This document shows positions 1 through 64,000 of a stretch of DNA of 64,000 nucleotides, piece after piece. Origin of the DNA: Faecalicoccus acidiformans. GTDB lineage: Bacteria > Bacillota_I > Bacilli_A > Erysipelotrichales > Erysipelotrichaceae. Location of the stretch: positions 1-64,000 of the forward strand of contig NZ_JACHHD010000010.1 of the NCBI RefSeq assembly GCF_014202635.1, given 5' to 3'. The first letter of the stretch is position 1. Each line of letters opens with the position of its first letter. The position numbers were made by a program, and so were the translations under genes. The notes below the pieces were generated by a model. The model was given only the letters and a program-made list of their open reading frames with translations, was not told where the DNA came from and searched no databases.

Positions 1-17
1 ACATAGAATCGAGCCTT

Positions 18-50
18 TAAAAACAAATTGGGGTGAAATCACCCCAATTT
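18..50 (-). terminator. Rho-independent terminator of the cell-wall-binding NlpC/P60 gene
   Basis: A perfect 11-bp stem (25-35 with 40-50, loop 36-39) is followed on the minus strand by a T-rich stretch at 18-24. It lies just past the stop codon at 102. Confidence 0.85.
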
Positions 51-101
51 GATTTAAATTGAATTTAGGAAAACCCCAACAGAATTTAAAGCGCCTAAAT
101 T

Positions 102-1325
102 CTATCCTACGTGGATATAGCCAATTAAAGCATTGCTGCAATTCACAGAACTTACAACTGTTGTATATCCGTTCCATCCACCATGAACAGCTTGTCCATT
201 ACCAATGTAAATAGCAACATGTCCACTATAGATGATGATATCTCCTGCAACAGGACTGCTCGTCCAGCTTCCTAAGCTAGCATATTCACTAGGCCAACCA
301 TGGAAGTTGATGCCAACAGAAGCCAAAGCATTCGTTACAAGCATCGTACAATCTTGATTTACTCCGACCTGTGCTAAAGCCGCGCTGGCAATGGCACTTG
401 AACTTACAGAACTACCAACATTGTTCGATGGTTGCTGAACAGAAGGCTGAGAATTCGAAGTTGAATTCGATGGTTCCTGAGTTGCAGGTGTAGATTGTTC
501 CGGCTGTGAAGGCTGAGATGTTTCACCTGTTCCTTGATTAGGTGTAGCAGGTGTTTCAGGTGTCTCTACAACTTCCGTCGCAACACCATCACTGTCAATC
601 GTATAGCCATCTTTTTCAGTATCTTTAATCAATGTTCCGTTTTCATCAAAGAAATATTTCTTTCCTTCGATATCTTGCGAAGTATTGGATACCTTTTGAC
701 CATTCTCATTGTAGTAGTAAGTCGTTTCACCTTCTTTGACCCAACCGGTTTTTAATTCACCAGAATCAGTCAAATAATATTTCGTACCGTCTACATCAAT
801 TTCACCAGTAGCCATAGATCCATCTTCATTGAAGTAATAACGTTTACCTTCGAGATCTTGCCAACCAGTTAGAGAATATCCATCTGCATCAAAATAGTAC
901 TTCTTACCATCAATTTCCATCCAAGTTGATGCAACCTGCTCACCTTTTTCATTGTAGTAAGTTCCATCATCTTGCCATCCTTGAAGAAGCTTTCCTTCTT
1001 TTTGGAAGGTGTAAGTTGTACCTTGCAGAACAATATCACCTGTTGCTGCAGTCCCATCTTCTGTAAAATAGTAGATGTCGTTACCAACATTCTGCCATCC
1101 TAGCTGAAGAGTTCCGTCTTGGTCAAAGTAGTATAATTCATCGTCGATTTCAGTTAATCCGGTTGCCTCTTGACGAGTCGACTCTAATACATAGCTTCGA
1201 TTCTTACCTTCGCCATGCCATCCAGGTTGTGTTTCATAAGCATATACTGTAGAAAGCACTGGACCACAGGCACAGGCACAGAGGGCAACGGCTAAGATTT
1301 TGCTGTGTTTTTCGATAAAATTCAT
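102..1325 (-). CDS. Secreted cell-wall-binding repeat protein with NlpC/P60 hydrolase domain
   Basis: This 407-residue exported protein has a signal peptide (hydrophobic run with LAVALCACACG). It then has about eight choline-binding or glucan-binding type repeats (GW...YYF.EDG pattern, roughly residues 35-255) and a Pro/Thr/Ser/Gln-rich linker (about 260-310). The C-terminal 95 residues resemble an NlpC/P60 or CHAP amidase: the catalytic Cys lies in a DCTMLV motif and the His in SGHVAIYIG. It probably binds the cell wall through the repeats and cleaves peptidoglycan peptides. The ATG at 1325 is preferred over an upstream in-frame GTG at 1334, because AGAGG lies 8 nt before the ATG. It is a single-gene unit with its own promoter and terminator. 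The domain reading is confident; the exact bond cut is not known. Confidence 0.88.
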   Translation of the reverse strand: MNFIEKHSKILAVALCACACGPVLSTVYAYETQPGWHGEGKNRSYVLESTRQEATGLTEIDDELYYFDQDGTLQLGWQNVGNDIYYFTEDGTAATGDIVLQGTTYTFQKEGKLLQGWQDDGTYYNEKGEQVASTWMEIDGKKYYFDADGYSLTGWQDLEGKRYYFNEDGSMATGEIDVDGTKYYLTDSGELKTGWVKEGETTYYYNENGQKVSNTSQDIEGKKYFFDENGTLIKDTEKDGYTIDSDGVATEVVETPETPATPNQGTGETSQPSQPEQSTPATQEPSNSTSNSQPSVQQPSNNVGSSVSSSAIASAALAQVGVNQDCTMLVTNALASVGINFHGWPSEYASLGSWTSSPVAGDIIIYSGHVAIYIGNGQAVHGGWNGYTTVVSSVNCSNALIGYIHVG

Positions 1326-1352
1326 TACTGTCACCTCTCATACAACACTCAT

Positions 1353-1381
1353 AGAATAGCATGCACGGTTTTTTTTCTCAA
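1353..1381 (-). promoter_or_regulatory. Promoter of the cell-wall-binding NlpC/P60 gene
   Basis: On the minus strand a -35 TTGAGA (1376-1381) and a -10 TATTCT (1353-1358) are 17 nt apart, which gives a leader of about 20 nt before the ATG. The rest of the AT-rich gap up to 1562 shows no gene and no clear terminator for the upstream gene. Confidence 0.5.
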
Positions 1382-1562
1382 AAAAATCCAGGTTATTTTT
1401 ACAAAAATCACATTTTATTCAAATATACAAAAATAATATCATCCTTTAAATAAAGGGTCATTTTATACTTTATGGGAAAATGTGTGATTTTTTAAAAAAT
1501 TATAAAAAATTTCGAAAGAAAACAACTGTTCACAAATCACAAACATTTTAAGAGTAAATTTG

Positions 1563-2138
1563 CTATTTTTTACGATATATACAACATAGTTGTACAAATT
1601 TGAATAACAGATATCCTAAAGAAAAAGAACTCCCCATCAAACCCATTATAGATAAATAATGTAATACAGAAACCAAATCTTCAATAGAAGAACTATTGAA
1701 ACCTGTCCCAAGTAAAACTAGGATCATGAAAAGCCAAGCCAAATTAAATAACCCAAAAAGCATAAGTCGTCTTTTGTTTGTCTGTAAACAAAATAAGAGG
1801 GTTAATAATGCCCAAAAGAAATAAGAAAAAGAAAAAAGACTAGTCAAGGACTCTGCCATATTGATAAATGACAGCGTTCCTTTCGCAATCATATGGTAAG
1901 TCAGTTGTATCAAATAAGAAGCTGAATAACCATCCATAATCTGCATAAACGAAAACAAAGAATGATAATCTTTGACTTGATTTAATTCTAAAAAGAAAAG
2001 AATCTGCCAAAGATATTGCCAGATCCAAAATAAAGAAACAAGTATCGTCAAGTTTCTTTTTCGCTTTTGATATGTATTAAAGAATGAATCGATCCATTTA
2101 TAAACTTTCAAGAAAATCTTCTCCTTTAAGTTCTTCAT
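1563..2138 (-). CDS. Hypothetical membrane protein with about four membrane segments
   Basis: I do not recognise a family. The 191-residue protein has a basic N-terminus, then hydrophobic segments near residues 30-50, 100-118, 126-146 and 160-182, so it is an integral membrane protein. It overlaps the end of trmL by 41 nt. The ATG at 2138 has only a weak SD. An in-frame TTG at 2111 sits 9 nt after a good AAGGAG and may be the true start. It is probably translated with rdgB and trmL as the last gene of that unit. No catalytic motif is visible. Confidence 0.6.
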   Translation of the reverse strand: MKNLKEKIFLKVYKWIDSFFNTYQKRKRNLTILVSLFWIWQYLWQILFFLELNQVKDYHSLFSFMQIMDGYSASYLIQLTYHMIAKGTLSFINMAESLTSLFSFSYFFWALLTLLFCLQTNKRRLMLFGLFNLAWLFMILVLLGTGFNSSSIEDLVSVLHYLSIMGLMGSSFSLGYLLFKFVQLCCIYRKK

Positions 2139-2610
2139 TCCAACTCAATCCTGGGTACCCCAACTGGCGCAGGACTTCATAAACGACAATAGCGGTACAA
2201 TTACTAAGATTTAAACTACGTGCATTGGCTACCATAGGCAAACGCATACAAGTATCCAAATGATCTTTTAAAATATGTTTGTCAACACCTGTGCTTTCTT
2301 TTCCTAAAACAAGATAGATGTCTCCTTTTTCTTTAGTAAAATCAAAGGATGTGGGAGGGCGATGCCCATAACGCGTCATAAAGTAATAGTGGTCAGACGG
2401 ATTCTCCTTGACAAAATCATCCCAACTTTTGTGAATATAGATCTTGGCATCTTTGATATAATCCATACCACTTCGCCGCAGGTGTTTTTCATCTAAAGAA
2501 AATCCTAGCGGTTCGATTAGATGCAAAATCGAATTAGTTGCCATGCAAGTTCGAATTATATTTCCAGTGTTTTGAGGAATCTCAGGCTCATATAAAACAA
2601 CATGGATCAT
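2098..2610 (-). CDS. trmL: tRNA (cytidine(34)-2'-O)-methyltransferase
   Basis: This 170-residue SPOUT-fold methyltransferase 2'-O-methylates the wobble base of tRNA-Leu using SAM. Family marks are the N-terminal VVLYEPEIPQNTGNI and the knot-forming SAM-binding segments LVLGKESTGV and RSLNLSNCTAIVVYE. Length and layout are typical of TrmL/YibK. The start codon overlaps the rdgB stop in an ATGA arrangement, indicating coupled translation. The TrmL assignment rests on similarity to this family rather than to TrmH, which is longer and has an extra N-terminal domain. Confidence 0.93.
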   Translation of the reverse strand: MIHVVLYEPEIPQNTGNIIRTCMATNSILHLIEPLGFSLDEKHLRRSGMDYIKDAKIYIHKSWDDFVKENPSDHYYFMTRYGHRPPTSFDFTKEKGDIYLVLGKESTGVDKHILKDHLDTCMRLPMVANARSLNLSNCTAIVVYEVLRQLGYPGLSWNEELKGEDFLESL

Positions 2611-3188
2611 AAGGCTTCCCCCAAATCTGTTAAAAAAAGACGTAAGGCAGCTCCTCTATGAGAAACGCTGTTTTTCATTTCCTCGCTTACATTAGCCAAC
2701 GTTGTATGAAACGGAGGATAATAAAAAATAGGGTCATAGCCGAAGCCTTTATCACCTAAAGGGATTTCATTGATCTCTCCTTCGATTGTTCCTCTAAAGG
2801 TTTTTTCTTTCCCGTTTTCATCAATATAAGCAATCACACAAACATATCGAGCCGTTCTCTTCTTTCCTTGAACGGCATCAATAATGGCTTTATTCTTGAT
2901 CTCGTAACTCGTATCTTCTCCCATAAATCGAGCTGAGTACACCCCAGGCATGCCATCCATCGCATCGACCTCTAAGCCGCTATCGTCACTTATCACAGGT
3001 TCGTGCAATACATTATACAAAGATTTTGCTTTGATCAGAGCGTTCTCTTCAAACGTAGTTCCCGTCTCCTGAATTTCAACTGGCCGATTCAGATCTTTTA
3101 GGCATTTTACTTGTGCTTTGTCTTTCAGCATAGATTGAAACTCTTCTAATTTATGAAGATTGTTAGTCGCTAGCCAAATTGTTTTCAT
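2607..3188 (-). CDS. rdgB: XTP/dITP diphosphatase (Ham1/RdgB family)
   Basis: This enzyme hydrolyses non-canonical purine nucleoside triphosphates (XTP, dITP, ITP) to monophosphates and pyrophosphate and so keeps them out of DNA and RNA. Motifs run in the usual order: ATNNLHKLEEF at the N-terminus, SDDSGLEVDAMDGMPGVYSARF in the middle, GFGYDPIF, and SHRGAAL near the end. The start at 3188 (193 residues) is chosen because the family begins with the ATNN motif and GGTGAT precedes this ATG. An upstream in-frame start at 3233 would add 15 unmatched residues and would overlap the promoter. It is first in an rdgB-trmL-membrane protein unit. Confidence 0.94.
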   Translation of the reverse strand: MKTIWLATNNLHKLEEFQSMLKDKAQVKCLKDLNRPVEIQETGTTFEENALIKAKSLYNVLHEPVISDDSGLEVDAMDGMPGVYSARFMGEDTSYEIKNKAIIDAVQGKKRTARYVCVIAYIDENGKEKTFRGTIEGEINEIPLGDKGFGYDPIFYYPPFHTTLANVSEEMKNSVSHRGAALRLFLTDLGEAL

Positions 3189-3204
3189 TTCTATCACCAA
3201 AGGC

Positions 3205-3233
3205 ATTATAAAAGAAAAAAGAGTCCAAATCAA
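3205..3233 (-). promoter_or_regulatory. Promoter of rdgB, embedded in the leuB terminator
   Basis: TTGATT (3228-3233) and TATAAT (3205-3210) are separated by exactly 17 nt on the minus strand. The -35 lies in the loop and arm of the leuB terminator and overlaps the leuB stop codon. The -10 directly follows the T-tract. Transcription would start near 3198, leaving a leader of about 10 nt that still holds an SD. Confidence 0.65.
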
Positions 3234-3242
3234 TTTGAACTC
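3211..3242 (-). terminator. Terminator of the leucine operon, spanning the leuB stop codon
   Basis: A 10-bp stem (3221-3230 with 3233-3242, one G:U pair in RNA) is followed by a T-rich tract on the minus strand. The leuB TGA (3230-3232) forms the loop. Confidence 0.85.
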
Positions 3243-4312
3243 TTAATAGCTTCGCAAATCCGTTCTCCCATTTCTTTGCACCCTATCAAGCGACAGCCTT
3301 CACTATAAATATCAAAAGTCCGGTATCCTTGATCAAGTACTTTGTGAACCGCTTGTTCGATACATTGCGCTTCCTTTTCGGCATCAAAACTATATCGCAT
3401 CATCATCGCAGCACTTAGAATGCAAGCAATAGGATTGACTTTATCCATACCAGCAATATCAGGAGCCGAACCATGAATAGGTTCATAAAGACCTCTTGTT
3501 CCTTCTCCCAGAGAACTGCTTGGGATCATCCCGATTGAACCAGTGATCATGCTCGCTTCATCGCTCAAAATGTCACCAAACATATTTTCTGTAACGATCA
3601 CATCAAACTGACTTGGATCTTTACATATTTGCATAGCACAGTTATCTACAAACATCTCAGAATACTCGACTTCCGGATATTCCTTTTTGAGTTTGTGCAT
3701 CACTTCACGCCAAAGTCGAGATGTATCCAATACGTTCGCTTTATCGACAAGACAAAGTTTCTTGCGGCGCTTCATGGCCATATCAAAGCCGATGCGGCCG
3801 ATGCGCATGATCTCATGCTCACTGTAAGGCATTGTATCTACCGCTACTTTTTCTCCGTTTTGAATAAAGGTCTCATGATTTCCAAAATATACACCGCCGA
3901 TCAATTCGCGTACCACAACGAAGTCGATTCCTTTATCAACGATCGACGATTTTAAAGGAGATGCATCTCGCAGTTGAGGCCACAATGTTGCCGGACGATT
4001 ATTCGAATAGAGTTTCATCCCGGCTCTTAATTTCAACAATCCTTTCTCAGGTCTTTTATCCCCTGGAAGTCCTTCCCATTTTGGTCCGCCAATTGCACCG
4101 AGAAGAACCGAATCGGAATCTAAACACTTTTGTAATTCATGTTCCGGTAACGGGTCCCCATATTTATCAATTGCCGCTCCTCCCATGTCAATTTGTGTAT
4201 ATGTAAACTGATGATGAAATTTTTCCTGAATCGTATCTAAAACTTGAATTGCCTGTTTTACGATTTCCGGAGATGAACCATCCCCATGAATCACACCAAT
4301 AATTTTATTCAT
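3230..4312 (-). CDS. leuB: 3-isopropylmalate dehydrogenase
   Basis: LeuB oxidises and decarboxylates 3-isopropylmalate to 2-oxoisocaproate with NAD+, the third step of leucine synthesis. The 360-residue protein has the isocitrate/isopropylmalate dehydrogenase fold: GDGSSPEIV at the start, the substrate loop around LKLRAGMKLYSNNRPA, a metal-binding segment NMFGDILSDEASMITGS, and the NAD+ loop GLYEPIHGSAPDIAG. It is last in leuA-leuC-leuD-leuB, 3 nt after leuD. Confidence 0.97.
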   Translation of the reverse strand: MNKIIGVIHGDGSSPEIVKQAIQVLDTIQEKFHHQFTYTQIDMGGAAIDKYGDPLPEHELQKCLDSDSVLLGAIGGPKWEGLPGDKRPEKGLLKLRAGMKLYSNNRPATLWPQLRDASPLKSSIVDKGIDFVVVRELIGGVYFGNHETFIQNGEKVAVDTMPYSEHEIMRIGRIGFDMAMKRRKKLCLVDKANVLDTSRLWREVMHKLKKEYPEVEYSEMFVDNCAMQICKDPSQFDVIVTENMFGDILSDEASMITGSIGMIPSSSLGEGTRGLYEPIHGSAPDIAGMDKVNPIACILSAAMMMRYSFDAEKEAQCIEQAVHKVLDQGYRTFDIYSEGCRLIGCKEMGERICEAIKSSN

Positions 4313-4315
4313 AAA

Positions 4316-4801
4316 CTACTCCTTCAAACTAGCCATTAAGCCACCTTTATCTATGATATTTTGAATAAACTCAGGGAAAGGTTCTGCTTGCCATGAACAA
4401 CCTAATGTTTCGTCAGTGATCAAACCCGTCTGAAAGTCAACATATACTATGTCTCCAGGTTGAATCTTTTCGGCAGCTTCTTCAGATTCTAAAATGGGTA
4501 GCCCGATATTGATTGCATTACGATAAAAAATGCGTGCAAAACTCTTTGCGATCACCACCCCAATACCACAAGTCTTGATTGCCAGCGGAGCATGTTCGCG
4601 AGAAGAACCACAACCAAAATTCCATCCTCCAACCATTACATCACCAGCACATACTTGCGATACAAAATTACGATCGATATCTTCCATACAATGAACCGCC
4701 AATTCTTTGGCATCCGGTGTATTTAAATAACGAGCCGGAATGATTACATCCGTATCCACATTATCAGGATATTTAAAAACACGTCCTCTTACATTTTCCA
4801 T
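4316..4801 (-). CDS. leuD: 3-isopropylmalate dehydratase small subunit
   Basis: LeuD pairs with LeuC to form the [4Fe-4S] isopropylmalate isomerase. The 161-residue swivel-domain protein has [13 protein letters not shown] near the N-terminus and [12 protein letters not shown] in the middle, both typical. The ATG at 4801 is chosen because AAAGG lies 10 nt upstream. A TTG in the same frame at 4810 overlaps the leuC stop but has almost no room for an SD. Confidence 0.95.
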
Positions 4802-4806
4802 AATGA

Positions 4807-6066
4807 TCAAACCTTTCTAGGATCGGTAATATGACCCGTTAATGCACTGGCAGCTGCCGTATAAGGACTTGCGAGATAAACCTCACTAGAAGTATGTCCC
4901 ATTCTACCGACAAAATTTCGATTCGTTGTAGAAACACATCGCTCATTCTCTGCCAAAATTCCCATATAACCGCCTAAACATGGCCCGCACGTAGGAGTAG
5001 AAACCACGCAACCGGCATCAATAAAAGCTTCTATATATCCGCGTACAAGACATTCTTTATAGATTTGCATCGTAGCGGGAATAATGATAACACGTAAACC
5101 ATCTTTTACTTTTTTTCCTTTTAAGATTTCAAAAGCTGCTTGCATATCTTCTAAACGACCATTGGTACAAGATCCAATTACCACCTGATCTATAAAAATC
5201 GATTCCCCTTCTTTGGCAAGATGTGTATTTTCCGGAAGATGCGGATAAGATACCGTCGGCTCTAACAAAGAAAGATCCAAAGTGATCGTTTGAATATAAG
5301 AAGCATCCTCGTCTGCCTCATAGATTTTCCAAGGCCGCTGACTACGCCCTTCCAGATAAGAAAGAGTAAGTGAGTCCACTGGGAATATTCCATTTTTAGC
5401 ACCTGCTTCAATTGCCATATTGCAGATACAAAGACGGTCATCCATCGACAAAGATTGAACACCTTCTCCTGTAAACTCTAATGAGCGATACAAAGCGCCA
5501 TCTACACCAATTTCACCAATTAAATGTAAGATAACATCCTTCCCCGATACATAAGGTGACAATTTCCCTTTTAATACCACCTTGATAGCCTCAGGCACTT
5601 TAAACCAGGCTTTGCCTGTTGCCATTCCAGCAGCCATATCTGTCGAACCGACACCCGTACTAAAAGCGCCTAAAGCACCGTAAGTACATGTATGCGAATC
5701 AGCACCGATCACACAATCTCCTGCCGTCACCAGTCCTTGTTCCGGCAAAAGAGCGTGCTCAATTCCCATCTGTCCCACATCAAAGAAATTCTTAACAGAA
5801 TGTTTATGGCAAAAATCTCGACAAGCTTTCGATTGTTGTGCAGCCTTGATATCTTTATTCGGGACAAAATGATCTAAAACAATATTGACCTTTTCACGAT
5901 CGAAAACATGATCAAATCCCGCTTTTTCAAATTCCTTGATCGCAACCGGTGTTGTGATGTCATTTCCTAAAACACCGTCAAGATCTGCCAAAATCAATTG
6001 GCCCGGTTTCACTTCTGCAAGATGTGCATGTGCCGCCAAGATTTTTTGTGTCATTGTCATGGCCAT
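4807..6066 (-). CDS. leuC: 3-isopropylmalate dehydratase large subunit
   Basis: This aconitase-family subunit holds the [4Fe-4S] cluster that isomerises 2- to 3-isopropylmalate. Cluster cysteines are visible in IGSCTNGR and in [10 protein letters not shown], and [18 protein letters not shown] is conserved. At 419 residues it matches the shorter LeuC type common in clostridia and archaea rather than the 466-residue enterobacterial form. AGGAGG precedes the ATG, 3 nt after the leuA stop. Confidence 0.96.
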
Positions 6067-6069
6067 ATT

Positions 6070-7746
6070 CTAGTCCTCCTTTTCAGGTTTGTTATTGATA
6101 GCGCTGACTAAGGCCTTGATACCTGAACGAATGATATCTGTATCTTGTCCTGCTCCCCAACTCATTTGATCGTTTTTCCACTTTAAACCAATGTAGCTGA
6201 CAGCTTGTGAGCCGCTTCCCATATCTTCTAGAGAATGTTCCGTATAAGTCTCTAACGCATAGGAATAACCCGTCAAAAGTTTAATAGCGTTGCTGACGGC
6301 ATCCAAACGACCATTTCCTTTTGCGGTAGAATCGTACACTTCCCCGTCTTTCTCGATCGTGACCATCGCTGTAATATTATTTCCTTTTTGTTGAACATAA
6401 TGAGCTTCGATTACATTGATCGGAGAAATCTTATTACGATATTCCTTATTAAATACATCAAAGATCTCTTCTGGCTTTAATTCTTTATGATGTTGATCAC
6501 TAATATCTTTGATACGATATCCAAAATGTTCGCGCATTTTCGGAGGAAGTTGGAATCCATGAGATTCTTCCAAAATATATCCGATACCGCCTTTTCCACT
6601 TTGCGAATTCACACGAATGACATCGGCATCATATGTACGTCCTACATCGTGCGGATCGATTGGCAAATAAGGACAAGTCCAGCGATGTTCATGATGTTCG
6701 TCTCGATAGTGCATACCTTTAGCAATTGCATCCTGATGAGATCCCGAGAAAGCCGCAAAGACCAGACTGCCAGCGTATGGCTGACGGTCATTGACCTTCA
6801 TCCGGGTCACACGCTCATAAACTTCACAAATATGCGGCATGTCAGAAAAATCCAGTTTCGGGTCAACTCCATGAGAATACATATTCATAGCAAGGGTGAT
6901 CGCATCAACGTTTCCCGTACGTTCCCCGTTTCCAAATAGACAACACTCCACTCTCTGTGCACCCGCTAAAAGAGCCAGTTCCGTGCAAGCAACCCCTGTT
7001 CCACGATCGTTATGAGGATGTGTAGATAAAATGACAGAATCACGATACTTCAGACGATCCGAACAATATTCAATCTGATTGGCATAGACATGCGGCATGC
7101 TCATCTCCACCGTGACCGGTAAATTGATGATCATTGGTCGATCCGGAGTAGGCTGCATGACGTCCAAGACCGCATTACATACTTCAACCGCATATTCGGG
7201 TTCAGTTCCTGTAAAAGATTCGGGAGAATATTCAAATAAGAAATTTCCCTCGTACTCCTGTGATAATTGTTTGACCAAACGGGCTCCACTGACCGCGATT
7301 TCTTTGATTTCCTCTTTTGACATCTTAAAAACTTGTTCGCGTTGAGCAACACTGGTCGAATTATAAAAATGAATGACAGCTCGAGGCGCTCCTTGTACAG
7401 CTTCAAAAGTTTTACGAATGATATGGTCTCTGCATTGTGTCAAAACCTGGACTGTGACATCTTCTGGGATCATATCTTTTTCAATGATGGTCCTTAAAAA
7501 TTCATATTCTGTTTGACTGGCAGCCGGAAAACCAACTTCAATTTCCTTAAAACCGATTTTTAATAACAATTGATAGAATTCCAGTTTTTCATCTAAGGAC
7601 ATCGGAACGATCAAAGCCTGATTTCCATCTCGCAGATCAACCGAACACCAAGCTGGTGCTTTTTCAATGTGGTCTTTTTTGACCCAACGATATTCATTTT
7701 CTTTTGGCGGATAATAACCCGGTGCGTATTTTGTCGCATCCATCAT
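6070..7746 (-). CDS. leuA: 2-isopropylmalate synthase, long (LeuA2/actinobacterial-yeast) type
   Basis: LeuA condenses acetyl-CoA with 2-oxoisovalerate, the first committed step to leucine. The protein has the HMGL-like TIM barrel (SVDLRDGNQAL, and the metal-binding HPHNDRGTG), a linker and a C-terminal LeuA dimerisation/allosteric domain with AKGNGRLDAVSNAI and YIGLKW. The N-terminus (YAPGYYPPKENEYRWVKK) and length of about 558 residues mark the longer class. The ATG at 7746 is preferred to one at 7755, because the AGGAG lies 10 nt from the former and only 1-2 nt from the latter. It is the first gene of the operon, directly downstream of a T-box. Confidence 0.96.
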   Translation of the reverse strand: MMDATKYAPGYYPPKENEYRWVKKDHIEKAPAWCSVDLRDGNQALIVPMSLDEKLEFYQLLLKIGFKEIEVGFPAASQTEYEFLRTIIEKDMIPEDVTVQVLTQCRDHIIRKTFEAVQGAPRAVIHFYNSTSVAQREQVFKMSKEEIKEIAVSGARLVKQLSQEYEGNFLFEYSPESFTGTEPEYAVEVCNAVLDVMQPTPDRPMIINLPVTVEMSMPHVYANQIEYCSDRLKYRDSVILSTHPHNDRGTGVACTELALLAGAQRVECCLFGNGERTGNVDAITLAMNMYSHGVDPKLDFSDMPHICEVYERVTRMKVNDRQPYAGSLVFAAFSGSHQDAIAKGMHYRDEHHEHRWTCPYLPIDPHDVGRTYDADVIRVNSQSGKGGIGYILEESHGFQLPPKMREHFGYRIKDISDQHHKELKPEEIFDVFNKEYRNKISPINVIEAHYVQQKGNNITAMVTIEKDGEVYDSTAKGNGRLDAVSNAIKLLTGYSYALETYTEHSLEDMGSGSQAVSYIGLKWKNDQMSWGAGQDTDIIRSGIKALVSAINNKPEKED

Positions 7747-7773
7747 ATTGTACATTCTCCTTTCCTGCCAATG

Positions 7774-8056
7774 AAAAAGCCCTCATCTCTAAGGACTTTC
7801 ATCCTGAGAGACGAGGACTAAATTGTATAGTTTCCCGCGGTACCACTCTCTTTGCCGTAATCATACAGCCGCTCATTGTGATCAGTCTAAACGAATCACT
7901 TTCTCTTGATAACGGTGAGTCTCCGTCTTTACTTACTTCATTCAGCAAAGCTGCTCAAGGGTGAGTGTGTGAGTGGTTCCCTTATGATCTTTCACCAAAT
8001 AATCACTCTCTGCAAAGCGAAACGTATCACAGCTCCCTATCACTGCGTTTTGATTT
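7774..8056 (-). promoter_or_regulatory. T-box riboswitch of the leucine operon
   Basis: The minus-strand leader has the T-box sequence AGAGTGGTACCGCGGGAA (7831-7848), which pairs with the uncharged tRNA acceptor end. A terminator follows it (stem 7779-7790 with 7807-7818, T-tract 7774-7778). The 5' half can fold into a long stem I. CTC (Leu) triplets occur near the expected specifier position, around 7960-7975, but I cannot fix the loop by eye. Uncharged tRNA-Leu should promote readthrough into leuACDB. Confidence 0.93.
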
Positions 8057-8062
8057 ATTTGA

Positions 8063-8091
8063 AGTATAACAAGTAAGTCAAAAGATTTCAA
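8063..8091 (-). promoter_or_regulatory. Promoter of the leuA T-box transcript
   Basis: TTGAAA (8086-8091) and TATACT (8063-8068) are 17 nt apart on the minus strand. Transcription would start near 8056 at the 5' end of the T-box. Confidence 0.6.
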
Positions 8092-8130
8092 CACTAAAAA
8101 TGAAAATTTTTCATTCTTTGAAAACCAAAT

Positions 8131-8153
8131 GAAAAAGGACGTCGAAACGTCCT
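8131..8153 (-). terminator. Terminator of groESL
   Basis: The stem AGGACGT/ACGTCCT has a four-base loop (8136-8153) and is followed on the minus strand by five Ts, just after the groEL stop. Confidence 0.85.
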
Positions 8154-8158
8154 AACTA

Positions 8159-10044
<1,886 letters not shown>

Positions 10045-10060
10045 GCTCGATTCCTCCTTT

Positions 10061-10087
10061 TTAGCACTCCCTTTATCTATGTGCTAA
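10061..10087 (-). promoter_or_regulatory. CIRCE operator 1 (HrcA site) of groESL
   Basis: TTAGCACTC, a 9-nt spacer and ATGTGCTAA match the CIRCE consensus with two changes in one arm. The site begins at about the predicted start of transcription. hrcA itself is not in the window. Confidence 0.88.
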
Positions 10088-10092
10088 GCATA

Positions 10093-10120
10093 ATTATACT
10101 CACTTTTAGCACTTGTGCAA
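10093..10120 (-). promoter_or_regulatory. groESL promoter
   Basis: TTGCAC (10115-10120) and a perfect TATAAT (10093-10098) are 16 nt apart on the minus strand, between two CIRCE-like repeats. Confidence 0.75.
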
Positions 10121-10132
10121 TAGGTTTGCTAA
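10106..10132 (-). promoter_or_regulatory. Second, degenerate CIRCE-like operator of groESL
   Basis: TTAGCACTT, a 9-nt spacer and GTTTGCTAA keep the CIRCE geometry with three changes over 18 arm positions. The site covers the whole -35 box of groESL. Confidence 0.6.
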
Positions 10133-10152
10133 AAAAATCGACAGAATCATAA

Positions 10153-10182
10153 GAAAAACTCTTAGGGAGCGTCCCCAAGAGT
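10153..10182 (-). terminator. Terminator of the thrS-lipoprotein unit
   Basis: An 11-bp near-perfect stem (10158-10168 with 10172-10182) is followed by a T-tract on the minus strand, just downstream of the lipoprotein stop. Confidence 0.8.
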
Positions 10183-10189
10183 TCATTTT

Positions 10190-11110
10190 CTATTCAAGAA
10201 TCAAACCTTTCGGCATTTCAATATTAAAGATCGATAAGAAACTCTCAATTTCATCTGCCACATCACCGGCTGCTTCAAACCGAATATTCTGTGCTTCCCA
10301 AGTCTTAACCGCAATCTCTGTATTAGGAACTCCCAAAACCTGGGCTCCTACCGAATCAATTGAAGCCGTTAATGTCTCTTCATTCGCATCTGCAATATAA
10401 GTCTCAACCGCATCGACAACGCGTTGTACCTTTTCTTCTTCTCCCGTCTTGACAAACAAAGAAGCTTGCGGATAACCGGCATCTTCACTTTCGGTATTCT
10501 CTTGCCACAAAGATTGGAGATCTTGTAAGATCGTCAATGTATTTCCGTTTTCCTTTGCCTTGGCAATCGTAGCCTGAGCTACCGGCTGAGCCAACAGCGC
10601 AACTTGTACTTGGTTTGTCAATAAAGCTTGTTGCGATTCTGATACAGAATTATACCAAGTCACATTCAAGCCTTCAGGTTCTACAGTGTTAAAGACAAGC
10701 CCAGGAACAGCATTTTGACCAAAAGCCGCAATCGTTGCTGTTGAAAGATCTACGCCTTCTTGTCCAACAAGATAAAGATTACCCCAAGTCATAACCGCAT
10801 CTAACTGATAAGCTTCGCTTTGGGCATATACTTTAGCCCCTAGATTGGTCGGGGCCAGAATAATATCATATTCTCCGTCTTCTTTTGCAAGTTCTGAAGT
10901 CAAAATATCTGTTCCATCCACATATTCGATAGTAACATCTTCTAAATCCGAAGCCCCCAAGATGCTAAGAGCAGGTGCCCCTGTAGGACATAGGATAGAT
11001 ACCGGCTCATCACTTACGGATTCTTCCGGAGAAGCACACCCAAAAAGACTGAAAGTCAGGACCCCTGCCAAAGCAAGAGATCCGATCTTTTTTACTGCTT
11101 GAATAGACAT
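10190..11110 (-). CDS. ABC-type substrate-binding lipoprotein (NMT1/SsuA-like)
   Basis: The 306-residue protein has a lipoprotein signal: positive N-terminus, hydrophobic stretch, then a lipobox with the modified Cys in LFGC. The mature part begins like periplasmic-binding proteins of the nitrate/taurine/thiamine-precursor type (ILCPTGAPALSIL, and GEYDIILAPTN). The ligand cannot be told from sequence. No permease or ATPase gene lies nearby. Its start overlaps the end of thrS by 19 nt, with AGGAGG 10 nt before the ATG, so it is co-transcribed with thrS and falls under its T-box. An amino-acid related ligand is possible but is only inferred. Confidence 0.8.
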   Translation of the reverse strand: MSIQAVKKIGSLALAGVLTFSLFGCASPEESVSDEPVSILCPTGAPALSILGASDLEDVTIEYVDGTDILTSELAKEDGEYDIILAPTNLGAKVYAQSEAYQLDAVMTWGNLYLVGQEGVDLSTATIAAFGQNAVPGLVFNTVEPEGLNVTWYNSVSESQQALLTNQVQVALLAQPVAQATIAKAKENGNTLTILQDLQSLWQENTESEDAGYPQASLFVKTGEEEKVQRVVDAVETYIADANEETLTASIDSVGAQVLGVPNTEIAVKTWEAQNIRFEAAGDVADEIESFLSIFNIEMPKGLILE

Positions 11111-12840
11111 TTGTTTTCAACCTCCTCTACAAAGCGCTGCACGGCTTCTGACAACAAAATCGTATTCGACTCTTTTGAACCGCTTTTACGTATCGTAACT
11201 GTTTCATTTTCTTGTTCCCCGTCTCCGACAACAATCTGATAAGGAACTTTCTTCATCTGGGCTTCACGAACTCGATAGCCTAATTTTTCATTTCGCGCAT
11301 CCAATTCGACACGAAGTCCCTTTGACTTCAATGCCTCTGTCACTTTCTTCGCATATTCTAAATGTTTTTCTTGGTGTACTGGAATAACTACGATTTGTTC
11401 AGGAGACAACCATAATGGAAAATGGCCTGCAAAATGCTCAATCAAAATACCAATAAAGCGCTCGATCGAACCATAGACAACACGATGCAACATGATTGGA
11501 GTTTGTTTTTTACCTTCGTGATCAACATATGTACATTCGAACCGGCATGGCAAGTTCATATCCAGTTGGATCGTACCACACTGCCAAACTCGTCCGAGAC
11601 TATCTTTGATATGAATATCTAATTTAGGTCCATAGAACGCTCCATCACCAGGATTGACTTTAAAATCTTTACCCGCATGATGACATGCATTCGCTAGAGC
11701 TTTCTCGCTTTGTTCCCAGATCTCTAAACTTCCGATATAGCCAGATTCAGGACGTGTCGATAATTCGATATCATAAGAAAGGCCAAAGACACCATAGAGT
11801 CTATCGATAAGCATCAAAACATTTTTTACCTCATCTTCGATTTGTTCCGGCATAACAAAGATATGAGCATCATCCTGAGTAAACGTACGAACTCTAAAAA
11901 GACCATTCAAAGCACCACTTGCTTCATGACGATGTACTTGTCCAAGTTCTCCGACTCTTAAAGGTAGATCCTTGTAAGAATGAAGATCATTATTGTAAAC
12001 CAACAAAGCTCCAGGGCAATTCATCGGTTTGATGGCGAACTCACGATCATCGACCATTGTGGTATACATGTTTTCCTTGTAATGATCCCAATGCCCGGAT
12101 GTTTCCCAAAGCTCGCGAGACATGATAATAGGGGTCTTGATAAACTGGTAACCTTCTTTGGTATGCTCTTGATACCAAAACTGTTCCAAAATATTTCGCA
12201 AAATCATACCATTCGGCAAGAAGATCGGCATACCTGGAGCATATTCAGAAACCATGAACAGTCCCATTTCTTTTCCCAGTTTTTTATGATCTCGTTTTTT
12301 TGCTTCTTCTAATGCTTCCAAATGAGCTTCTAATTCTTCTTTTGTAGGAAAACAGATTCCGTAAACACGCTGCAACTGTTTATTGTTGGCATCTCCTTTC
12401 CAGTAAGCTCCAGAGTGTTTTAACAGCTTGAAATTTTTACACTCCTTAACACTATCCACATGCGGACCGCGGCAAAGATCGGTAAACTCACCTTGAGAAT
12501 AAACCGTTATTGTTCCATCTTCTAAATGAGAGATCAAGTCTTCTTTATAAAGATCATCTTTGAACATATCTTCGGCTTCTTTTTTAGATACTTCACGGCG
12601 AACGATACGTTTTCCGTCTTTGGCAATTTTTTTCATCTCTTTCGAAATTTTCTCTAAATCTTCATCACTGAGTTTGACATCGCCAAGATCCATGTCGTAA
12701 TAGAAGCCATCTTGAATAACAGGCCCCACCCAAAACTTCGCCTGTGGATACAGACGTTTTACAGCTTGTGCCATCATATGGGCACAAGAATGATTCAGTT
12801 TGACTAAATCTTCGTGTTCTAATACATTGATCAGTTCCAT
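11092..12840 (-). CDS. thrS: Threonine-tRNA ligase lacking the TGS domain
   Basis: ThrS charges tRNA-Thr. The 582-residue protein starts directly with the editing domain (HSCAH at 17-21, and the partner CRGPHVDS). It continues into the class II catalytic core (with MNCPGA contributing the zinc Cys, and an FRVRTFTQDDAH segment) and ends in the anticodon-binding domain. The usual N-terminal TGS domain of about 60 residues is absent. No room for it exists upstream, because the T-box terminator ends 18 nt before the ATG. Confidence 0.96.
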   Translation of the reverse strand: MELINVLEHEDLVKLNHSCAHMMAQAVKRLYPQAKFWVGPVIQDGFYYDMDLGDVKLSDEDLEKISKEMKKIAKDGKRIVRREVSKKEAEDMFKDDLYKEDLISHLEDGTITVYSQGEFTDLCRGPHVDSVKECKNFKLLKHSGAYWKGDANNKQLQRVYGICFPTKEELEAHLEALEEAKKRDHKKLGKEMGLFMVSEYAPGMPIFLPNGMILRNILEQFWYQEHTKEGYQFIKTPIIMSRELWETSGHWDHYKENMYTTMVDDREFAIKPMNCPGALLVYNNDLHSYKDLPLRVGELGQVHRHEASGALNGLFRVRTFTQDDAHIFVMPEQIEDEVKNVLMLIDRLYGVFGLSYDIELSTRPESGYIGSLEIWEQSEKALANACHHAGKDFKVNPGDGAFYGPKLDIHIKDSLGRVWQCGTIQLDMNLPCRFECTYVDHEGKKQTPIMLHRVVYGSIERFIGILIEHFAGHFPLWLSPEQIVVIPVHQEKHLEYAKKVTEALKSKGLRVELDARNEKLGYRVREAQMKKVPYQIVVGDGEQENETVTIRKSGSKESNTILLSEAVQRFVEEVENKCLFKQ

Positions 12841-12857
12841 AGTATCCTTCCTTTCAT

Positions 12858-13079
12858 ATAAAAAGCGACAGTCATCTCAAAGGACGTCTGTCGCACGCGG
12901 TACCACCTTTGTTCACATACATAGTATGTGCACTTCATTATTCTTTTAACGCAAGATTACGGCACACTTTTTCAAGGGCAATTCAAAGGGAGTAAACAAA
13001 GGTCCTCTCAGAAAGTTTTCACCAGCCACTTTCCTCTCTTATCAAAGCATCCTTCATCCATATCCTTATCACTATCGTT
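12858..13079 (-). promoter_or_regulatory. T-box riboswitch of thrS
   Basis: The minus-strand leader carries the T-box sequence AAAGGTGGTACCGCGT (12895-12910) and a terminator (arms 12865-12871 and 12888-12894, then a T-tract). An ACC (Thr) triplet at 13001-13003 is a plausible specifier, but a nearby ACT also occurs. Confidence 0.93.
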
Positions 13080-13085
13080 AGCTAG

Positions 13086-13114
13086 ATTATAGGATGAATT
13101 AAAAACGAAGTCAA
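13086..13114 (-). promoter_or_regulatory. Promoter of thrS
   Basis: TTGACT (13109-13114) and TATAAT (13086-13091) are spaced 17 nt apart on the minus strand, with transcription starting near 13079. Confidence 0.75.
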
Positions 13115-13130
13115 AAGAAATACCATAAAG

Positions 13131-15164
13131 TTAATGCAAAAATATAGATCCTGTTTGATAGACCACAAAACAAATGACCCATGCCAGCAAGATCTGAAAG
13201 ATCATGGTTATAAACATATATCGGATAGAGCCGCTCTCTTTACGTATCGTACCTAAAGAAGCAACACAGGGTACATATAAAAGACAAAACAATAACAAGC
13301 AATATGCATTCAGAGCTGTAAATCCCATGCTCGATAATGTTGTATGCAACGTCTGCATACCGGCTATCCCATTAATATTAGAAATACCAAACAAAACAGC
13401 AGTACTGGATACCACAACTTCTTTTGCACTTAAACCCGCCAGAAGCGCTACACATATCTGCCAGAAGCCAAGTCCGATCGGAGTCATCACCGGAACGATC
13501 GCATTCCCGATAGCCGCTGCAAAACTAGTAGAGATATCCGATGTATAGCCATTGAATCCAACATGCATCAAAATCCAGACAATGATCGAAGCGATAAAAA
13601 TCGTAGTGCCAGCCTTCGTCAAAAAGTCTTTTACTTTATCCCAAACATAAATAAAGATCGTGTAAGCGCTCGGCATTTTATATAAAGGAAGTTCTATTAA
13701 CAGGGGATTAATATCCTTTCCCTTATCTTTCAGATGCAAGAGCCATGCAACTATCAAGGCAACAAGAATCCCTATGATATACATGCTGTAAGCTGCCAAA
13801 GTAGCGTATTCGCCAAAAAACAATCCGCTGAACAAAATATAGACCGGTAGTTTAGCGCTGCAAGAAAAGAACGGCGTCACCAACATTACTCGATGTCGAT
13901 CTTTATCAGATTCCAGTGCACGACTGGCCATTAAAGCCGGCACTGTGCATCCGAAGCCCAAAACCATAGGAATAAAAGAACGTCCGGAGAGTCCCAAATG
14001 CTCCATAATATCATTCATCACATAAGCAACACGCGCCATGTATCCACTGTCTTCCAAGAATGCGAGGGCCAAAAATAGAATTGCGATATTAGGTAAAAAA
14101 GTCAAAATACCTCCAACTCCGCCAATGATTCCATTCGTCACTAAGTCAATCAGCCAATCCGAAACATGCAGCGTTTCCATGCCCGAAGTGCATATCTGGA
14201 TCATCCAATCTACAAAGGTTTCCACATAGCCTTTTAACATATCTCCCAGCAAAAATGTCAATCCAAAAACCAGCAACATGATCAACAAGAAAAATAACAA
14301 TCCAAAAACAGGATGTGTCACAACACGATCGATTTTATCAGTTAGTTCATCTTTGGACTTTTTCCCGAGTAGGACCTCATGAATAATAGCCTGGATATAA
14401 TCATATTTTTGATTGATGATTCGAGTATCTTCATCTCCATCAATCAATTCCGTTATATCGAATGAATATTTTTCTTTGATTTCTTTATCGTTCTCCAGCA
14501 GTTTGATCGCAACCCATCTGGGATTTAGAATATGAGGATCTTTATGAACTAATTCACTTTGGATCTTGGAAATCTTGCTTTCAAGATTATAATCATATTC
14601 CATTGCGTATCTTTTGATGACCTCTCCCTGAATGGCTTGTGGTCGATGATTCACTTGTGAATTTTGTCCTTCTTCTTGATGACAGGCAGCGTGCATCAAA
14701 GTGTGAATCCCTTGTTTTTTTCTAGCTGTCACAGGAACAACCGGAATTCCTAACAATTCCGATAAACGATGAAGGTCAATCTCCATTCCTCGTTTTTCGA
14801 TGATATCCATCATATTTAATGCCAATACCATTGGTTTATTGAGTTCAAGAAGCTGAAGAGTCAAGTAAAGACTTCTTTCCAAACTGGAAGCATCTACAAC
14901 ATCTATGATGACATCTACTTGATCACTCAAGATAAATTGACGAGAAACTTGTTCCTCCATCGTATAAGATGTCAAAGAATAAGTACCAGGAAGATCAACT
15001 AAATGAATCTTCATATCATGATCTTGGATGGCACCTTCCATCCGTTCTACAGTTACGCCTGGCCAATTGGCAACTTTCAAATTTGCTCCTGTATACGCAT
15101 TAAACAAAGTGGTCTTTCCACAATTGGGGTTTCCGATGAAGCAAACTGTTATTTCTCTTGGCAT
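13131..15164 (-). CDS. feoB: Ferrous iron transporter FeoB
   Basis: FeoB imports Fe2+ across the membrane. The 677-residue protein has an N-terminal GTPase (G1 GNPNCGKT at 11-18, G3 DLPGTYSL, G4 NMMD), a helical spacer, then a core of about ten membrane segments with the conserved Cys in GFGCTVPA and the segment FFSCSAKLPVY. It overlaps feoA by 16 nt. No FeoC is present. There is no obvious terminator in the short gap before the thrS promoter. Confidence 0.96.
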   Translation of the reverse strand: MPREITVCFIGNPNCGKTTLFNAYTGANLKVANWPGVTVERMEGAIQDHDMKIHLVDLPGTYSLTSYTMEEQVSRQFILSDQVDVIIDVVDASSLERSLYLTLQLLELNKPMVLALNMMDIIEKRGMEIDLHRLSELLGIPVVPVTARKKQGIHTLMHAACHQEEGQNSQVNHRPQAIQGEVIKRYAMEYDYNLESKISKIQSELVHKDPHILNPRWVAIKLLENDKEIKEKYSFDITELIDGDEDTRIINQKYDYIQAIIHEVLLGKKSKDELTDKIDRVVTHPVFGLLFFLLIMLLVFGLTFLLGDMLKGYVETFVDWMIQICTSGMETLHVSDWLIDLVTNGIIGGVGGILTFLPNIAILFLALAFLEDSGYMARVAYVMNDIMEHLGLSGRSFIPMVLGFGCTVPALMASRALESDKDRHRVMLVTPFFSCSAKLPVYILFSGLFFGEYATLAAYSMYIIGILVALIVAWLLHLKDKGKDINPLLIELPLYKMPSAYTIFIYVWDKVKDFLTKAGTTIFIASIIVWILMHVGFNGYTSDISTSFAAAIGNAIVPVMTPIGLGFWQICVALLAGLSAKEVVVSSTAVLFGISNINGIAGMQTLHTTLSSMGFTALNAYCLLLFCLLYVPCVASLGTIRKESGSIRYMFITMIFQILLAWVICFVVYQTGSIFLH

Positions 15165-15379
15165 GGAGTCACCTCTATTTTATCTGTAATATGACTTCCT
15201 ATAGCAAATCGTGTCCCACGTAAGTCGATTACCATAGTTCCATTCTTTTTTTTATGAATCACTTCAATTTGAGTACCTGTAATCATCCCCAAAGATTGAA
15301 GACGATCTTTCAAATGCATTCCCAGATCCAATCTGGAAACAATATATTCGATTCCGATAGTTCCCTCTTTCAATCGCAT
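15149..15379 (-). CDS. feoA: FeoA family ferrous iron transport accessory protein
   Basis: This small (76-residue) SH3-like cytoplasmic protein works with FeoB. It shows the family layout (LKEGTIGIEYIVSRL, LQSLGMITGTQIEVI, IDLRGTRFAIG). The ATG at 15379 is chosen because AGAAGGGTG precedes it. An in-frame GTG at 15394 has no SD. Confidence 0.92.
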   Translation of the reverse strand: MRLKEGTIGIEYIVSRLDLGMHLKDRLQSLGMITGTQIEVIHKKKNGTMVIDLRGTRFAIGSHITDKIEVTPCQEK

Positions 15380-15401
15380 AATCACCCTTCTCACCTATTT
15401 A

Positions 15402-15429
15402 ATTATATGCATCTGGAACAATTTGACAA
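15402..15429 (-). promoter_or_regulatory. feoAB promoter
   Basis: TTGTCA (15424-15429) and TATAAT (15402-15407) are 16 nt apart on the minus strand. I see no clear Fur- or DtxR-type box. Confidence 0.6.
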
Positions 15430-15443
15430 CGTGAATACAACTA

Positions 15444-15475
15444 TAAAAAAACCTAAGATCGACGATCTCAGGTTT
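15444..15475 (-). terminator. Terminator of the ilv operon
   Basis: A long stem (15449-15460 with 15464-15475, one mismatch) is followed on the minus strand by a run of Ts, just after ridA. Confidence 0.88.
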
Positions 15476-15481
15476 GTTGAT

Positions 15482-15856
15482 TTATTTTTGTACCGCAATG
15501 ACTTCCACTTCGACCAATGCCCCTTTGGGGAGTTCTTTTACCGCTACACAGCTTCTTGAAGGCTTGTCCTGAATATAGTCACCATAAACAGCATTAAAGG
15601 TTGCGAAGTCCTCCATATCTGCAATAAAACAAGTCGTTTTGACCACATGGGAAAAATCACTTTGGCAAGCTTCTAAAACATGGCCCAAATTCTCCATAAC
15701 TTGTTTTGTTTGTGTTTGAATATCTGCTCCAGAAAGTTCGCCAGTCGCTGGATCGATCGCAATTTGACCCGAAGTATAGACCATTCCATTTAAAACAACG
15801 GCTTGACTGTAAGGACCGATTGCCTCCGGGGCGTAAGGGGTATAAATTTTATCCAT
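15482..15856 (-). CDS. ridA: 2-iminobutanoate/2-iminopropanoate deaminase (RidA)
   Basis: RidA hydrolyses reactive enamine/imine products released by PLP enzymes such as threonine dehydratase. The 124-residue protein has the YjgF/RidA signature (YSQAVVLNGMVYTSGQIA, and the C-terminal SRSCVAVKELPKGALVEVE carrying the conserved Arg). Its place right after ilvA fits its role of clearing 2-aminocrotonate and 2-aminoacrylate that would damage other PLP enzymes. Confidence 0.96.
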   Translation of the reverse strand: MDKIYTPYAPEAIGPYSQAVVLNGMVYTSGQIAIDPATGELSGADIQTQTKQVMENLGHVLEACQSDFSHVVKTTCFIADMEDFATFNAVYGDYIQDKPSRSCVAVKELPKGALVEVEVIAVQK

Positions 15857-15871
15857 ATGCTATCTCATCTC

Positions 15872-17065
15872 CTATATTAATTTAAATCCTGCTTGTTCCA
15901 ATCCTTGACGGACAGAAAGAATGTGATCAAAATTTCGTGTTTCTAGATTGATGCGCAAGACACAATCTGTGATATTGCTGCCTTCACTGGCTTTCTCGTA
16001 ATTCACACTTGTGACATTAGCGCCATACTGCGCAATAATAGCTGAAACGCCCTTCAGTTGCCCTGGTTTATCTTCCAGCTGAATAACCAGTGTATCGCTG
16101 CGTCCAGATTTCAATAAACCTCGTTCAATAACTTTCGAAAGGATCGTAACATCGATATTACCGCCCGATAAGACACAGACAACATTCTTTCCTTTCACTG
16201 GAAGTTTATTGAACATGACAGCGGCAACCGAAACAGCACCTGCTCCTTCCGTGATTAATTTCTGATTTTCTATCAAAGAAAGAATAGCTCCAGCCACTTC
16301 ATCATCAGAAACCGTCACAATTTCATCTACGTATTTTTTACATAAATCAAACGTATGATTTCCTGGCTCTTTGACTTTGATTCCATCCGCAATCGTATTG
16401 ACTCTTTCTAATTGAACGATTTCTTCTTCCTTCAGGGATTCGACCATGCTGGCAGCACCTTCTGCCTGAACCCCATATACTTTGATTTTAGGATTTAAGC
16501 TCTTTATTGCGAAAGCAATACCAGAAATCAAGCCGCCTCCGCCAACCGGGACAACGACCGCATCGGTTTGTGGAAGTTGACTGAGTATCTCTAGACCAAT
16601 GGTACCTTGACCCGCAATTACATCTTCATCATCGAAAGGATGAATAAATGTATACCCTTTTTCTTTTTGAAGCTCTAGAGCCTTATTATAAGCATCGTCA
16701 TAAACACCGGGAACCAAAACCACTTGCGCTCCATATCCTTTTGTTGCTTCAACTTTTGAGATAGGCGCCCCATCCGGAAGACAGATTACGGAAGAAATCT
16801 TGTTTTTTGTTGCGGCAAAAGCGACTCCTTGAGCATGATTCCCAGCTGAGCATGCAATAACACCGTGCGCTTTTTCCTCATCGGACAATGAACTGATCTT
16901 ATAATATGCTCCTCTAAGTTTAAATGAACCTGTATTCTGAAGATTCTCGGTTTTTAGATAAACATTCGCATCAGGATTGATCTTAGGAGCATATAAAACA
17001 TCTGTTTTACGTGCAACATCTTTTAAAACATAACTCGCATGATAGATTTTATCCAGTGTCAGCAT
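15872..17065 (-). CDS. ilvA: Threonine dehydratase (threonine ammonia-lyase)
   Basis: IlvA converts threonine to 2-oxobutyrate plus ammonia, the entry to isoleucine synthesis. The 397-residue protein has the fold-type II PLP domain (SFKLRGAYYK with the PLP lysine, CSAGNHAQGVA, PVGGGGLISG) and one C-terminal ACT domain (LVIQLEDKPGQL). This length and single ACT domain resemble the approximately 400-residue Firmicute enzymes, not the 514-residue E. coli form. Sitting in the ilv operon supports a biosynthetic role. Confidence 0.93.
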   Translation of the reverse strand: MLTLDKIYHASYVLKDVARKTDVLYAPKINPDANVYLKTENLQNTGSFKLRGAYYKISSLSDEEKAHGVIACSAGNHAQGVAFAATKNKISSVICLPDGAPISKVEATKGYGAQVVLVPGVYDDAYNKALELQKEKGYTFIHPFDDEDVIAGQGTIGLEILSQLPQTDAVVVPVGGGGLISGIAFAIKSLNPKIKVYGVQAEGAASMVESLKEEEIVQLERVNTIADGIKVKEPGNHTFDLCKKYVDEIVTVSDDEVAGAILSLIENQKLITEGAGAVSVAAVMFNKLPVKGKNVVCVLSGGNIDVTILSKVIERGLLKSGRSDTLVIQLEDKPGQLKGVSAIIAQYGANVTSVNYEKASEGSNITDCVLRINLETRNFDHILSVRQGLEQAGFKLI

Positions 17066-17069
17066 CTTT

Positions 17070-18254
17070 TCACCTCGGATTCTCTTCTTGGGCGCTCAAC
17101 TGCTCGATCAGCTGCCGAGCCGCACGAGCAGAGCGTCCCGCTTTTCGTAACGCAAACTGTTCTGCCTTTAAAGCCAATATTTCTCTATCAATATTCAGAC
17201 CATATTGATCTGCTAATCCAAATACAATTTCCTGATATAAATCTTTTTTGGGTTTTTCATAATAAACTTTCATGCCGAATCTTTCGGATAGAGATATGGT
17301 TTCTTGCATCGTGTCATTGCGATGAATCTCATCTCCCTCTCGTGCTTGGAAAGTTTCTTTTACAATATGTCGACGATTGCTGGTCGCATAAATAACCGTA
17401 TTATTTGAACGAACAGATACACTGCCTTCTAAGACAGCTTTTAAAGCGCTAAAATCATCATCATTTTCCTGAAAAGAAAGATCATCAATAAATAAAATAA
17501 ACTTCAAAGGATTCTTGGCCAAAAGATCTAACAGTTTAGGAAGAAGATGCAGTTCTTTCTTCCCTAATTCGATCAAGCGAAGACCTCGATTACTAAACTC
17601 ATTGGCTATAGCTTTGACTGTCGCACTTTTTCCTGTACCGGCATCTCCGTATAGTAAAACGTTACTGGCTAAACGACCCTTTAACAAGATTTCCGTATTC
17701 GCGATCACTTGCTGTCTTTGAAGATCATAGCCTATCAAATCTGAAAAACAGATGGGATCAGGATATTCAACCGGCTTTAATACAAAACCTGGTTCCTGGC
17801 CCGTCAATTCTAGCCGGAATGTCGTAAAACGAGCATAATCTCCAAAACCAAATTGTTCAATATGAGACAAGCGGTCATAGTATTCTGATTCGAAATTAAC
17901 CGAGTGTGTGACCCAAGATGCTTTAAATCCTTTCATTTTGAAGTCATCCGGAACCATCTGTGAAAGTTCCTGCAAGATACCTAATTCAAATGAAAGAGCT
18001 TCTTGAATAGAATGAGGAATATCCTTTTTTTCACAAGTGTTTTTGACAATACAGTTTTCCAGAGACATTACTTTATCGTAAAGATATTGTGTCCAGTCAT
18101 CTGTCCCTGTTTTATATAATGAGCTCACAAAATCTGAATACGATTCCATATCTTCTTTCAATAGAAGACGATAAAAATTATGAATTACTTTATCCTTATC
18201 TAACGCTTTAAACACAGTAAAAGATTGAACATCACTTAACACTCTTAGACTCAT
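17070..18254 (-). CDS. DUF815 family AAA+ ATPase
   Basis: The 394-residue protein has a variable N-terminal part and a C-terminal AAA+ module: Walker [16 protein letters not shown] (about 197-211), Walker [12 protein letters not shown], a sensor segment [11 protein letters not shown], and an arginine-rich region near [14 protein letters not shown]. This is the DUF815 family of unknown function. It lies inside the ilv operon, overlapping ilvD in an ATGA arrangement and 4 nt before ilvA. The placement is unexpected and may be only transcriptional. Confidence 0.85.
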
Positions 18255-19912
18255 TTGTTGATAATTGCTCCTTTATCAGCACTGCTTACCATTTGTGCAT
18301 AACGTTTTAAATATCCTTTGACATTTGTCTTCACTTTAATCGGCATCGTCTCTTTACGTTTTTCCAGCTCTTGATCACTTACTTTTAAAGTAATGGAGTG
18401 ATTAGGAATATCAATAGCAATCACATCATTATTCTTCACATAAGCAATGGTTCCACCAGATACTGCTTCCGGAGATATATGACCAATACTTGCTCCACGA
18501 GTTGCTCCTGAAAAACGTCCATCCGTAATTAAGGCAACTTGTTTATCTAATCCCATTCCCGCGATTGCGCTTGTCGGTGAAAGCATTTCTCGCATACCTG
18601 GCCCTCCGGCCGGTCCTTCATAGCGAATCACAACAACATCTCCAGCTTGGACTTCCCGATTGAAGATACCGGCTATGGCCTCTTCTTCGCTGTCATATAC
18701 TTTGGCTGGTCCCTCATGCACCAACATTTCGGGTGCCACAGCACTTTGCTTGACTACACATCCATTTGGAGCCAAGTTTCCTCTTAAAACAGCAATGCCT
18801 CCCGTCTCTGAATATGGGTGATCAATAGGACGGATCACATCTGGGTTCAAATTCGGATGTCCTTTTAAGTTTTCTGCTAACGTTTTGCCCGTACATGTCA
18901 TAACATCTGTATAAATCAATCCTTTTTTATTCAACTCGTTTAAAACCGCATAAACTCCACCAGCGGCATCCAATTCTTCGATATATGTAGGTCCTGCAGG
19001 TGCCAGATGACAAAGATTCGGTGTTTTAGCACTAATTTCATTAGCAATATCCAAATTGATCTGGATTCCACATTCATTCGCAATAGCCGGCAGATGAAGC
19101 ATAGAATTTGTTGAACATCCTAATGCCATATCTGCACATAATGCATTATGGAAAGCTTTTTCAGTCATGATATCCAAGGGACGAATATTCTGTTTCCATA
19201 ATTTCATAACTTGCATTCCAGCATGCTTAGCCAATTCAATGCGTTTCGAGTAAACCGATGGGATCGTCCCGTTCCCTGGAAGTCCCATTCCTAATACTTC
19301 TGTCAAACAGTTATGGGAATTGGCCGTGTACATTCCGGAACAAGAACCACAAGTCGGACATGTTTTCAATTCATATTCTGTCAGTTTTTCTTCACTGATC
19401 TTTCCTGCCTGATAGGCACCAACCGCTTCAAACATACTTGATAGAGATGTTTTATGGCCATCGATATGCCCAGCTAACATTGGTCCACCAGAAACAAAGA
19501 TCGTTGGAACATTGATTCGTGCAGCCGCCATTAAAAGACCCGGAACGTTCTTATCACAGTTAGGAATCATAACAAGGGCATCAAAAGCATGAGCCAAAGC
19601 CATGGCTTCTGTAGAGTCTGCAATCAAATCTCGAGTCACCAAAGAATATTTCATGCCTTGATGCCCCATGGCAATCCCATCACAAACGGCGATCGCAGGA
19701 AATACAATAGGGGTTCCTCCCGCCATGGCAACTCCCATTTTGACTGCTTCTGTAATCTTATCCAAATTCATATGGCCTGGAACGATTTCATTGTATGAAC
19801 TGGCGATCCCGACAAGAGGCCGATCGATCTCTTCTTGGGTCAATCCCAATGCGTGCAGCAAAGAACGTTGAGGGGCTTTATCAAAACCTTTTTTCATCGC
19901 ATCACTCTTCAT
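18251..19912 (-). CDS. ilvD: Dihydroxy-acid dehydratase
   Basis: IlvD dehydrates the dihydroxy acids to 2-oxoisovalerate and 2-oxo-3-methylvalerate. The 553-residue Fe-S enzyme has [27 protein letters not shown] with cluster cysteines, and the C-terminal [12 protein letters not shown] and GHISPEA. AGGAGG precedes the ATG. Confidence 0.97.
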
Positions 19913-19977
19913 TATATTTTCCTCCTAATCCTATATAAAGCATTAGACAACCCATAACGGATTGTCTAATTTTCATC

Positions 19978-21540
<1,563 letters not shown>

Positions 21541-21544
<4 letters not shown>

Positions 21545-23223
21545 GAGGGATCCTCCTTTAAAGTAATAATATCGTCAAAAGATCCTCCAGGAGGCAACAT
21601 AGGAAGCACCAATTCATCTTTATCAATCAAACAATCCACTAAAACAGGCCCGTCTTCATTCATCGCCTTAGCCACAACATCCGATAATTCTTCGCGATTT
21701 GAGATACGATACCCTTTTAGTCCAAAAGCGTCCGCCAATTTCACAAAATCAGTTTTGCGATCCAGCGTTGTCTGCGAATAATGTTTATGATAGAACAGGT
21801 TTTGCCATTGGCGTACCATTCCCAATACACCATTATTCATAATAAAGATAACGATTGGCGCATTAAGCTTGGAGACCGTTGCGAGTTCATTAAGATTCAT
21901 TCCAAAGCTGCCATCCCCTGTAAACAAAACTGTTTTCTTGCCTGTAGCCAGGCAAGAACCAATGGCGGCTCCCAAGCCGAATCCCATCGTACCTAGTCCT
22001 CCGCTCGTAATAAATGTCCGTGGTTTATGGAATCGATAATACTGTGCAACCCACATTTGGTGTTGTCCAACATCCGTCACAACAGGCATATCCGGATCTG
22101 TGTGTTTTTGTACTTCATGAATCAAAGCATAAGGTTCTAATAAATCGTCAGAACAATTCTTTTGGAACTGCTCTTGTTCCTCACGACGAAGTTCGTCTAA
22201 CCTTTGATCCCATTCCAAATTCTTTTTGGGTTCAACAATTTTTAAGAGTTCTTGAAGGGCTATTTTCAGATCTCCGCCAATGCCAAGATCCGAAGCGATG
22301 TTTTTATCGACCTCCGCTCGATCGATGTCGATATGAATTATTTTTGCTTTCTTAGCATATTTGCTCACATTCCCTGTCGCTCGGTCCGAAAAACGAGCTC
22401 CAACAGCCAAAATCAAATCCGCTTCATTCTGTGCCATAGAGCTTGCATAGTGTCCATGCATTCCCTCCATACCTAAGAATCTGGGATTTTCATGAGAAAT
22501 GGCAGAAAGTCCCATTAACGTAGAACCAATCGGTGCATCAATACAGTCTGCCAATTCTTCGATCTCTTGACTTGCTTTTGCTGTGATAGCACCGCCGCCA
22601 ATATAAATATACGGGCGTTGCGATTCACGAATCATATTCGCAGCCAATCTGATCTTGAACTCCTTTGGTAGTCGCTGCTTTTCTTTTTCAACAACATCGG
22701 CCGCCTCAAACTCACAAATACCCGTCTGCACATCTTTAGGAATGTCAATCAATACTGGGCCCGGCCGTCCAGATTTAGCAATCTGAAACGCTGTTCGGAT
22801 CGTATCGGCCAAGTCCTCAACATGTTTGACAATAAAGTTGTGTTTTGTGATTGGAATCGTTATACCGGTAATATCGACTTCTTGAAAACTATCTCGTCCA
22901 ATCATCGCATTCGATACATTTCCAGTAATCGCAACCATTGGCGTAGAATCCAAATGGGCAGTTGCGATCCCTGTGACTAAATTTGTTGCTCCCGGACCGC
23001 TAGTCGCAATCACGACTCCCACCTTTCCACTGCTGCGGGCATATCCGTCTGCTGCATGAGAAGCACCCTGTTCATGTGCTGTCAACACATGATGAATTCG
23101 GTCACCGGCTTGATATAAAGCATCGTATAAATCGATTACTTGCCCTCCAGGATATCCAAAGACAACTTCAGTCCCCTGTTCAATCAACGTTTCCACAGTG
23201 ATCTGTGCTCCCGTTAATTTCAT
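21541..23223 (-). CDS. ilvB: Acetolactate synthase large (catalytic) subunit
   Basis: This ThDP- and FAD-dependent enzyme makes acetolactate and acetohydroxybutyrate. The 560-residue protein has the N-terminal Pyr domain with the catalytic Glu (AHEQGASHAADGYARSSG), a central FAD-type domain, and the C-terminal ThDP-binding GDGSFGMNLNELATVSKLN. It is first in the ilvBNCD-DUF815-ilvA-ridA unit. Confidence 0.97.
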
Positions 23224-23255
23224 GGTCTCACCTTCTTCTTTTATGTTTGATTTTT

Positions 23256-23261
23256 ATTATA
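23256..23261 (-). promoter_or_regulatory. -10 box of the ilv operon promoter
   Basis: A perfect TATAAT on the minus strand lies 33 nt before the ilvB ATG; the -35 region is weak. The leader is only about 25 nt, so unlike leuA and thrS this operon has no T-box. Confidence 0.55.
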
Positions 23262-23289
23262 GCAAACTTTCATGTTCTTTTGTATTCTT

Positions 23290-23307
23290 TTTGAAAATAT
23301 TTTCAAA
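23290..23307. promoter_or_regulatory. 18-bp perfect palindrome between ilvB and yaaA
   Basis: TTTGAAAATATTTTCAAA is its own reverse complement. It lies about 40-58 bp upstream of the predicted ilvB start of transcription and 67-84 bp upstream of yaaA. It is a candidate operator for the ilv operon. CodY-box matches in the same stretch are poor (four or more changes). Confidence 0.45.
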
Positions 23308-23358
23308 GAAATTGACGAGCGCTTTCATTCTGACTGAATCGATTCATCGTTTTTAATA

Positions 23359-23367
23359 TGTTAAAAT
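23359..23367 (+). promoter_or_regulatory. Extended -10 of yaaA, adjacent to its start codon
   Basis: TGTTAAAAT (23359-23367) is an extended -10 ending 6 nt before the yaaA ATG. Transcription would start at or next to the ATG. There is no SD. Confidence 0.4.
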
Positions 23368-23373
23368 AAAGAC

Positions 23374-24093
23374 ATGAAAATACTGATCAGCCCTGCCAAA
23401 CAGATGAAATCTTATGATGATTATTTTAATACCTCTTCATCGCCTCTGTTTCTGCACAAAACAAATCTTTTATTAGAGCATTTAAAATCTCTACCTTATC
23501 CAGAGTTAAAAAAAGCTTTCAAATGCTCTGAAAAGATCGCAAGAGAAGCGTATGAAAACTATCAGACCCTAGATCTGAATCGAGCAAATACTCCTGCATT
23601 ATTTGCCTATCGCGGCATCCAATATACAACGATGTCTCCCGAGATCTTGGAGGATGAAGCTCTTCGATATCTTTCAAAACATCTGTTGATCCTATCTGGT
23701 TTTTATGGTTTGTTGCGGCCTTTTGATACGATCGTTAAATATCGTTTAGAAATGCAGTCAAAGATCCCTTTTTCTTTATATGAATTTTGGGGATCAACCT
23801 TAGCAGATTCCATTCAAGATCCTATTATTCTGAATCTTGCCAGCGAAGAATATGCCAAATGCATCCGCCCTTATCGTTCTTTGATCGATGTAAAATTCTT
23901 TGAACAGAATTCCCATCGTCTTGTCGAAAAAGGAGTATATGTTAAGATTGCTCGAGGAGAAATGGTTCGCTATCTTGCTCAAAATCAAATCGAATCCGTT
24001 AAAGAAATCCAACATTTTGACCTTTTGGGTTATCATTATTCTGAATCATTAAGCTCTTCAAACCAAATTGTTTTCACACGCAAAAAGCAATAA
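23374..24093 (+). CDS. yaaA: Peroxide stress protein YaaA (DUF328)
   Basis: YaaA family proteins limit iron-dependent oxidative damage. The 239-residue protein carries the family motifs at both ends: ISPAKQM near the N-terminus, PALFAYRGIQY, and FYGLLRPFD. It is one of only three plus-strand genes, divergent from ilvB and convergent with the oxidoreductase gene. No SD lies before the ATG, and a -10-like box sits 6 nt upstream, suggesting leaderless translation. Confidence 0.9.
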   Translation: MKILISPAKQMKSYDDYFNTSSSPLFLHKTNLLLEHLKSLPYPELKKAFKCSEKIAREAYENYQTLDLNRANTPALFAYRGIQYTTMSPEILEDEALRYLSKHLLILSGFYGLLRPFDTIVKYRLEMQSKIPFSLYEFWGSTLADSIQDPIILNLASEEYAKCIRPYRSLIDVKFFEQNSHRLVEKGVYVKIARGEMVRYLAQNQIESVKEIQHFDLLGYHYSESLSSSNQIVFTRKKQ

Positions 24094-24125
24094 AACACAA
24101 TGGTCAAACCATTGTGTTTTGTTTT
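24092..24125. terminator. Bidirectional terminator between yaaA and the Gfo/Idh/MocA gene
   Basis: A perfect 13-bp stem (24092-24104 with 24108-24120) has a 3-nt loop and T-rich flanks on both strands. The oxidoreductase TGA (24104-24106) lies at the loop. Confidence 0.88.
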
Positions 24126-25099
24126 TGGCATTCTTCTAAAATAGATACAACATCTAATGTTTGTTGACAAAGCTTTTCATAAGCAGGAGAATCATGATTT
24201 TGAACGATTGACAAAAAGTCTTCACATTCATAAATCATATGAGGTTTTTGATCTACTCCGATATCACGCGAAGAAGAAGTATCTTTTTTGCCGATCATAT
24301 CTCCTTTTGTCGGTAAGACTTCAACATGCGCACAAACTCCGCAGCTAGATCCATAAACGCGGATCGTTCCTTGATCTCCTTGAATATAAACATGGTTTGG
24401 AGAACTTGAATCTTTTGCACCAGTACAGATTGCAAACTTATCCGGATAAAACAGCAAGGCAGTCCCGCTGGTGTCCACCCCATTGAATCCTCGATTACAA
24501 ACATATTGAACAGAATCTGGTTTTCCAAAAAGCCCAACCACAAAGTGAATACAATATACATTGATATCCATCAAAGAACCTCCGGAAAAAGCCGGATCAA
24601 ATACATTGGTCACCTCAAATGCTTTATATTTTTCATAACGAGAAGAGTATTGAGAGAAATTACATTGAATCATCTTAATATCGCCCAAGTCTTTTAAATG
24701 GGAAGCTGTGATTTTATAGTTTGGAAGATGGATCGTCGTGATCGCCTCAAAAATATACACTTTTTTTTCTTTAGCAATCGTAAAAAGATCGATAGCTTCC
24801 TGAACGGTAGGGACAAAAGGCTTTTCACAGATCACATGTTTTCCTGCCAAAAGAGCTTGTTTTGATTGACTATAATGTAAGCCGTTAGGACTGGCAACAT
24901 AAATCGTATCCAGATCGTCATCGTTTAACATCTTATCGAGATCATCATAATATTTTGAGATGTGATGTTTTTGAGCAAATTCCTTTGCTCTCAAAAGTGT
25001 TCGAGAATAAACGGCGCATACTTCTATTCCCTGCGTCATTTTCATAGCCTCGATCATACGATCCACAATCACACCGCTGCCGATAGTACCTACTTTCAT
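24104..25099 (-). CDS. Gfo/Idh/MocA family oxidoreductase
   Basis: The 331-residue NAD(P)-dependent sugar-type dehydrogenase has the N-terminal Rossmann motif (VGTIGSGVIVDRM), the family signature CEKPF, and a C-terminal alpha/beta domain (FDPAFSGGSLMDINVYCIH). The substrate is unknown. It is the last gene of the HAD-cdaA-cdaR-glmM-regulator-kinase unit, 12 nt after the kinase gene. Confidence 0.88.
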   Translation of the reverse strand: MKVGTIGSGVIVDRMIEAMKMTQGIEVCAVYSRTLLRAKEFAQKHHISKYYDDLDKMLNDDDLDTIYVASPNGLHYSQSKQALLAGKHVICEKPFVPTVQEAIDLFTIAKEKKVYIFEAITTIHLPNYKITASHLKDLGDIKMIQCNFSQYSSRYEKYKAFEVTNVFDPAFSGGSLMDINVYCIHFVVGLFGKPDSVQYVCNRGFNGVDTSGTALLFYPDKFAICTGAKDSSSPNHVYIQGDQGTIRVYGSSCGVCAHVEVLPTKGDMIGKKDTSSSRDIGVDQKPHMIYECEDFLSIVQNHDSPAYEKLCQQTLDVVSILEECQKQNTMV

Positions 25100-25110
25100 T
25101 TTAAACTCTC

Positions 25111-26577
25111 CTATTCTGAATGATCCTTTGATTCATGAGAAACAAAGAAATCTTTTTTCCCCTCTAAAACTTCTTTTTTTGAATCACGTCGCGCCTTCTT
25201 TTCATTTTGTTTTTTCTTTTGTTTCGGTTCGTCTCGATAGATTCTGAAGCAGACTCCATCTTCTGTGTTATATCCCTTAACGTGATATTTATTTGCTTTC
25301 ACAACGCGCGATACAATGGATAAGCCTAATCCAAAACGGCCGCCTTCTCCTTTTTCATAAGGACGGAAAAGCGCTTCTATGCGATCTTCCGGCATCTTTG
25401 GTCCATCATTGGAAATCTGTAAATCATTTTCACGAACTTGGATCTTAATATAGCTCTGTGCATATCGGAATGCATTTTCCATAATATTTTCAATACAGAC
25501 GCGCCACGATTCCAAAAGACCATCAAAGAATACTTCTTCTACATCCGTTATAATAGAGATCTCAGGACGAATCACTGCTGAATTCAAGACTACTTCCTCA
25601 ACTACTTCCTTCATATTCGTCACAACGCCTTCTGCATCGCTCGTGATTAAATATTCGATTCGGTTCAAATAAAGCAGATTGTGTACTTTTGCTTCTAGAC
25701 GATTCGCATTATCTAAGATCACATCAACACTTTTTTCTAAAGTGCCATAAGGATAAACCCCATCTTTAATGGATTCAGAATACGATTTGATCGTTGCGAT
25801 TGGAGTTTTTAAATCATGAGAAATGTTATGAATCATTTCTTCTTTGACTTTTTCCTGTTTTTGAAGTTCGTCTTTCATATTGATCAGTTCATTGGCTACT
25901 TCCCCTATTTCATCATCCCGATTTAAATGGAGTTCAACCTCTTTTCCCTGTTTTACCTGTGCAATATAATTCTTGATTTGATTCAATGGATGGATGATAG
26001 AGAATACCCAAACCATCATGATGATGATGAAAACACAAAAGGCAAGAATCGTAGCATACACCGTAGAATCCACTAACGTATTTTTGATTGACTGGGGGTA
26101 AGTGTCATTCATAAAACTGACCAATACACGGTCTCCCAAAGCTGTTTCGACAACTTGCATACGATAATAATAACGTTCCCCTTGATGAATGATGGTTCCT
26201 TGGTCGGTTTCGTCACTTTCGTAAATCAAGCTTTGAGACCGTTCAACAAGATACTCATAAAAGCTTCTGCTGGTCTTTTGGTTTTCATCTGGATTTAAAA
26301 CCGTAATGGTTTTATTATTGATGATACAATTTGTTTGAATACTGTCTGCCGCCAAATATTCATAGATATTATCTTCTCCGGCAAACCCTGATTCCATTAA
26401 AGAAATAATGGGCTGTTGACGATTGGCCATTGTCATATACATCTGATTGGCAATCGTTGTCTCGATGTTGTTATTTAGGTAAAAGATAAAGAAAATCCCA
26501 AAAAAACTGATAAACAGCAGGATCATGATCAAGACCTGCTGTGTCAAAGACATTTTTTTAAATAAACGTGAAATCAT
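25111..26577 (-). CDS. Two-component sensor histidine kinase (HAMP, HisKA, HATPase)
   Basis: The 488-residue membrane kinase has TM1 (about 12-32), an extracellular domain of about 130 residues, TM2 (about 172-195), a HAMP linker, HisKA with phospho-acceptor His in HNISHDLKTPIA, and HATPase_c (ENIMENAFRYA, FGLGLSIV). The C-terminal 40 residues are highly charged (Lys/Glu-rich). It has no PAS domain. It pairs with the response regulator 4 nt upstream and shares an operon with cdaA and glmM, so a cell-envelope signal is plausible. Confidence 0.93.
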   Translation of the reverse strand: MISRLFKKMSLTQQVLIMILLFISFFGIFFIFYLNNNIETTIANQMYMTMANRQQPIISLMESGFAGEDNIYEYLAADSIQTNCIINNKTITVLNPDENQKTSRSFYEYLVERSQSLIYESDETDQGTIIHQGERYYYRMQVVETALGDRVLVSFMNDTYPQSIKNTLVDSTVYATILAFCVFIIIMMVWVFSIIHPLNQIKNYIAQVKQGKEVELHLNRDDEIGEVANELINMKDELQKQEKVKEEMIHNISHDLKTPIATIKSYSESIKDGVYPYGTLEKSVDVILDNANRLEAKVHNLLYLNRIEYLITSDAEGVVTNMKEVVEEVVLNSAVIRPEISIITDVEEVFFDGLLESWRVCIENIMENAFRYAQSYIKIQVRENDLQISNDGPKMPEDRIEALFRPYEKGEGGRFGLGLSIVSRVVKANKYHVKGYNTEDGVCFRIYRDEPKQKKKQNEKKARRDSKKEVLEGKKDFFVSHESKDHSE

Positions 26578-26581
26578 GATT

Positions 26582-27241
26582 TTATCCTAGGCGATAACCA
26601 TACCCATAAATGGTATGGATATTTAAATTTGGTAATTTCTTTCTCAACCGACGTAAAGTATCATCTACAACTCGATCGCTGCCGAAGTAATTTTCATCCC
26701 AAACATTCTCCAAGATCTTATCTCGTGAAAAAGCAATCCCTTTATTCTTGATAAACATCATCAAAAGATCAAATTCTTTTGTGGTCAGCTCAATCTCTAC
26801 ATTATCTGCATAGATCTTACGTTGTTCTTCATCAAGTTCATATCCATCAACTGCAATTCGATTATTGTCATCTTTATAAGCTCGTTTAATGATATTATTG
26901 ACGCGCAATACCATTTCTTTAGGTGAAAAAGGTTTTGTGATATAGTCATCGCATCCCTTTTCCAAACCGATGATGCGATCAAATTCCTTATCGCGCGCCG
27001 ACATGAAAATCACCGGTGTTTCTGGGCCCTGCAAACGAATCTCTTCAATCAGATCAAAACCTGATTTGTCATCCAACATGATATCGAGGATCCAAAGATG
27101 AACATCATCATCTTGGACATGAGCACTAGCTTCTTCATACGTATAGTAAGAGCGGACCTCATATCCTTCTTTACGCAAATATTGGGCAACTAAATTATTT
27201 AAGTCTTTTTCATCTTCTACGACACAAATCACTCGTTTCAT
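26582..27241 (-). CDS. OmpR/PhoB-family response regulator
   Basis: The 219-residue regulator has a receiver domain (acidic pocket EDEKD, phospho-acceptor D53 in LDIML, DYITKPF) and a winged-helix DNA-binding domain ending in YGYGYRL. It is co-transcribed with its kinase. Its targets are unknown. Confidence 0.95.
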   Translation of the reverse strand: MKRVICVVEDEKDLNNLVAQYLRKEGYEVRSYYTYEEASAHVQDDDVHLWILDIMLDDKSGFDLIEEIRLQGPETPVIFMSARDKEFDRIIGLEKGCDDYITKPFSPKEMVLRVNNIIKRAYKDDNNRIAVDGYELDEEQRKIYADNVEIELTTKEFDLLMMFIKNKGIAFSRDKILENVWDENYFGSDRVVDDTLRRLRKKLPNLNIHTIYGYGYRLG

Positions 27242-27252
27242 AGGATACCTCC

Positions 27253-28587
27253 TTAATATTGATTCTGCTCAATAAAATCAACAACACGCTGTACATAGCT
27301 TTCGCACAAATCATCTGTTTTTGCCTCAACCATAACTCGAACCAGAGGCTCTGTTCCACTCGGTCTGACTAAGATTCGACCTTCATCTCCAAGTTCATCA
27401 GCAACTTCCTGGATCACATTCAATAACCGAGGATCTTTTAACGCCTTTTCTTTACAGTTAACTTTAACATTTTTCAGCAGCTGCGGATAAATGAACAAAC
27501 CATCGGATAGCTCTTCTAGACTCTTGTTTGTTTCTTTCATGATCTGCAAAAGCTTCAAAGCTGTCAAAAGGCCATCTCCTGTCACTGCATGTTCATAGAA
27601 GATGATATGTCCGCTTTGTTCTCCGCCCAGATAATAGTCATTTTTCTGCATCTCTTCAAAGACATACTTATCACCGACCGGAGTTTGAATATAATCGATC
27701 TTATTTTCATCCAGCGCTTTATAAAGTCCTAAGTTAGCCATTACCGTGGTAACGCACATATTTTTGTTCAATGAATTTTGAGACTTCATATAACGAGAAC
27801 AGATATATAAAATATAATCCCCGTTGACCAGTTCCCCTTTTGAATTCACTGCAATCAAGCGATCTGCATCTCCATCAAAGGCAAGACCAATATCGAAATC
27901 ACCTTCGCGCACATTTCTTTGTAGTTTTTCAGGATGAGTCGATCCACAATCCTTATTGATATTGATTCCGTTAGGGGAATTGGAGATTGCTTCTACAGTA
28001 GCCCCCAAAGAATCTAAAGTCTCAATAGCCGTACTGGTAGCTGAACCATTCGCATTATCTACAGCAATCTTAAATCCGCTCAAATCAACAGGGACAGTCT
28101 CTTTCAGCCAAGACATATAGATTTCCAATCCATCCTGCCAATCGAAATACTCTCCAATCTGACTTCCTGTTTTAAGGTCCAGCGAAGTCTTTCCATCCAT
28201 GTAATCTTCAATCTGCAATAAGACGTCCTCTTCCATTTTTTCTCCATTATGATTGAAAATCTTGATTCCATTATCATAATAAGGATTGTGACTGGCCGAT
28301 ACCATGATCCCGCAGTCAAATCTTTCTTTACGAATTAAATAACTGACTGCCGGGGTAGGACAAACACCTAATAGATACACCATCGCCCCCATGGAAGTTG
28401 CTCCCGCTGCCAGACCAAGTTCAAACATATCTCCGCTTAACCGCGTATCTTTTCCGATCAAGATCTTCGCATGGCGGTCTTTGCCATAATACATTCCTAA
28501 ATACTGACCAATACGGATGGACATATCTAATGTTAGATCTTCATTGGCTCGTCCTCGTACGCCATCCGTTCCAAAATATTTACCCAT
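27253..28587 (-). CDS. glmM: Phosphoglucosamine mutase
   Basis: GlmM converts glucosamine-6-phosphate to glucosamine-1-phosphate for peptidoglycan precursors. The 444-residue protein starts FGTDGVRG, has the phosphoserine loop SASHNP (Ser near 99), metal-binding DGDADR, the sugar loop GGEQSGH, and the C-terminal RPSGTEPLVRVM. The cdaA-cdaR-glmM order is conserved across Bacillota, where GlmM can bind and restrain CdaA. Confidence 0.97.
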   Translation of the reverse strand: MGKYFGTDGVRGRANEDLTLDMSIRIGQYLGMYYGKDRHAKILIGKDTRLSGDMFELGLAAGATSMGAMVYLLGVCPTPAVSYLIRKERFDCGIMVSASHNPYYDNGIKIFNHNGEKMEEDVLLQIEDYMDGKTSLDLKTGSQIGEYFDWQDGLEIYMSWLKETVPVDLSGFKIAVDNANGSATSTAIETLDSLGATVEAISNSPNGININKDCGSTHPEKLQRNVREGDFDIGLAFDGDADRLIAVNSKGELVNGDYILYICSRYMKSQNSLNKNMCVTTVMANLGLYKALDENKIDYIQTPVGDKYVFEEMQKNDYYLGGEQSGHIIFYEHAVTGDGLLTALKLLQIMKETNKSLEELSDGLFIYPQLLKNVKVNCKEKALKDPRLLNVIQEVADELGDEGRILVRPSGTEPLVRVMVEAKTDDLCESYVQRVVDFIEQNQY

Positions 28588-28598
28588 ATTGAATACTC

Positions 28599-29393
28599 CT
28601 ATTCTGTATCTGTATCGTTTTTCTCAACCGTTGCTTCTATAGTCGATGGATCAATCTCCACCTGGACACGATTTCCTTCCGCATCATAAGCAACAACAGT
28701 AGCTTCTGTCGTGTACTGATCGCCATTTGTGAATCCACTAACATCCACGATTGCCCGAACAAACCGAATTGCATTCAGTTCATCCTCCGTAGCGCGTATC
28801 TTAACAGTCGAAGAAGATAAAGTTGGCGTTTTAAAATCAGAAGCTCTTTGTCCTGAACCAATCAACATTTCCGGATCAACTGTAAAGGATCGCTCTTTCT
28901 TTGCCGTGATTGTAGCAGTAACACTAGATGGTGATAAAGTGGCTTCAATCGAAGAAGGCAGATCATCTAAGCTCAAATCAATAATAAAACTGCCCTCCTC
29001 ATAGGGACGCAGATCCGCTGTAACACTCAAATTTGTGTGCTGTTGTCGATACACTTGGATTTCGGCAGCGTTTCCTGTCAGAGTCACTTGAACACTATTT
29101 GGAATTCCGCTGACTTCATACTGTTCCTGATCACTCAGGATATTCACATCCACATTACCAAGATTTACCGTAGTCGATGTATTATCAAACAATTCATACC
29201 GAATATCCTGATAATCCACTACCGCACAAATAACAAGAGAGATCATCAAGGAAACGATCAACGATCCTGCTTTATTGAAGACAATTCGATCGAATAACTT
29301 ATTGACTCGACGATAAAAAGAGCCGATTGCATTTTTAAAGGATTCGATCCAGCCTTTATTCTTATTTTGCGGAGATCTGTTCGACTCATTCAT
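28599..29393 (-). CDS. cdaR: CdaR, YbbR-domain regulator of CdaA
   Basis: The 264-residue protein has one membrane anchor (about 42-62) and extracytoplasmic YbbR repeats (two to three, including VNILSDQEQYEVSGIPNSV). CdaR modulates diadenylate cyclase activity in other Bacillota. It overlaps cdaA by 8 nt. It is shorter than B. subtilis CdaR, with fewer repeats. Confidence 0.9.
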   Translation of the reverse strand: MNESNRSPQNKNKGWIESFKNAIGSFYRRVNKLFDRIVFNKAGSLIVSLMISLVICAVVDYQDIRYELFDNTSTTVNLGNVDVNILSDQEQYEVSGIPNSVQVTLTGNAAEIQVYRQQHTNLSVTADLRPYEEGSFIIDLSLDDLPSSIEATLSPSSVTATITAKKERSFTVDPEMLIGSGQRASDFKTPTLSSSTVKIRATEDELNAIRFVRAIVDVSGFTNGDQYTTEATVVAYDAEGNRVQVEIDPSTIEATVEKNDTDTE

Positions 29394-30318
29394 GTGAATT
29401 CACCCCCTGATCCCGCAAATCCACTATGGCCAGAGGCTGAATACGCTCATCCGCAGAATATTTTGTTTCACCAGGTTTTCGGCTTCGCGTCAAACCTAAA
29501 TTTTTTGCGGTGTTGATAACAGGCCTCAACAAAGAAGAGGTCGCTCCTTCCTCTCTATCCGGCACCAGAAGATTCATCAGAAGGCGATGAAGCCCTTCTG
29601 CTTTATATTGAGTGAGCTGACCATTCATTGCGACAGATATATTTCCAGTTTCTTCACTCACAATGATCGTGATGGAATCGGTAATCTCACTGATTCCGAC
29701 CGCAGCACGATGGCGGGCTCCATATTTGCTTGGCAGATCTTTAGTGGTTGGCGGAAAATAAGCCGCTGCACATGCAATCTTATTGCCGATGATGATGACA
29801 GCTCCATCGTGCATCGGCGTTCCATATTGAAAGATCGTCCCTAACAGTTCACTGGAAACAACCGAATCCATCTCGATTCCAGTATGGACATAATCCTCCA
29901 TTGATGTATTTCTTTGAATCGAAATCAAAGCTCCGGTTTTTGTTTTAGACATTTGCGCACAGGCTTTGACCAATTCATCGATCATACTAATTTGCTCATC
30001 ATGTGATACATTCAGCCCTAAAATCGAAGAAGTTTTCCCGAATTTTTCAAGCATAGCACGAATCTCCGGCTGAAAAATAATCATAATGACAACTACTCCC
30101 CAATTCACAAAGATATTGATTAGGTAGTTCAAGGCATTCAGCCCCAAGATTGCAGATAATCCTTGTACGATCAAAATAAACAAGATCCCCTTTGCGATCT
30201 GGATCGTTCGAGTATTGTTGCGGACAATACGCAAAGCATAGTAAACCAAAGCCCAAATCACGATCACATCGAGGATCAATCTAAGGATCAATGAAATATC
30301 ACTTGTCGTAATATCCAT
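29386..30318 (-). CDS. cdaA: Diadenylate cyclase CdaA
   Basis: CdaA makes c-di-AMP from two ATP. The 310-residue protein has three N-terminal membrane helices (about residues 10-85) and a DAC domain with DGA (171-173) and RHR (202-204) active-site motifs. It is longer than the usual ~270 residues because of a C-terminal tail. Its likely degradative counterpart, gdpP, is also in this window. Confidence 0.97.
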   Translation of the reverse strand: MDITTSDISLILRLILDVIVIWALVYYALRIVRNNTRTIQIAKGILFILIVQGLSAILGLNALNYLINIFVNWGVVVIMIIFQPEIRAMLEKFGKTSSILGLNVSHDEQISMIDELVKACAQMSKTKTGALISIQRNTSMEDYVHTGIEMDSVVSSELLGTIFQYGTPMHDGAVIIIGNKIACAAAYFPPTTKDLPSKYGARHRAAVGISEITDSITIIVSEETGNISVAMNGQLTQYKAEGLHRLLMNLLVPDREEGATSSLLRPVINTAKNLGLTRSRKPGETKYSADERIQPLAIVDLRDQGVNSHE

Positions 30319-30336
30319 TTCCCATCCCCCTTTTCA

Positions 30337-31107
30337 CTAATCTAAAATGGAATAGATCATCGTTCCCACTGAATCATAGAGAACCGTAGCATTTTGTTGC
30401 ACTTCTTCTAGAGCCGTTGTCATGCAAGCTCCGTTATATCCATACGTCATCAGAGGAATATCATTATAAGAATCGCCGATCGTATAGACATCAGCTTCGT
30501 CAATATCAGCATATTCAACCACAAATTCTAATCCGGTAGCTTTAGAAATCCCTTTCGGTACAACGTCGACTACAAAATTATTCGCATAAGCAACCACATT
30601 CTCCCCAAAGAACATATTGATATTATCGGCTAAAGTTACCGCCATATTCTGTTCGGCCATTGACAGAACAATCTGTGCAATTTTTGGGCAGTTTTCAAGA
30701 TCTTCCATTGTCATATCATCTTGCATATGCGGGTATCGCCGGTCTGAAACACTTGGATCAACGGTCATCTTATGACGGTTTCTACCATCATTGATCACAA
30801 CACTGGCAACCCCCTCTTCGTTTTGAGCAGCATAAATAATATCAATTGCGGTAACCAGATCCAAATAATGAGCAAGCAGTTCGTTGCCCTCTTTATCAAA
30901 GACCATTCCACCGTTATTGGTTACATAATAATCCACAGGAAGGTCGTTCTCCTTGACTTGTTGTTCAATGGATTCCATCGAACGGCCAGTCACGATCACA
31001 AACATGTTTCCTGCCTGTTTCCAGTCCTGGATGGCTTCTAGATCCTCAGGCATGATGTGGCTGGCATATTTCAATGTTCCATCATAATCCGTTGCTAATA
31101 ATTTCAT
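30337..31107 (-). CDS. Cof-type HAD family hydrolase
   Basis: The 256-residue phosphatase has motif I DYDGTL, motif II VTGRS, and motif IV GDSYNDIPLM, with the C2B cap typical of Cof/YbjI enzymes acting on sugar phosphates or nucleotides. The substrate is unknown. It is the first gene of the cdaA operon, 18 nt upstream of cdaA. Confidence 0.9.
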   Translation of the reverse strand: MKLLATDYDGTLKYASHIMPEDLEAIQDWKQAGNMFVIVTGRSMESIEQQVKENDLPVDYYVTNNGGMVFDKEGNELLAHYLDLVTAIDIIYAAQNEEGVASVVINDGRNRHKMTVDPSVSDRRYPHMQDDMTMEDLENCPKIAQIVLSMAEQNMAVTLADNINMFFGENVVAYANNFVVDVVPKGISKATGLEFVVEYADIDEADVYTIGDSYNDIPLMTYGYNGACMTTALEEVQQNATVLYDSVGTMIYSILD

Positions 31108-31181
31108 AACAGGTCCTCAACTTTTCTTTTATGAATATAATATACCATACTTCGTGAAAATCACATAATTCAAAACACAAC

Positions 31182-31617
31182 AAAAAACGAGACTCTTCAC
31201 AAGCCTCGTTTTCTATATTCTTTATTCAATATTTATTTCTTTTCATCTATCGATCAGCGACTGCATAACGTATTTTCTACAGCATTTCCTCTATTGTTAT
31301 TCAGGTGTCTGTGCTCTTTTTATGCAGACTTTAGATGACTCCTTAGTTAATGATCTATTGTCCTTTTATTCTGATCATGGATCTTGTAACAGCCAAATAT
31401 CGGTCTGTTCAATTCTGACATTCTATCATCAACCAAGTCCAAGGAATGTTTTTTTCGGTTTTATCCGACCTGACGTTTGGAGTCTTCTCTCCATAGCTTC
31501 GTGCTTCGCCAGGAAACTTGTTCCCGGCTATTATTGTATTGTCATCTTCCCACCGCTCTCTATCAGCTTAAGTTCTTTCAAAAGGAATTCGTCTATGCCT
31601 ATCTAATCCCTTTGTTC
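31182..31617 (-). ncRNA. Candidate structured noncoding RNA, about 435 nt
   Basis: No convincing protein is encoded between 31108 and 31669. On the minus strand this interval has its own promoter and ends in a hairpin (31184-31191 with 31205-31212) followed by Ts. Several hairpins are visible between: 31508-31528, 31478-31493, 31455-31468, 31384-31412 and 31350-31378. A long-range 8-bp pairing joins 31320-31327 and 31261-31268. I do not recognise the family. The conserved cores of RNase P RNA, tmRNA and SRP RNA are not seen. Confidence 0.55.
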
Positions 31618-31623
31618 AACTCT

Positions 31624-31651
31624 ATTATATCGTCGATGACTCTGAAGACAA
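31624..31651 (-). promoter_or_regulatory. Promoter of the candidate noncoding RNA
   Basis: TTGTCT (31646-31651) and a perfect TATAAT (31624-31629) are 16 nt apart on the minus strand, right after the LytTR gene stop. Confidence 0.65.
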
Positions 31652-31669
31652 TACAAATGGATAAATCGG

Positions 31670-32356
31670 TCAGCCAAGTGTCCGATTTGACTTTTTCAAG
31701 GCTAAGATCTTTCGCTTTTGTTGTCGAGAAAGTGGAATCCTATCCCCATTATCCAATTCAACCTCATCTTTATACCATGCTACGATATGAATGGCGTTCA
31801 CTAAATAAGAAACATGAACTCGTAAAAATCCATATGGTGTAAACACTTTTTCAAGATCAGACATATTTGCTCTTTCGTGAAATTCTCCCTTTTTTGTATG
31901 GAAATAGATCATTTTTTCCATTTTATCCAAATAATAGATATCCGGATAAGGCAAGAAAACATGGACTCCATCGTAATTCAATTCATAAGAATCCATTTGA
32001 TGACTCAAAGATAAAAGCTGATCTTGGACCTGCAGCACTTCTTGACGAATATTTCCTTTATCCAGATATAATACTCGATGGCGCTGATCATTTCCTTTGG
32101 TTCGAATGGGGTTCTCGCACAAATAGACAAACATGGAATTAGGATGGTCATGAACGAAAACGCTTTCTAAACGAGGCGTTTTAAAAACTTCGTCAAAAAC
32201 AAAAAGCTGGTACTCTTCTTCTTTGAGACGCCTGGCCAGATCAGATGCTTTTGTAAAGTGGCGGAATGTCCAATCTTGATACGCATAGATCTTAGAAAGA
32301 GCCAAAGCAACTTCCATTGATTCATTTTCATATTCGAGAATCGCAACCTTGATCAT
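31670..32356 (-). CDS. LytTR-family transcriptional regulator with receiver-like domain
   Basis: The 228-residue protein has an N-terminal receiver-like domain (D55 in LFVFDE could accept phosphate; the rest is divergent) and a C-terminal LytTR DNA-binding domain (about 125-225; DIYYLDKMEKMIYFHT, FLRVHVSYLVN, IPLSRQQK). No kinase gene adjoins. It appears to be transcribed from a promoter inside the murA terminator, with the ATG at or next to the start of transcription and no SD. Targets are unknown. Confidence 0.85.
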   Translation of the reverse strand: MIKVAILEYENESMEVALALSKIYAYQDWTFRHFTKASDLARRLKEEEYQLFVFDEVFKTPRLESVFVHDHPNSMFVYLCENPIRTKGNDQRHRVLYLDKGNIRQEVLQVQDQLLSLSHQMDSYELNYDGVHVFLPYPDIYYLDKMEKMIYFHTKKGEFHERANMSDLEKVFTPYGFLRVHVSYLVNAIHIVAWYKDEVELDNGDRIPLSRQQKRKILALKKSNRTLG

Positions 32357-32362
32357 ATTTTT

Positions 32363-32392
32363 ATTCTAATCCAAAAAAGACTGTAAAATCAA
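32363..32392 (-). promoter_or_regulatory. Promoter of the LytTR gene, with -35 in the murA terminator loop
   Basis: TTGATT (32387-32392) and TAGAAT (32363-32368) are 18 nt apart. The -35 is the loop of the murA terminator. The -10 lies 6 nt before the LytTR ATG. Confidence 0.5.
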
Positions 32393-32406
32393 TTACAGTC
32401 TTTTTT
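32370..32406. terminator. Terminator of murA
   Basis: A 14-bp perfect stem (32373-32386 with 32393-32406), including its own A/T tracts, can act in both directions. It follows the murA stop. Confidence 0.88.
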
Positions 32407-32416
32407 ATAGAAATGA

Positions 32417-33682
32417 TCATTCTGTAAATTCTCGCCAGAGATTAGCGCCTAAGCTTTTTAGTTTCCCGTCAAGATCTTCATAGCCGCGATCAATATGGTA
32501 AACATCATGGATTTCGGTGACTCCTTCTGCCATCAAAGCCGCTATGACCAGACAAGCCCCACATCGCAAATCTGTTGCCGTAACGCTAGTCCCATATAAA
32601 GGAGTTGGTCCGTTAATAAAAGAACTCGGGACACGAACATCAATGTCAGCACCCATCTTATTTAATTCATAACAGTGCTTAAAACGTTCGGTATAGATTG
32701 TTTCGGTCACAACCGACTGCCCTTGCGCTTTGGTCAACAATGCGGTAAACGGCTGCTGCACATCAGTCGCAAAACCCGGATATGGTTTTGTCAAAATATC
32801 CGTAGGTTTTAATAGATCTTTCGACTCATACACTTCGATCGCATCCGATTCGATCTTCATCTTGATTCCAATTTCTTTTAACTTCATCGTGATGGCATCC
32901 ACATGCTGTGGAATGATATTTTCAATGCGCATCTTTTTAGCCATTGCCGCCGCAATGATCAAATATGTACTTGCCTCAATGCGATCTGGAATGATCTCAT
33001 GCATACATCCGCCTAAACGATCTACACCATCGATTGTCAGTGTGCTCGTGCCCATGCCATGGATTCTGGCTCCCATTTTATTTAACAAAGTCGCAATATC
33101 AATAATTTCTGGTTCACGAGCCGCATTTTCAATGACCGTTCTTCCTTCTGCATAAACTGCAGCCATCATAATGTTGATCGTAGCCCCTACCGAGCTAATA
33201 TCTAAGAAAATATTCGTACCTGTCAGTTTGTCAGCATCCAATATATAACATCCTTTGATGTATTCTACTTTGGCGCCTAAAGCTTCAAAGCCCTTTAGAT
33301 GGAGGTCAATCGGACGGGGCCCCAGATAACATCCTCCAGGCATTTTGATCTCAACATGACCAAACTTTCCTAAAAGTGCACCCATGAAATAATAACTAGC
33401 TCTTAACTTACTAACTGCTGTACTGGTCATTGGACGATTGACCATTTTTGACGGATCTATATATAAAGTGTCATCATCTTTCTGCTCTACTATAACATCA
33501 AGTTCTTCTAAGAGAACTTTAAGTGACTTTACATCGCTGATATTGGGAACATCAAAAATCGTGATGGGCTCATTGGCTAACACACAAGCAGGTATCAAAG
33601 CCACCGTTGCATTCTTCGATCCGCTGATACGGACTGAACCTTCTAATGGATGGCCACCTTCAATCTTGATAACTTCTTCCAT
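32417..33682 (-). CDS. murA: UDP-N-acetylglucosamine 1-carboxyvinyltransferase
   Basis: MurA makes the first committed step of peptidoglycan synthesis and is the fosfomycin target. The EPSP-synthase-like fold is evident (SGSKNATVALIPA, and the catalytic Cys in MPGGCYLGPRPIDLH is present, so fosfomycin sensitivity would be expected). The ATG at 33682 (421 residues) follows GGGAGGTG. An in-frame start at 33706 would add eight residues. It is a single-gene unit. Confidence 0.96.
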   Translation of the reverse strand: MEEVIKIEGGHPLEGSVRISGSKNATVALIPACVLANEPITIFDVPNISDVKSLKVLLEELDVIVEQKDDDTLYIDPSKMVNRPMTSTAVSKLRASYYFMGALLGKFGHVEIKMPGGCYLGPRPIDLHLKGFEALGAKVEYIKGCYILDADKLTGTNIFLDISSVGATINIMMAAVYAEGRTVIENAAREPEIIDIATLLNKMGARIHGMGTSTLTIDGVDRLGGCMHEIIPDRIEASTYLIIAAAMAKKMRIENIIPQHVDAITMKLKEIGIKMKIESDAIEVYESKDLLKPTDILTKPYPGFATDVQQPFTALLTKAQGQSVVTETIYTERFKHCYELNKMGADIDVRVPSSFINGPTPLYGTSVTATDLRCGACLVIAALMAEGVTEIHDVYHIDRGYEDLDGKLKSLGANLWREFTE

Positions 33683-33778
33683 AAGACACCTCCCGAACAT
33701 GCTCATATATAATACACAAAAACCCGGGTTCTTTCAAAGATTATTTTACCTAAGATTCTCTGATCTATCCACCCAAAA

Positions 33779-33810
33779 CAAAAAGAGCTGATCAAAAAAC
33801 GATCAGCCCT
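33779..33810 (-). terminator. Terminator of fba
   Basis: The stem 33784-33793 with 33801-33810 (one G:U in the minus transcript) is followed by a T-tract on the minus strand. Confidence 0.85.
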
Positions 33811-33826
33811 TTCGATATTTTACGAA

Positions 33827-34696
33827 TTATTCAGCTTTTCCGGCAGAACCAAAGAAGTTTGTCATCATTTCTTTTACAAGTTCAGTGATGGCATCTGCAC
33901 CTGGTTTCAACAATTTACGAGGATCATATCCTTTTCCTTGCTGATCTTTGCCTGCCTCGATATATTTACGAGTTGCATCAGCAAATACCAACTGACATTC
34001 TGTGTTGACATTTACCTTTGATACACCTAAATCGATTGCTTTTTTAACTTGTTCACGAGGGATTCCAGAACCACCATGAAGAACTAACGGTTTACCGTTT
34101 GTAGAAGCCTGGATCTCAGCCAAACGATCAAAGCTCAAGCCAGCCCAGTTAGCTGGATACTTACCATGAATGTTTCCAATACCGGCAGCCAAGAAATCAA
34201 CACCCAGCTCAGCAATTGTTTTACATTCTTGAGGATCAGCTAATTCACCAGCAGAAACGACACCGTCTTCTTCTCCACCGATTCCACCAACTTCACACTC
34301 GATAGACAAGCCTTTTGAATGTGCCAGCTCAATCATTTCTTTAGATTTTGCCAAGTTTTCTTCGAAATCATAATGAGATCCATCAAACATTACAGATGTG
34401 AATCCAGCTTCAATAGCAGCTTTCGCACCTTCATATGTTCCGTGATCCAAGTGAATCGCAACAGGAACCGTAATACCCATATAATCATGGATCTCTTTTA
34501 CCATCGCAACAACCGTTTTAAAACCACACATATATTTAGCGGCACCTTCTGATACCCCTAACATAACAGGTGATTTTACTTCTTCAGCGGCTGCTAAAAT
34601 AGCTTTTGTCCATTCAAGGTTGTTGATGTTAAAAGCACCGATCGCATAATGACCTTCATGCGCCTTATTGATCATTTCAGTAGCAGATACTAACAT
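33827..34696 (-). CDS. fba: Class II fructose-1,6-bisphosphate aldolase
   Basis: This zinc-dependent glycolytic/gluconeogenic enzyme cleaves fructose-1,6-bisphosphate. The 289-residue protein has HLDHGTYE with metal-binding His, SVMFDGSHYDFEEN, ECEVGGIGGEEDG, VLHGGSGIP and KVNVNTECQ. AGGAGG precedes the ATG. It is monocistronic, with a terminator after it. Confidence 0.96.
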   Translation of the reverse strand: MLVSATEMINKAHEGHYAIGAFNINNLEWTKAILAAAEEVKSPVMLGVSEGAAKYMCGFKTVVAMVKEIHDYMGITVPVAIHLDHGTYEGAKAAIEAGFTSVMFDGSHYDFEENLAKSKEMIELAHSKGLSIECEVGGIGGEEDGVVSAGELADPQECKTIAELGVDFLAAGIGNIHGKYPANWAGLSFDRLAEIQASTNGKPLVLHGGSGIPREQVKKAIDLGVSKVNVNTECQLVFADATRKYIEAGKDQQGKGYDPRKLLKPGADAITELVKEMMTNFFGSAGKAE

Positions 34697-34766
34697 AGTT
34701 TCAATTCCTCCTTTATGTTTAATTTGCTATCATTATTTTACTCCAATTCAATAGATTTGAAAAGAA

Positions 34767-35648
34767 TTACCGACGTGATTCTCCAGATAATTTACAAGGT
34801 TTTGCCAAGCTGCGAATTCGTTCTAACAAACGTAAAGCACTGATCTTTGAATTGCTCTCATTACGAATTATATATTGGTTAAATAACTCTTCCGGTGCAT
34901 AATTACTTGTAAAGTATGTTTTCTTTTGATGCGTCATACGATATTCCAAAACAGGAAGAACGATCTCATCCCTGGTCCATGCACTGATGGCTTCCGCTCC
35001 CATATCATCCAAAACTACGATATCTGCTTTTTGTAAAAGCGACATGTTTTTTAACCGATATTCATTATCTGTCAATTTTTGTTTGAAATCACTGATCAAC
35101 TGCGGCAATTTGACAAAACAAATACTTTTGTTTTCCTTTGCATAGAGATTGCATAGCCCCAGCATCAAATACGTTTTTCCAACCCCTGGCTGGCCATACA
35201 GATATACCCCCTGTGCATCTTGAATCGATGCAAGAATGGTTCGAAAAGCTAACTGATATTCCTTGGCTTGCCCCTTAGCCAAAATCGAAAGATCGATCTC
35301 ATATTCTTTTGAACTCATATGGGATAGCCAGAACTTTTTTTGATGTTTTCTTTTTTCATCAATGGCCGCTTGATAAGCGCAAGAAACAAAGTTCTGAATC
35401 AAAAAACCCTCTTCGTCGATTTCCAACATTTTTCGCTTTCCAGGTAATGGCTGTGAACAGCTGGAAAGACCCGGACAGTCTTTGCATCGATCCAAAGTCT
35501 CTTTCCATAACAAAAAATCAGATGCATTTTTCTTTAAAAAATCCATGCCCAGATCATGTCTTTTTAAAAAGTCGTGAACTTCTGTTTCCTGAGCCAGACT
35601 TACGATCCACTCCAGATCCATGTTCTGTACTTTTTTAAATGCTTCCAT
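34767..35648 (-). CDS. dnaI: Primosomal protein DnaI (helicase loader)
   Basis: DnaI loads the replicative helicase. The 293-residue protein has an N-terminal helicase-binding domain with a Cys cluster (CKDCPGLSSC) and a C-terminal AAA+ ATPase (Walker A GQPGVGKTYL, Walker B IVVLDDMGAE). The ATG at 35648 is used; a GTG directly before it is also in frame. It overlaps dnaB. No clear terminator follows. Confidence 0.92.
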   Translation of the reverse strand: MEAFKKVQNMDLEWIVSLAQETEVHDFLKRHDLGMDFLKKNASDFLLWKETLDRCKDCPGLSSCSQPLPGKRKMLEIDEEGFLIQNFVSCAYQAAIDEKRKHQKKFWLSHMSSKEYEIDLSILAKGQAKEYQLAFRTILASIQDAQGVYLYGQPGVGKTYLMLGLCNLYAKENKSICFVKLPQLISDFKQKLTDNEYRLKNMSLLQKADIVVLDDMGAEAISAWTRDEIVLPVLEYRMTHQKKTYFTSNYAPEELFNQYIIRNESNSKISALRLLERIRSLAKPCKLSGESRR

Positions 35649-36783
35649 CACCTGATTCCTCCTTCAATGCTTTAAGCATAGACTCGATTTCTTTTTCCAG
35701 ATTAGGATCATTTTCTTGTTGAGTCCTATCCTGATACCAAGAGGGCAGTTCTTCTTTGTTTTGTGGTCTTGAATGAATTTGCTCTTGCGCTTTTTCCTTT
35801 GTATCGATTTGTAATCGGGCCCAAGAACTTGCCACTTTCTCCACAAAAGACCGATTGAACTTTTGATCGGTTGCCCGCAAAGCGTAATCAATCAAAACAT
35901 TGATGACTTCGTTAGGCAGTTTATAATCGACCATAACCTTCTCCAGAAGTAATTTATCTGGTACAGAAACCGGCATTCCGTTTTGTTTCCATTGCAGGAA
36001 TGCAACCGGAGAAAGTTCATATGGATCCTGACTAGATGTTTTTGTTTTTCGAGCCTGCAGCACTCGTTCTCTAAGTTGTTCAAAATCGATTCGTGTTTTA
36101 GCTGGGTCAATGCTCAACGACAAATAACGACGCATTGTTTTTTCATCGATTCCAAAAATACGAGCAAGCTCATGGATACGCTGTAAATTCTCTTTTGTTC
36201 GCAAACGCTGCGGAATAATACGATCCATCCCCTGAAACATTAGGCCAAAATCAAAAGGATAAGAGGATGTAAAGGAAGAAACAGGAACAGAATCCAATGC
36301 TTGTTCTTTTTCCTGTGTCCAAGCATCCAACAAAGAAATATCCAAAGGTTCACTGACATCAACCATAGAATCGGTAATTCGAGCCGTAAAAGAGAATAAA
36401 AGTTTCATACGATCCAACTGTCCCGACCCTTCTTTTTCTAAAAAAAGGCGAGAATAGACATCGTGTTTCAAAAACTCTTCCGGTTCTTTGGGAGAACACA
36501 GCACAAATAACCAATTCCTTTTGTCCTTATCATAAAAGGAGCGTAATAAAGAATACTGTTCTAATTTTTTTCTAGCCGCTTGAAATCGTGTTTGAGTCAA
36601 ATGACAAAGTTGAATCAAAATATCAATGCTTCCTTCTGTCATTTGATTTCGAAGCACATAAAAACTCTGGTAAAGTAATACGGCATCATTTCCTATCAAA
36701 GGACCATACAATAAAATCAACGAAGAAAGAGTCTCCTCCTTGAGAGAAGACTGCGTCTGAATTGAAAATGTTTGGGTATTCAC
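35635..36783 (-). CDS. dnaB: Replication initiation and membrane attachment protein DnaB (DnaD/DnaB_2 type)
   Basis: This 382-residue protein matches the Bacillus-type DnaB that works with DnaD and DnaI in primosome assembly, not the helicase. It has a winged-helix-like N-terminal half and a C-terminal DnaB_2 region (SPVAFLQWKQNG, PNEVINVLIDYALRATDQKFNRSFVEKVASSWA). The start is GTG, overlapping the coaE TGA, with AAAGGAG 8 nt upstream. Its place between coaE and dnaI supports the call. Confidence 0.88.
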   Translation of the reverse strand: MNTQTFSIQTQSSLKEETLSSLILLYGPLIGNDAVLLYQSFYVLRNQMTEGSIDILIQLCHLTQTRFQAARKKLEQYSLLRSFYDKDKRNWLFVLCSPKEPEEFLKHDVYSRLFLEKEGSGQLDRMKLLFSFTARITDSMVDVSEPLDISLLDAWTQEKEQALDSVPVSSFTSSYPFDFGLMFQGMDRIIPQRLRTKENLQRIHELARIFGIDEKTMRRYLSLSIDPAKTRIDFEQLRERVLQARKTKTSSQDPYELSPVAFLQWKQNGMPVSVPDKLLLEKVMVDYKLPNEVINVLIDYALRATDQKFNRSFVEKVASSWARLQIDTKEKAQEQIHSRPQNKEELPSWYQDRTQQENDPNLEKEIESMLKALKEESGDGSI

Positions 36784-37376
36784 ATGGCACTCCTTTCTAA
36801 ATACAGATCGACCTGCTCTTGAAGCTGTTCGATCGTTCCGTTGTTATAAAGGACGACATCACTTTTCTGAACCTTAATCACTGGAGAATATTGACATGCC
36901 AAACGCGCTTTTGCTTCTTCTCTTGAAATATTACGTCCTGCCTTTAATCGTTCCAGGGCAACCTCTTCATCACAAACAACGCACCAGATTTCTTCAAAAT
37001 GATCTTCCATCCCCGCTTCAAATAATAAAGGAATTTCTATAAACACAAGCGTGTTTTTTTGATTTTTGATCCAGTCTTGAATCGCTTTCATAATCAAAGG
37101 ATGTAGAATTGCTTCCACTTGATCTCGATATATGGGATCCGAAAATATTTTTTTTGAAAACTCAGATTTATTGATCTCCTGATGAGAATCCAGTGGTAAA
37201 GCCAGTTTCTTGCTCAATGCCCGATATCCTGCATTTCCCATTTTGATCAGGTCTCGATTGACTTGATCCGCATCTAAGACCGGATATCGCTTTTGAATCA
37301 TGGTGGAAACCATAGATTTTCCCGACCCCATACTTCCTGTGATCGCTATTATTTTCTTTTTTGACATTTTGGGCAT
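36780..37376 (-). CDS. coaE: Dephospho-CoA kinase
   Basis: CoaE phosphorylates dephospho-CoA, the last step of CoA synthesis. The P-loop is GSMGSGKSMV near the N-terminus, with LDADQVNRDLI and IPLLFEAGME further on. The ATG at 37376 (198 residues) is chosen because AAAGGGGG lies 8 nt upstream. A longer in-frame start at 37436 would run through mutM. The true overlap with mutM is 28 nt. Confidence 0.94.
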   Translation of the reverse strand: MPKMSKKKIIAITGSMGSGKSMVSTMIQKRYPVLDADQVNRDLIKMGNAGYRALSKKLALPLDSHQEINKSEFSKKIFSDPIYRDQVEAILHPLIMKAIQDWIKNQKNTLVFIEIPLLFEAGMEDHFEEIWCVVCDEEVALERLKAGRNISREEAKARLACQYSPVIKVQKSDVVLYNNGTIEQLQEQVDLYLERSAM

Positions 37377-38176
37377 AAATAAGTCCCCCTTTGGGCCACT
37401 ATGATTTTCTTGATTAAAGTATGACACACTGTACACTCTTCGTCCTTTCGATCGTGTACTCGCAGTTTTAACTGAAATCGACCGGTTACTCCTAAACTAG
37501 AGGTATAACTTCGAATAGTAGTTCCACCATAACGCATTGCTCCTCTAATAATCCTCTGCATATGATAAACTAAATGAACACAGTCTTTCTTTGATATCCG
37601 TTTAGAACGGCTGCGAGGATCCAGCTGACATGCGAAACAGATTTCATCGGCATAAATATTCCCGATGCCGGCAACCAGACTTTGATCCAGCAGACATGCT
37701 TTTAAACTCCTGTTTGAATGATGAAAAGCCTGGTACAGATAATCCGCATTCAAAGAAGGATCTAAGACATCCGGCCCCAGTTTTTGAAAACAAGGAAGAG
37801 ATTGAAAATCTTCTTGTTTTAGATAGAGTTTCATCCTGCCAAACTTTCGTGTGTCATGATAACATAACCATCTGCCATCGCTCAATAAAAAACCGGCATG
37901 AATATGTTTATCTTTCGGCAAGTCAGTAAGCAAATAAAACTTGCCCTCCATCCGCAAATGAACGATCCAGTCATAATCATCCAACGCAAAGATCAAGTAT
38001 TTTCCATAGCGATGAAATTGCCGGAAATGTTGATTGCTGATTTTTTCAATAAAGCTCGACACCGACTCATTTTCGATGAGTTTTTCATAACGAATTTGGA
38101 CTTCTTCAATTCTTAAATCTTTGATCTGATCCTCTAATGTCGATAAGACCGTTTGGACTTCTGGTGCTTCTGGCAT
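37349..38176 (-). CDS. mutM: Formamidopyrimidine-DNA glycosylase
   Basis: MutM excises 8-oxoguanine and FapyG. The 275-residue protein starts MPEAPEV, with the catalytic Pro2 and Glu3, has a helix-two-turn-helix region (LVAGIGNIYADEICF), and ends in a zinc finger (CTVCHTLI...CPKCQ). Its start overlaps the polA stop by one base. Confidence 0.95.
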   Translation of the reverse strand: MPEAPEVQTVLSTLEDQIKDLRIEEVQIRYEKLIENESVSSFIEKISNQHFRQFHRYGKYLIFALDDYDWIVHLRMEGKFYLLTDLPKDKHIHAGFLLSDGRWLCYHDTRKFGRMKLYLKQEDFQSLPCFQKLGPDVLDPSLNADYLYQAFHHSNRSLKACLLDQSLVAGIGNIYADEICFACQLDPRSRSKRISKKDCVHLVYHMQRIIRGAMRYGGTTIRSYTSSLGVTGRFQLKLRVHDRKDEECTVCHTLIKKIIVAQRGTYLCPKCQKRK

Positions 38177-40749
38177 TATTTAGCCTCGTACCATGTTTTG
38201 CCAGACTGAATGCTGGCCTTCAGCGGAACGCGGAGCGTCATCGCATTTTCCATAGCTTCTTTAACTAATGAAACCATGCATTCTAATTCATTTTCCGGGA
38301 CCATAAAGATTAATTCATCATGAATCTGAAGAAGAAGTTTTGATGAGACACCCGCCGCTTTCATTGCTTTGTCAACACGAATCATCGCAATCTTGATCAA
38401 ATCAGCAGCACTGCCTTGGACCGGCGCATTCATGGCAGCTCTTTTGCCAAATTCTCGTGTCATGAAATTTTTATCGTTGATTTCCGGAATTTGCCGACGC
38501 CGATGGAATAGTGTTTCTACATATCCTTTTTCCTGACAATCCTGGATTAAATGATTCATATAACGATGTATATTCGGATAACTCTCAAAATATGAATTCA
38601 TGAATTCAGTAGCTTCTTTACGAGTGATATGTAACTGTGTCGACAAACCGAATGCCGTCTGTCCATACACGATACCAAAATTGACTGTCTTCGCAACGCG
38701 ACGCATCGACGAAGACACGTCTTTTAAATCACAATGATAGATCAAAGAGGCTGTTTTATTATGAATATCCTCATCATGAATAAAAGCTTGGATCATATGT
38801 TCTTCATTAGCCATATGAGCTAACATCCGCAATTCAATTTGCGAATAATCCGCTGATAAAAGCACACATCCTGGAGGTGCCACAAAAGCTTTACGGATCT
38901 CTCGACCTTCTTGGTCGCGAACGCTGATATTCTGAAGATTCGGATCACTGCTTGAAAGCCGTCCAGTTTGTGTCATGGTCTGATTGAATGTCGTATGGAT
39001 CTTATGATCAGTACGAATATGCTTTTTTAAACCATCGATGTAAGTGGACATGATCTTTGAAAACTTCCGATATTCTAATAAAGTCTCAATAATCGGATGT
39101 ACGCCCAGCAATTTTTCAAGAACTTCTGCACTCGTGCTTCGTTTCTTTCCTCCCCCTTTTAAGCCCAGATCATCATAAAGAACGATGGCCAGCTGTTTTG
39201 GCGAATTGATATTAAAGATCTTATTCGCGTATTCATAAATTTGATTCGATAAATCGGTCATCTTCCGAGAAACTTCTTCCCCTATCGCATCTAAAGTACT
39301 TTCTTGTATATCGATTCCCTCTTTTTCCATTTCAAAAAGAATTGGGATCAGTGGCTTTTCTATCGTTTCGTATAATTCAAAGAGTTCTTCCCTTTTCAGT
39401 TCTTCAAGAATCTCGCTTTCTTTTTCCTGAAGCTGTTCGCTGAATGCATGCATTACCGGCAGCATACGACAACAAGCATATGCTTCCTGATCTTTTTTCT
39501 TCTTGGATAACTCGTGAAAACTTTCTGTCAATTCAATGTTTAAAGCCATCATCAACGCATCTTGATCTGTTGCCTGCGAATGCAGCAGAAAAGAAGCGAT
39601 ATGGAGATCTTCTTTAAACGAAACCGTCGGCAAACCATAACGTTCTAAAAGATGATTACATTCTTTGGCATCCCATGTAGAGAGATCCTTCCTATTTAAC
39701 AACGCTTTAAAATTTTGATCTTCCATGGCTGACTCTATTGAAATATAGAGAACTTCTTGAGATGTCGGAATCATAAATCCGTAAAGCTTTTGCGTTAAAA
39801 AATTTTCTTTTGTACATACCGGGATCAAAAGAGCGGGATGTTCTATCTCAGGCAATGTCGAAATCGTTTTAAGAGGCAAAGATTCCTTTTTTACGGATTG
39901 TCTCTCATTCATTAAAGAACGCATCTCATATTTTTGAAAAAAAGCATTTACTGAATCTTGCATTCCTTCAAATTTTAAATCTTCTAACTGAAAAGGAAAC
40001 TCCATCTGGGTGTAGATCGTTGCCAGTTCTTTTGACAAAAATGCCAATTCTTTGTCATGAAGCAGCTTCTCTTTTAGTTTTCCTTTAATATCATCAATAT
40101 GGTCAAAGACATTCTCAACGCTTTGATACTGTTGCAGAAGCTTTGAAGCGGTTTTTTCTCCAATACCGCTCACACCTGGTATATTATCGCTCGAATCACC
40201 CATCAGGCCTTTTAAATCAATGATTTGCATGGGATCTAATTGATACTTTTCTTTAAAATGCTTTACATTCATTAAATCCATATCTGAGATCCCTTTTTTC
40301 ATCAACAAAACAGAGGTTGAAGCATCCACCAGCTGAAGAAGGTCCCGGTCGCTAGTCAATATCGTAGTCTGAAGTTCCGGGTGCGATTTCGCCATAGAAC
40401 CAATGATATCATCGGCTTCATAACCCTCTATTTCATAGCGAAAGATCCCGGCTTCGTCTAAAAACTCCCGAACAATGGGAAATTGAACAATGAGTTCTTC
40501 ATCCAATGGTTTGCGAGTTCCTTTATAAGCTTCATATTTCTCATGGCGAAATGTCTTTTTCCCGGCATCCCAAGCAACCAATAATCCGTCTGGTTGAATA
40601 AGGTCGAGTGCTTTTTTTAACATCATAATAAAACCAAAAACCGCATTCGTTGGAATACCGTTGGATGTAGACATTCTATGTGTATATAAAGTAGCATAAT
40701 AAGCCCGGAATAACATTGAATTTCCGTCGAGTAACATTAGTTTTTTCAT
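38176..40749 (-). CDS. polA: DNA polymerase I
   Basis: PolA fills gaps and removes RNA primers. The 857-residue protein has the 5' nuclease domain (LLDGNSMLFRAYYA, SDRDLLQL, DSSDNIPGV), a degenerate 3'-5' exonuclease domain without recognisable DxE residues, as in Bacillus PolI, and the polymerase core (DPNLQNISVR, SADYSQIELR, VNFGIVYG, QIHDELI). The ATG at 40749 has GGAG before it. An in-frame start at 40905 would run across the mreD end and its terminator. It is first in polA-mutM-coaE-dnaB-dnaI. Confidence 0.95.
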   Translation of the reverse strand: MKKLMLLDGNSMLFRAYYATLYTHRMSTSNGIPTNAVFGFIMMLKKALDLIQPDGLLVAWDAGKKTFRHEKYEAYKGTRKPLDEELIVQFPIVREFLDEAGIFRYEIEGYEADDIIGSMAKSHPELQTTILTSDRDLLQLVDASTSVLLMKKGISDMDLMNVKHFKEKYQLDPMQIIDLKGLMGDSSDNIPGVSGIGEKTASKLLQQYQSVENVFDHIDDIKGKLKEKLLHDKELAFLSKELATIYTQMEFPFQLEDLKFEGMQDSVNAFFQKYEMRSLMNERQSVKKESLPLKTISTLPEIEHPALLIPVCTKENFLTQKLYGFMIPTSQEVLYISIESAMEDQNFKALLNRKDLSTWDAKECNHLLERYGLPTVSFKEDLHIASFLLHSQATDQDALMMALNIELTESFHELSKKKKDQEAYACCRMLPVMHAFSEQLQEKESEILEELKREELFELYETIEKPLIPILFEMEKEGIDIQESTLDAIGEEVSRKMTDLSNQIYEYANKIFNINSPKQLAIVLYDDLGLKGGGKKRSTSAEVLEKLLGVHPIIETLLEYRKFSKIMSTYIDGLKKHIRTDHKIHTTFNQTMTQTGRLSSSDPNLQNISVRDQEGREIRKAFVAPPGCVLLSADYSQIELRMLAHMANEEHMIQAFIHDEDIHNKTASLIYHCDLKDVSSSMRRVAKTVNFGIVYGQTAFGLSTQLHITRKEATEFMNSYFESYPNIHRYMNHLIQDCQEKGYVETLFHRRRQIPEINDKNFMTREFGKRAAMNAPVQGSAADLIKIAMIRVDKAMKAAGVSSKLLLQIHDELIFMVPENELECMVSLVKEAMENAMTLRVPLKASIQSGKTWYEAK

Positions 40750-40773
40750 AAAGATCTCCATTTTCTTGAAATA

Positions 40774-40782
40774 ATTGTAACA
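40774..40782 (-). promoter_or_regulatory. Extended -10 promoter of polA
   Basis: TGTTACAAT on the minus strand is an extended -10 that lies just downstream of the mreD terminator T-tract. The -35 is poor. Confidence 0.4.
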
Positions 40783-40789
40783 CATGGTC

Positions 40790-40818
40790 AAAAAAAAGAA
40801 ATGAGAAGACTCATTTCC
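40790..40818 (-). terminator. Terminator of mreD, containing its stop codon
   Basis: The stem 40799-40806 with 40811-40818 is followed by eight Ts on the minus strand. The mreD TGA (40811-40813) is inside the first arm of the hairpin. Confidence 0.87.
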
Positions 40819-41377
40819 CGTTAAGTCGCAAGCGGCGATATTTTCTTTTTTCCTGACGTTGGATCCGATGCCTGCGTATCGTCTGATATCGCTCCATAAC
40901 CCCAAAAATATATTCTAAGGCAAAGAAAGCAAACGCATTGAATACCATTGTGCCTAATTCATGATGAACGAACCATGTTCCAAAATGGACCTGAATCATT
41001 CCTGTTATACGGTACCATCCAAAAGAAATCAAATTTCCTAATACTAATAACGAAAAACAGATACTGAATTTTCGTAAGATACCCTCTTTTCCAGACCTCG
41101 ATAAGAAGCTGACACAGCATCCCAATATACCATAAAGAATCCCATGAAATGGAAAACCCACTCCAAACAAAAGATCTTGGATCAACCCGCACAGAGCTGA
41201 AAATAAAAACCCAGTTGCAAGAGAAGTATGATAAGAAATCAAGCAGAGTGACAAAAATCCACATTGAGAAAGAAATGAAAACTGTTCAAAGAGCGGATCC
41301 ATAGGAAATATAAACTCGATCAGATCATCAATCAGAAAAAACAGCAGAACAATCAGGAGCTCTTTTTGTAGTTTCAT
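40811..41377 (-). CDS. mreD: Rod shape-determining protein MreD
   Basis: The 188-residue integral membrane protein has about five to six membrane segments, and its C-terminal tail is highly basic (RHRIQRQEKRKYRRLR). Its position, overlapping mreC by 4 nt, supports MreD, part of the cell-elongation machinery. Sequence alone is weakly conserved in this family. Confidence 0.8.
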   Translation of the reverse strand: MKLQKELLIVLLFFLIDDLIEFIFPMDPLFEQFSFLSQCGFLSLCLISYHTSLATGFLFSALCGLIQDLLFGVGFPFHGILYGILGCCVSFLSRSGKEGILRKFSICFSLLVLGNLISFGWYRITGMIQVHFGTWFVHHELGTMVFNAFAFFALEYIFGVMERYQTIRRHRIQRQEKRKYRRLRLNGK

Positions 41378-42210
41378 GATAGAGCTCCACTTCCGATCAC
41401 TAAAACATAATTAAAACTGCCGATATTGGAAACCGGACTCACATAAATCGTCGAAATCAAAGCACTGTCATTGGTTTCAACATCTTGGATCGAACCGACA
41501 TATATCCCTGAAGGATAATTTCCTCCCCGTCCCGAAGTGCTAACTTCTTGTCCCTGCGTTACACTGGCATCGTTATCAAATAATGAAACGCGGTACGCGT
41601 GAGCATCCGGATCATAACTTTCCAAAACACCTTCTACATTCGTTCCATCATCTAATGATATGCTGATGGCAATATCATTGATCAAGGTATCACTGGTTAA
41701 AAGACGAACTGTACTCGTTGCCGTTTGTACCGACTCCACCAAACCGACAGCCCCCTGGGAAGTACAAACGATCATATTTTCTTCCACACCTTGCGTAGAA
41801 CCGGCAGAAATCGTGACCGTTTGATCCCAAGCATCCGTATCGCGCGCCAAAACAGAAGCAGATACCGTAGTTGCTTCATCAAGTGTTCCGTTAAGCTCAA
41901 TCAATTCTTCAAGCTCCTGGTTACGGTTTCTTTGTTCTTCATACAGTGTTTTATAACTTCGCTGTTGAGCCAGCTGTTCATTCAAATATTGATTATCATC
42001 ATAAGCATGCCAAAGATTCGCAAAATCACTAAACATATTCGTTAAAGATGTAATTGGATAATCGATCAATCCATATTTTATATATGTCCAAGCACTATAT
42101 CCTATATTCGAAAGTGTATTTTGCCGCAACCCCATCATCAGGCATCCAAAAATCAGCAACACAATGTTGGCAATCAGCAGGATCCTTTGCAGCCGTGTAA
42201 ACTTTTTCAT
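41374..42210 (-). CDS. mreC: Rod shape-determining protein MreC
   Basis: The 278-residue protein has one N-terminal membrane helix (about 11-28), a coiled-coil region with Gln/Glu-rich heptads (about 70-105) and two extracytoplasmic beta domains (VTISAGSTQGVEENMIV, VSTSGRGGNYPSGIYVG). MreC scaffolds the elongasome. No mreB lies next to it in this window. Confidence 0.92.
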   Translation of the reverse strand: MKKFTRLQRILLIANIVLLIFGCLMMGLRQNTLSNIGYSAWTYIKYGLIDYPITSLTNMFSDFANLWHAYDDNQYLNEQLAQQRSYKTLYEEQRNRNQELEELIELNGTLDEATTVSASVLARDTDAWDQTVTISAGSTQGVEENMIVCTSQGAVGLVESVQTATSTVRLLTSDTLINDIAISISLDDGTNVEGVLESYDPDAHAYRVSLFDNDASVTQGQEVSTSGRGGNYPSGIYVGSIQDVETNDSALISTIYVSPVSNIGSFNYVLVIGSGALS

Positions 42211-42233
42211 TGAAGTCCCCCAAACTACTACTC

Positions 42234-42262
42234 ATTATAATAGGATTTCAATAATCAATCAA
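42234..42262 (-). promoter_or_regulatory. mreCD promoter
   Basis: TTGATT (42257-42262) and TATAAT (42234-42239) are exactly 17 nt apart. The -35 overlaps the left copy of the 9-bp direct repeat that flanks cassette 42268-43094. Confidence 0.68.
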
Positions 42263-42377
42263 TCGAGTTCTATACTGAAAAAATCGGAGGATGAAATTTT
42301 TTTGAGTTTTAAATAAGCCTTTGTTTATCGAACTTTTAGAAACTTTCTTCGATTTTGACTTTTTTCAACACTCAAAA

Positions 42378-42410
42378 GAAAAACCTAGTAGAATTACGTT
42401 TCCACTAGGT
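42378..42410 (-). terminator. Terminator of the 36-residue gene
   Basis: The stem ACCTAGT/ACTAGGT (42383-42410) has a partly paired interior and is followed by a T-tract on the minus strand. Confidence 0.7.
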
Positions 42411-42440
42411 ATATTTTAATTTGTCTTTTAAATATAGTGC

Positions 42441-42551
42441 TTAAACACCTTTTTCTAAATTAGGATTTTTTGATAGGTATAACTCAATACCCTTATTAAT
42501 ACCGTTTCCTAATTCTTTTCTTATTTCTTCATATTCTTGTAGTATGCTCAT
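42441..42551 (-). CDS. Small hypothetical protein, 36 residues
   Basis: The short reading frame begins MSILQEYEEIRKELG and ends LEKGV, is rich in charged helix-forming residues, and has AAAGGA 9 nt before the ATG. A terminator follows its stop. It lies inside cassette A downstream of the SRPBCC gene, after a weak terminator. The function is unknown. The good SD and its own terminator are the evidence that it is real. Confidence 0.6.
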   Translation of the reverse strand: MSILQEYEEIRKELGNGINKGIELYLSKNPNLEKGV

Positions 42552-42576
42552 TAAATCACATCCTTTCATTAGAGCA

Positions 42577-42602
42577 TAAAAAAAACCAACTATTATAAGT
42601 TG
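42577..42602 (-). terminator. Weak terminator after the SRPBCC gene
   Basis: A 5-bp stem (CAACT/AGTTG, 42587-42602) is followed by a long T-tract (42577-42585) on the minus strand. Confidence 0.5.
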
Positions 42603-42623
42603 ATCTACTCGATAAATTATAAT

Positions 42624-43022
42624 TTATTTCTCTAATATTCTTTTCAAATCCATAATAAACTGTGCTTGCTGTTTTTTTAAATATGATTTTACAAACGGCT
42701 TCATATAGAATTTCTTTGCTATTACCTGTTCTGTAAAATCAATCTCCGTTTTATCGCCTATGGAAGTGAAAATGCCAACCCAATGTCCTTTCATATTGCT
42801 ATTTTCCATATCAAATTCCCAGCGCTTATGCGGTTCTACAACAGTGATAGTAAAAGTGGTGGGATAGCCGTTTTTGGTATATTCAATAAATTGTTCTTCA
42901 TTTATTACTTCCGTTTTACTTAAATCACTTCGCCATTGAGTATATTTATCAACAGCTAAAACAGTTTCCCAAACTTTATGAATATTACTATCAATGCTGT
43001 CTTTTATATTTGAAATTGTCAT
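42624..43022 (-). CDS. SRPBCC (START/Bet v1-like) family protein
   Basis: The 132-residue protein fits the helix-grip SRPBCC fold that binds hydrophobic small molecules: VWETVLAVDKYTQWRSDLSK at the N-terminus, a beta-sheet middle (VVEPHKRWEFDME), and a long C-terminal helix. The ligand is unknown. The ATG at 43022 follows AGAGGAAG; a TTG upstream in frame would overlap the SD. It is an accessory gene in cassette A, with a palindrome over its -10. Confidence 0.8.
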   Translation of the reverse strand: MTISNIKDSIDSNIHKVWETVLAVDKYTQWRSDLSKTEVINEEQFIEYTKNGYPTTFTITVVEPHKRWEFDMENSNMKGHWVGIFTSIGDKTEIDFTEQVIAKKFYMKPFVKSYLKKQQAQFIMDLKRILEK

Positions 43023-43050
43023 TTTTGCACTTCCTCTCAAATTCCAATTT

Positions 43051-43087
43051 ATAAAGATATTATATCTTTATCCCTAACTAATTACAG
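43051..43087 (-). promoter_or_regulatory. Promoter and palindromic operator of the SRPBCC gene
   Basis: A perfect TATAAT (43059-43064) lies at the centre of a 21-bp palindrome (10-bp arms 43051-43060 and 43062-43071 around one base). A weak -35 CTGTAA (43082-43087) is 17 nt upstream and lies within the right terminal repeat of the cassette. Confidence 0.65.
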
Positions 43088-43094
43088 TATATAC

Positions 43095-43769
43095 TCAATC
43101 GAGATATTGATGTTGCTTAAAGGAAAACCAGGCATTTTTTCCAACAATGATATGATCCAATAATGGAATTCCCGTCATCTTCCCCACCTCTTGAACACAT
43201 CTCGTAAACTCTATATCTTGTGAAGAAGGAGTAGGATCTCCGCTAGGATGGTTATGGATCATAATTAAAGCATTCGCATGATAAAGATAGGCATCATGAT
43301 AGATTTCACGAGGATGAGCACAACTTTCAGTTAAAGTACCGACAAAGAGTAATTGATGATGGATGATCTTCCCTTTTGCGTTTAAATAAACACACACAAA
43401 ATGCTCTTGAAAACAAGGGCCGATCTCCAATTGAAACCATTTCACCAAATCATCCGGCTGATAGACCGAAGCTTGATAATTCTTTCTTTGAAGGGCTCGT
43501 CGACATAGTTCTATTCCCGTTAAAATCTGCAGTGCTTTTACTTGTTTAATCCCCTTAATTTCCATCAACTCTTCCAAACGTAAATCAAAGAGTCGGTTAA
43601 GATTCTCAGAAAGGTCCAAAACTTCTTCGGCCAAATCAAAAACACTCTTTTCTCGATTTCCGCTTTGCAGCAACAAGCATAAGATCTCCAAATCACTCAA
43701 ATAATGCAGACCATAACGAATCGCTTTTTCGCGCGGCCTTAGATTCATACTCATCTCTTTTACCTTCAT
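43095..43769 (-). CDS. radC: RadC family JAB-domain protein
   Basis: The 224-residue protein has an N-terminal helix-hairpin-helix region (LMEIKGIKQVKALQ) and a C-terminal metallo-JAB domain with HNHPSGDPTPSSQD, the HxH...SxxD metal site. Despite the name, a role in DNA repair is not established. Start choice is uncertain: ATGs at 43769, 43754 and 43748 are in frame, and AAGGT fits the second. radC next to mre genes is a common Bacillota order. Confidence 0.9.
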   Translation of the reverse strand: MKVKEMSMNLRPREKAIRYGLHYLSDLEILCLLLQSGNREKSVFDLAEEVLDLSENLNRLFDLRLEELMEIKGIKQVKALQILTGIELCRRALQRKNYQASVYQPDDLVKWFQLEIGPCFQEHFVCVYLNAKGKIIHHQLLFVGTLTESCAHPREIYHDAYLYHANALIMIHNHPSGDPTPSSQDIEFTRCVQEVGKMTGIPLLDHIIVGKNAWFSFKQHQYLD

Positions 43770-43792
43770 AGCATTAAATACGTCAAAAACAT

Positions 43793-43816
43793 AAAAAAAA
43801 ACACTCTTTCGAGTGT
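43793..43816 (-). terminator. Terminator of tRNA-His
   Basis: A perfect stem ACACTC/GAGTGT with a four-base loop (43801-43816) is followed by eight Ts on the minus strand. Confidence 0.88.
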
Positions 43817-43826
43817 AATTATCTCA

Positions 43827-43903
43827 TGGGGCGGCTGACGCGATTCGAACGCGCGAATGACGGAGCCACAATCCGCTGTGTTAACCACTTCACCACAACC
43901 GCC
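43827..43903 (-). tRNA. tRNA-His (GTG)
   Basis: A full cloverleaf with anticodon GTG and encoded CCA (43827-43829) is present. The acceptor GCGGTTG pairs with CAGCCGC, and the G(-1)/C73 pair specific to tRNA-His is encoded. Confidence 0.97.
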
Positions 43904-43915
43904 ATGTGCTCAATT

Positions 43916-43944
43916 ATTTTATCCAATTTCATTGAAATTGTAAA
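43916..43944 (-). promoter_or_regulatory. Promoter of tRNA-His
   Basis: TTTACA (43939-43944) and TAAAAT (43916-43921) are 17 nt apart on the minus strand. Confidence 0.65.
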
Positions 43945-43947
43945 GCA

Positions 43948-44841
43948 TTATTTAAAAATAATATGATCGTGGCGATCTTTGATAATTTGATCATTCTGTA
44001 AAGTTCCTATCAAAAGCGGGCTTTTGGGATCATGGCGGCTACGATTTGATTTCACACTTTGTTCATCGTAATTCGCATAACAGTATTTACAAAGATGAGA
44101 GCAAGTATTATAGGATCCAATATCCACCATTTCTACGCATCCACAAGGGCGTGCCTTCCATTTTGGAAAGATTTTCCCAGTAAACCGAAAAGCTTCTTCT
44201 ACACTTAAGCATACATTTTGTGATATTCCAAAAGGCGACAAATCTACTTTTTCAAAACAAGTCTGAACACATATTCCATGCTGAGTGGCGCTTTTTGAGA
44301 AAGCATCAGCTAATACAAACATATCTGTTTCTTGAATTGGTTTAAGCCGAAGTTCTTGTTGATGTTTTTTTACATTTTTATAGATATCAACAAAAGAGAT
44401 AATAATCTTATCGATCACTCCCTCTAAATCTTGACATAGTTTATCAAAAGCATGTATATGATACGAAGTCGTATATCGATCATTCAGTAAGATTGGATCA
44501 TATCGCAGAATAGGTTTTGCCAAGATACAATGTTTTTTCAATAAATGAATGGATGACAGAATATCTTTTTTATGAGATACATTGGGTTCAATATCCTTAT
44601 GATAAGGAGTCAATGTGATCTGAAACACAAAAGGAATTTTAAGAATGTCCAGATATGGAAGGATCGGCCTAGGATCCTTAGTACAGAAAACAATTAAATC
44701 GACTTCATCAAAAGATATTCGGGAAAGCTGATGCGGATCAAACGGATTTTGTACAAGAACAAACCCATCCTTCAAACGATTCATCAGCCATGGGGTATAA
44801 AACGCAACGATATCTGTGCGTCCGCTTATATTTAAGATCAT
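43948..44841 (-). CDS. DUF1848 family protein with C-terminal cysteine cluster
   Basis: The 297-residue protein begins ILNISGRTDIVAFYTPWLMNRL, typical of DUF1848, and ends in a cysteine cluster (CGCVEMVDIG, then CSHLCKYCYANY) that resembles a radical-SAM or Fe-S binding motif. Function is unknown. The gene lies between tRNA-Gly and tRNA-His, downstream of the tRNA-Gly terminator, and its SD is weak. Confidence 0.8.
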   Translation of the reverse strand: MILNISGRTDIVAFYTPWLMNRLKDGFVLVQNPFDPHQLSRISFDEVDLIVFCTKDPRPILPYLDILKIPFVFQITLTPYHKDIEPNVSHKKDILSSIHLLKKHCILAKPILRYDPILLNDRYTTSYHIHAFDKLCQDLEGVIDKIIISFVDIYKNVKKHQQELRLKPIQETDMFVLADAFSKSATQHGICVQTCFEKVDLSPFGISQNVCLSVEEAFRFTGKIFPKWKARPCGCVEMVDIGSYNTCSHLCKYCYANYDEQSVKSNRSRHDPKSPLLIGTLQNDQIIKDRHDHIIFK

Positions 44842-44856
44842 ATCAATAGCCTAACA

Positions 44857-44885
44857 TAAAAAAATCAGATTCAAAAGAATCTGAT
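44857..44885 (-). terminator. Terminator of the Ser-Asp-Gly tRNA operon
   Basis: A perfect 9-bp stem (44864-44872 with 44877-44885) is followed by Ts on the minus strand. Confidence 0.88.
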
Positions 44886-44898
44886 AGATGGAATTAGA

Positions 44899-44972
44899 TG
44901 GAGCAGGTGATGAGAATCGAACTCACGTAGTCAGCTTGGAAGGCTGAAGTTCTACCATTGAACTACACCTGC
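44899..44972 (-). tRNA. tRNA-Gly (TCC)
   Basis: A full cloverleaf with anticodon TCC and encoded CCA; 74 nt. It is last in a three-tRNA unit. Confidence 0.97.
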
Positions 44973-44982
44973 AAAAAATAAA

Positions 44983-45058
44983 TGGCGGTCCAGATGGGAC
45001 TCGAACCCACGATCTCCTCCGTGACAGGGAGGCATGTTAACCACTACACCACTGGACC
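44983..45058 (-). tRNA. tRNA-Asp (GTC)
   Basis: A full cloverleaf with anticodon GTC and encoded CCA; 76 nt. Confidence 0.97.
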
Positions 45059-45081
45059 AAAATAGATAGATTTAAATAAAA

Positions 45082-45172
45082 TGGCGGAGAAGGAGAGATT
45101 TGAACTCTCGCGCCAGTTTCCCGACCTATACCCTTAGCAGGGGCACCTCTTCAACCACTTGAGTACTTCTCC
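45082..45172 (-). tRNA. tRNA-Ser (GCT)
   Basis: A class II tRNA of 91 nt with a long variable arm, anticodon GCT and encoded CCA. It is first in the three-tRNA unit. Confidence 0.97.
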
Positions 45173-45214
45173 AAGTTAATCAAGTCAGGAACGCTACTCA
45201 ATCAGCGCTCATTT

Positions 45215-45243
45215 ATATTACCATGATGAAAATAAGAATGCAA
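45215..45243 (-). promoter_or_regulatory. Promoter of the tRNA operon
   Basis: TTGCAT (45238-45243) and TAATAT (45215-45220), preceded by TGG, are 17 nt apart on the minus strand. Confidence 0.7.
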
Positions 45244-45249
45244 CACTTT

Positions 45250-45930
45250 TTATAAAATTTTTTTTATTTCTAAAAGTCCGTGCACAATATGGTCCGCACC
45301 AGATCGACTCCTGCGCCAAGAATTCTTGGCATCATACCATATGGTTGTAATGCCGCATGAATTTGCTCCCTGAATATCTGCTTTATAAGAATCACCAATC
45401 ATAACAACTTGTCTGGGATCTAAGATTTCAAGATCCTTTAAACAAAAGGTAAAAAAATCTTTTGATGGTTTTTGATGCCCAATCGTCTCTGAAAAATAGA
45501 AACGGTCAAAATACGAAAACAATCCAGCCGTTTTAAGCCGCTGTTTTTGTTGAGAACAAGGAGCATTAGAGGCCACGCAAACACTATATCTTTTTGATAG
45601 ATAGGATACCAGTTCCATAGCGCCAGAAATCGGTACAGCATATTGATGCAATCCTTCCACAAACTTTTCTTCTAACCGGATCCCATCGAAATCGATCCCT
45701 AATTCTTTTAAAATCAAATTCCATCGGATTTGATAATGTTCTCTCTTTGTCAAATTTCCTTCTTCGATTTGAGCCCAGAGTTGATCATTGATTCGCAAAA
45801 ATGTTGGAAAAACAACTTCCTTTGAAAAAGGAAGATCAAAGGCGCAAAAAGCATCTTGCATCGATGCTAACGCACAAGCATTAAAATCTAATAATGTGTT
45901 GTCCACATCTAACAAAACAGTAGAAATCAT
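45250..45930 (-). CDS. YjjG-family HAD nucleotidase/phosphatase
   Basis: The 226-residue HAD phosphatase has motif I LLDVDNTLLDF, motif II VCVASNAP, a conserved Lys in HQKPSKDFF and motif IV MIGDSYKADIQGA. The all-helical cap and motif I are close to YjjG (pyrimidine 5'-nucleotidase). The substrate is inferred only from that similarity. The gene is on the minus strand just left of the flavin reductase cassette. Confidence 0.87.
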   Translation of the reverse strand: MISTVLLDVDNTLLDFNACALASMQDAFCAFDLPFSKEVVFPTFLRINDQLWAQIEEGNLTKREHYQIRWNLILKELGIDFDGIRLEEKFVEGLHQYAVPISGAMELVSYLSKRYSVCVASNAPCSQQKQRLKTAGLFSYFDRFYFSETIGHQKPSKDFFTFCLKDLEILDPRQVVMIGDSYKADIQGANSCGITTIWYDAKNSWRRSRSGADHIVHGLLEIKKIL

Positions 45931-46068
45931 TTTTTTATTATACTCTTTTTTTATGAAGGTGTATACAGAACTAAAAAACGAACTGTACTAGTGAATTGGG
46001 GAGATTGCACTTTTTTAGTAATTTGACAAGATAATATTTTTATGTATTAGCTATAACACCTGCTTTCA

Positions 46069-46097
46069 TTGTAGATGATACTGAACAGAGGTATAAT
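46069..46097 (+). promoter_or_regulatory. Promoter of the flavin reductase gene
   Basis: TTGTAG (46069-46074) and a perfect TATAAT (46092-46097) are 17 nt apart. From 46092 to 46118 the sequence matches the SRPBCC leader at 25 of 27 positions. Confidence 0.75.
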
Positions 46098-46133
46098 ATT
46101 TTTATAAATTGGAAGTTGTAGAGAGGTGTCGCA

Positions 46134-46781
46134 ATGAAAATAGAGATTGGGAAAGATTTTCCGCAGTATTTCAAATCCTCATATCCAGAAGAATTTGAAT
46201 TGTTTTCACATTTTGAAGTAACCGCCGGAATACCAACGGTTTTATTTGCAATTACCACATGGAAAGAAAACAGAAAGCCTAATGTATGCTTCCACGCATG
46301 GAGTTGTTTTCATGGTGATAAAACAGCTTTCTTTGCTGTTATGGGAAATCTTTATCAACACACTCATACTTATGCAAATATCCAAAGGGAAAAGTGCTTT
46401 TGTATCAATTTTCTTCCAATAAGTTACTATGATAAATTAGTAGATACCATTAACCATAACGACTACGAAGCTGATGAATTTTCAGTAGGGAAATTTGCGC
46501 TTATAAATGCCAAGACCATTCATGCCCCTATGATACAGGAGGCATTTATAAATATGGAGTGTACTTTGAAAGAAACGCAGGATTTAAGCGGAGCAGGCAT
46601 TACTTCAATGATTATCGGGCAAGTACAGCATATTTCCGTCGAAGAAGAATACGCACGGGGCTATAAAAAACGATATGGAAAAGACGGATTTATGATGTTA
46701 GTCCCTGCCCCACAAGACTTAAAAACAGGAGAGCCTAATCAATCAGCGATTGCTACGACAAATATTGAAAAGTATGACTGA
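46134..46781 (+). CDS. Flavin reductase-like domain protein
   Basis: The 215-residue protein belongs to the FMN-binding split-barrel flavin reductase-like family: an N-terminal barrel start (EVTAGIPTVLFAITTWKENRKPNVCFHAWSCF), REKCFCINFLP, and an insert region with GITSMIIGQVQHI. It may be a flavin reductase or an FMN protein with another role. AGAGG lies before the ATG. It is the only gene of cassette B and is on the opposite strand from its neighbours. Confidence 0.85.
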   Translation: MKIEIGKDFPQYFKSSYPEEFELFSHFEVTAGIPTVLFAITTWKENRKPNVCFHAWSCFHGDKTAFFAVMGNLYQHTHTYANIQREKCFCINFLPISYYDKLVDTINHNDYEADEFSVGKFALINAKTIHAPMIQEAFINMECTLKETQDLSGAGITSMIIGQVQHISVEEEYARGYKKRYGKDGFMMLVPAPQDLKTGEPNQSAIATTNIEKYD

Positions 46782-46889
46782 TAAATCCTAATTTTCCCAT
46801 CCATTTTGGATTTTTCCTTAGATAACAGCATAAATAAAGGAGAAAATGAAATTTCCCTGACTCTCATCTCCTCAATTTAATAGTACAGT

Positions 46890-46917
46890 TAAAAAACGAC
46901 TAGAAAATCTAGTCGTT
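46890..46917 (-). terminator. Terminator of the atp operon, containing the atpC stop codon
   Basis: A perfect 10-bp stem (46895-46904 with 46908-46917) is followed by a T-tract on the minus strand. The atpC TAG (46909-46911) is inside the first arm. The T-tract is one copy of the cassette B direct repeat. Confidence 0.9.
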
Positions 46918-47304
46918 ATGGATCTTGATTCGGTTCATTGCCCGTACAAGAGCAAGATTTGCACGTTTCATATTCGTCTTGCTGTCTTTCTTTTCAAGAC
47001 GTTCACGAGCCCTGCGGTATGCTTTTTTAGCGCGTTCGAGATCAATATCACCCTTGCCCTCGATAGCATCTGTTAAAAGCATGGCTTTATTCTTTTCGAG
47101 ATGGCAAAAGCCACCCGCAATGGCATATTCCCATTTTTTATCCTCTGTATCTTTTAAGATCAATCGGCAAGGAACCAAGGCCATAAAAATAGGAACATGA
47201 TTTGTCAACAGGGTCAATTCGCCTTCCACACTTGTCAGATGGATACTGTTGACCTCTTTGCTCGCATATTGTCCCTGAGGTGTAATAATCCGTAAAGAGA
47301 TCAT
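46909..47304 (-). CDS. atpC: ATP synthase epsilon subunit
   Basis: This 131-residue central-stalk subunit has the N-terminal beta sandwich (LRIITPQGQYASKEV, LTLLTNHVP) and a C-terminal helical hairpin (LERAKKAYRRARERLE). The ATG at 47304 is chosen because GGTGAG precedes it; an in-frame GTG at 47313 has little room for an SD. It follows the atpD stop by one base. Confidence 0.94.
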   Translation of the reverse strand: MISLRIITPQGQYASKEVNSIHLTSVEGELTLLTNHVPIFMALVPCRLILKDTEDKKWEYAIAGGFCHLEKNKAMLLTDAIEGKGDIDLERAKKAYRRARERLEKKDSKTNMKRANLALVRAMNRIKIHND

Positions 47305-47305
47305 A

Positions 47306-48721
<1,416 letters not shown>

Positions 48722-49567
48722 CTATCCCAATGCATTCGCTCCACCAACGATCTCTGTGATTTCTTGCGTGATGGCCGCTTGCCGAGCCTGGTTAAAGGCC
48801 AACTCTAAAGCATCCTGTAATTCGTTCGCATTATCCGTGGCACTTTCCATAGCCATGCGGCGTGAAGCTTGTTCACTGGTCTTACTTTCGAGAAATTTAG
48901 AGAACAAGACCGATTTCATTGCCATGGGAATCATATCCGCAAGCATTTCTTGTTTCCCGGGTTCAAATATCATTTCTGGTTCAAGTTTATTTTCTTCTTT
49001 CAATGGTTTGGATACAGGAAGAATCGTCTGCAAAGTTGGGACAAAAGTCAAGGTATTCTTATAATGCGTATATAAGATCTTGATACTAGAAATGTCTTGC
49101 TTTTCATAAAGATGCAAAGCCTCTTCCATCTTGCTGGAGAGAGCCGGATACATTGAATCCTCATTGAGATCACACAGCTGATCAACAACTGTATAGTTAC
49201 GATTTTTGATCCATGCAAGCCCTCTCGATCCTATCATCACGATTTGATCTTCTGCTTTTAGATCGCTCTGTATTTTCTTAAAGATATTGGCATTGTATCC
49301 TCCGCAAAGACCCATATCACTCGCAATCACAAAAACATAGGATGGTTTCGTTTTATCGCTATTTAAGTATATGGAATTTTTCTTTGCAGAACGTAAAACC
49401 ATCATCAGCATTTCTTCCAAGGCCGAAGCATATTCACGGTTTTGCTCCATGATCTGTTTTTGTTTTGTCAATTTGCTGGAAGCTACCAGCTGCATCGCCT
49501 TTGTGATTTTTTTTGTCGAATCGACTGATTTGATTCGCGCTTGGATCGCTTGTCTAGTCTGTGCCAT
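48722..49567 (-). CDS. atpG: ATP synthase gamma subunit
   Basis: The 281-residue rotor shaft has the N-terminal helix (KSVDSTKKITKAMQLVA), a Rossmann-like middle (GLCGGYNANIFK) and the conserved C-terminal helix (MAMESATDNANELQ, RQAAITQEITEIVGGA). Confidence 0.96.
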   Translation of the reverse strand: MAQTRQAIQARIKSVDSTKKITKAMQLVASSKLTKQKQIMEQNREYASALEEMLMMVLRSAKKNSIYLNSDKTKPSYVFVIASDMGLCGGYNANIFKKIQSDLKAEDQIVMIGSRGLAWIKNRNYTVVDQLCDLNEDSMYPALSSKMEEALHLYEKQDISSIKILYTHYKNTLTFVPTLQTILPVSKPLKEENKLEPEMIFEPGKQEMLADMIPMAMKSVLFSKFLESKTSEQASRRMAMESATDNANELQDALELAFNQARQAAITQEITEIVGGANALG

Positions 49568-49568
49568 A

Positions 49569-51089
49569 CTAAGCTCCCAGTGTCAATGAAAACTCTTTAG
49601 CATAAGCGTCTAGGGCGTTCTTGATTTGTTGTTCTAATTCATCATCCAATGCCTTTTTCATTTCAATCTGATCCAGAACATATGGATATTCCCGGTTGAT
49701 ATAGGCGATCAAGCCCGATTCAAACTCCTGAACCTTTTCCACCGGAACCTGTTTGAGGTACTTATGTTTGGCCGCAAACAATGAAATGACTTGTTCACTC
49801 ACACGCATCGGTGAATACTGTTTTTGAATCAATAGTTGCGTCAAGCGGGCACCATGATCCAGAACCTCTTTGGTCGAAGCATCCAAATCGGAGCCAAATT
49901 TTGAAAAAGCCTCCATTTCACGATACTGCGCCAATTCCAGTTTCAAAGAACCAGAGACTTGTTTCATCGCTTTGATCTGTGCCGCCGAACCCACACGACT
50001 GACCGAAAAACCAGAATCGACACTTGGCCGGATTCCTTCATTAAACATGTCCGTTTTTAAAAAGATCTGACCGTCGGTAATCGAAATCACATTGGTTGGA
50101 ATATAAGCAGAAATATCTCCTGCCTGCGTCTCAATGATCGGCAAAGCCGTTAAGGAACCGTTTCCATAGTCCTCGTTTAAACGAGCAGCTCTTTCCAATA
50201 ATCGAGAATGCAGATAAAAAACATCTCCAGGATAGGCTTCCCGTCCCGGAGGCCTTCTCAATAATAAAGACATAGTACGATACGCCACGGCGTGTTTTGA
50301 AAGATCATCGTATACAATCAAAACATCTTCTCCATTTTCCATCCACTCTTCACCCATCGCGCAGCCTGCATAGGGAGCCAAATATTGTAAAGGAGCTGGT
50401 TCACTGGCAGTAGAGACTACGATCGTAGTATAAGCCATGGCATCGTGTTGTTTTAATTTTTCAACGATCTGTGCTACTGTACTGGCTTTTTGACCAATGG
50501 CAACATAGATACATTTTACATTTTGTCCTTTTTGATTAATGATCGTATCGATTGCGATCGCTGTTTTACCCGTCTGGCGATCACCAATGATCAATTCTCG
50601 TTGTCCGCGTCCGATAGGAATCATGGAATCAATGATTTTAAGACCCGTTTGTAAAGGAACAGACACACTTTTTCGAGTCATAACACCTGGTGCCACTCGT
50701 TCAACCGGTCTTGTCTTTGTAGTATCAATATTACCCTGTCCGTCAATGGGCTGCCCTAAAGCGTTGACTACACGTCCCATCAAGGCATCTCCTACAGGAA
50801 CCTCCACAATATGTCCTGTACGTTTAACCAGATCACCTTCCTTGATATCGTTGTTGTCGCCCATCAAAACAACGCCCACCTGTTCGTCTTCCAAATTCAT
50901 GACCATTCCATAAACATCATGAGGGAAAAGCAACAATTCACTCATCATCGCATTTCGTAATCCGTACACTGTAGCTATACCATCACCAATGCTCAGAACC
51001 GTGCCGCTTTCATTCATTTCCAAGTCTTGATCAATATTTTGAATTTGAGCTTTGATCAGCTGTGAGATCTGCGTAGGATTTAAACTCAT
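49569..51089 (-). CDS. atpA: ATP synthase alpha subunit
   Basis: The 506-residue regulatory F1 subunit has Walker [25 protein letters not shown], and the signature [22 protein letters not shown]. It lies 1 nt from atpG. Confidence 0.97.
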
Positions 51090-51101
51090 AGATTCACCTC
51101 G

Positions 51102-51632
51102 CTAGTTTCTGATTTTTTCTTTTATCGCTTCTAACCGCGATAAAACAGTATTATCCAAGACTAGATCTCCCGCTCTGACGCGTAAGCCCGCAATCAGTTC
51201 CGGATCGATCTTATAAGTCAAGGAAATCGTTTTATGTAATTTTTGTTCCAACATCTTTTGTAAAGATGTCTGTTGTTTTTCATCTAATGGACACGCTGTT
51301 TCCACTAAGACACTCTCGATATCATGGTCTTTTTCAAAGCATTGAACATACGCTTTATAAATATCCGGCAAAGCTTGAATCACTCCATGCTCATTGAATA
51401 TCAACAATGTCTTCATCATTACTGGCGGCAGAGAATCTTCGAACAATTCCATGAGCCATTTTTGTTTCTCTGCTTTTGAAATCTTCGGATGCGAAAGCGC
51501 CAGCACAAACGACGGCTCTTTTTCCCAGATCAAAGAAAGTTCATACAAAACTCCTTTATACTCCGCTTCTTTGTCTGCCTCTTTCGCAATCTCATAGATA
51601 GCCTGTCCATAAGGCATCATTTGTTCTACCAT
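51102..51632 (-). CDS. atpH: ATP synthase delta subunit
   Basis: The 176-residue peripheral-stalk protein links F1 to subunit b. It has an N-terminal six-helix domain and C-terminal strands (DPELIAGLRVRAGDLVLDNTV). It overlaps atpF by 7 nt. Confidence 0.94.
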   Translation of the reverse strand: MVEQMMPYGQAIYEIAKEADKEAEYKGVLYELSLIWEKEPSFVLALSHPKISKAEKQKWLMELFEDSLPPVMMKTLLIFNEHGVIQALPDIYKAYVQCFEKDHDIESVLVETACPLDEKQQTSLQKMLEQKLHKTISLTYKIDPELIAGLRVRAGDLVLDNTVLSRLEAIKEKIRN

Positions 51633-52141
51633 TTTGAAGAACCTGCCTCATCAATAAAATCATCAATGTATTCTTTTTGCGCCGCTTCGTCCATCTCTTT
51701 TTTCACAAGCTTTTTTGCAGCCTCGATCGCTACAGAACTAATTGCCTCTTTCATATCTTTTTGGGCATTTCGTTTTTCGCGTTCCAGATCTTCTTGCGCT
51801 TGTTTTTTGATTCGCGAAACTTCATGTTGCGCCTCTTCCAGTATCTGCTGTTTTTCCTGCGCTGCACTGGCTCTAGCAGATTCTAAGATCGCATGAGCCT
51901 CTTTGCCCGCATTTTTCATCTTTTCATCATATTGATCTTTGATATCTTGTGCTTCTTGTTTGATCTGTACAGAAGAATCAATGTTATGCTGGATCAAATC
52001 TTGGCGTTTTTGAATATACGCCAACAATTTATCCCAAAAAAACTTCTTCGCAATCAAAACAATCAGAAAAGTGGATATGCAGACAAGAACAACATCCGTC
52101 AAAGAAATTCGCAGATAGTTATCAATATTGAAACTATCCAT
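51626..52141 (-). CDS. atpF: ATP synthase subunit b
   Basis: The 171-residue peripheral-stalk protein has one N-terminal membrane helix (VVLVCISTFLIVLIAKKFFW) and then a long charged coiled coil (about 40-150) rich in Glu, Lys, Ala and Gln. Confidence 0.95.
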   Translation of the reverse strand: MDSFNIDNYLRISLTDVVLVCISTFLIVLIAKKFFWDKLLAYIQKRQDLIQHNIDSSVQIKQEAQDIKDQYDEKMKNAGKEAHAILESARASAAQEKQQILEEAQHEVSRIKKQAQEDLEREKRNAQKDMKEAISSVAIEAAKKLVKKEMDEAAQKEYIDDFIDEAGSSKW

Positions 52142-52150
52142 ACCCGATAA

Positions 52151-53109
<959 letters not shown>

Positions 53110-53117
<8 letters not shown>

Positions 53118-53484
53118 TATCATCCACCTCTCTATTCAATACGACATACAATAATATCGCTGCTTTGTGACACAAAAAGCCAACCAACAAAGCAAGAACA
53201 GGAATCCCTAAAACAACCAGCAATACAAAGGTGCAGATGTAGAAAAGATAGCGTACTACATAACCTAGAGATCCTTGTTTTTGTCCTGATTTTTCATCCG
53301 GCCGCAATGACAGTGTCATCGCGATGATCATCCGATATCCTAATAGGGCAATCGCTAGACCAGCCAATAGTCCCAAAACAACTTTCCAGTCTTTAAACAA
53401 GATAAAGGAAACGATGCAGGCAATCGCAACGATTCCCAAAGAATAATTCAGTATTTTCTTATTCATTCCATTTAATTCATTCAT
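53110..53484 (-). CDS. atpI: ATP synthase protein AtpI
   Basis: The 124-residue membrane protein has four hydrophobic segments and lies directly before atpB. AtpI aids c-ring assembly in Na+ and H+ ATPases. The sequence is poorly conserved, so the call leans on position. Confidence 0.82.
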
Positions 53485-53653
53485 GTTTTTTATCCTTACG
53501 TATTAATAAATAGATAGACCCAATTACACTGTACATCAATCCTGCTATCACAAAAAGCGGCAGAGTATGAAGCCATTGATCTAACTGATAACCAATCCAG
53601 ACACTGACAAGAATATTGACAAGCAATACCCCAGAAAAAGTCAGAGGTTTCAT
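53477..53653 (-). CDS. atpZ: AtpZ-like small membrane protein
   Basis: This 58-residue protein starts MKPLTFSGVLLVNILVSVWI and has two membrane helices (about 5-24 and 33-52) with a charged C-terminus (RKDKKHE). It matches AtpZ-type proteins that sit before atpI. Its ATG directly follows the upp TAG, and its TGA overlaps the atpI start region by 8 nt, so it is likely translated by coupling. The SD is weak. Confidence 0.78.
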   Translation of the reverse strand: MKPLTFSGVLLVNILVSVWIGYQLDQWLHTLPLFVIAGLMYSVIGSIYLLIRKDKKHE

Positions 53654-54274
53654 CTACTTAGTCCCGAAGATACGATCACCGGCATCGCCCAAGCCAGGAA
53701 CGATATATCCATGTTCATTCAAATGATCATCTAAAGCTGCCAGATAAATATCCACATCCGGATGTGCCCGTGTAACCGCCTCTACTCCTTCTGGCGAACC
53801 TACCAGGCAAACTAATCGAATATCTTTGGCTCCTTGCATTTTTACACGATCAATAGCCGCAATACTCGATCCTCCTGTTGCCAGCATAGGATCTACGATC
53901 AAAACTAAAGCGTCATTTATATTGGAAGGATACTTTTCAAAATAAGGTTTAGGTAAAAGCGTTTTTTCATCCCGATACATTCCAATATGAGCAATCTTAG
54001 CAGTTGGAATCAAATCTTGGATACCTTGCACAAGACCTAACCCTGCCCGCAAGATAGGCGCAATCACGATATCCCGACTCAGCTCATATCCTTTACAAGA
54101 ACATAAGGGAGTATCTACCTGTTTTATCGTTACAGGAAAATCACGAGTGATCTCGAAAACCATTAACGACGCAATTTCATTTAAATTTTGTCGAAAATCT
54201 TTTGAACTCGTATTTTTATCACGCATGATCGTTAACTTATGTCGAATCAGCGGATGATCAAAAACTTTTAACAT
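53654..54274 (-). CDS. upp: Uracil phosphoribosyltransferase
   Basis: Upp salvages uracil to UMP. The 206-residue protein shows the PRPP-binding loop [18 protein letters not shown] and the C-terminal [15 protein letters not shown]. It heads the unit that contains the atp genes, an order widely seen in Bacillota. An extended -10 (TGGTATAAA) lies upstream, near a 15-bp inverted repeat at 54319-54333. Confidence 0.96.
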
Positions 54275-54379
54275 TTCGCATCACCTACTTTTTAAGTTTA
54301 TACCAGGGATAACAAGGAATCAAGAAACTTGATAACAGAAAAGACATGGAAACCCTTTCAAAATTCATACAGTTTTGAA

Positions 54380-54418
54380 TCAGAAAACAAGCCTATAGAG
54401 TATTCTATAGACTTGTTT
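54380..54418 (-). terminator. Terminator of the walJ operon, touching its stop codon
   Basis: A 15-bp stem with one G:U-type position (54385-54399 with 54404-54418) is followed by a short T-rich stretch on the minus strand. The walJ TAA (54417-54419) sits at the base. Confidence 0.8.
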
Positions 54419-55160
54419 AATCATTAAGAATCGATGTGATAGAAAACTGCTGGGCCGCTTCGATACGAAGGCCGCGATAAGGCATATCTTTTTTTAAAAA
54501 AGTATTCTTTAATACATCCAGCGCTCTTTCGGGATCGTTAGCTTCTTGCGAAATATGAGCCAATAAGATCGTTTTTGTATGATCATTGATCAAACTTGTC
54601 AAATTCATGCTCGAATCTTCATTAGACAAGTGCCCAGAATCCGAAAGAATCCGTTGTTTGACAAACATAGGCCGACTTGTTTTCATCAACATTCCCAAAT
54701 CATGGTTGCTTTCAAAAATATAATGATCGGCATTTTCTAAGTAAACTTTCTCATGATTGGGCAAATAGCCCGTATCTGTGATATAAACCAGTTTTTCTTT
54801 TTGATCCTCGATCACAAAGCCTACGGTCTTAGGTGCATCATGGCTTAATCCAATCACCGTGATTCGTAAATCTTTGAGTACAAAGCAATCCAACGGCCGC
54901 ACCAAATGCCATTGATCATGATCCAATTCACAATAACTATAAACAGGAACAGATGCAAAACGAGATAACTGAGAAACATGATCTTTATGTGTATGCGTAA
55001 TCAAAAGAGAATCTAAGGACGATGGATCTTGTTGTACACGAGATAAAGCATCCATTAAATAACGTTTTGTAGAACCGCAATCAATCAAAATTGAAGTACT
55101 GTCAGTTCGCACAAGACAACTGTTTCCTTTAGATCCGGAGCACAGCAGATCAACCCGCAT
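54417..55160 (-). CDS. walJ: MBL-fold metallo-hydrolase WalJ/YycJ
   Basis: The 247-residue protein has the metallo-beta-lactamase metal site THTHKDHV, starts with CSGSKGNSCLV, and ends with KNTFLKKDMPYRGLRIEAAQQ. It matches YycJ/WalJ, a double-strand DNA 5'-exonuclease-like protein linked to replication. The ATG at 55160 follows GAGGATATTT; it overlaps dnaC by 11 nt. No walRK genes adjoin here. Confidence 0.9.
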   Translation of the reverse strand: MRVDLLCSGSKGNSCLVRTDSTSILIDCGSTKRYLMDALSRVQQDPSSLDSLLITHTHKDHVSQLSRFASVPVYSYCELDHDQWHLVRPLDCFVLKDLRITVIGLSHDAPKTVGFVIEDQKEKLVYITDTGYLPNHEKVYLENADHYIFESNHDLGMLMKTSRPMFVKQRILSDSGHLSNEDSSMNLTSLINDHTKTILLAHISQEANDPERALDVLKNTFLKKDMPYRGLRIEAAQQFSITSILND

Positions 55161-56499
55161 AAATATCCTCACTTTGATTAGAAAAGTTTGTAAATCTAGA
55201 AATATTTTTTTCAAAGACTAGATTGATATGACCTAAAGCGCCATTTCGATGTTTTGCCAAGGAAAGATCGACTACCGAAGTATCATCTTTAGATTCCTCT
55301 TCTTCTTTTTTATAATAATCTTCGCGATAAATAAACATGACAATATCGGCATCCTGTTCAATAGACCCCGACTCCCGCAAATCGCTCAGCTGAGGAGCAT
55401 GATCCGAGCGATCTTCTACCTTTCGAGCCAACTGCGATAGAGCAATCACAGGACAGTCCAATTCTTTAGCCAAGATCTTCAGGTTTCTGGAAATATCTGA
55501 AACTTCTTGTTGGCGCGAATCTGCTCTGTTTCCCGTGATCAACTGAAGGTAATCGATTACGATCAACGAAAGGGAGCCATATTCGTTTTTCAATTTCCGA
55601 CACTTTGAAAAAATCTGTGAGACTTTGATAGAACTAGTATCATCAATAAACAGATTGCGTTCCCCTAACTGACTGCCGCTAAAATTCAAACGAGACATCT
55701 CCGCATCCGTCAGTTTCCCATCTCTTAGCTTATTGGAAGGAACTTGTGATTCTGAGCTCAACAAACGTTTCATCAAAGAGTCTGCCGGCATCTCCAAAGA
55801 AAAGACGGCAACTGCACCTTCATTGAGCTTAGAAACCTCATTGGCAAAATTCAAAGCCAAAGCACTTTTTCCCATGGCAGGACGGGCCGCCAGAATAATC
55901 AAATCACCTCGCTGAAAACCATTCGTAATCTTATCCAGTTCCACATATCCTGTTCGAATACCGGTTACTCCTTTTTTATTGCGCAGTTCCATCAATTGAT
56001 TCATCACACGGTTGATTACAGTCTGGCTAGATTCAAATTCTGCCCCTCTTCTTTGCCGAGTTACTTCCATGATTTCACGTTCTGCCTCGTCTAAGATCGT
56101 ATCAATATCTTCCGAAGCGTCGTATGATTCGTTACTGATCTTTTCAGCCGCAAAAATAAGCCGGCGCAATTGGGCACTATTCTTGATAGATTCAATATAG
56201 TTTCTAGTATTGGCACTGCTGATAGCACTGTCCTGAAGACGAATGATGTAATCCGTACCGCCAACACTTTCTAATTCTTCTTTATCTTTAAGACGAGTCA
56301 AAACCAAGTTCAGATCAATTCGCTGTCCGGTTGAAACGATTTCCTGCATACAAGCAAACAGACGTTGATGAGCCGGTAGATAAAATTCGATTGGCTGTAA
56401 ATCAAGATCCATGCATTCCTGCATAACAGAAGGATAGATCATCAATGAACCTAATAAAGCTTGTTCCAAAGGCTGGGAATTTGGTAACTCTCTAACCAT
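55150..56499 (-). CDS. dnaC: Replicative DNA helicase (DnaC in Bacillus naming)
   Basis: This is the hexameric helicase of the fork. The 449-residue protein has the N-terminal DnaB-type domain (PNSQPLEQALLGS), a linker, and the RecA-like core (Walker A AARPAMGKSALALNFA, Walker B LIVIDYLQLITG, and the arginine-rich SLSKHRNG-like AKHRNGALG). rplI-dnaC adjacency is typical of Bacillota. Confidence 0.97.
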   Translation of the reverse strand: MVRELPNSQPLEQALLGSLMIYPSVMQECMDLDLQPIEFYLPAHQRLFACMQEIVSTGQRIDLNLVLTRLKDKEELESVGGTDYIIRLQDSAISSANTRNYIESIKNSAQLRRLIFAAEKISNESYDASEDIDTILDEAEREIMEVTRQRRGAEFESSQTVINRVMNQLMELRNKKGVTGIRTGYVELDKITNGFQRGDLIILAARPAMGKSALALNFANEVSKLNEGAVAVFSLEMPADSLMKRLLSSESQVPSNKLRDGKLTDAEMSRLNFSGSQLGERNLFIDDTSSIKVSQIFSKCRKLKNEYGSLSLIVIDYLQLITGNRADSRQQEVSDISRNLKILAKELDCPVIALSQLARKVEDRSDHAPQLSDLRESGSIEQDADIVMFIYREDYYKKEEEESKDDTSVVDLSLAKHRNGALGHINLVFEKNISRFTNFSNQSEDIYAG

Positions 56500-56501
56500 G
56501 A

Positions 56502-56951
56502 TTACCTCTTTTCAGAGACGTGGACATGAATCGTTCCTATGACTTGCCCCTTGTATAGGTCCACCTCGACATTGGTCATACCTAAACTTGATACCGGTGC
56601 ATCAAGATGGATCTTTCGTTTATCGACTTCGATTCCTTGATCGAGCAAAGCCTGATGGATCTGCTTCGTTGAAATCGATCCAAAAACCTGTCCTTCTTTA
56701 CCGGTACTTAATGTAAATTCCAATCTCATCTTCTCTAATTTAGCTTTTAAAACTTCCGCTTCGGCTTTTAGATGCTTTTCTTCTTCTGCCTTTTGTGCCA
56801 ATTGTTCATTTAAAACTTTTTGACTTCCCTTTGTATACGCAATTGCTAAATTTCGTTTGATCAAATAGTTTCGGGCATAGCCATCACTGACCTCGATGAC
56901 TTCATCTTTCTTTCCCACTTTCTTAATATCTTTAAGCAATATTACCTTCAT
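56502..56951 (-). CDS. rplI: 50S ribosomal protein L9
   Basis: The 149-residue protein has the N-terminal domain KVILLKDIKKVGKKDEVIEVSDGYARN, then a long helix, and the C-terminal rRNA-binding domain (KEGQVFGSISTKQI). It is 3 nt from dnaC. Confidence 0.97.
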   Translation of the reverse strand: MKVILLKDIKKVGKKDEVIEVSDGYARNYLIKRNLAIAYTKGSQKVLNEQLAQKAEEEKHLKAEAEVLKAKLEKMRLEFTLSTGKEGQVFGSISTKQIHQALLDQGIEVDKRKIHLDAPVSSLGMTNVEVDLYKGQVIGTIHVHVSEKR

Positions 56952-56952
56952 T

Positions 56953-58902
56953 TTAAATTTCCTCCTCTAATATCGTAACCAGCTGATCATAGAACGCCCG
57001 CGGTCCATAATCCATGGTAGACGAAGCAGCCGCGCTGAAATGGCCGCCGCCATGCAATTTTTCCATGATTTTTTGAACATTAAAACTTCCATCGCTGCGA
57101 GCACTGCAAGAAGTAGGATGCCCGGCATCCAAAGTTCTGGCAATCGTAAAAGATGCTCTGCAGCCTTTGATCAATAGCAATGAGTCACTGACTTGTGCTA
57201 ACAGCGTCTTGTCAACGACTTCCTGTTCTTCGCAGACAATCATAAACTCTTGATGGAATGGTTTTGCTTGCTGAATCAGATGATGCTTCAAAGTAAAATG
57301 TGTAAAATCTTCGCAAAGTGCTTTCTCGGCCAATTTCACATTGGCACCCCAAGTGTTTAAAACCGCCGCTGCTTCAAAAGTGCGTGCGTCTGTATGCATC
57401 TTGAAGCGATTCGTATCCACTAGAATACCTAGATACATGATCGTTGCTTCAGCTTCAAAAATAGGCACATGATTGGGAATATTCTGCAACATTTCAACAA
57501 TAAGCTCACAAGTAGAACTGGCCGTGCTCTCGACATAAGTCAAAATCGCATTATGCACAAAATGATCATTACGGCGATGATGATCGATAACAATGATTCT
57601 CTGGCATTCATCGACAAATTCTTTAGCACTGCTGATCGATGGGATTCCGTGATCAAGCATCAACAACAGATCTTTATTGCGATCAATCATCTGCATGGCA
57701 CGATCCGGCGTAATAAAGACGTGTCTTTGTTCTAACGCAACGCCATAGTATTCCATGACTTCCTGAAGCTGCTTATCACGAGGAACATCCTCAAGTACGA
57801 TATACACTTTCTTACGTAAAGAATTGACCCAGTTAGATAAAGACAAACAAGCGCCCATACAATCAAAATCTGTCATAATATGACCGGCAATATAAACCGC
57901 ATTGCATTCCTTGATTGCTTGTTGAAGCGATTGTGCTAAGATACGAACACGCACTTTGGAACGGGTTGAACTCAACTCCGAATTTCCGCCAATATATTGA
58001 ACAGATCCATTGACATCTTTGACAGCAGCCTGATCGCCCCCGCGAGATTGTGCCAACTCGATCAATTCATTGATCGTAGAATCCAAAAGTTTGAAATCGT
58101 TGGTTCCATAGGCAAAACTCATACTTAATGTGAATGATACTCCAATCGAATTGGCCTTATCTTTAATGATCTGTAAGATAGAAAAATTAGCTTCTTTGAC
58201 GGATTGAAACACCTTTTGATTCATGACCATAATAAAGCGGTCGGAACGCAATCGGCGAATCAAAATGCCGTTATCTTGTGCCCACGCTACGATCGGCGAT
58301 CGAAGCTGCGTATTGATATGAGCCATCAGCTCTTCATTTTCATAAGACTGATATTCCATATAATTATCCAACTGCGCTAATCCGATAACAACCCTTTGTT
58401 CATCCACTTCATTACGCAAAGTGCTGAGTTCTGTAACGTCTTTCACAAACAAAAGTTGAGCATCGGATTTACGCGTAATTTCATAAACGCGCTGCCCGTC
58501 ACGCCCGGTAATCAAATCCACATCATCATCGAACAGATCCCGGATTTCCTCGATCCAGCTCGTCATTTTTTTATTAACCAGATCGATTCCTTTCTCAGAA
58601 AAGAAGGGGGATGCCCAAGTAACGATATATTCATTATTATATGTAAGAATACCAACATCGCCAAAAGACAATGCCTCTTTAGCATCTTTTCCTAATACAC
58701 GGGAAATGTCTAATTCTGTCTTTACTCCATATGTATTAAGATCACGAAGAAAGCCATATAAAAAGACGAAGAAAAGAAGTGCCGGAATTAGAAGATATAC
58801 TACACTTGTCCAATTCTGATGAAATAGAAGAAGTCCTTCCAACACGGCCCAGATCAAAAATGCTAAGATCAGAAAACCTCTCCATTTTTTAAACTGTTTC
58901 AT
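56953..58902 (-). CDS. gdpP: c-di-AMP phosphodiesterase GdpP
   Basis: GdpP cleaves c-di-AMP to pApA. The 649-residue membrane protein has two N-terminal helices (about 10-50), a PAS-like domain, a degenerate GGDEF domain (SRGGDQAAV), and the DHH and DHHA1 domains with TDFDCMGA, IDHHRRND and GGGHFSAAAS. Its order with DUF2232, rplI and dnaC is the conserved Bacillota cluster. CdaA, the synthase, is also in this window. Confidence 0.96.
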   Translation of the reverse strand: MKQFKKWRGFLILAFLIWAVLEGLLLFHQNWTSVVYLLIPALLFFVFLYGFLRDLNTYGVKTELDISRVLGKDAKEALSFGDVGILTYNNEYIVTWASPFFSEKGIDLVNKKMTSWIEEIRDLFDDDVDLITGRDGQRVYEITRKSDAQLLFVKDVTELSTLRNEVDEQRVVIGLAQLDNYMEYQSYENEELMAHINTQLRSPIVAWAQDNGILIRRLRSDRFIMVMNQKVFQSVKEANFSILQIIKDKANSIGVSFTLSMSFAYGTNDFKLLDSTINELIELAQSRGGDQAAVKDVNGSVQYIGGNSELSSTRSKVRVRILAQSLQQAIKECNAVYIAGHIMTDFDCMGACLSLSNWVNSLRKKVYIVLEDVPRDKQLQEVMEYYGVALEQRHVFITPDRAMQMIDRNKDLLLMLDHGIPSISSAKEFVDECQRIIVIDHHRRNDHFVHNAILTYVESTASSTCELIVEMLQNIPNHVPIFEAEATIMYLGILVDTNRFKMHTDARTFEAAAVLNTWGANVKLAEKALCEDFTHFTLKHHLIQQAKPFHQEFMIVCEEQEVVDKTLLAQVSDSLLLIKGCRASFTIARTLDAGHPTSCSARSDGSFNVQKIMEKLHGGGHFSAAASSTMDYGPRAFYDQLVTILEEEI

Positions 58903-58912
58903 ACTGTACCTC

Positions 58913-59767
58913 TCAAATCTTGTCTTTTCGCAATTCCAAAAGGCAATCGCTTAATCCTAACAACATCCAAAAAATGTTCAGGATTGGTATAAAAGCACCG
59001 AGAACCGCCAAGATCGTGAATTTAGGAATCCGATGTATGATTCCGTACTCCATCAAGTAGACTGTCCCTAAAAAATCCAAGACCCCTAGATCGATAAAAA
59101 ATAGAATTTGGATCGCGGATAACCATATAGAATATTCTATCACATTTTGACCAAAAAAGAAGAAAACGGCAATCAGCAAGCTGCCGACGCCTATCGGTTT
59201 TGAACCACATATACTTCTTAAACTTCCCAACTTCCTCATAGGAATCTTCAACCGAACACATAACAAAAGTCCTAACATATGAATGCATAGGGTTTGAACA
59301 AAAGAGATAAAAAGTGCAAACAAAAAACAAAAGGCCTGAAAATCTAAAAATGGAATCAATCTCGAGATCCACACAAAATCTACCGACAGATCCATCCCAA
59401 AGATTCCCGCCCATAAATAGATCATAAATACATATGAAATCAAAGTTATTCCTAAGGCAATCAAAAAATTGATACTGTGAGAAATCTTGTTATAGACGCC
59501 AACTCCGTAGAAAAAACCGATCAAAATAGCACTCCAGCTATAGAACCATGTCGTAAAAGTGCCGAATAAAAAGCTTAAGATCGCCATTGATAATCCTGTG
59601 ATCGCTCCAGGATAGGGTCCTGCTTTTGCCGTAAAAATCATTATAGGGATGATAAAAACCCAATTCAACATCGATTCTAACAGAAGTCCAGTTTGTTGAT
59701 TGAATAAAAGTAGAACTCCATATACCGATAAACAAAATGCGCCTTGAGTCAAAGTGCTCGTTTTCAT
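58913..59767 (-). CDS. DUF2232 (YybS-like) membrane protein
   Basis: The 284-residue protein has about eight membrane segments and FAKAGPYPGAITGLSMAILS-like sequence in the first third. It is the YybS/DUF2232 family by position before gdpP. The function is unknown, possibly vitamin uptake-like. It has a terminator of rpsR upstream, so likely its own promoter. Confidence 0.8.
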   Translation of the reverse strand: MKTSTLTQGAFCLSVYGVLLLFNQQTGLLLESMLNWVFIIPIMIFTAKAGPYPGAITGLSMAILSFLFGTFTTWFYSWSAILIGFFYGVGVYNKISHSINFLIALGITLISYVFMIYLWAGIFGMDLSVDFVWISRLIPFLDFQAFCFLFALFISFVQTLCIHMLGLLLCVRLKIPMRKLGSLRSICGSKPIGVGSLLIAVFFFFGQNVIEYSIWLSAIQILFFIDLGVLDFLGTVYLMEYGIIHRIPKFTILAVLGAFIPILNIFWMLLGLSDCLLELRKDKI

Positions 59768-59794
59768 ATCCTATATTCTAGTGCAAGAAACTCC

Positions 59795-59821
59795 GAAAAA
59801 AAAGAGCTTTTACAAGCTCTT
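59795..59821 (-). terminator. Terminator of rpsF-ssb-rpsR, touching the rpsR stop codon
   Basis: A perfect 8-bp stem (59802-59809 with 59814-59821) is followed by eight Ts on the minus strand. The rpsR TAA (59820-59822) overlaps the base of the stem. Confidence 0.88.
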
Positions 59822-60050
59822 AGTCAACTACATATGGTAGTAAAGCCATTTGACGTGCACGTTTGATGGCCGTTGCCAACATTCTCTGATATTTTGCACG
59901 AGTTCCTGTCACACGACGAGGAATGATCTTTCCATTTGCGTTGATGAAACGTTTTAATAATTCAACATCTTTATAGTCGATATATTTGATCTTGTTTTTT
60001 GTGAAATAACAGATCTTCTTACGACCCATGCGCTGTTTCTTAAATGCCAT
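59820..60050 (-). CDS. rpsR: 30S ribosomal protein S18
   Basis: The 76-residue protein reads [26 protein letters not shown] and ends in a conserved helix ([13 protein letters not shown]). It is a zinc-independent form with one Cys. The ATG at 60050 follows AAAGGAAG; the upstream in-frame extension to 60227 lies inside ssb and is not part of S18. Confidence 0.97.
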
Positions 60051-60069
60051 GTTTCTCGCTTCCTTTCTA

Positions 60070-60543
60070 TTAGAATGGTAAATCATCACTGGCAATATCC
60101 AGTGTGTCACTTGTATCGAAATCCGCCCCAAATGGATCTTGAGCACTCTGCATTGGTGCCGGCTGTCCATATGGATCGGCAGGTGCCTGAGGATATGGAT
60201 TCGAAGGCTGAGAAGAATGTGCAGCATTCTTAGGTTCTAAGAACTGAACATTATCCGCAACGACTTCTGTTACATACACTCTTTGCCCCTGATTGTTGTC
60301 ATAATTTCTTGTCTGGATTCTGCCTTCCACTCCGATCAAAGAACCACGATGAAGATATTGGCACATCAGATCGGCCAGACGATTCCAGGCAACACAATTG
60401 ATAAAATCCGCATCGGGTTGGCCCGGAGTTTGGACACGGCGATTGACCGCTAATGAAAAGCTAACCACGCTTGTCCCATTTTGTGTTTTTCGCAACTCCG
60501 GATCACGCGTCAATCTTCCAACTAAAATAACACGGTTGATCAT
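60070..60543 (-). CDS. ssb: Single-stranded DNA-binding protein
   Basis: The 157-residue protein has the OB fold ([42 protein letters not shown]), a Pro/Gln/Ala-rich linker and the acidic tail DIASDDLPF that recruits repair partners. It lies between rpsF and rpsR, as in Bacillus. Confidence 0.97.
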
Positions 60544-60556
60544 AAATATCTCCTTA

Positions 60557-60850
60557 TTACTCTTCGTCTTCTGTCTTAACGACCATGATACGAACTACGT
60601 TGTTGCTGATTCGAGATAAACGTTGGAATTCAAAAATTCCTTCATTTGCACTTGTAACATTGATTACGACATAGTGACCTTTTTTCATATGATCGATCTC
60701 ATATGCAAAATCACGGATTCCCCAGTCATCTACCTTATCGATCGTTCCCCCATGAGAAGTGATCGTATCGTGCAGACGATCCTGAACAGCTTTGAACTGT
60801 TCTTCATCAAGAGATGCGTTAACAATGTACATGATTTCGTATTTTTTCAT
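60557..60850 (-). CDS. rpsF: 30S ribosomal protein S6
   Basis: The 97-residue protein has KKYEIMYIVNASLDEE and the sheet segment WGIRDFAYEI. It binds S18. The ATG at 60850 follows GGGAGGTG; a GTG at 60859 in frame overlaps the SD. Confidence 0.96.
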   Translation of the reverse strand: MKKYEIMYIVNASLDEEQFKAVQDRLHDTITSHGGTIDKVDDWGIRDFAYEIDHMKKGHYVVINVTSANEGIFEFQRLSRISNNVVRIMVVKTEDEE

Positions 60851-60859
60851 TCTGTACAC

Positions 60860-60917
60860 CTCCCTTTGGACTAAAGGTATCTGTTTCCCAGATACAGGGC
60901 AAGCATAGACTTGCTTG
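60860..60917 (-). promoter_or_regulatory. Candidate S6:S18 ribosomal-protein leader
   Basis: Two hairpins lie in the rpsF leader: CAAGCA/TGCTTG (60900-60917) and a perfect 7-bp one, GTATCTG/CAGATAC (60877-60895). A known autoregulatory leader occurs here in Bacillota. The bulged CCG of the consensus is not clear to me. A -35 TTGAAA lies at 60944-60949. Confidence 0.4.
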
Positions 60918-60957
60918 GTTATACTATCATGCCAAATCTATTTTTTCAAGAAAAAAA

Positions 60958-61284
60958 TCAAGAATGTGCAGAACCATACAGATTCAAAATAATACATCCT
61001 ATAATGATCAACAAAACACCTAACACACCGATCCCGGTGATCTTCTGATCAAAAACTAAAACACCTATGATCGTTGTACAAATTATTCCTACTGCCGACC
61101 ATGTCGCATAAGCAATCCCCAAATCAATCTTTAATAACGCTTTAGAAAACGCAAAAAAACAAATTGAATAAAAAACAATACATCCTAAAGATGGCCAAAA
61201 CTGTGTAAATCCCTTTGATGTATGTAAAAGAGAACTCGCTAAGATCTCAAAAAAAATCGCAACACCTAACAGTACATATTCCAT
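60958..61284 (-). CDS. SMR family small multidrug/guanidinium exporter
   Basis: The 108-residue four-helix protein has the essential Glu in VAIFFEILASSLL, IAYATWSAVGI and IIGVLVF. It belongs to the EmrE/QacC/SugE family. The subclass (drug or guanidinium) cannot be set by eye. It lies upstream of rpsF, same strand. Confidence 0.88.
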   Translation of the reverse strand: MEYVLLGVAIFFEILASSLLHTSKGFTQFWPSLGCIVFYSICFFAFSKALLKIDLGIAYATWSAVGIICTTIIGVLVFDQKITGIGVLGVLLIIIGCIILNLYGSAHS

Positions 61285-61432
61285 AACAGGCCTCCTTAAT
61301 CACTTTTTCATCAATAATTATGCTCATGCTGATCACAGATAGAAAACTCATGAAGAAATCATACCATAAGCATTCATGCACCGGAGTAGAAAAATCGTGA
61401 GAATTATGGTAATTTGAAAACAGGGTGTTATT

Positions 61433-62101
61433 ATGGAAATTAAAAATAATCTTTCAAATGAAATCAAACGCAATCTTTTTGAAAAGATCAAAGAAGATGT
61501 ACTTCCCATGCGTACATTGATGTCTTATTATCGCTGTGCCATCATGGAAGTTGAAACCAAATTCCGAGTCCTGAACGAAGAATTTTCTATTGAAAAAGAA
61601 CATAATCCTATCGAGACTATCAAAAGCCGATTAAAAAGTCCCGAAAGCATCATCAAAAAAATGGAATCCCGCAATCTTCCGTTAACCGTTTCATCTATAG
61701 AAGAAAACTTGTTTGATATTGCCGGGATCCGTGTCATCTGCTCTTTTCAAAACGATATCTATCTAATGGCAAAATATTTGCTTTCCCAAGACGATATTCA
61801 GCTTCTAGAAATCAAAGATTATATCAAACAACCTAAAGAAAACGGCTATCGAAGCTTGCATCTGATCGTTCGTGTCCCTATTTTTCTTCATAAAGAAAAA
61901 AGAGAAGTGAATGTTGAAGTTCAGTTTCGTACGATTGCTATGGATTCCTGGGCTTCTTTGGAACATAAGATTCGTTATAAAAAAGAACTCGATCCTGAAA
62001 CACTGGATAAAATATCCGCAAGTCTCTTGGAATGCGCTCACCTCAGCGCCGAACTGGATGAGAAAATGCAGAACATCCATGAGCAGATCGCTATCAAATA
62101 A
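61433..62101 (+). CDS. relP: Small alarmone synthetase RelP-like (GTP pyrophosphokinase)
   Basis: This makes (p)ppGpp without a hydrolase domain. The 222-residue protein has FDIAGIRVICSF, KENGYRSLHLIV and EVQFRTIAMDSWASLEHK, the synthetase motifs. IKQPKENGYRSLH fits RelP (YwaC) better than RelQ. GGGTG precedes the ATG. It is the only gene of its unit, on the plus strand. Confidence 0.92.
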   Translation: MEIKNNLSNEIKRNLFEKIKEDVLPMRTLMSYYRCAIMEVETKFRVLNEEFSIEKEHNPIETIKSRLKSPESIIKKMESRNLPLTVSSIEENLFDIAGIRVICSFQNDIYLMAKYLLSQDDIQLLEIKDYIKQPKENGYRSLHLIVRVPIFLHKEKREVNVEVQFRTIAMDSWASLEHKIRYKKELDPETLDKISASLLECAHLSAELDEKMQNIHEQIAIK

Positions 62102-62104
62102 AAC

Positions 62105-62136
62105 GCATCCCCAGATTTCTGGAGATGCATTTTTTA
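62105..62136. terminator. Terminator between relP and the dehydratase activase genes
   Basis: The stem GCATC.CCAG/CTGG.GATGC (62105-62128) is followed by Ts on the plus strand (62130-62135). The minus strand also shows a T-rich stretch, so it may serve both genes. Confidence 0.8.
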
Positions 62137-63378
62137 TTAAGAGTCAGCGTTTAATTTCGCATTTGCCATCATCAATCGAATTCGGTTTTCCTGATTGACA
62201 CGACTGGCACTAGGATCATAATCAATTGCTACAATGTTGGCTTTAGGATATACTTCTTTGATTCGCCGTACCATACCCTTGGCTACAATATGATTAGGAA
62301 GACAACCAAAAGGCTGTGCAGATATGATATTGTTGACACCATTCTTCACCAGTGAAACGACCTCGCTAGTCAAAAGCCAGCCTTCCCCCATTTTAACACC
62401 TTGATCAATGAAGCCCTTCCCATCCCGGATCACTTGATTAAAATCTTCAGGAGGGACAAATGTTCCATCTTTTTTAACGGCTTGTTCAAAAGTTTTTTGC
62501 ATCCGCATTATCAACGATTTAGCCAATGAGAAAAGGGAATGCGTCTTGGCATGTCGATGATAATACTCATAATCGATAATACCATTCTCAATACAATACA
62601 AGCCAAAATCCATAACACCAGTTACGACCGGTTCGAACCCTTCCCGCATTAAGTAATTTTCCAAGTCATGATTTCCTAAAGGAGAATATTTCATGTAAAT
62701 TTCTCCTACGATACCAACACGAATCTTGGATTCTTGAGAACGAGGAATTGCCTTCATTTTTTCAATCATCATTTTATAGATTCTTTTCGAATGACGATAA
62801 CCGCCTTCAACAAATTCCTTTTCGAGTACAGACACGATCTCATCAATCGCTTGTTCCGTTTGTCCTCTATTGAGTTCATAAGGCATCACTTGATTTTTCA
62901 ACCACATGAGGGCATCCCCATAAAGGATACAATATAGAACACGCAATAACATCGGCATCGTAATCTTTAAACCACTGTCTTTCTCAAGACCAGAAAAATT
63001 GACCGACAAACATGGAATATGCTCCCAGCCTTCCATCTGCAAAGCTTTTCTTAATAAAGAAAGATAATTACTGGCTCGACAGCCTCCTGCCGTCTGAGTA
63101 ATCACCAAAGCAACATGATCTAAATCATATTTTCCACTCTTTAGCGCATCAATAAACTGACCAATAACCAAAAGAGCAGGATAACATGTATCATTATGCA
63201 CATGAGCTAAGCCTTCTTCTTTCACTTGGTCACTGTCGTTAGTCAATACTTCGATGTTGTATCCGCTTTGTTTAAAAATCGGTTTTAATAAACGAAAATG
63301 AATAGGAAGCATGCTGGGAACTAAAATGGTATATTGATCTCTTTTTTCATTATCAAACTTCGTATACTTTGTCGCCAT
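62137..63378 (-). CDS. 2-hydroxyacyl-CoA dehydratase activase-related protein, C-terminal part as separate gene
   Basis: The 413-residue protein has SMLPIHFRLLKPIFKQSGYNIEVL, NDTCYPALLVIGQFI, QTAGGCRASNYLSLLRKAL, and QPFGCLPNHIVAKGM, each with conserved Cys that may bind an Fe-S cluster. In many clostridia this part is the C-terminal third of a protein of about 1,400 residues. Here it is a separate gene with AAGGAG 6-7 nt before an ATG that directly follows the upstream TAA. The cellular role is unknown. Confidence 0.82.
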   Translation of the reverse strand: MATKYTKFDNEKRDQYTILVPSMLPIHFRLLKPIFKQSGYNIEVLTNDSDQVKEEGLAHVHNDTCYPALLVIGQFIDALKSGKYDLDHVALVITQTAGGCRASNYLSLLRKALQMEGWEHIPCLSVNFSGLEKDSGLKITMPMLLRVLYCILYGDALMWLKNQVMPYELNRGQTEQAIDEIVSVLEKEFVEGGYRHSKRIYKMMIEKMKAIPRSQESKIRVGIVGEIYMKYSPLGNHDLENYLMREGFEPVVTGVMDFGLYCIENGIIDYEYYHRHAKTHSLFSLAKSLIMRMQKTFEQAVKKDGTFVPPEDFNQVIRDGKGFIDQGVKMGEGWLLTSEVVSLVKNGVNNIISAQPFGCLPNHIVAKGMVRRIKEVYPKANIVAIDYDPSASRVNQENRIRLMMANAKLNADS

Positions 63379-63999
63379 TTAGTTCTCCTTTCCTTCTTGG
63401 ATCGCCTCTTTCAAAGAACGCAAACGAATTCTTGCCGCTCCAAGATTATCAATCTCGTCAATCTTGATCTGGGTATAAAACTTGTTCGCATCTTTTAAGA
63501 TATCCTTGACCTCGTCGCTCGTGATTGCATCAATACCGCAGCCAAAGCTGACAAGCTGAACCAGCTCCATATCCGGATTTTCGCTAACATATTTAGCAGC
63601 CTGATAAAGTCTGGCATGGTAGGTCCATTGATTTAAAACAAATACTTTTTGTTTCTGCTGGCGCGGTACGCTCTCTTCACTCAGCACAACAAAGCCTAGC
63701 TGAATCAACAGTTTATGAATCTGGTGATTGATCAAAGGATCCAGATGATAAGGTCGACCGCAAAGAACAACCATAGGGATTGCATTGGCACGGGCAAAAT
63801 TGACTGCGTCCAAATGCTTTTGAACCAGTTGCTCATGGAATATCTGTCGCTCCAAAAGCCCTTGCTGCAAAGCGTATTTGATTTGCGAGCGTTTATAGTT
63901 AAACCCCATCTGCTCCAGAGTTTTTTGCATGGTCTTCGCAAAGCTGTTTGGATCATCTACGGTGATATAAGGATAGTAGAATTTTTTATCCTTAAAATC
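63379..63999 (-). CDS. 2-hydroxyacyl-CoA dehydratase activase-related protein, partial (5' end off window)
   Basis: An open frame of 206 codons runs off the right edge. It continues upstream of the internal ATG at 63930 with YYPYITVDDPNSFAKT, so that ATG is not the start. It has VVLCGRPYHLDPLINHQIH, LNQWTYHARLYQAAKYV, and VSFGCGIDAITSDEV, all seen in the middle (DUF2229-like) part of the large activase family. Confidence 0.8.
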   Translation of the reverse strand, partial: DFKDKKFYYPYITVDDPNSFAKTMQKTLEQMGFNYKRSQIKYALQQGLLERQIFHEQLVQKHLDAVNFARANAIPMVVLCGRPYHLDPLINHQIHKLLIQLGFVVLSEESVPRQQKQKVFVLNQWTYHARLYQAAKYVSENPDMELVQLVSFGCGIDAITSDEVKDILKDANKFYTQIKIDEIDNLGAARIRLRSLKEAIQEGKEN

Positions 64000-64000
64000 C

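Follow-up and report, generated by a model that had tools for sequence, protein, structure and literature searches.

What is encoded by the 435 or so nucleotides between a LytTR regulator gene and a HAD gene in Faecalicoccus acidiformans, and what might the product do? An initial annotation of the 64,000-nucleotide stretch of DNA analyzed here (the window) had assigned this interval to a structured RNA with its own promoter and terminator. The RNA gene lies on the minus strand, as do all elements described below unless noted, at 31183..31617. Its length of about 435 nucleotides is estimated from the -10 element and the terminator, with a start near 31617 that is predicted from sequence and an end at the terminator T-run near 31183. 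The promoter that had been claimed, TTGTCT-16-TATAAT (31651-31624), is present, as is the strong intrinsic terminator, which has 16 pairs (31216-31180). Scans for such elements by themselves perform at chance level in the window (14 promoter-like sites observed and 14.7 expected; four terminators observed and 3.4 expected), so the case for an RNA gene depends on comparison. Among relatives the positions of both elements are conserved: terminators occur at the equivalent place, and the -10 lies at a constant distance from upstream repeats in 17 promoters. The predicted fold also stands apart from that of shuffled sequences (z = -5.9 with the terminator and -5.2 without it).

Among 60 relatives, blastn found clear homologs within the genus and in four further genera of the family. 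A covariance model (R1, 131 positions) built on the conserved 5' core of the RNA (31433..31560) gives matches with E values from 1e-9 to 2e-27 and identifies RNAs of this type, termed class A, in 15 of 272 genomes and 8 of 59 genera of the family. A scan of named genomes with the RNA pattern matched Faecalicoccus pleomorphus, Faecalitalea cylindroides, Holdemanella biformis, H. porci, Catenisphaera adipataccumulans, and Merdibacter. Eleven of the 17 core pairs vary on both sides, and core covariation is 0.466, compared with 0.237 ± 0.038 after shuffling and no more than 0.22 in slid controls, although the independent genera behind this comparison are few. The core contains three hairpins. Changes on both sides occur in all eight pairs of hairpin A (31508..31528) and in three of the five pairs of hairpin C (31455..31468), in which 97% of cells are paired. 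The stem of hairpin B (GGAGAGAAGACUCC, 31479..31492) is invariant in alignment A1 and reads GGUGU/ACAUC in Merdibacter.

Several further helices have different pairing sequences across genera, namely a 5' hairpin, a long-range helix (P1), and arm D with its inner helices; the strands of these three were picked by hand and are supportive only. The 5' hairpin (AAAGGGAUU / AAUUCCUUU, 31581..31613) has different but complementary strands in relatives. P1 (31334..31546) pairs GAUGAC (31546-31541), which includes an AUG, with GUCAUC (31339-31334). Five or six of its six pairs are retained in eight class A RNAs but not in those of Catenisphaera and Merdibacter, and we therefore rejected P1 as a universal helix. 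Arm D (31342..31437) pairs CUUGGUUGAUGAU (31437-31425) with AUCAUUAACUAAG (31354-31342) outside its inner helices, and its strands covary. The 3' domain (31261..31327) is closed by CUGCAUAA / UUAUGCAG, which is the 8-bp pairing of 31320-31327 with 31261-31268 proposed previously. Comparison by eye shows compensatory changes in relatives, where the pairing reads CUGUAUAA/UUAUACAG, CUACAUAA/UUAUGUGG, or CCAUAUAA/UUAUAUGG. With compensatory base changes of this kind and homologs in eight genera, sequence comparison confirms the original observation that the interval is a real RNA gene on the minus strand.

The RNA does not belong to a cataloged family. Against Rfam 15, the window RNA has no credible match at gathering score or at E values up to 10. 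No family, raiA and OLE included, reaches its gathering score, and the absence of any credible covariance-model match agrees with the earlier statement that RNase P RNA, tmRNA, and SRP RNA cores were not found. The 13 homologous loci give weak, scattered matches, none of them recurrent. The RNAs raiA, OLE, ROOL, 6S, and RNase P RNA are of a similar size class, but none of their covariance models matches here. We also rejected the idea that the RNA is a missing housekeeping RNA, since RNase P RNA is present elsewhere (G000:C20:23405-23732, 278 bits), as is a 6S candidate (G000:C13:39615-39773) whose 39.6 bits fall below the Rfam cut-off of 46.4. The latter is probably the 6S RNA of the clade; the Rfam 6S model seems a poor fit to these bacteria. 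No earlier description of the RNA family was found in the literature, and by sequence it is a new, previously uncatalogued family.

The window RNA is found in the neighborhood of murA, the LytTR gene, the HAD gene, and cdaA. The HAD gene begins approximately 75 nucleotides downstream, a position that would suit a cis-acting leader or attenuator. However, this flank varies by genus (HAD, rubredoxin, gamma-glutamyltransferase-like, or asparaginase, the last on the opposite strand), and with no conserved downstream gene and a strong intervening terminator the RNA is not expected to be a cis leader, a reading that synteny contradicts and that we regard as highly improbable. Open frames on the opposite strand, of 94 amino acids (31322-31606) and 121 amino acids (31477-31842), could instead mean that the interval encodes a protein. 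However, the frame is lost in relatives beyond the genus and the base changes preserve RNA pairing by compensation, which leaves this explanation with a negligible probability. The initial annotation had found no supported protein in the interval. This holds for the plus strand, whose frames are rejected, but not for the strand of the RNA itself, which carries a tiny open reading frame (ORF) at 31545-31531. The description of the RNA as independently transcribed, structured, and not a housekeeping RNA agrees with its conservation, covariation, synteny, and comparison to Rfam; its trans-acting role is a part that we infer. The annotation did not include the link to the LytTR regulator, the repeats in the promoter, the tiny ORF, or diverged relatives of 260 to 905 nucleotides, all described below.

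The gene preceding the RNA (31670..32356; Pfam LytTR, E 1.3e-15) encodes a protein with a receiver-like domain and a LytTR DNA-binding domain. Its structure model has a pLDDT of 90, and the best Foldseek match is ComE (4cbv), followed by the LytTR domain of AgrA. The protein has its fold and the spacing of its repeats in common with ComE and AgrA, but differs from them in being confined to one copy and one family, and in the receiver-like domain. There the position of the acceptor Asp varies among D, N, H, and Q (alignment A2), so that the partner orthologs do not have the conserved phospho-acceptor of a canonical response regulator and control of the regulator by phosphorylation is doubtful. 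Searching with a profile of its N-terminal domain gives single-copy matches in 36 of 264 genomes of the order. These genomes all belong to one family, and a 245-genome sample of the phylum contains no match outside it.

Class A RNAs adjoin the LytTR gene in all 15 genomes (15/15); in G001 the two are on abutting contig ends. In genus g53 the RNA is one gene away, separated from the LytTR gene by an unrelated gene; five genomes have its 5' motif, without mismatches, roughly 1.5-2 kb downstream of LytTR. The patterns used found no RNA in the LytTR genomes G189, G190, G006, G061, G217, and G069.

When the 17 promoters are aligned without gaps and anchored on the -10, two direct repeats (about ACCnnTTTnCCA) are apparent 21 nucleotides apart, and the second stops immediately ahead of the -35. 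The self-match at offset 21 scores 94 compared with 68.5 ± 3.9 for shuffled promoters, and 100 shuffles yield at best 85 at any offset. Clear repeats are present in Holdemanella, Merdibacter, G287, and RUG11795, and drifted ones in Faecalicoccus and Faecalitalea. In the window the two halves match at only five of nine positions, so that this copy is weak: the distal half (AATCGGACA, 31679..31687), which is a diverged copy in Faecalicoccus, overlaps the last LytTR codons, and the proximal half (ATTTATCCA, 31658..31666) lies 21 nucleotides from it and ends just upstream of the -35. LytTR sites consist of 9-bp repeats separated by 12 bp (PMC2766830), which amounts to the same 21-nucleotide period as in the RNA promoters. 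Position, spacing, and strict linkage together suggest that the RNA is probably switched on by the adjacent, dedicated LytTR regulator. A search for the regulon with TTTNCC-N15-TTTNCC alone was too unspecific and was discarded.

The tiny ORF consists of AUG ACA AUA CAA UAA (31531..31545), encoding MTIQ, and is preceded by a near-invariant Shine-Dalgarno (SD)-like sequence (GAGAGCGGUGGGAAG, 31546..31560). The duplex of this site with the anti-SD has a predicted energy of -11.4 kcal/mol, compared with -4.8 ± 2.6 kcal/mol for random 20-mers. Energies across the RNAs are -11.0 to -12.7 kcal/mol, and those of genes in the window are -3 to -18. In class A the SD-like site is followed by AUG ACA AUA or a close variant, and a conserved frame-0 stop occurs at codon 4-6 in 14 of 14 scored RNAs, while the other frames are irregular. 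Insertions and deletions are of whole codons, which yields the forms MTI, MTIx, MKIK, and MTRDL, each followed by a stop; codon 4 is free, and may be Q, V, K, S, T, H, or absent. The nominal P for a stop by codon 6 is 1.3e-4 when the eight genera are treated as independent. However, the stop adjoins a paired element (UAG with CUA), and part of the ORF signal could therefore be structural. By sequence, then, SD, start, and stop are all conserved within the RNA, as expected of a dual-function RNA.

Inspection of the regions downstream of LytTR orthologs that had no model match revealed diverged, longer RNAs in other genera (class B). Lengths are approximately 350-480 nucleotides in class A, 490-905 nucleotides in class B, and 125-200 nucleotides in the unlinked class C of genus g2. 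Class B RNAs have the start of class A (TATAATAAAGGTGTAAAGAAA...GAGAGCGGTGAGAAnATG) and its promoter repeats, the long-class promoters having the same 21-nucleotide period, and most carry a similar motif, AAnTGAATA, on the 3' side, ahead of the terminator. Their ORF, MGxxx(R/G), ends in a stop at exactly codon 7 in 11 of 11 RNAs, with UAA, UAG, and UGA each represented (nominal P 1.5e-9 over seven genera treated as independent). One helix, which changes on both sides, has the last codon and the stop as its 5' strand; a stub alignment made to count this helix was thrown out of register by gaps and set aside.

In Merdibacter we observed a second RNA of about 260 nucleotides (L057 2162-2430; L088, L090) just upstream of rsmG. 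It agrees with the main RNA in its promoter repeats, its leader, and its SD-AUGACAAUA start, and has a 12-codon ORF, MTIESRCVKN(H/N)R and a stop. Neither this RNA nor those of class B match Rfam. In genome G015 another box-driven RNA follows the LytTR gene (L156, approximately 1620-1900), with a GTG start (MAQSDDY and a stop), and is itself followed by a T-box-like leader.

Genus g2 has no RNA after the LytTR gene in G004, G208, and G209. There a box-21-box-29-TATAAT pattern identifies unlinked, predicted transcripts of about 125-200 nucleotides (L211, L217, L220, and L212), which end in an SD, an ORF of 6-12 codons, and a terminator. The ORFs encode MNRFIS, MNKYIS, MKNKFIL, and the less similar MPMDISESSDS. 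The first two differ only by R/K, F/Y, and synonymous changes, and the hairpin that encloses them is fully re-paired; in two RNAs the SD and AUG are in the loop of a hairpin re-paired between genomes. These sequences hint that what unites the regulator's transcripts is the ORF or the peptide it encodes.

Such observations could mean that the tiny peptide (MTIQ, MGTSER, MNRFIS, or similar) is itself the main product, for instance a directly encoded signal or effector, and that the RNA structure serves only to control its translation and stability. LytTR regulators often serve peptide signaling, the tiny ORF is common to RNAs that otherwise have little in common, and MNRFIS and MNKYIS change conservatively while their hairpin is entirely rebuilt. 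However, codon 4 is free in class A, no gene for processing or export is linked, and a conserved structure of 435-905 nucleotides seems excessive for a product of 4-6 amino acids. We consider this explanation unlikely. Rather unlikely, too, is a purely non-coding, trans-acting RNA in which SD, AUG, and stop are incidental and kept for structure or for contact with a protein or the ribosome. GAGAGCGGUGRGAA is conserved beyond the needs of an ordinary SD, and helices overlap the start and stop codons, as such a reading would predict; it does not account for a spacing of exactly six codons in 11 class B RNAs whose codons vary and which use all three stops, for the whole-codon indels of class A, or for the canonical GAAAGGAG sites in genus g2.

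Minigenes and leader peptides (lambda bar, axe-txe mg2; PMC8708949) likewise have an ORF of a few codons and a strong SD, although translation of the ORF described here is a prediction and this ORF belongs to a long, stand-alone structured RNA. Minigenes deplete the last tRNA (PMC8708949), and ORFs of 3-7 codons with a strong SD could similarly tie up ribosomes or release peptidyl-tRNA, forming a growth brake under LytTR control. A large conserved RNA would be unneeded for this purpose and the last codon is not constant, which makes such an effect improbable.

On balance we favor, with some confidence, a stand-alone regulatory RNA that is activated by the LytTR protein, acts in trans, and has a fold coupled to translation of the tiny ORF. 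The RNA gene would serve as the output of the neighboring orphan regulator, which would bind the two direct repeats 21 nucleotides apart upstream of the -35 and thereby activate it. The 5' end of the transcript would present a ribosome-binding site and the four-codon ORF, with the AUG inside P1, the helix predicted to close the main multi-branched domain. With the AUG in P1, a ribosome on the ORF and the closed fold would be mutually exclusive, and translation or its failure may set the form, the stability, or the target access of the RNA. Because P1 is absent in Catenisphaera and Merdibacter, a switch of this kind may not be general. Two further points against the favored reading are the drift of the repeats in Faecalicoccus and Faecalitalea, the window included, and the differing peptide sequences of the RNA classes.

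Like RNAIII and VR-RNA, the mature RNA would then act in trans. Staphylococcus RNAIII of the agr system (RF00503), which is activated by AgrA, is likewise a large structured RNA driven by a LytTR protein via direct repeats, with a small ORF on its 5' side. However, the RNA described here has no sequence match to RNAIII, agrB, agrD, and agrC are absent from the genes adjacent to the regulator, and the regulator is an orphan without a conserved phospho-Asp. The ORF has 3-7 codons rather than 26, and no delta-hemolysin-like peptide is encoded in the window RNA. VR-RNA of Clostridium perfringens is described as a 386-nucleotide RNA that is activated by VirR and acts in trans on mRNAs (PMC4691137). 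Compared by description rather than by sequence, the two are alike in size, in having a LytTR regulator, and in trans action, which for our RNA is presumed. In contrast, VirR has a kinase, VirS, VR-RNA is encoded away from virRS, and the part of that account drawn on here describes no tiny-ORF family (PMC4691137). As far as tested, the RNA appears to work like RNAIII and VR-RNA and to be a member of neither family, VR-RNA being judged by its description only. If so, RNAIII and VR-RNA would be joined by a third lineage that has a long structured RNA working for a LytTR protein, and common gut commensals of humans and animals (Faecalicoccus, Holdemanella, Faecalitalea, Merdibacter, and relatives) would share an uncatalogued family of large RNAs produced directly under a dedicated LytTR regulator. 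More tentatively, it is possible that the RNAs form an undescribed system, with at least three architectures, in which one orphan LytTR protein controls RNAs that have in common, under selection, the translation of a 3-7 codon ORF built into the fold, and in which this act of translation, or the resulting peptide, is the regulatory event. These would then be a natural set of RNAs with conserved ORFs of 3-7 codons, which are too small for annotation pipelines to see.

A phage origin was considered and rejected, as the one pattern match to a viral contig (L064) falls in unrelated sequence. Four matches to genome contigs, in metagenome-assembled genomes of Verrucomicrobia, Alistipes, Alphaproteobacteria, and Clostridia, were attributed to chance. 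Elsewhere in the window, a hairpin and T-run resembling an intrinsic terminator (32363-32410) separates murA from the LytTR gene, which may therefore have its own promoter. We also observed two T-box leaders (7804-8052 and 12877-13081) and, downstream of the HAD gene, an operon of glmM, a YbbR-like gene, and cdaA (27253-30318).

Follow-up and report, generated by a model that had tools for sequence, protein, structure and literature searches.

A transposase-less unit in the atpC terminator

In Faecalicoccus acidiformans a short segment with a single gene, encoding a flavin-reductase-like protein, adjoins the terminator of atpC, which raises the question of how this gene came to be there and whether the sequence that carries it can also carry others. 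We analysed a stretch of 64,000 nucleotides (contig NZ_JACHHD010000010.1, positions 1 to 64,000; referred to as the window), of which the relevant features are listed in the table below. An initial annotation, made from the sequence alone, had described a 910-bp core with 25-bp inverted repeats and directly flanking 8-bp direct repeats, and this structure was recovered. The unit (45981-46890) lies between two copies of AAAAAACG, a repeat that belongs to the T-tract of the atpC terminator, and its terminal inverted repeats match at 22 of the 25 positions (88% complementary), whereas 15 shuffled versions of the 1.5-kb region gave top scores of only 17-19/25 for a spaced inverted repeat of 25 nt. 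The flavin-reductase gene is complete (E 5e-11 for the domain) and is the only sizeable plus-strand open reading frame in the unit, in the orientation opposite to that of the HAD gene and atpC; as already noted in the annotation, a transposase gene is absent. A simple scan found no close -35 match for the TATAAT box in the left end. As the stem of the atpC terminator is intact, the hairpin still has a T-tract next to it after the target duplication, in line with the earlier proposal that the terminator had been rebuilt upon insertion.

Table. Features of the two cassettes in the window (coordinates are those of the window)
Feature	Coordinates	Strand	Remark
Left target-site duplication AAAAAACG	45973..45980	.	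Directly outside left end; single copy in congeners
Left terminal inverted repeat AACTGTACTAGTGAATTGGGGAGAT	45981..46005	+	
Conserved left end	45981..46117	+	Alignable over ~115-140 bp with other cassettes; TATAAT box at 46092-46097
5' slot-border motif AAATTGGAAGTT (consensus AAATYNNARTTT)	46106..46117	+	
Passenger gene: 215-aa flavin-reductase-like protein (PF01613)	46134..46781	+	
3' slot-border motif AAATCCTAATTT	46783..46794	+	Similarity to Enterococcus copies stops here
Conserved right end	46795..46890	+	Common to cassettes with other passengers; alignable over ~110 bp
Right terminal inverted repeat AACTGTACTATTAAATTGAGGAGAT	46866..46890	-	Read on minus strand
Right target-site duplication AAAAAACG	46891..46898	.	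Part of atpC terminator T-tract
atpC intrinsic terminator stem, terminator-like, intact	46895..46917	-	Beside right repeat
Second cassette, related end type CTATACTGAAAAAATCGG	42268..43094	-	Abuts radC stop codon
Passenger of second cassette: SRPBCC/polyketide-cyclase-like protein (PF10604)	42624..43022	-	
9-bp target duplication CTCGATTGA, copy next to radC	43095..43103	.	
9-bp target duplication CTCGATTGA, other copy	42259..42267	.	

The annotation had also read the structure as the result of a recent transposition and had proposed a search for empty sites in related genomes. Such sites were found: two genomes of the same genus have an uninterrupted atpC site with a single target and nothing inserted (ACATAAAAAACGACTAGAAGCTCTAGTCG in G001 and TAATAAAAAAACGACTAG in G003). 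Moreover, the second of these, Faecalicoccus pleomorphus DSM 20574, contains the 910-bp unit at another locus (C7:7137-8046), with a single mismatch (at 46197 of the window) and between flanks that are unrelated to the atpC locus and contain TTTTCCT repeats, a 7-bp (or shifted 8-bp) duplication. Since the atpC flanks of the two species are only 69% identical, one mismatch over the whole unit at an unrelated locus points to recent movement between species. These comparisons show that the unit recently entered the terminator T-tract of atpC, duplicating 8 bp of the target, and that it was recently transposed horizontally between Faecalicoccus species, in one direction or the other.

Units with the same and with related ends

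The exact ends of the unit recur at other loci (G000:C21, G003:C4 and G002:C66). At G003:C4 both ends surround a DUF1697 gene, here with no target duplication. A left end with the 3' part of hsdS was found on G000:C17 and a right end with the 5' part of hsdS on G000:C21; the outer flanks (AATGCTCC and AACGCTCC, respectively) suggest that the two are one hsdS-bearing unit split in assembly. This unit has the opposite orientation, with its join at AAAGCCCGATTT. Models of the ends, searched in the family and the order, further recovered a remnant left end in another genus (G109; E 5e-8).

A second, related type of end (TTCTATACTG..., TTCTATACTGAAAAAATCGGGTGAT) has 15 of 25 positions in common with the first and bounds transposase-less units of one to four genes at six loci: G000:C18 (four genes), G000:C3, G003:C8, G002:C8, G002:C31 (cut by the contig end) and the second cassette of the window. 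Four of these units are flanked by 8-9-bp duplications (TAAAGTGGA, CTCGATTGA, CATTATTG and TGATATGAA/TGATATTAA, the last with one mismatch), and some of the targets adjoin terminators. The second cassette (42259-43103 with its duplications) was overlooked in the initial annotation, as was the exchangeable cargo slot treated below. Its 9-bp duplication takes in the radC stop codon, and a possible open reading frame of 36 aa follows the SRPBCC gene.

The flanks of the 910-bp unit are AT-rich, and an ordinary acquired gene that happens to lie between inverted and direct repeats of chance origin might look similar. This explanation is refuted, and retains practically no probability, in view of the unit-length copy elsewhere, the empty sites, the recurrent ends and the shuffled sequences. 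Mobile insertion cassettes are known, among which those of the MIC231 type in the Bacillus cereus group, and that label, chosen in the annotation, remains a fair working description of what was found: inverted repeats of the IS type, an 8-bp target duplication (lacking in one sister copy) and a passenger that is not accompanied by a transposase.

A 12-bp border motif delimits the cargo

We collected 34 border sites, which yielded the consensus AAATYNNARTTT, with a variable centre. The complete units of the second type begin with the left end and a TATAAT box; the gene or genes follow, with the motif on either side, and a right-end module with a hairpin closes the unit. Copies of one gene that are found in different backbones lose their homology at the motif. 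The BLAST similarity between the 910-bp cassette and two Enterococcus plasmids is confined to positions 122-814 of the query, with a motif at either limit; the Enterococcus homologue of the flavin reductase has about 90-91% amino acid identity. On these plasmids the gene (L130 5725-6700; L131 5725-6700) is absent from the PLSDB gene table, and the gene immediately before it has the annotation ribosomal protein L7/L12. G035 has, on two contigs, the flavin reductase gene and a second gene in this order, with a motif before, between and after them. The CPBP and methyltransferase genes were each found in two contexts that diverge at the motif; the CPBP gene, for instance, is part of G000:C18 and also of a conjugative-element region on G003:C37, and the upstream sequences of the two differ from the motif outwards.

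Of the 16 cassette genes, 8 have the strict core of the motif no more than 50 bp upstream (1 of 138 control genes) and 7 have it no more than 50 bp downstream (again 1 of 138 controls), although the odds of this enrichment are overstated because the cassette genes were partly collected via the motif. A looser 20-bp form gave ~13 matches in 116 genomes versus 5 in the reversed control, a mild enrichment that makes the motif alone a weak predictor; the exact 20-bp form had no match in viral contigs, nor in phages. The motif was not found in a run of similar genes in Enterococcus gallinarum, and therefore such gene runs are by themselves not diagnostic.

The motif is short and AT-rich, and it lies directly 5' of the ribosome-binding sites of most genes. 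It is also found upstream of hsdS in the ordinary hsdM-hsdS order of a type I restriction operon, and part of its conservation could therefore be regulatory. One could accordingly think of ordinary mobile insertion cassettes that obtained their passengers via rare illegitimate recombination, the motif being a conserved leader before ribosome-binding sites and not a recombination site, the more so as no recombinase was tied to it. We consider this unlikely, because the motif is present 3' of the last gene as well, where a leader is needless, and because homology breaks at the motif in several independent backbones, among which a pair of an empty and a filled site. A side observation concerns a type I restriction locus of G000 that contains several hsdS copies with a tyrosine recombinase between them (L105, G000:C22, 436-2615; L108, G000:C25, 1-662): it is probably phase-variable, and the motif AAATTCGGATTTGTAGGG precedes its hsdS genes.

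Empty and filled slots in Tn916-like elements

The right-end module (ACAATTTCATATCC and hairpin) was also found in Tn916-like elements of Enterococcus, Clostridioides difficile and Vescimonas. Three Enterococcus plasmids (L206, L211 and L212) have a common sequence up to AAATYCCAGTTTG after the trimethoprim-resistance gene dfrF, followed by three different continuations. The slot is empty in CP033739, where the terminator module directly follows the dfrF motif, and filled in AP026581, where ~0.77 kb (SRPBCC, TfoX) is inserted at the motif after dfrF; in CP065930 other genes start from the same motif point. Between C. difficile CP149680 and Vescimonas AP023416 the slot gene differs and the flanks are 92-95% identical. 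As far as alignments go, these comparisons show that Tn916-like elements contain a slot border of the same kind, together with the terminator-side module of the second cassette type, and carry dfrF and other genes as cargo.

Search for the parent transposase

The annotation had also suggested to search the ends for the matching transposase. Its two tests came out in its favour: related genomes have a clean empty site with a single target, and the ends turn up elsewhere around different passengers, as described above. No transposase with matching ends was recovered with end patterns in the family, with end models in the family and the order, or in the genome, viral and plasmid collections. The search covered up to 316 genomes in which contigs below 3 kb were masked (the short contigs of G000 and G003 read as N), and the parent transposase may be hidden in those contigs, where collapsed IS copies usually sit.

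Duplications of 8-9 bp fit transposases of the IS1595 or IS256 type. Transposases of these types and of the DUF6431-rve-AAA type are present near some of the cassette loci, so that the cassettes might be derived from an IS1595, IS256 or DUF6431-rve-AAA (Tn5053-like) element in the family and have gained passengers. The copies examined have no terminal inverted repeats in common with the cassettes. The one end seen of the IS256-like element in G003:C4 (GATAGCATAAAATATC) differs, as do the ends of the IS1595 copy in G003:C37, which is merely inserted in the CPBP cargo gene. The IS1595-like gene of G080 comes without a second end, and its single end match adjoins cas1 and looks fortuitous. The DUF6431-rve-AAA element of G025 and G137 has TGTAGMGCGTC ends with duplications of 5-8 bp, and in G025 it begins ~100 bp inside the CTATACTG end. 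Such a derivation, which we hold to be very improbable in general, is refuted for the copies seen. Apart from this, we noted that the IS1595-type transposase fragment in the CPBP gene of the conjugative-element region occupies L116 (G003:C37) 1-600, and that the DUF6431-rve-AAA insertion element measures 3321 bp and has seven nearly identical copies in G137:C1 (L194-L200).

A probable transposon chassis with exchangeable cargo

The region is probably a non-autonomous DNA transposon of the mobile-insertion-cassette type, with cargo that is exchanged at the motif AAATYNNARTTT. A transposase encoded elsewhere would recognise both ends and act in trans. The left end would supply a promoter-like box and stop at the motif, to be followed by one or more genes that lack promoters of their own, the motif again, and the right end; the cargo would then be expressed from the left end. 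Recombination at the motif, for which the breakpoints are visible and the recombinase is putative, would exchange the cargo and so allow one transposon chassis to carry different genes. Transposition of the chassis in trans and cargo exchange at the motif would together act much like an integron on a transposon. Several observations count against this reading: no transposase with such ends among the sequences searched, the irregular duplication at G003:C7 and the missing one at G003:C4, the opposite orientation of the hsdS unit, a short AT-rich motif to which no recombinase was tied, and a TATAAT box that lacks a close -35 match in the simple scan. We guess that a border of this kind, nearly palindromic around a variable centre, could serve a recombinase of the tyrosine or serine type; homologous recombination between the short borders, or template switching, could also have exchanged the cargo.

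Most of what is known about integrons comes from Gram-negative bacteria. The cassettes resemble them in the shared promoter end, the mostly uniform gene orientation, the arrays of up to four genes, the short recurrent site between genes and the pairs of empty and filled sites, and sequence comparison places the genes at one fixed position downstream of a common promoter. Unlike in integrons, the complete elements hold only passenger open reading frames and no integrase, and attI and attC are absent, as judged from the border, the site being a 12-bp AT-rich near-palindrome that flanks each gene. As regards layout and empty/filled behaviour the element works like an integron platform; with no integrase inside it and no attC, it is not an integron. 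With the Tn916-family conjugative elements the Faecalicoccus cassettes share a border motif of the same kind and the terminator-side module around MGMT, dfrF, TfoX and other genes; they differ from these elements in having transposon ends and no conjugation genes. The qnrD cassettes are mobile insertion cassettes (PMC3913671) and, as far as the features outlined for such cassettes (MIC231, qnrD) go, the units discussed here agree with them in the IS-like inverted repeats, the passenger gene, the missing transposase and the target duplication, and differ in that no IS with matching ends was found, in the long conserved subterminal ends and in the exchange of cargo at a fixed 12-bp border. No description of the motif or the platform was found in the literature at the level of titles and abstracts, and on that basis we provisionally regard both as novel.

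The 910-bp unit may thus be part of a general gene-swapping platform. More tentatively, with a chance that we put at somewhat below even, the Bacillota could possess a second, integron-like gene-cassette system, in which a putative site-specific recombinase inserts and exchanges genes that lack a promoter and have AAATYNNARTTT at their borders, with transposase-less transposons and Tn916-like conjugative elements among its platforms and dfrF as one of its cassettes. If so, a fixed-site platform on small transposons and conjugative elements in gut Bacillota would help to explain the spread of single accessory genes, including dfrF, between Erysipelotrichaceae, Enterococcus and Clostridia.
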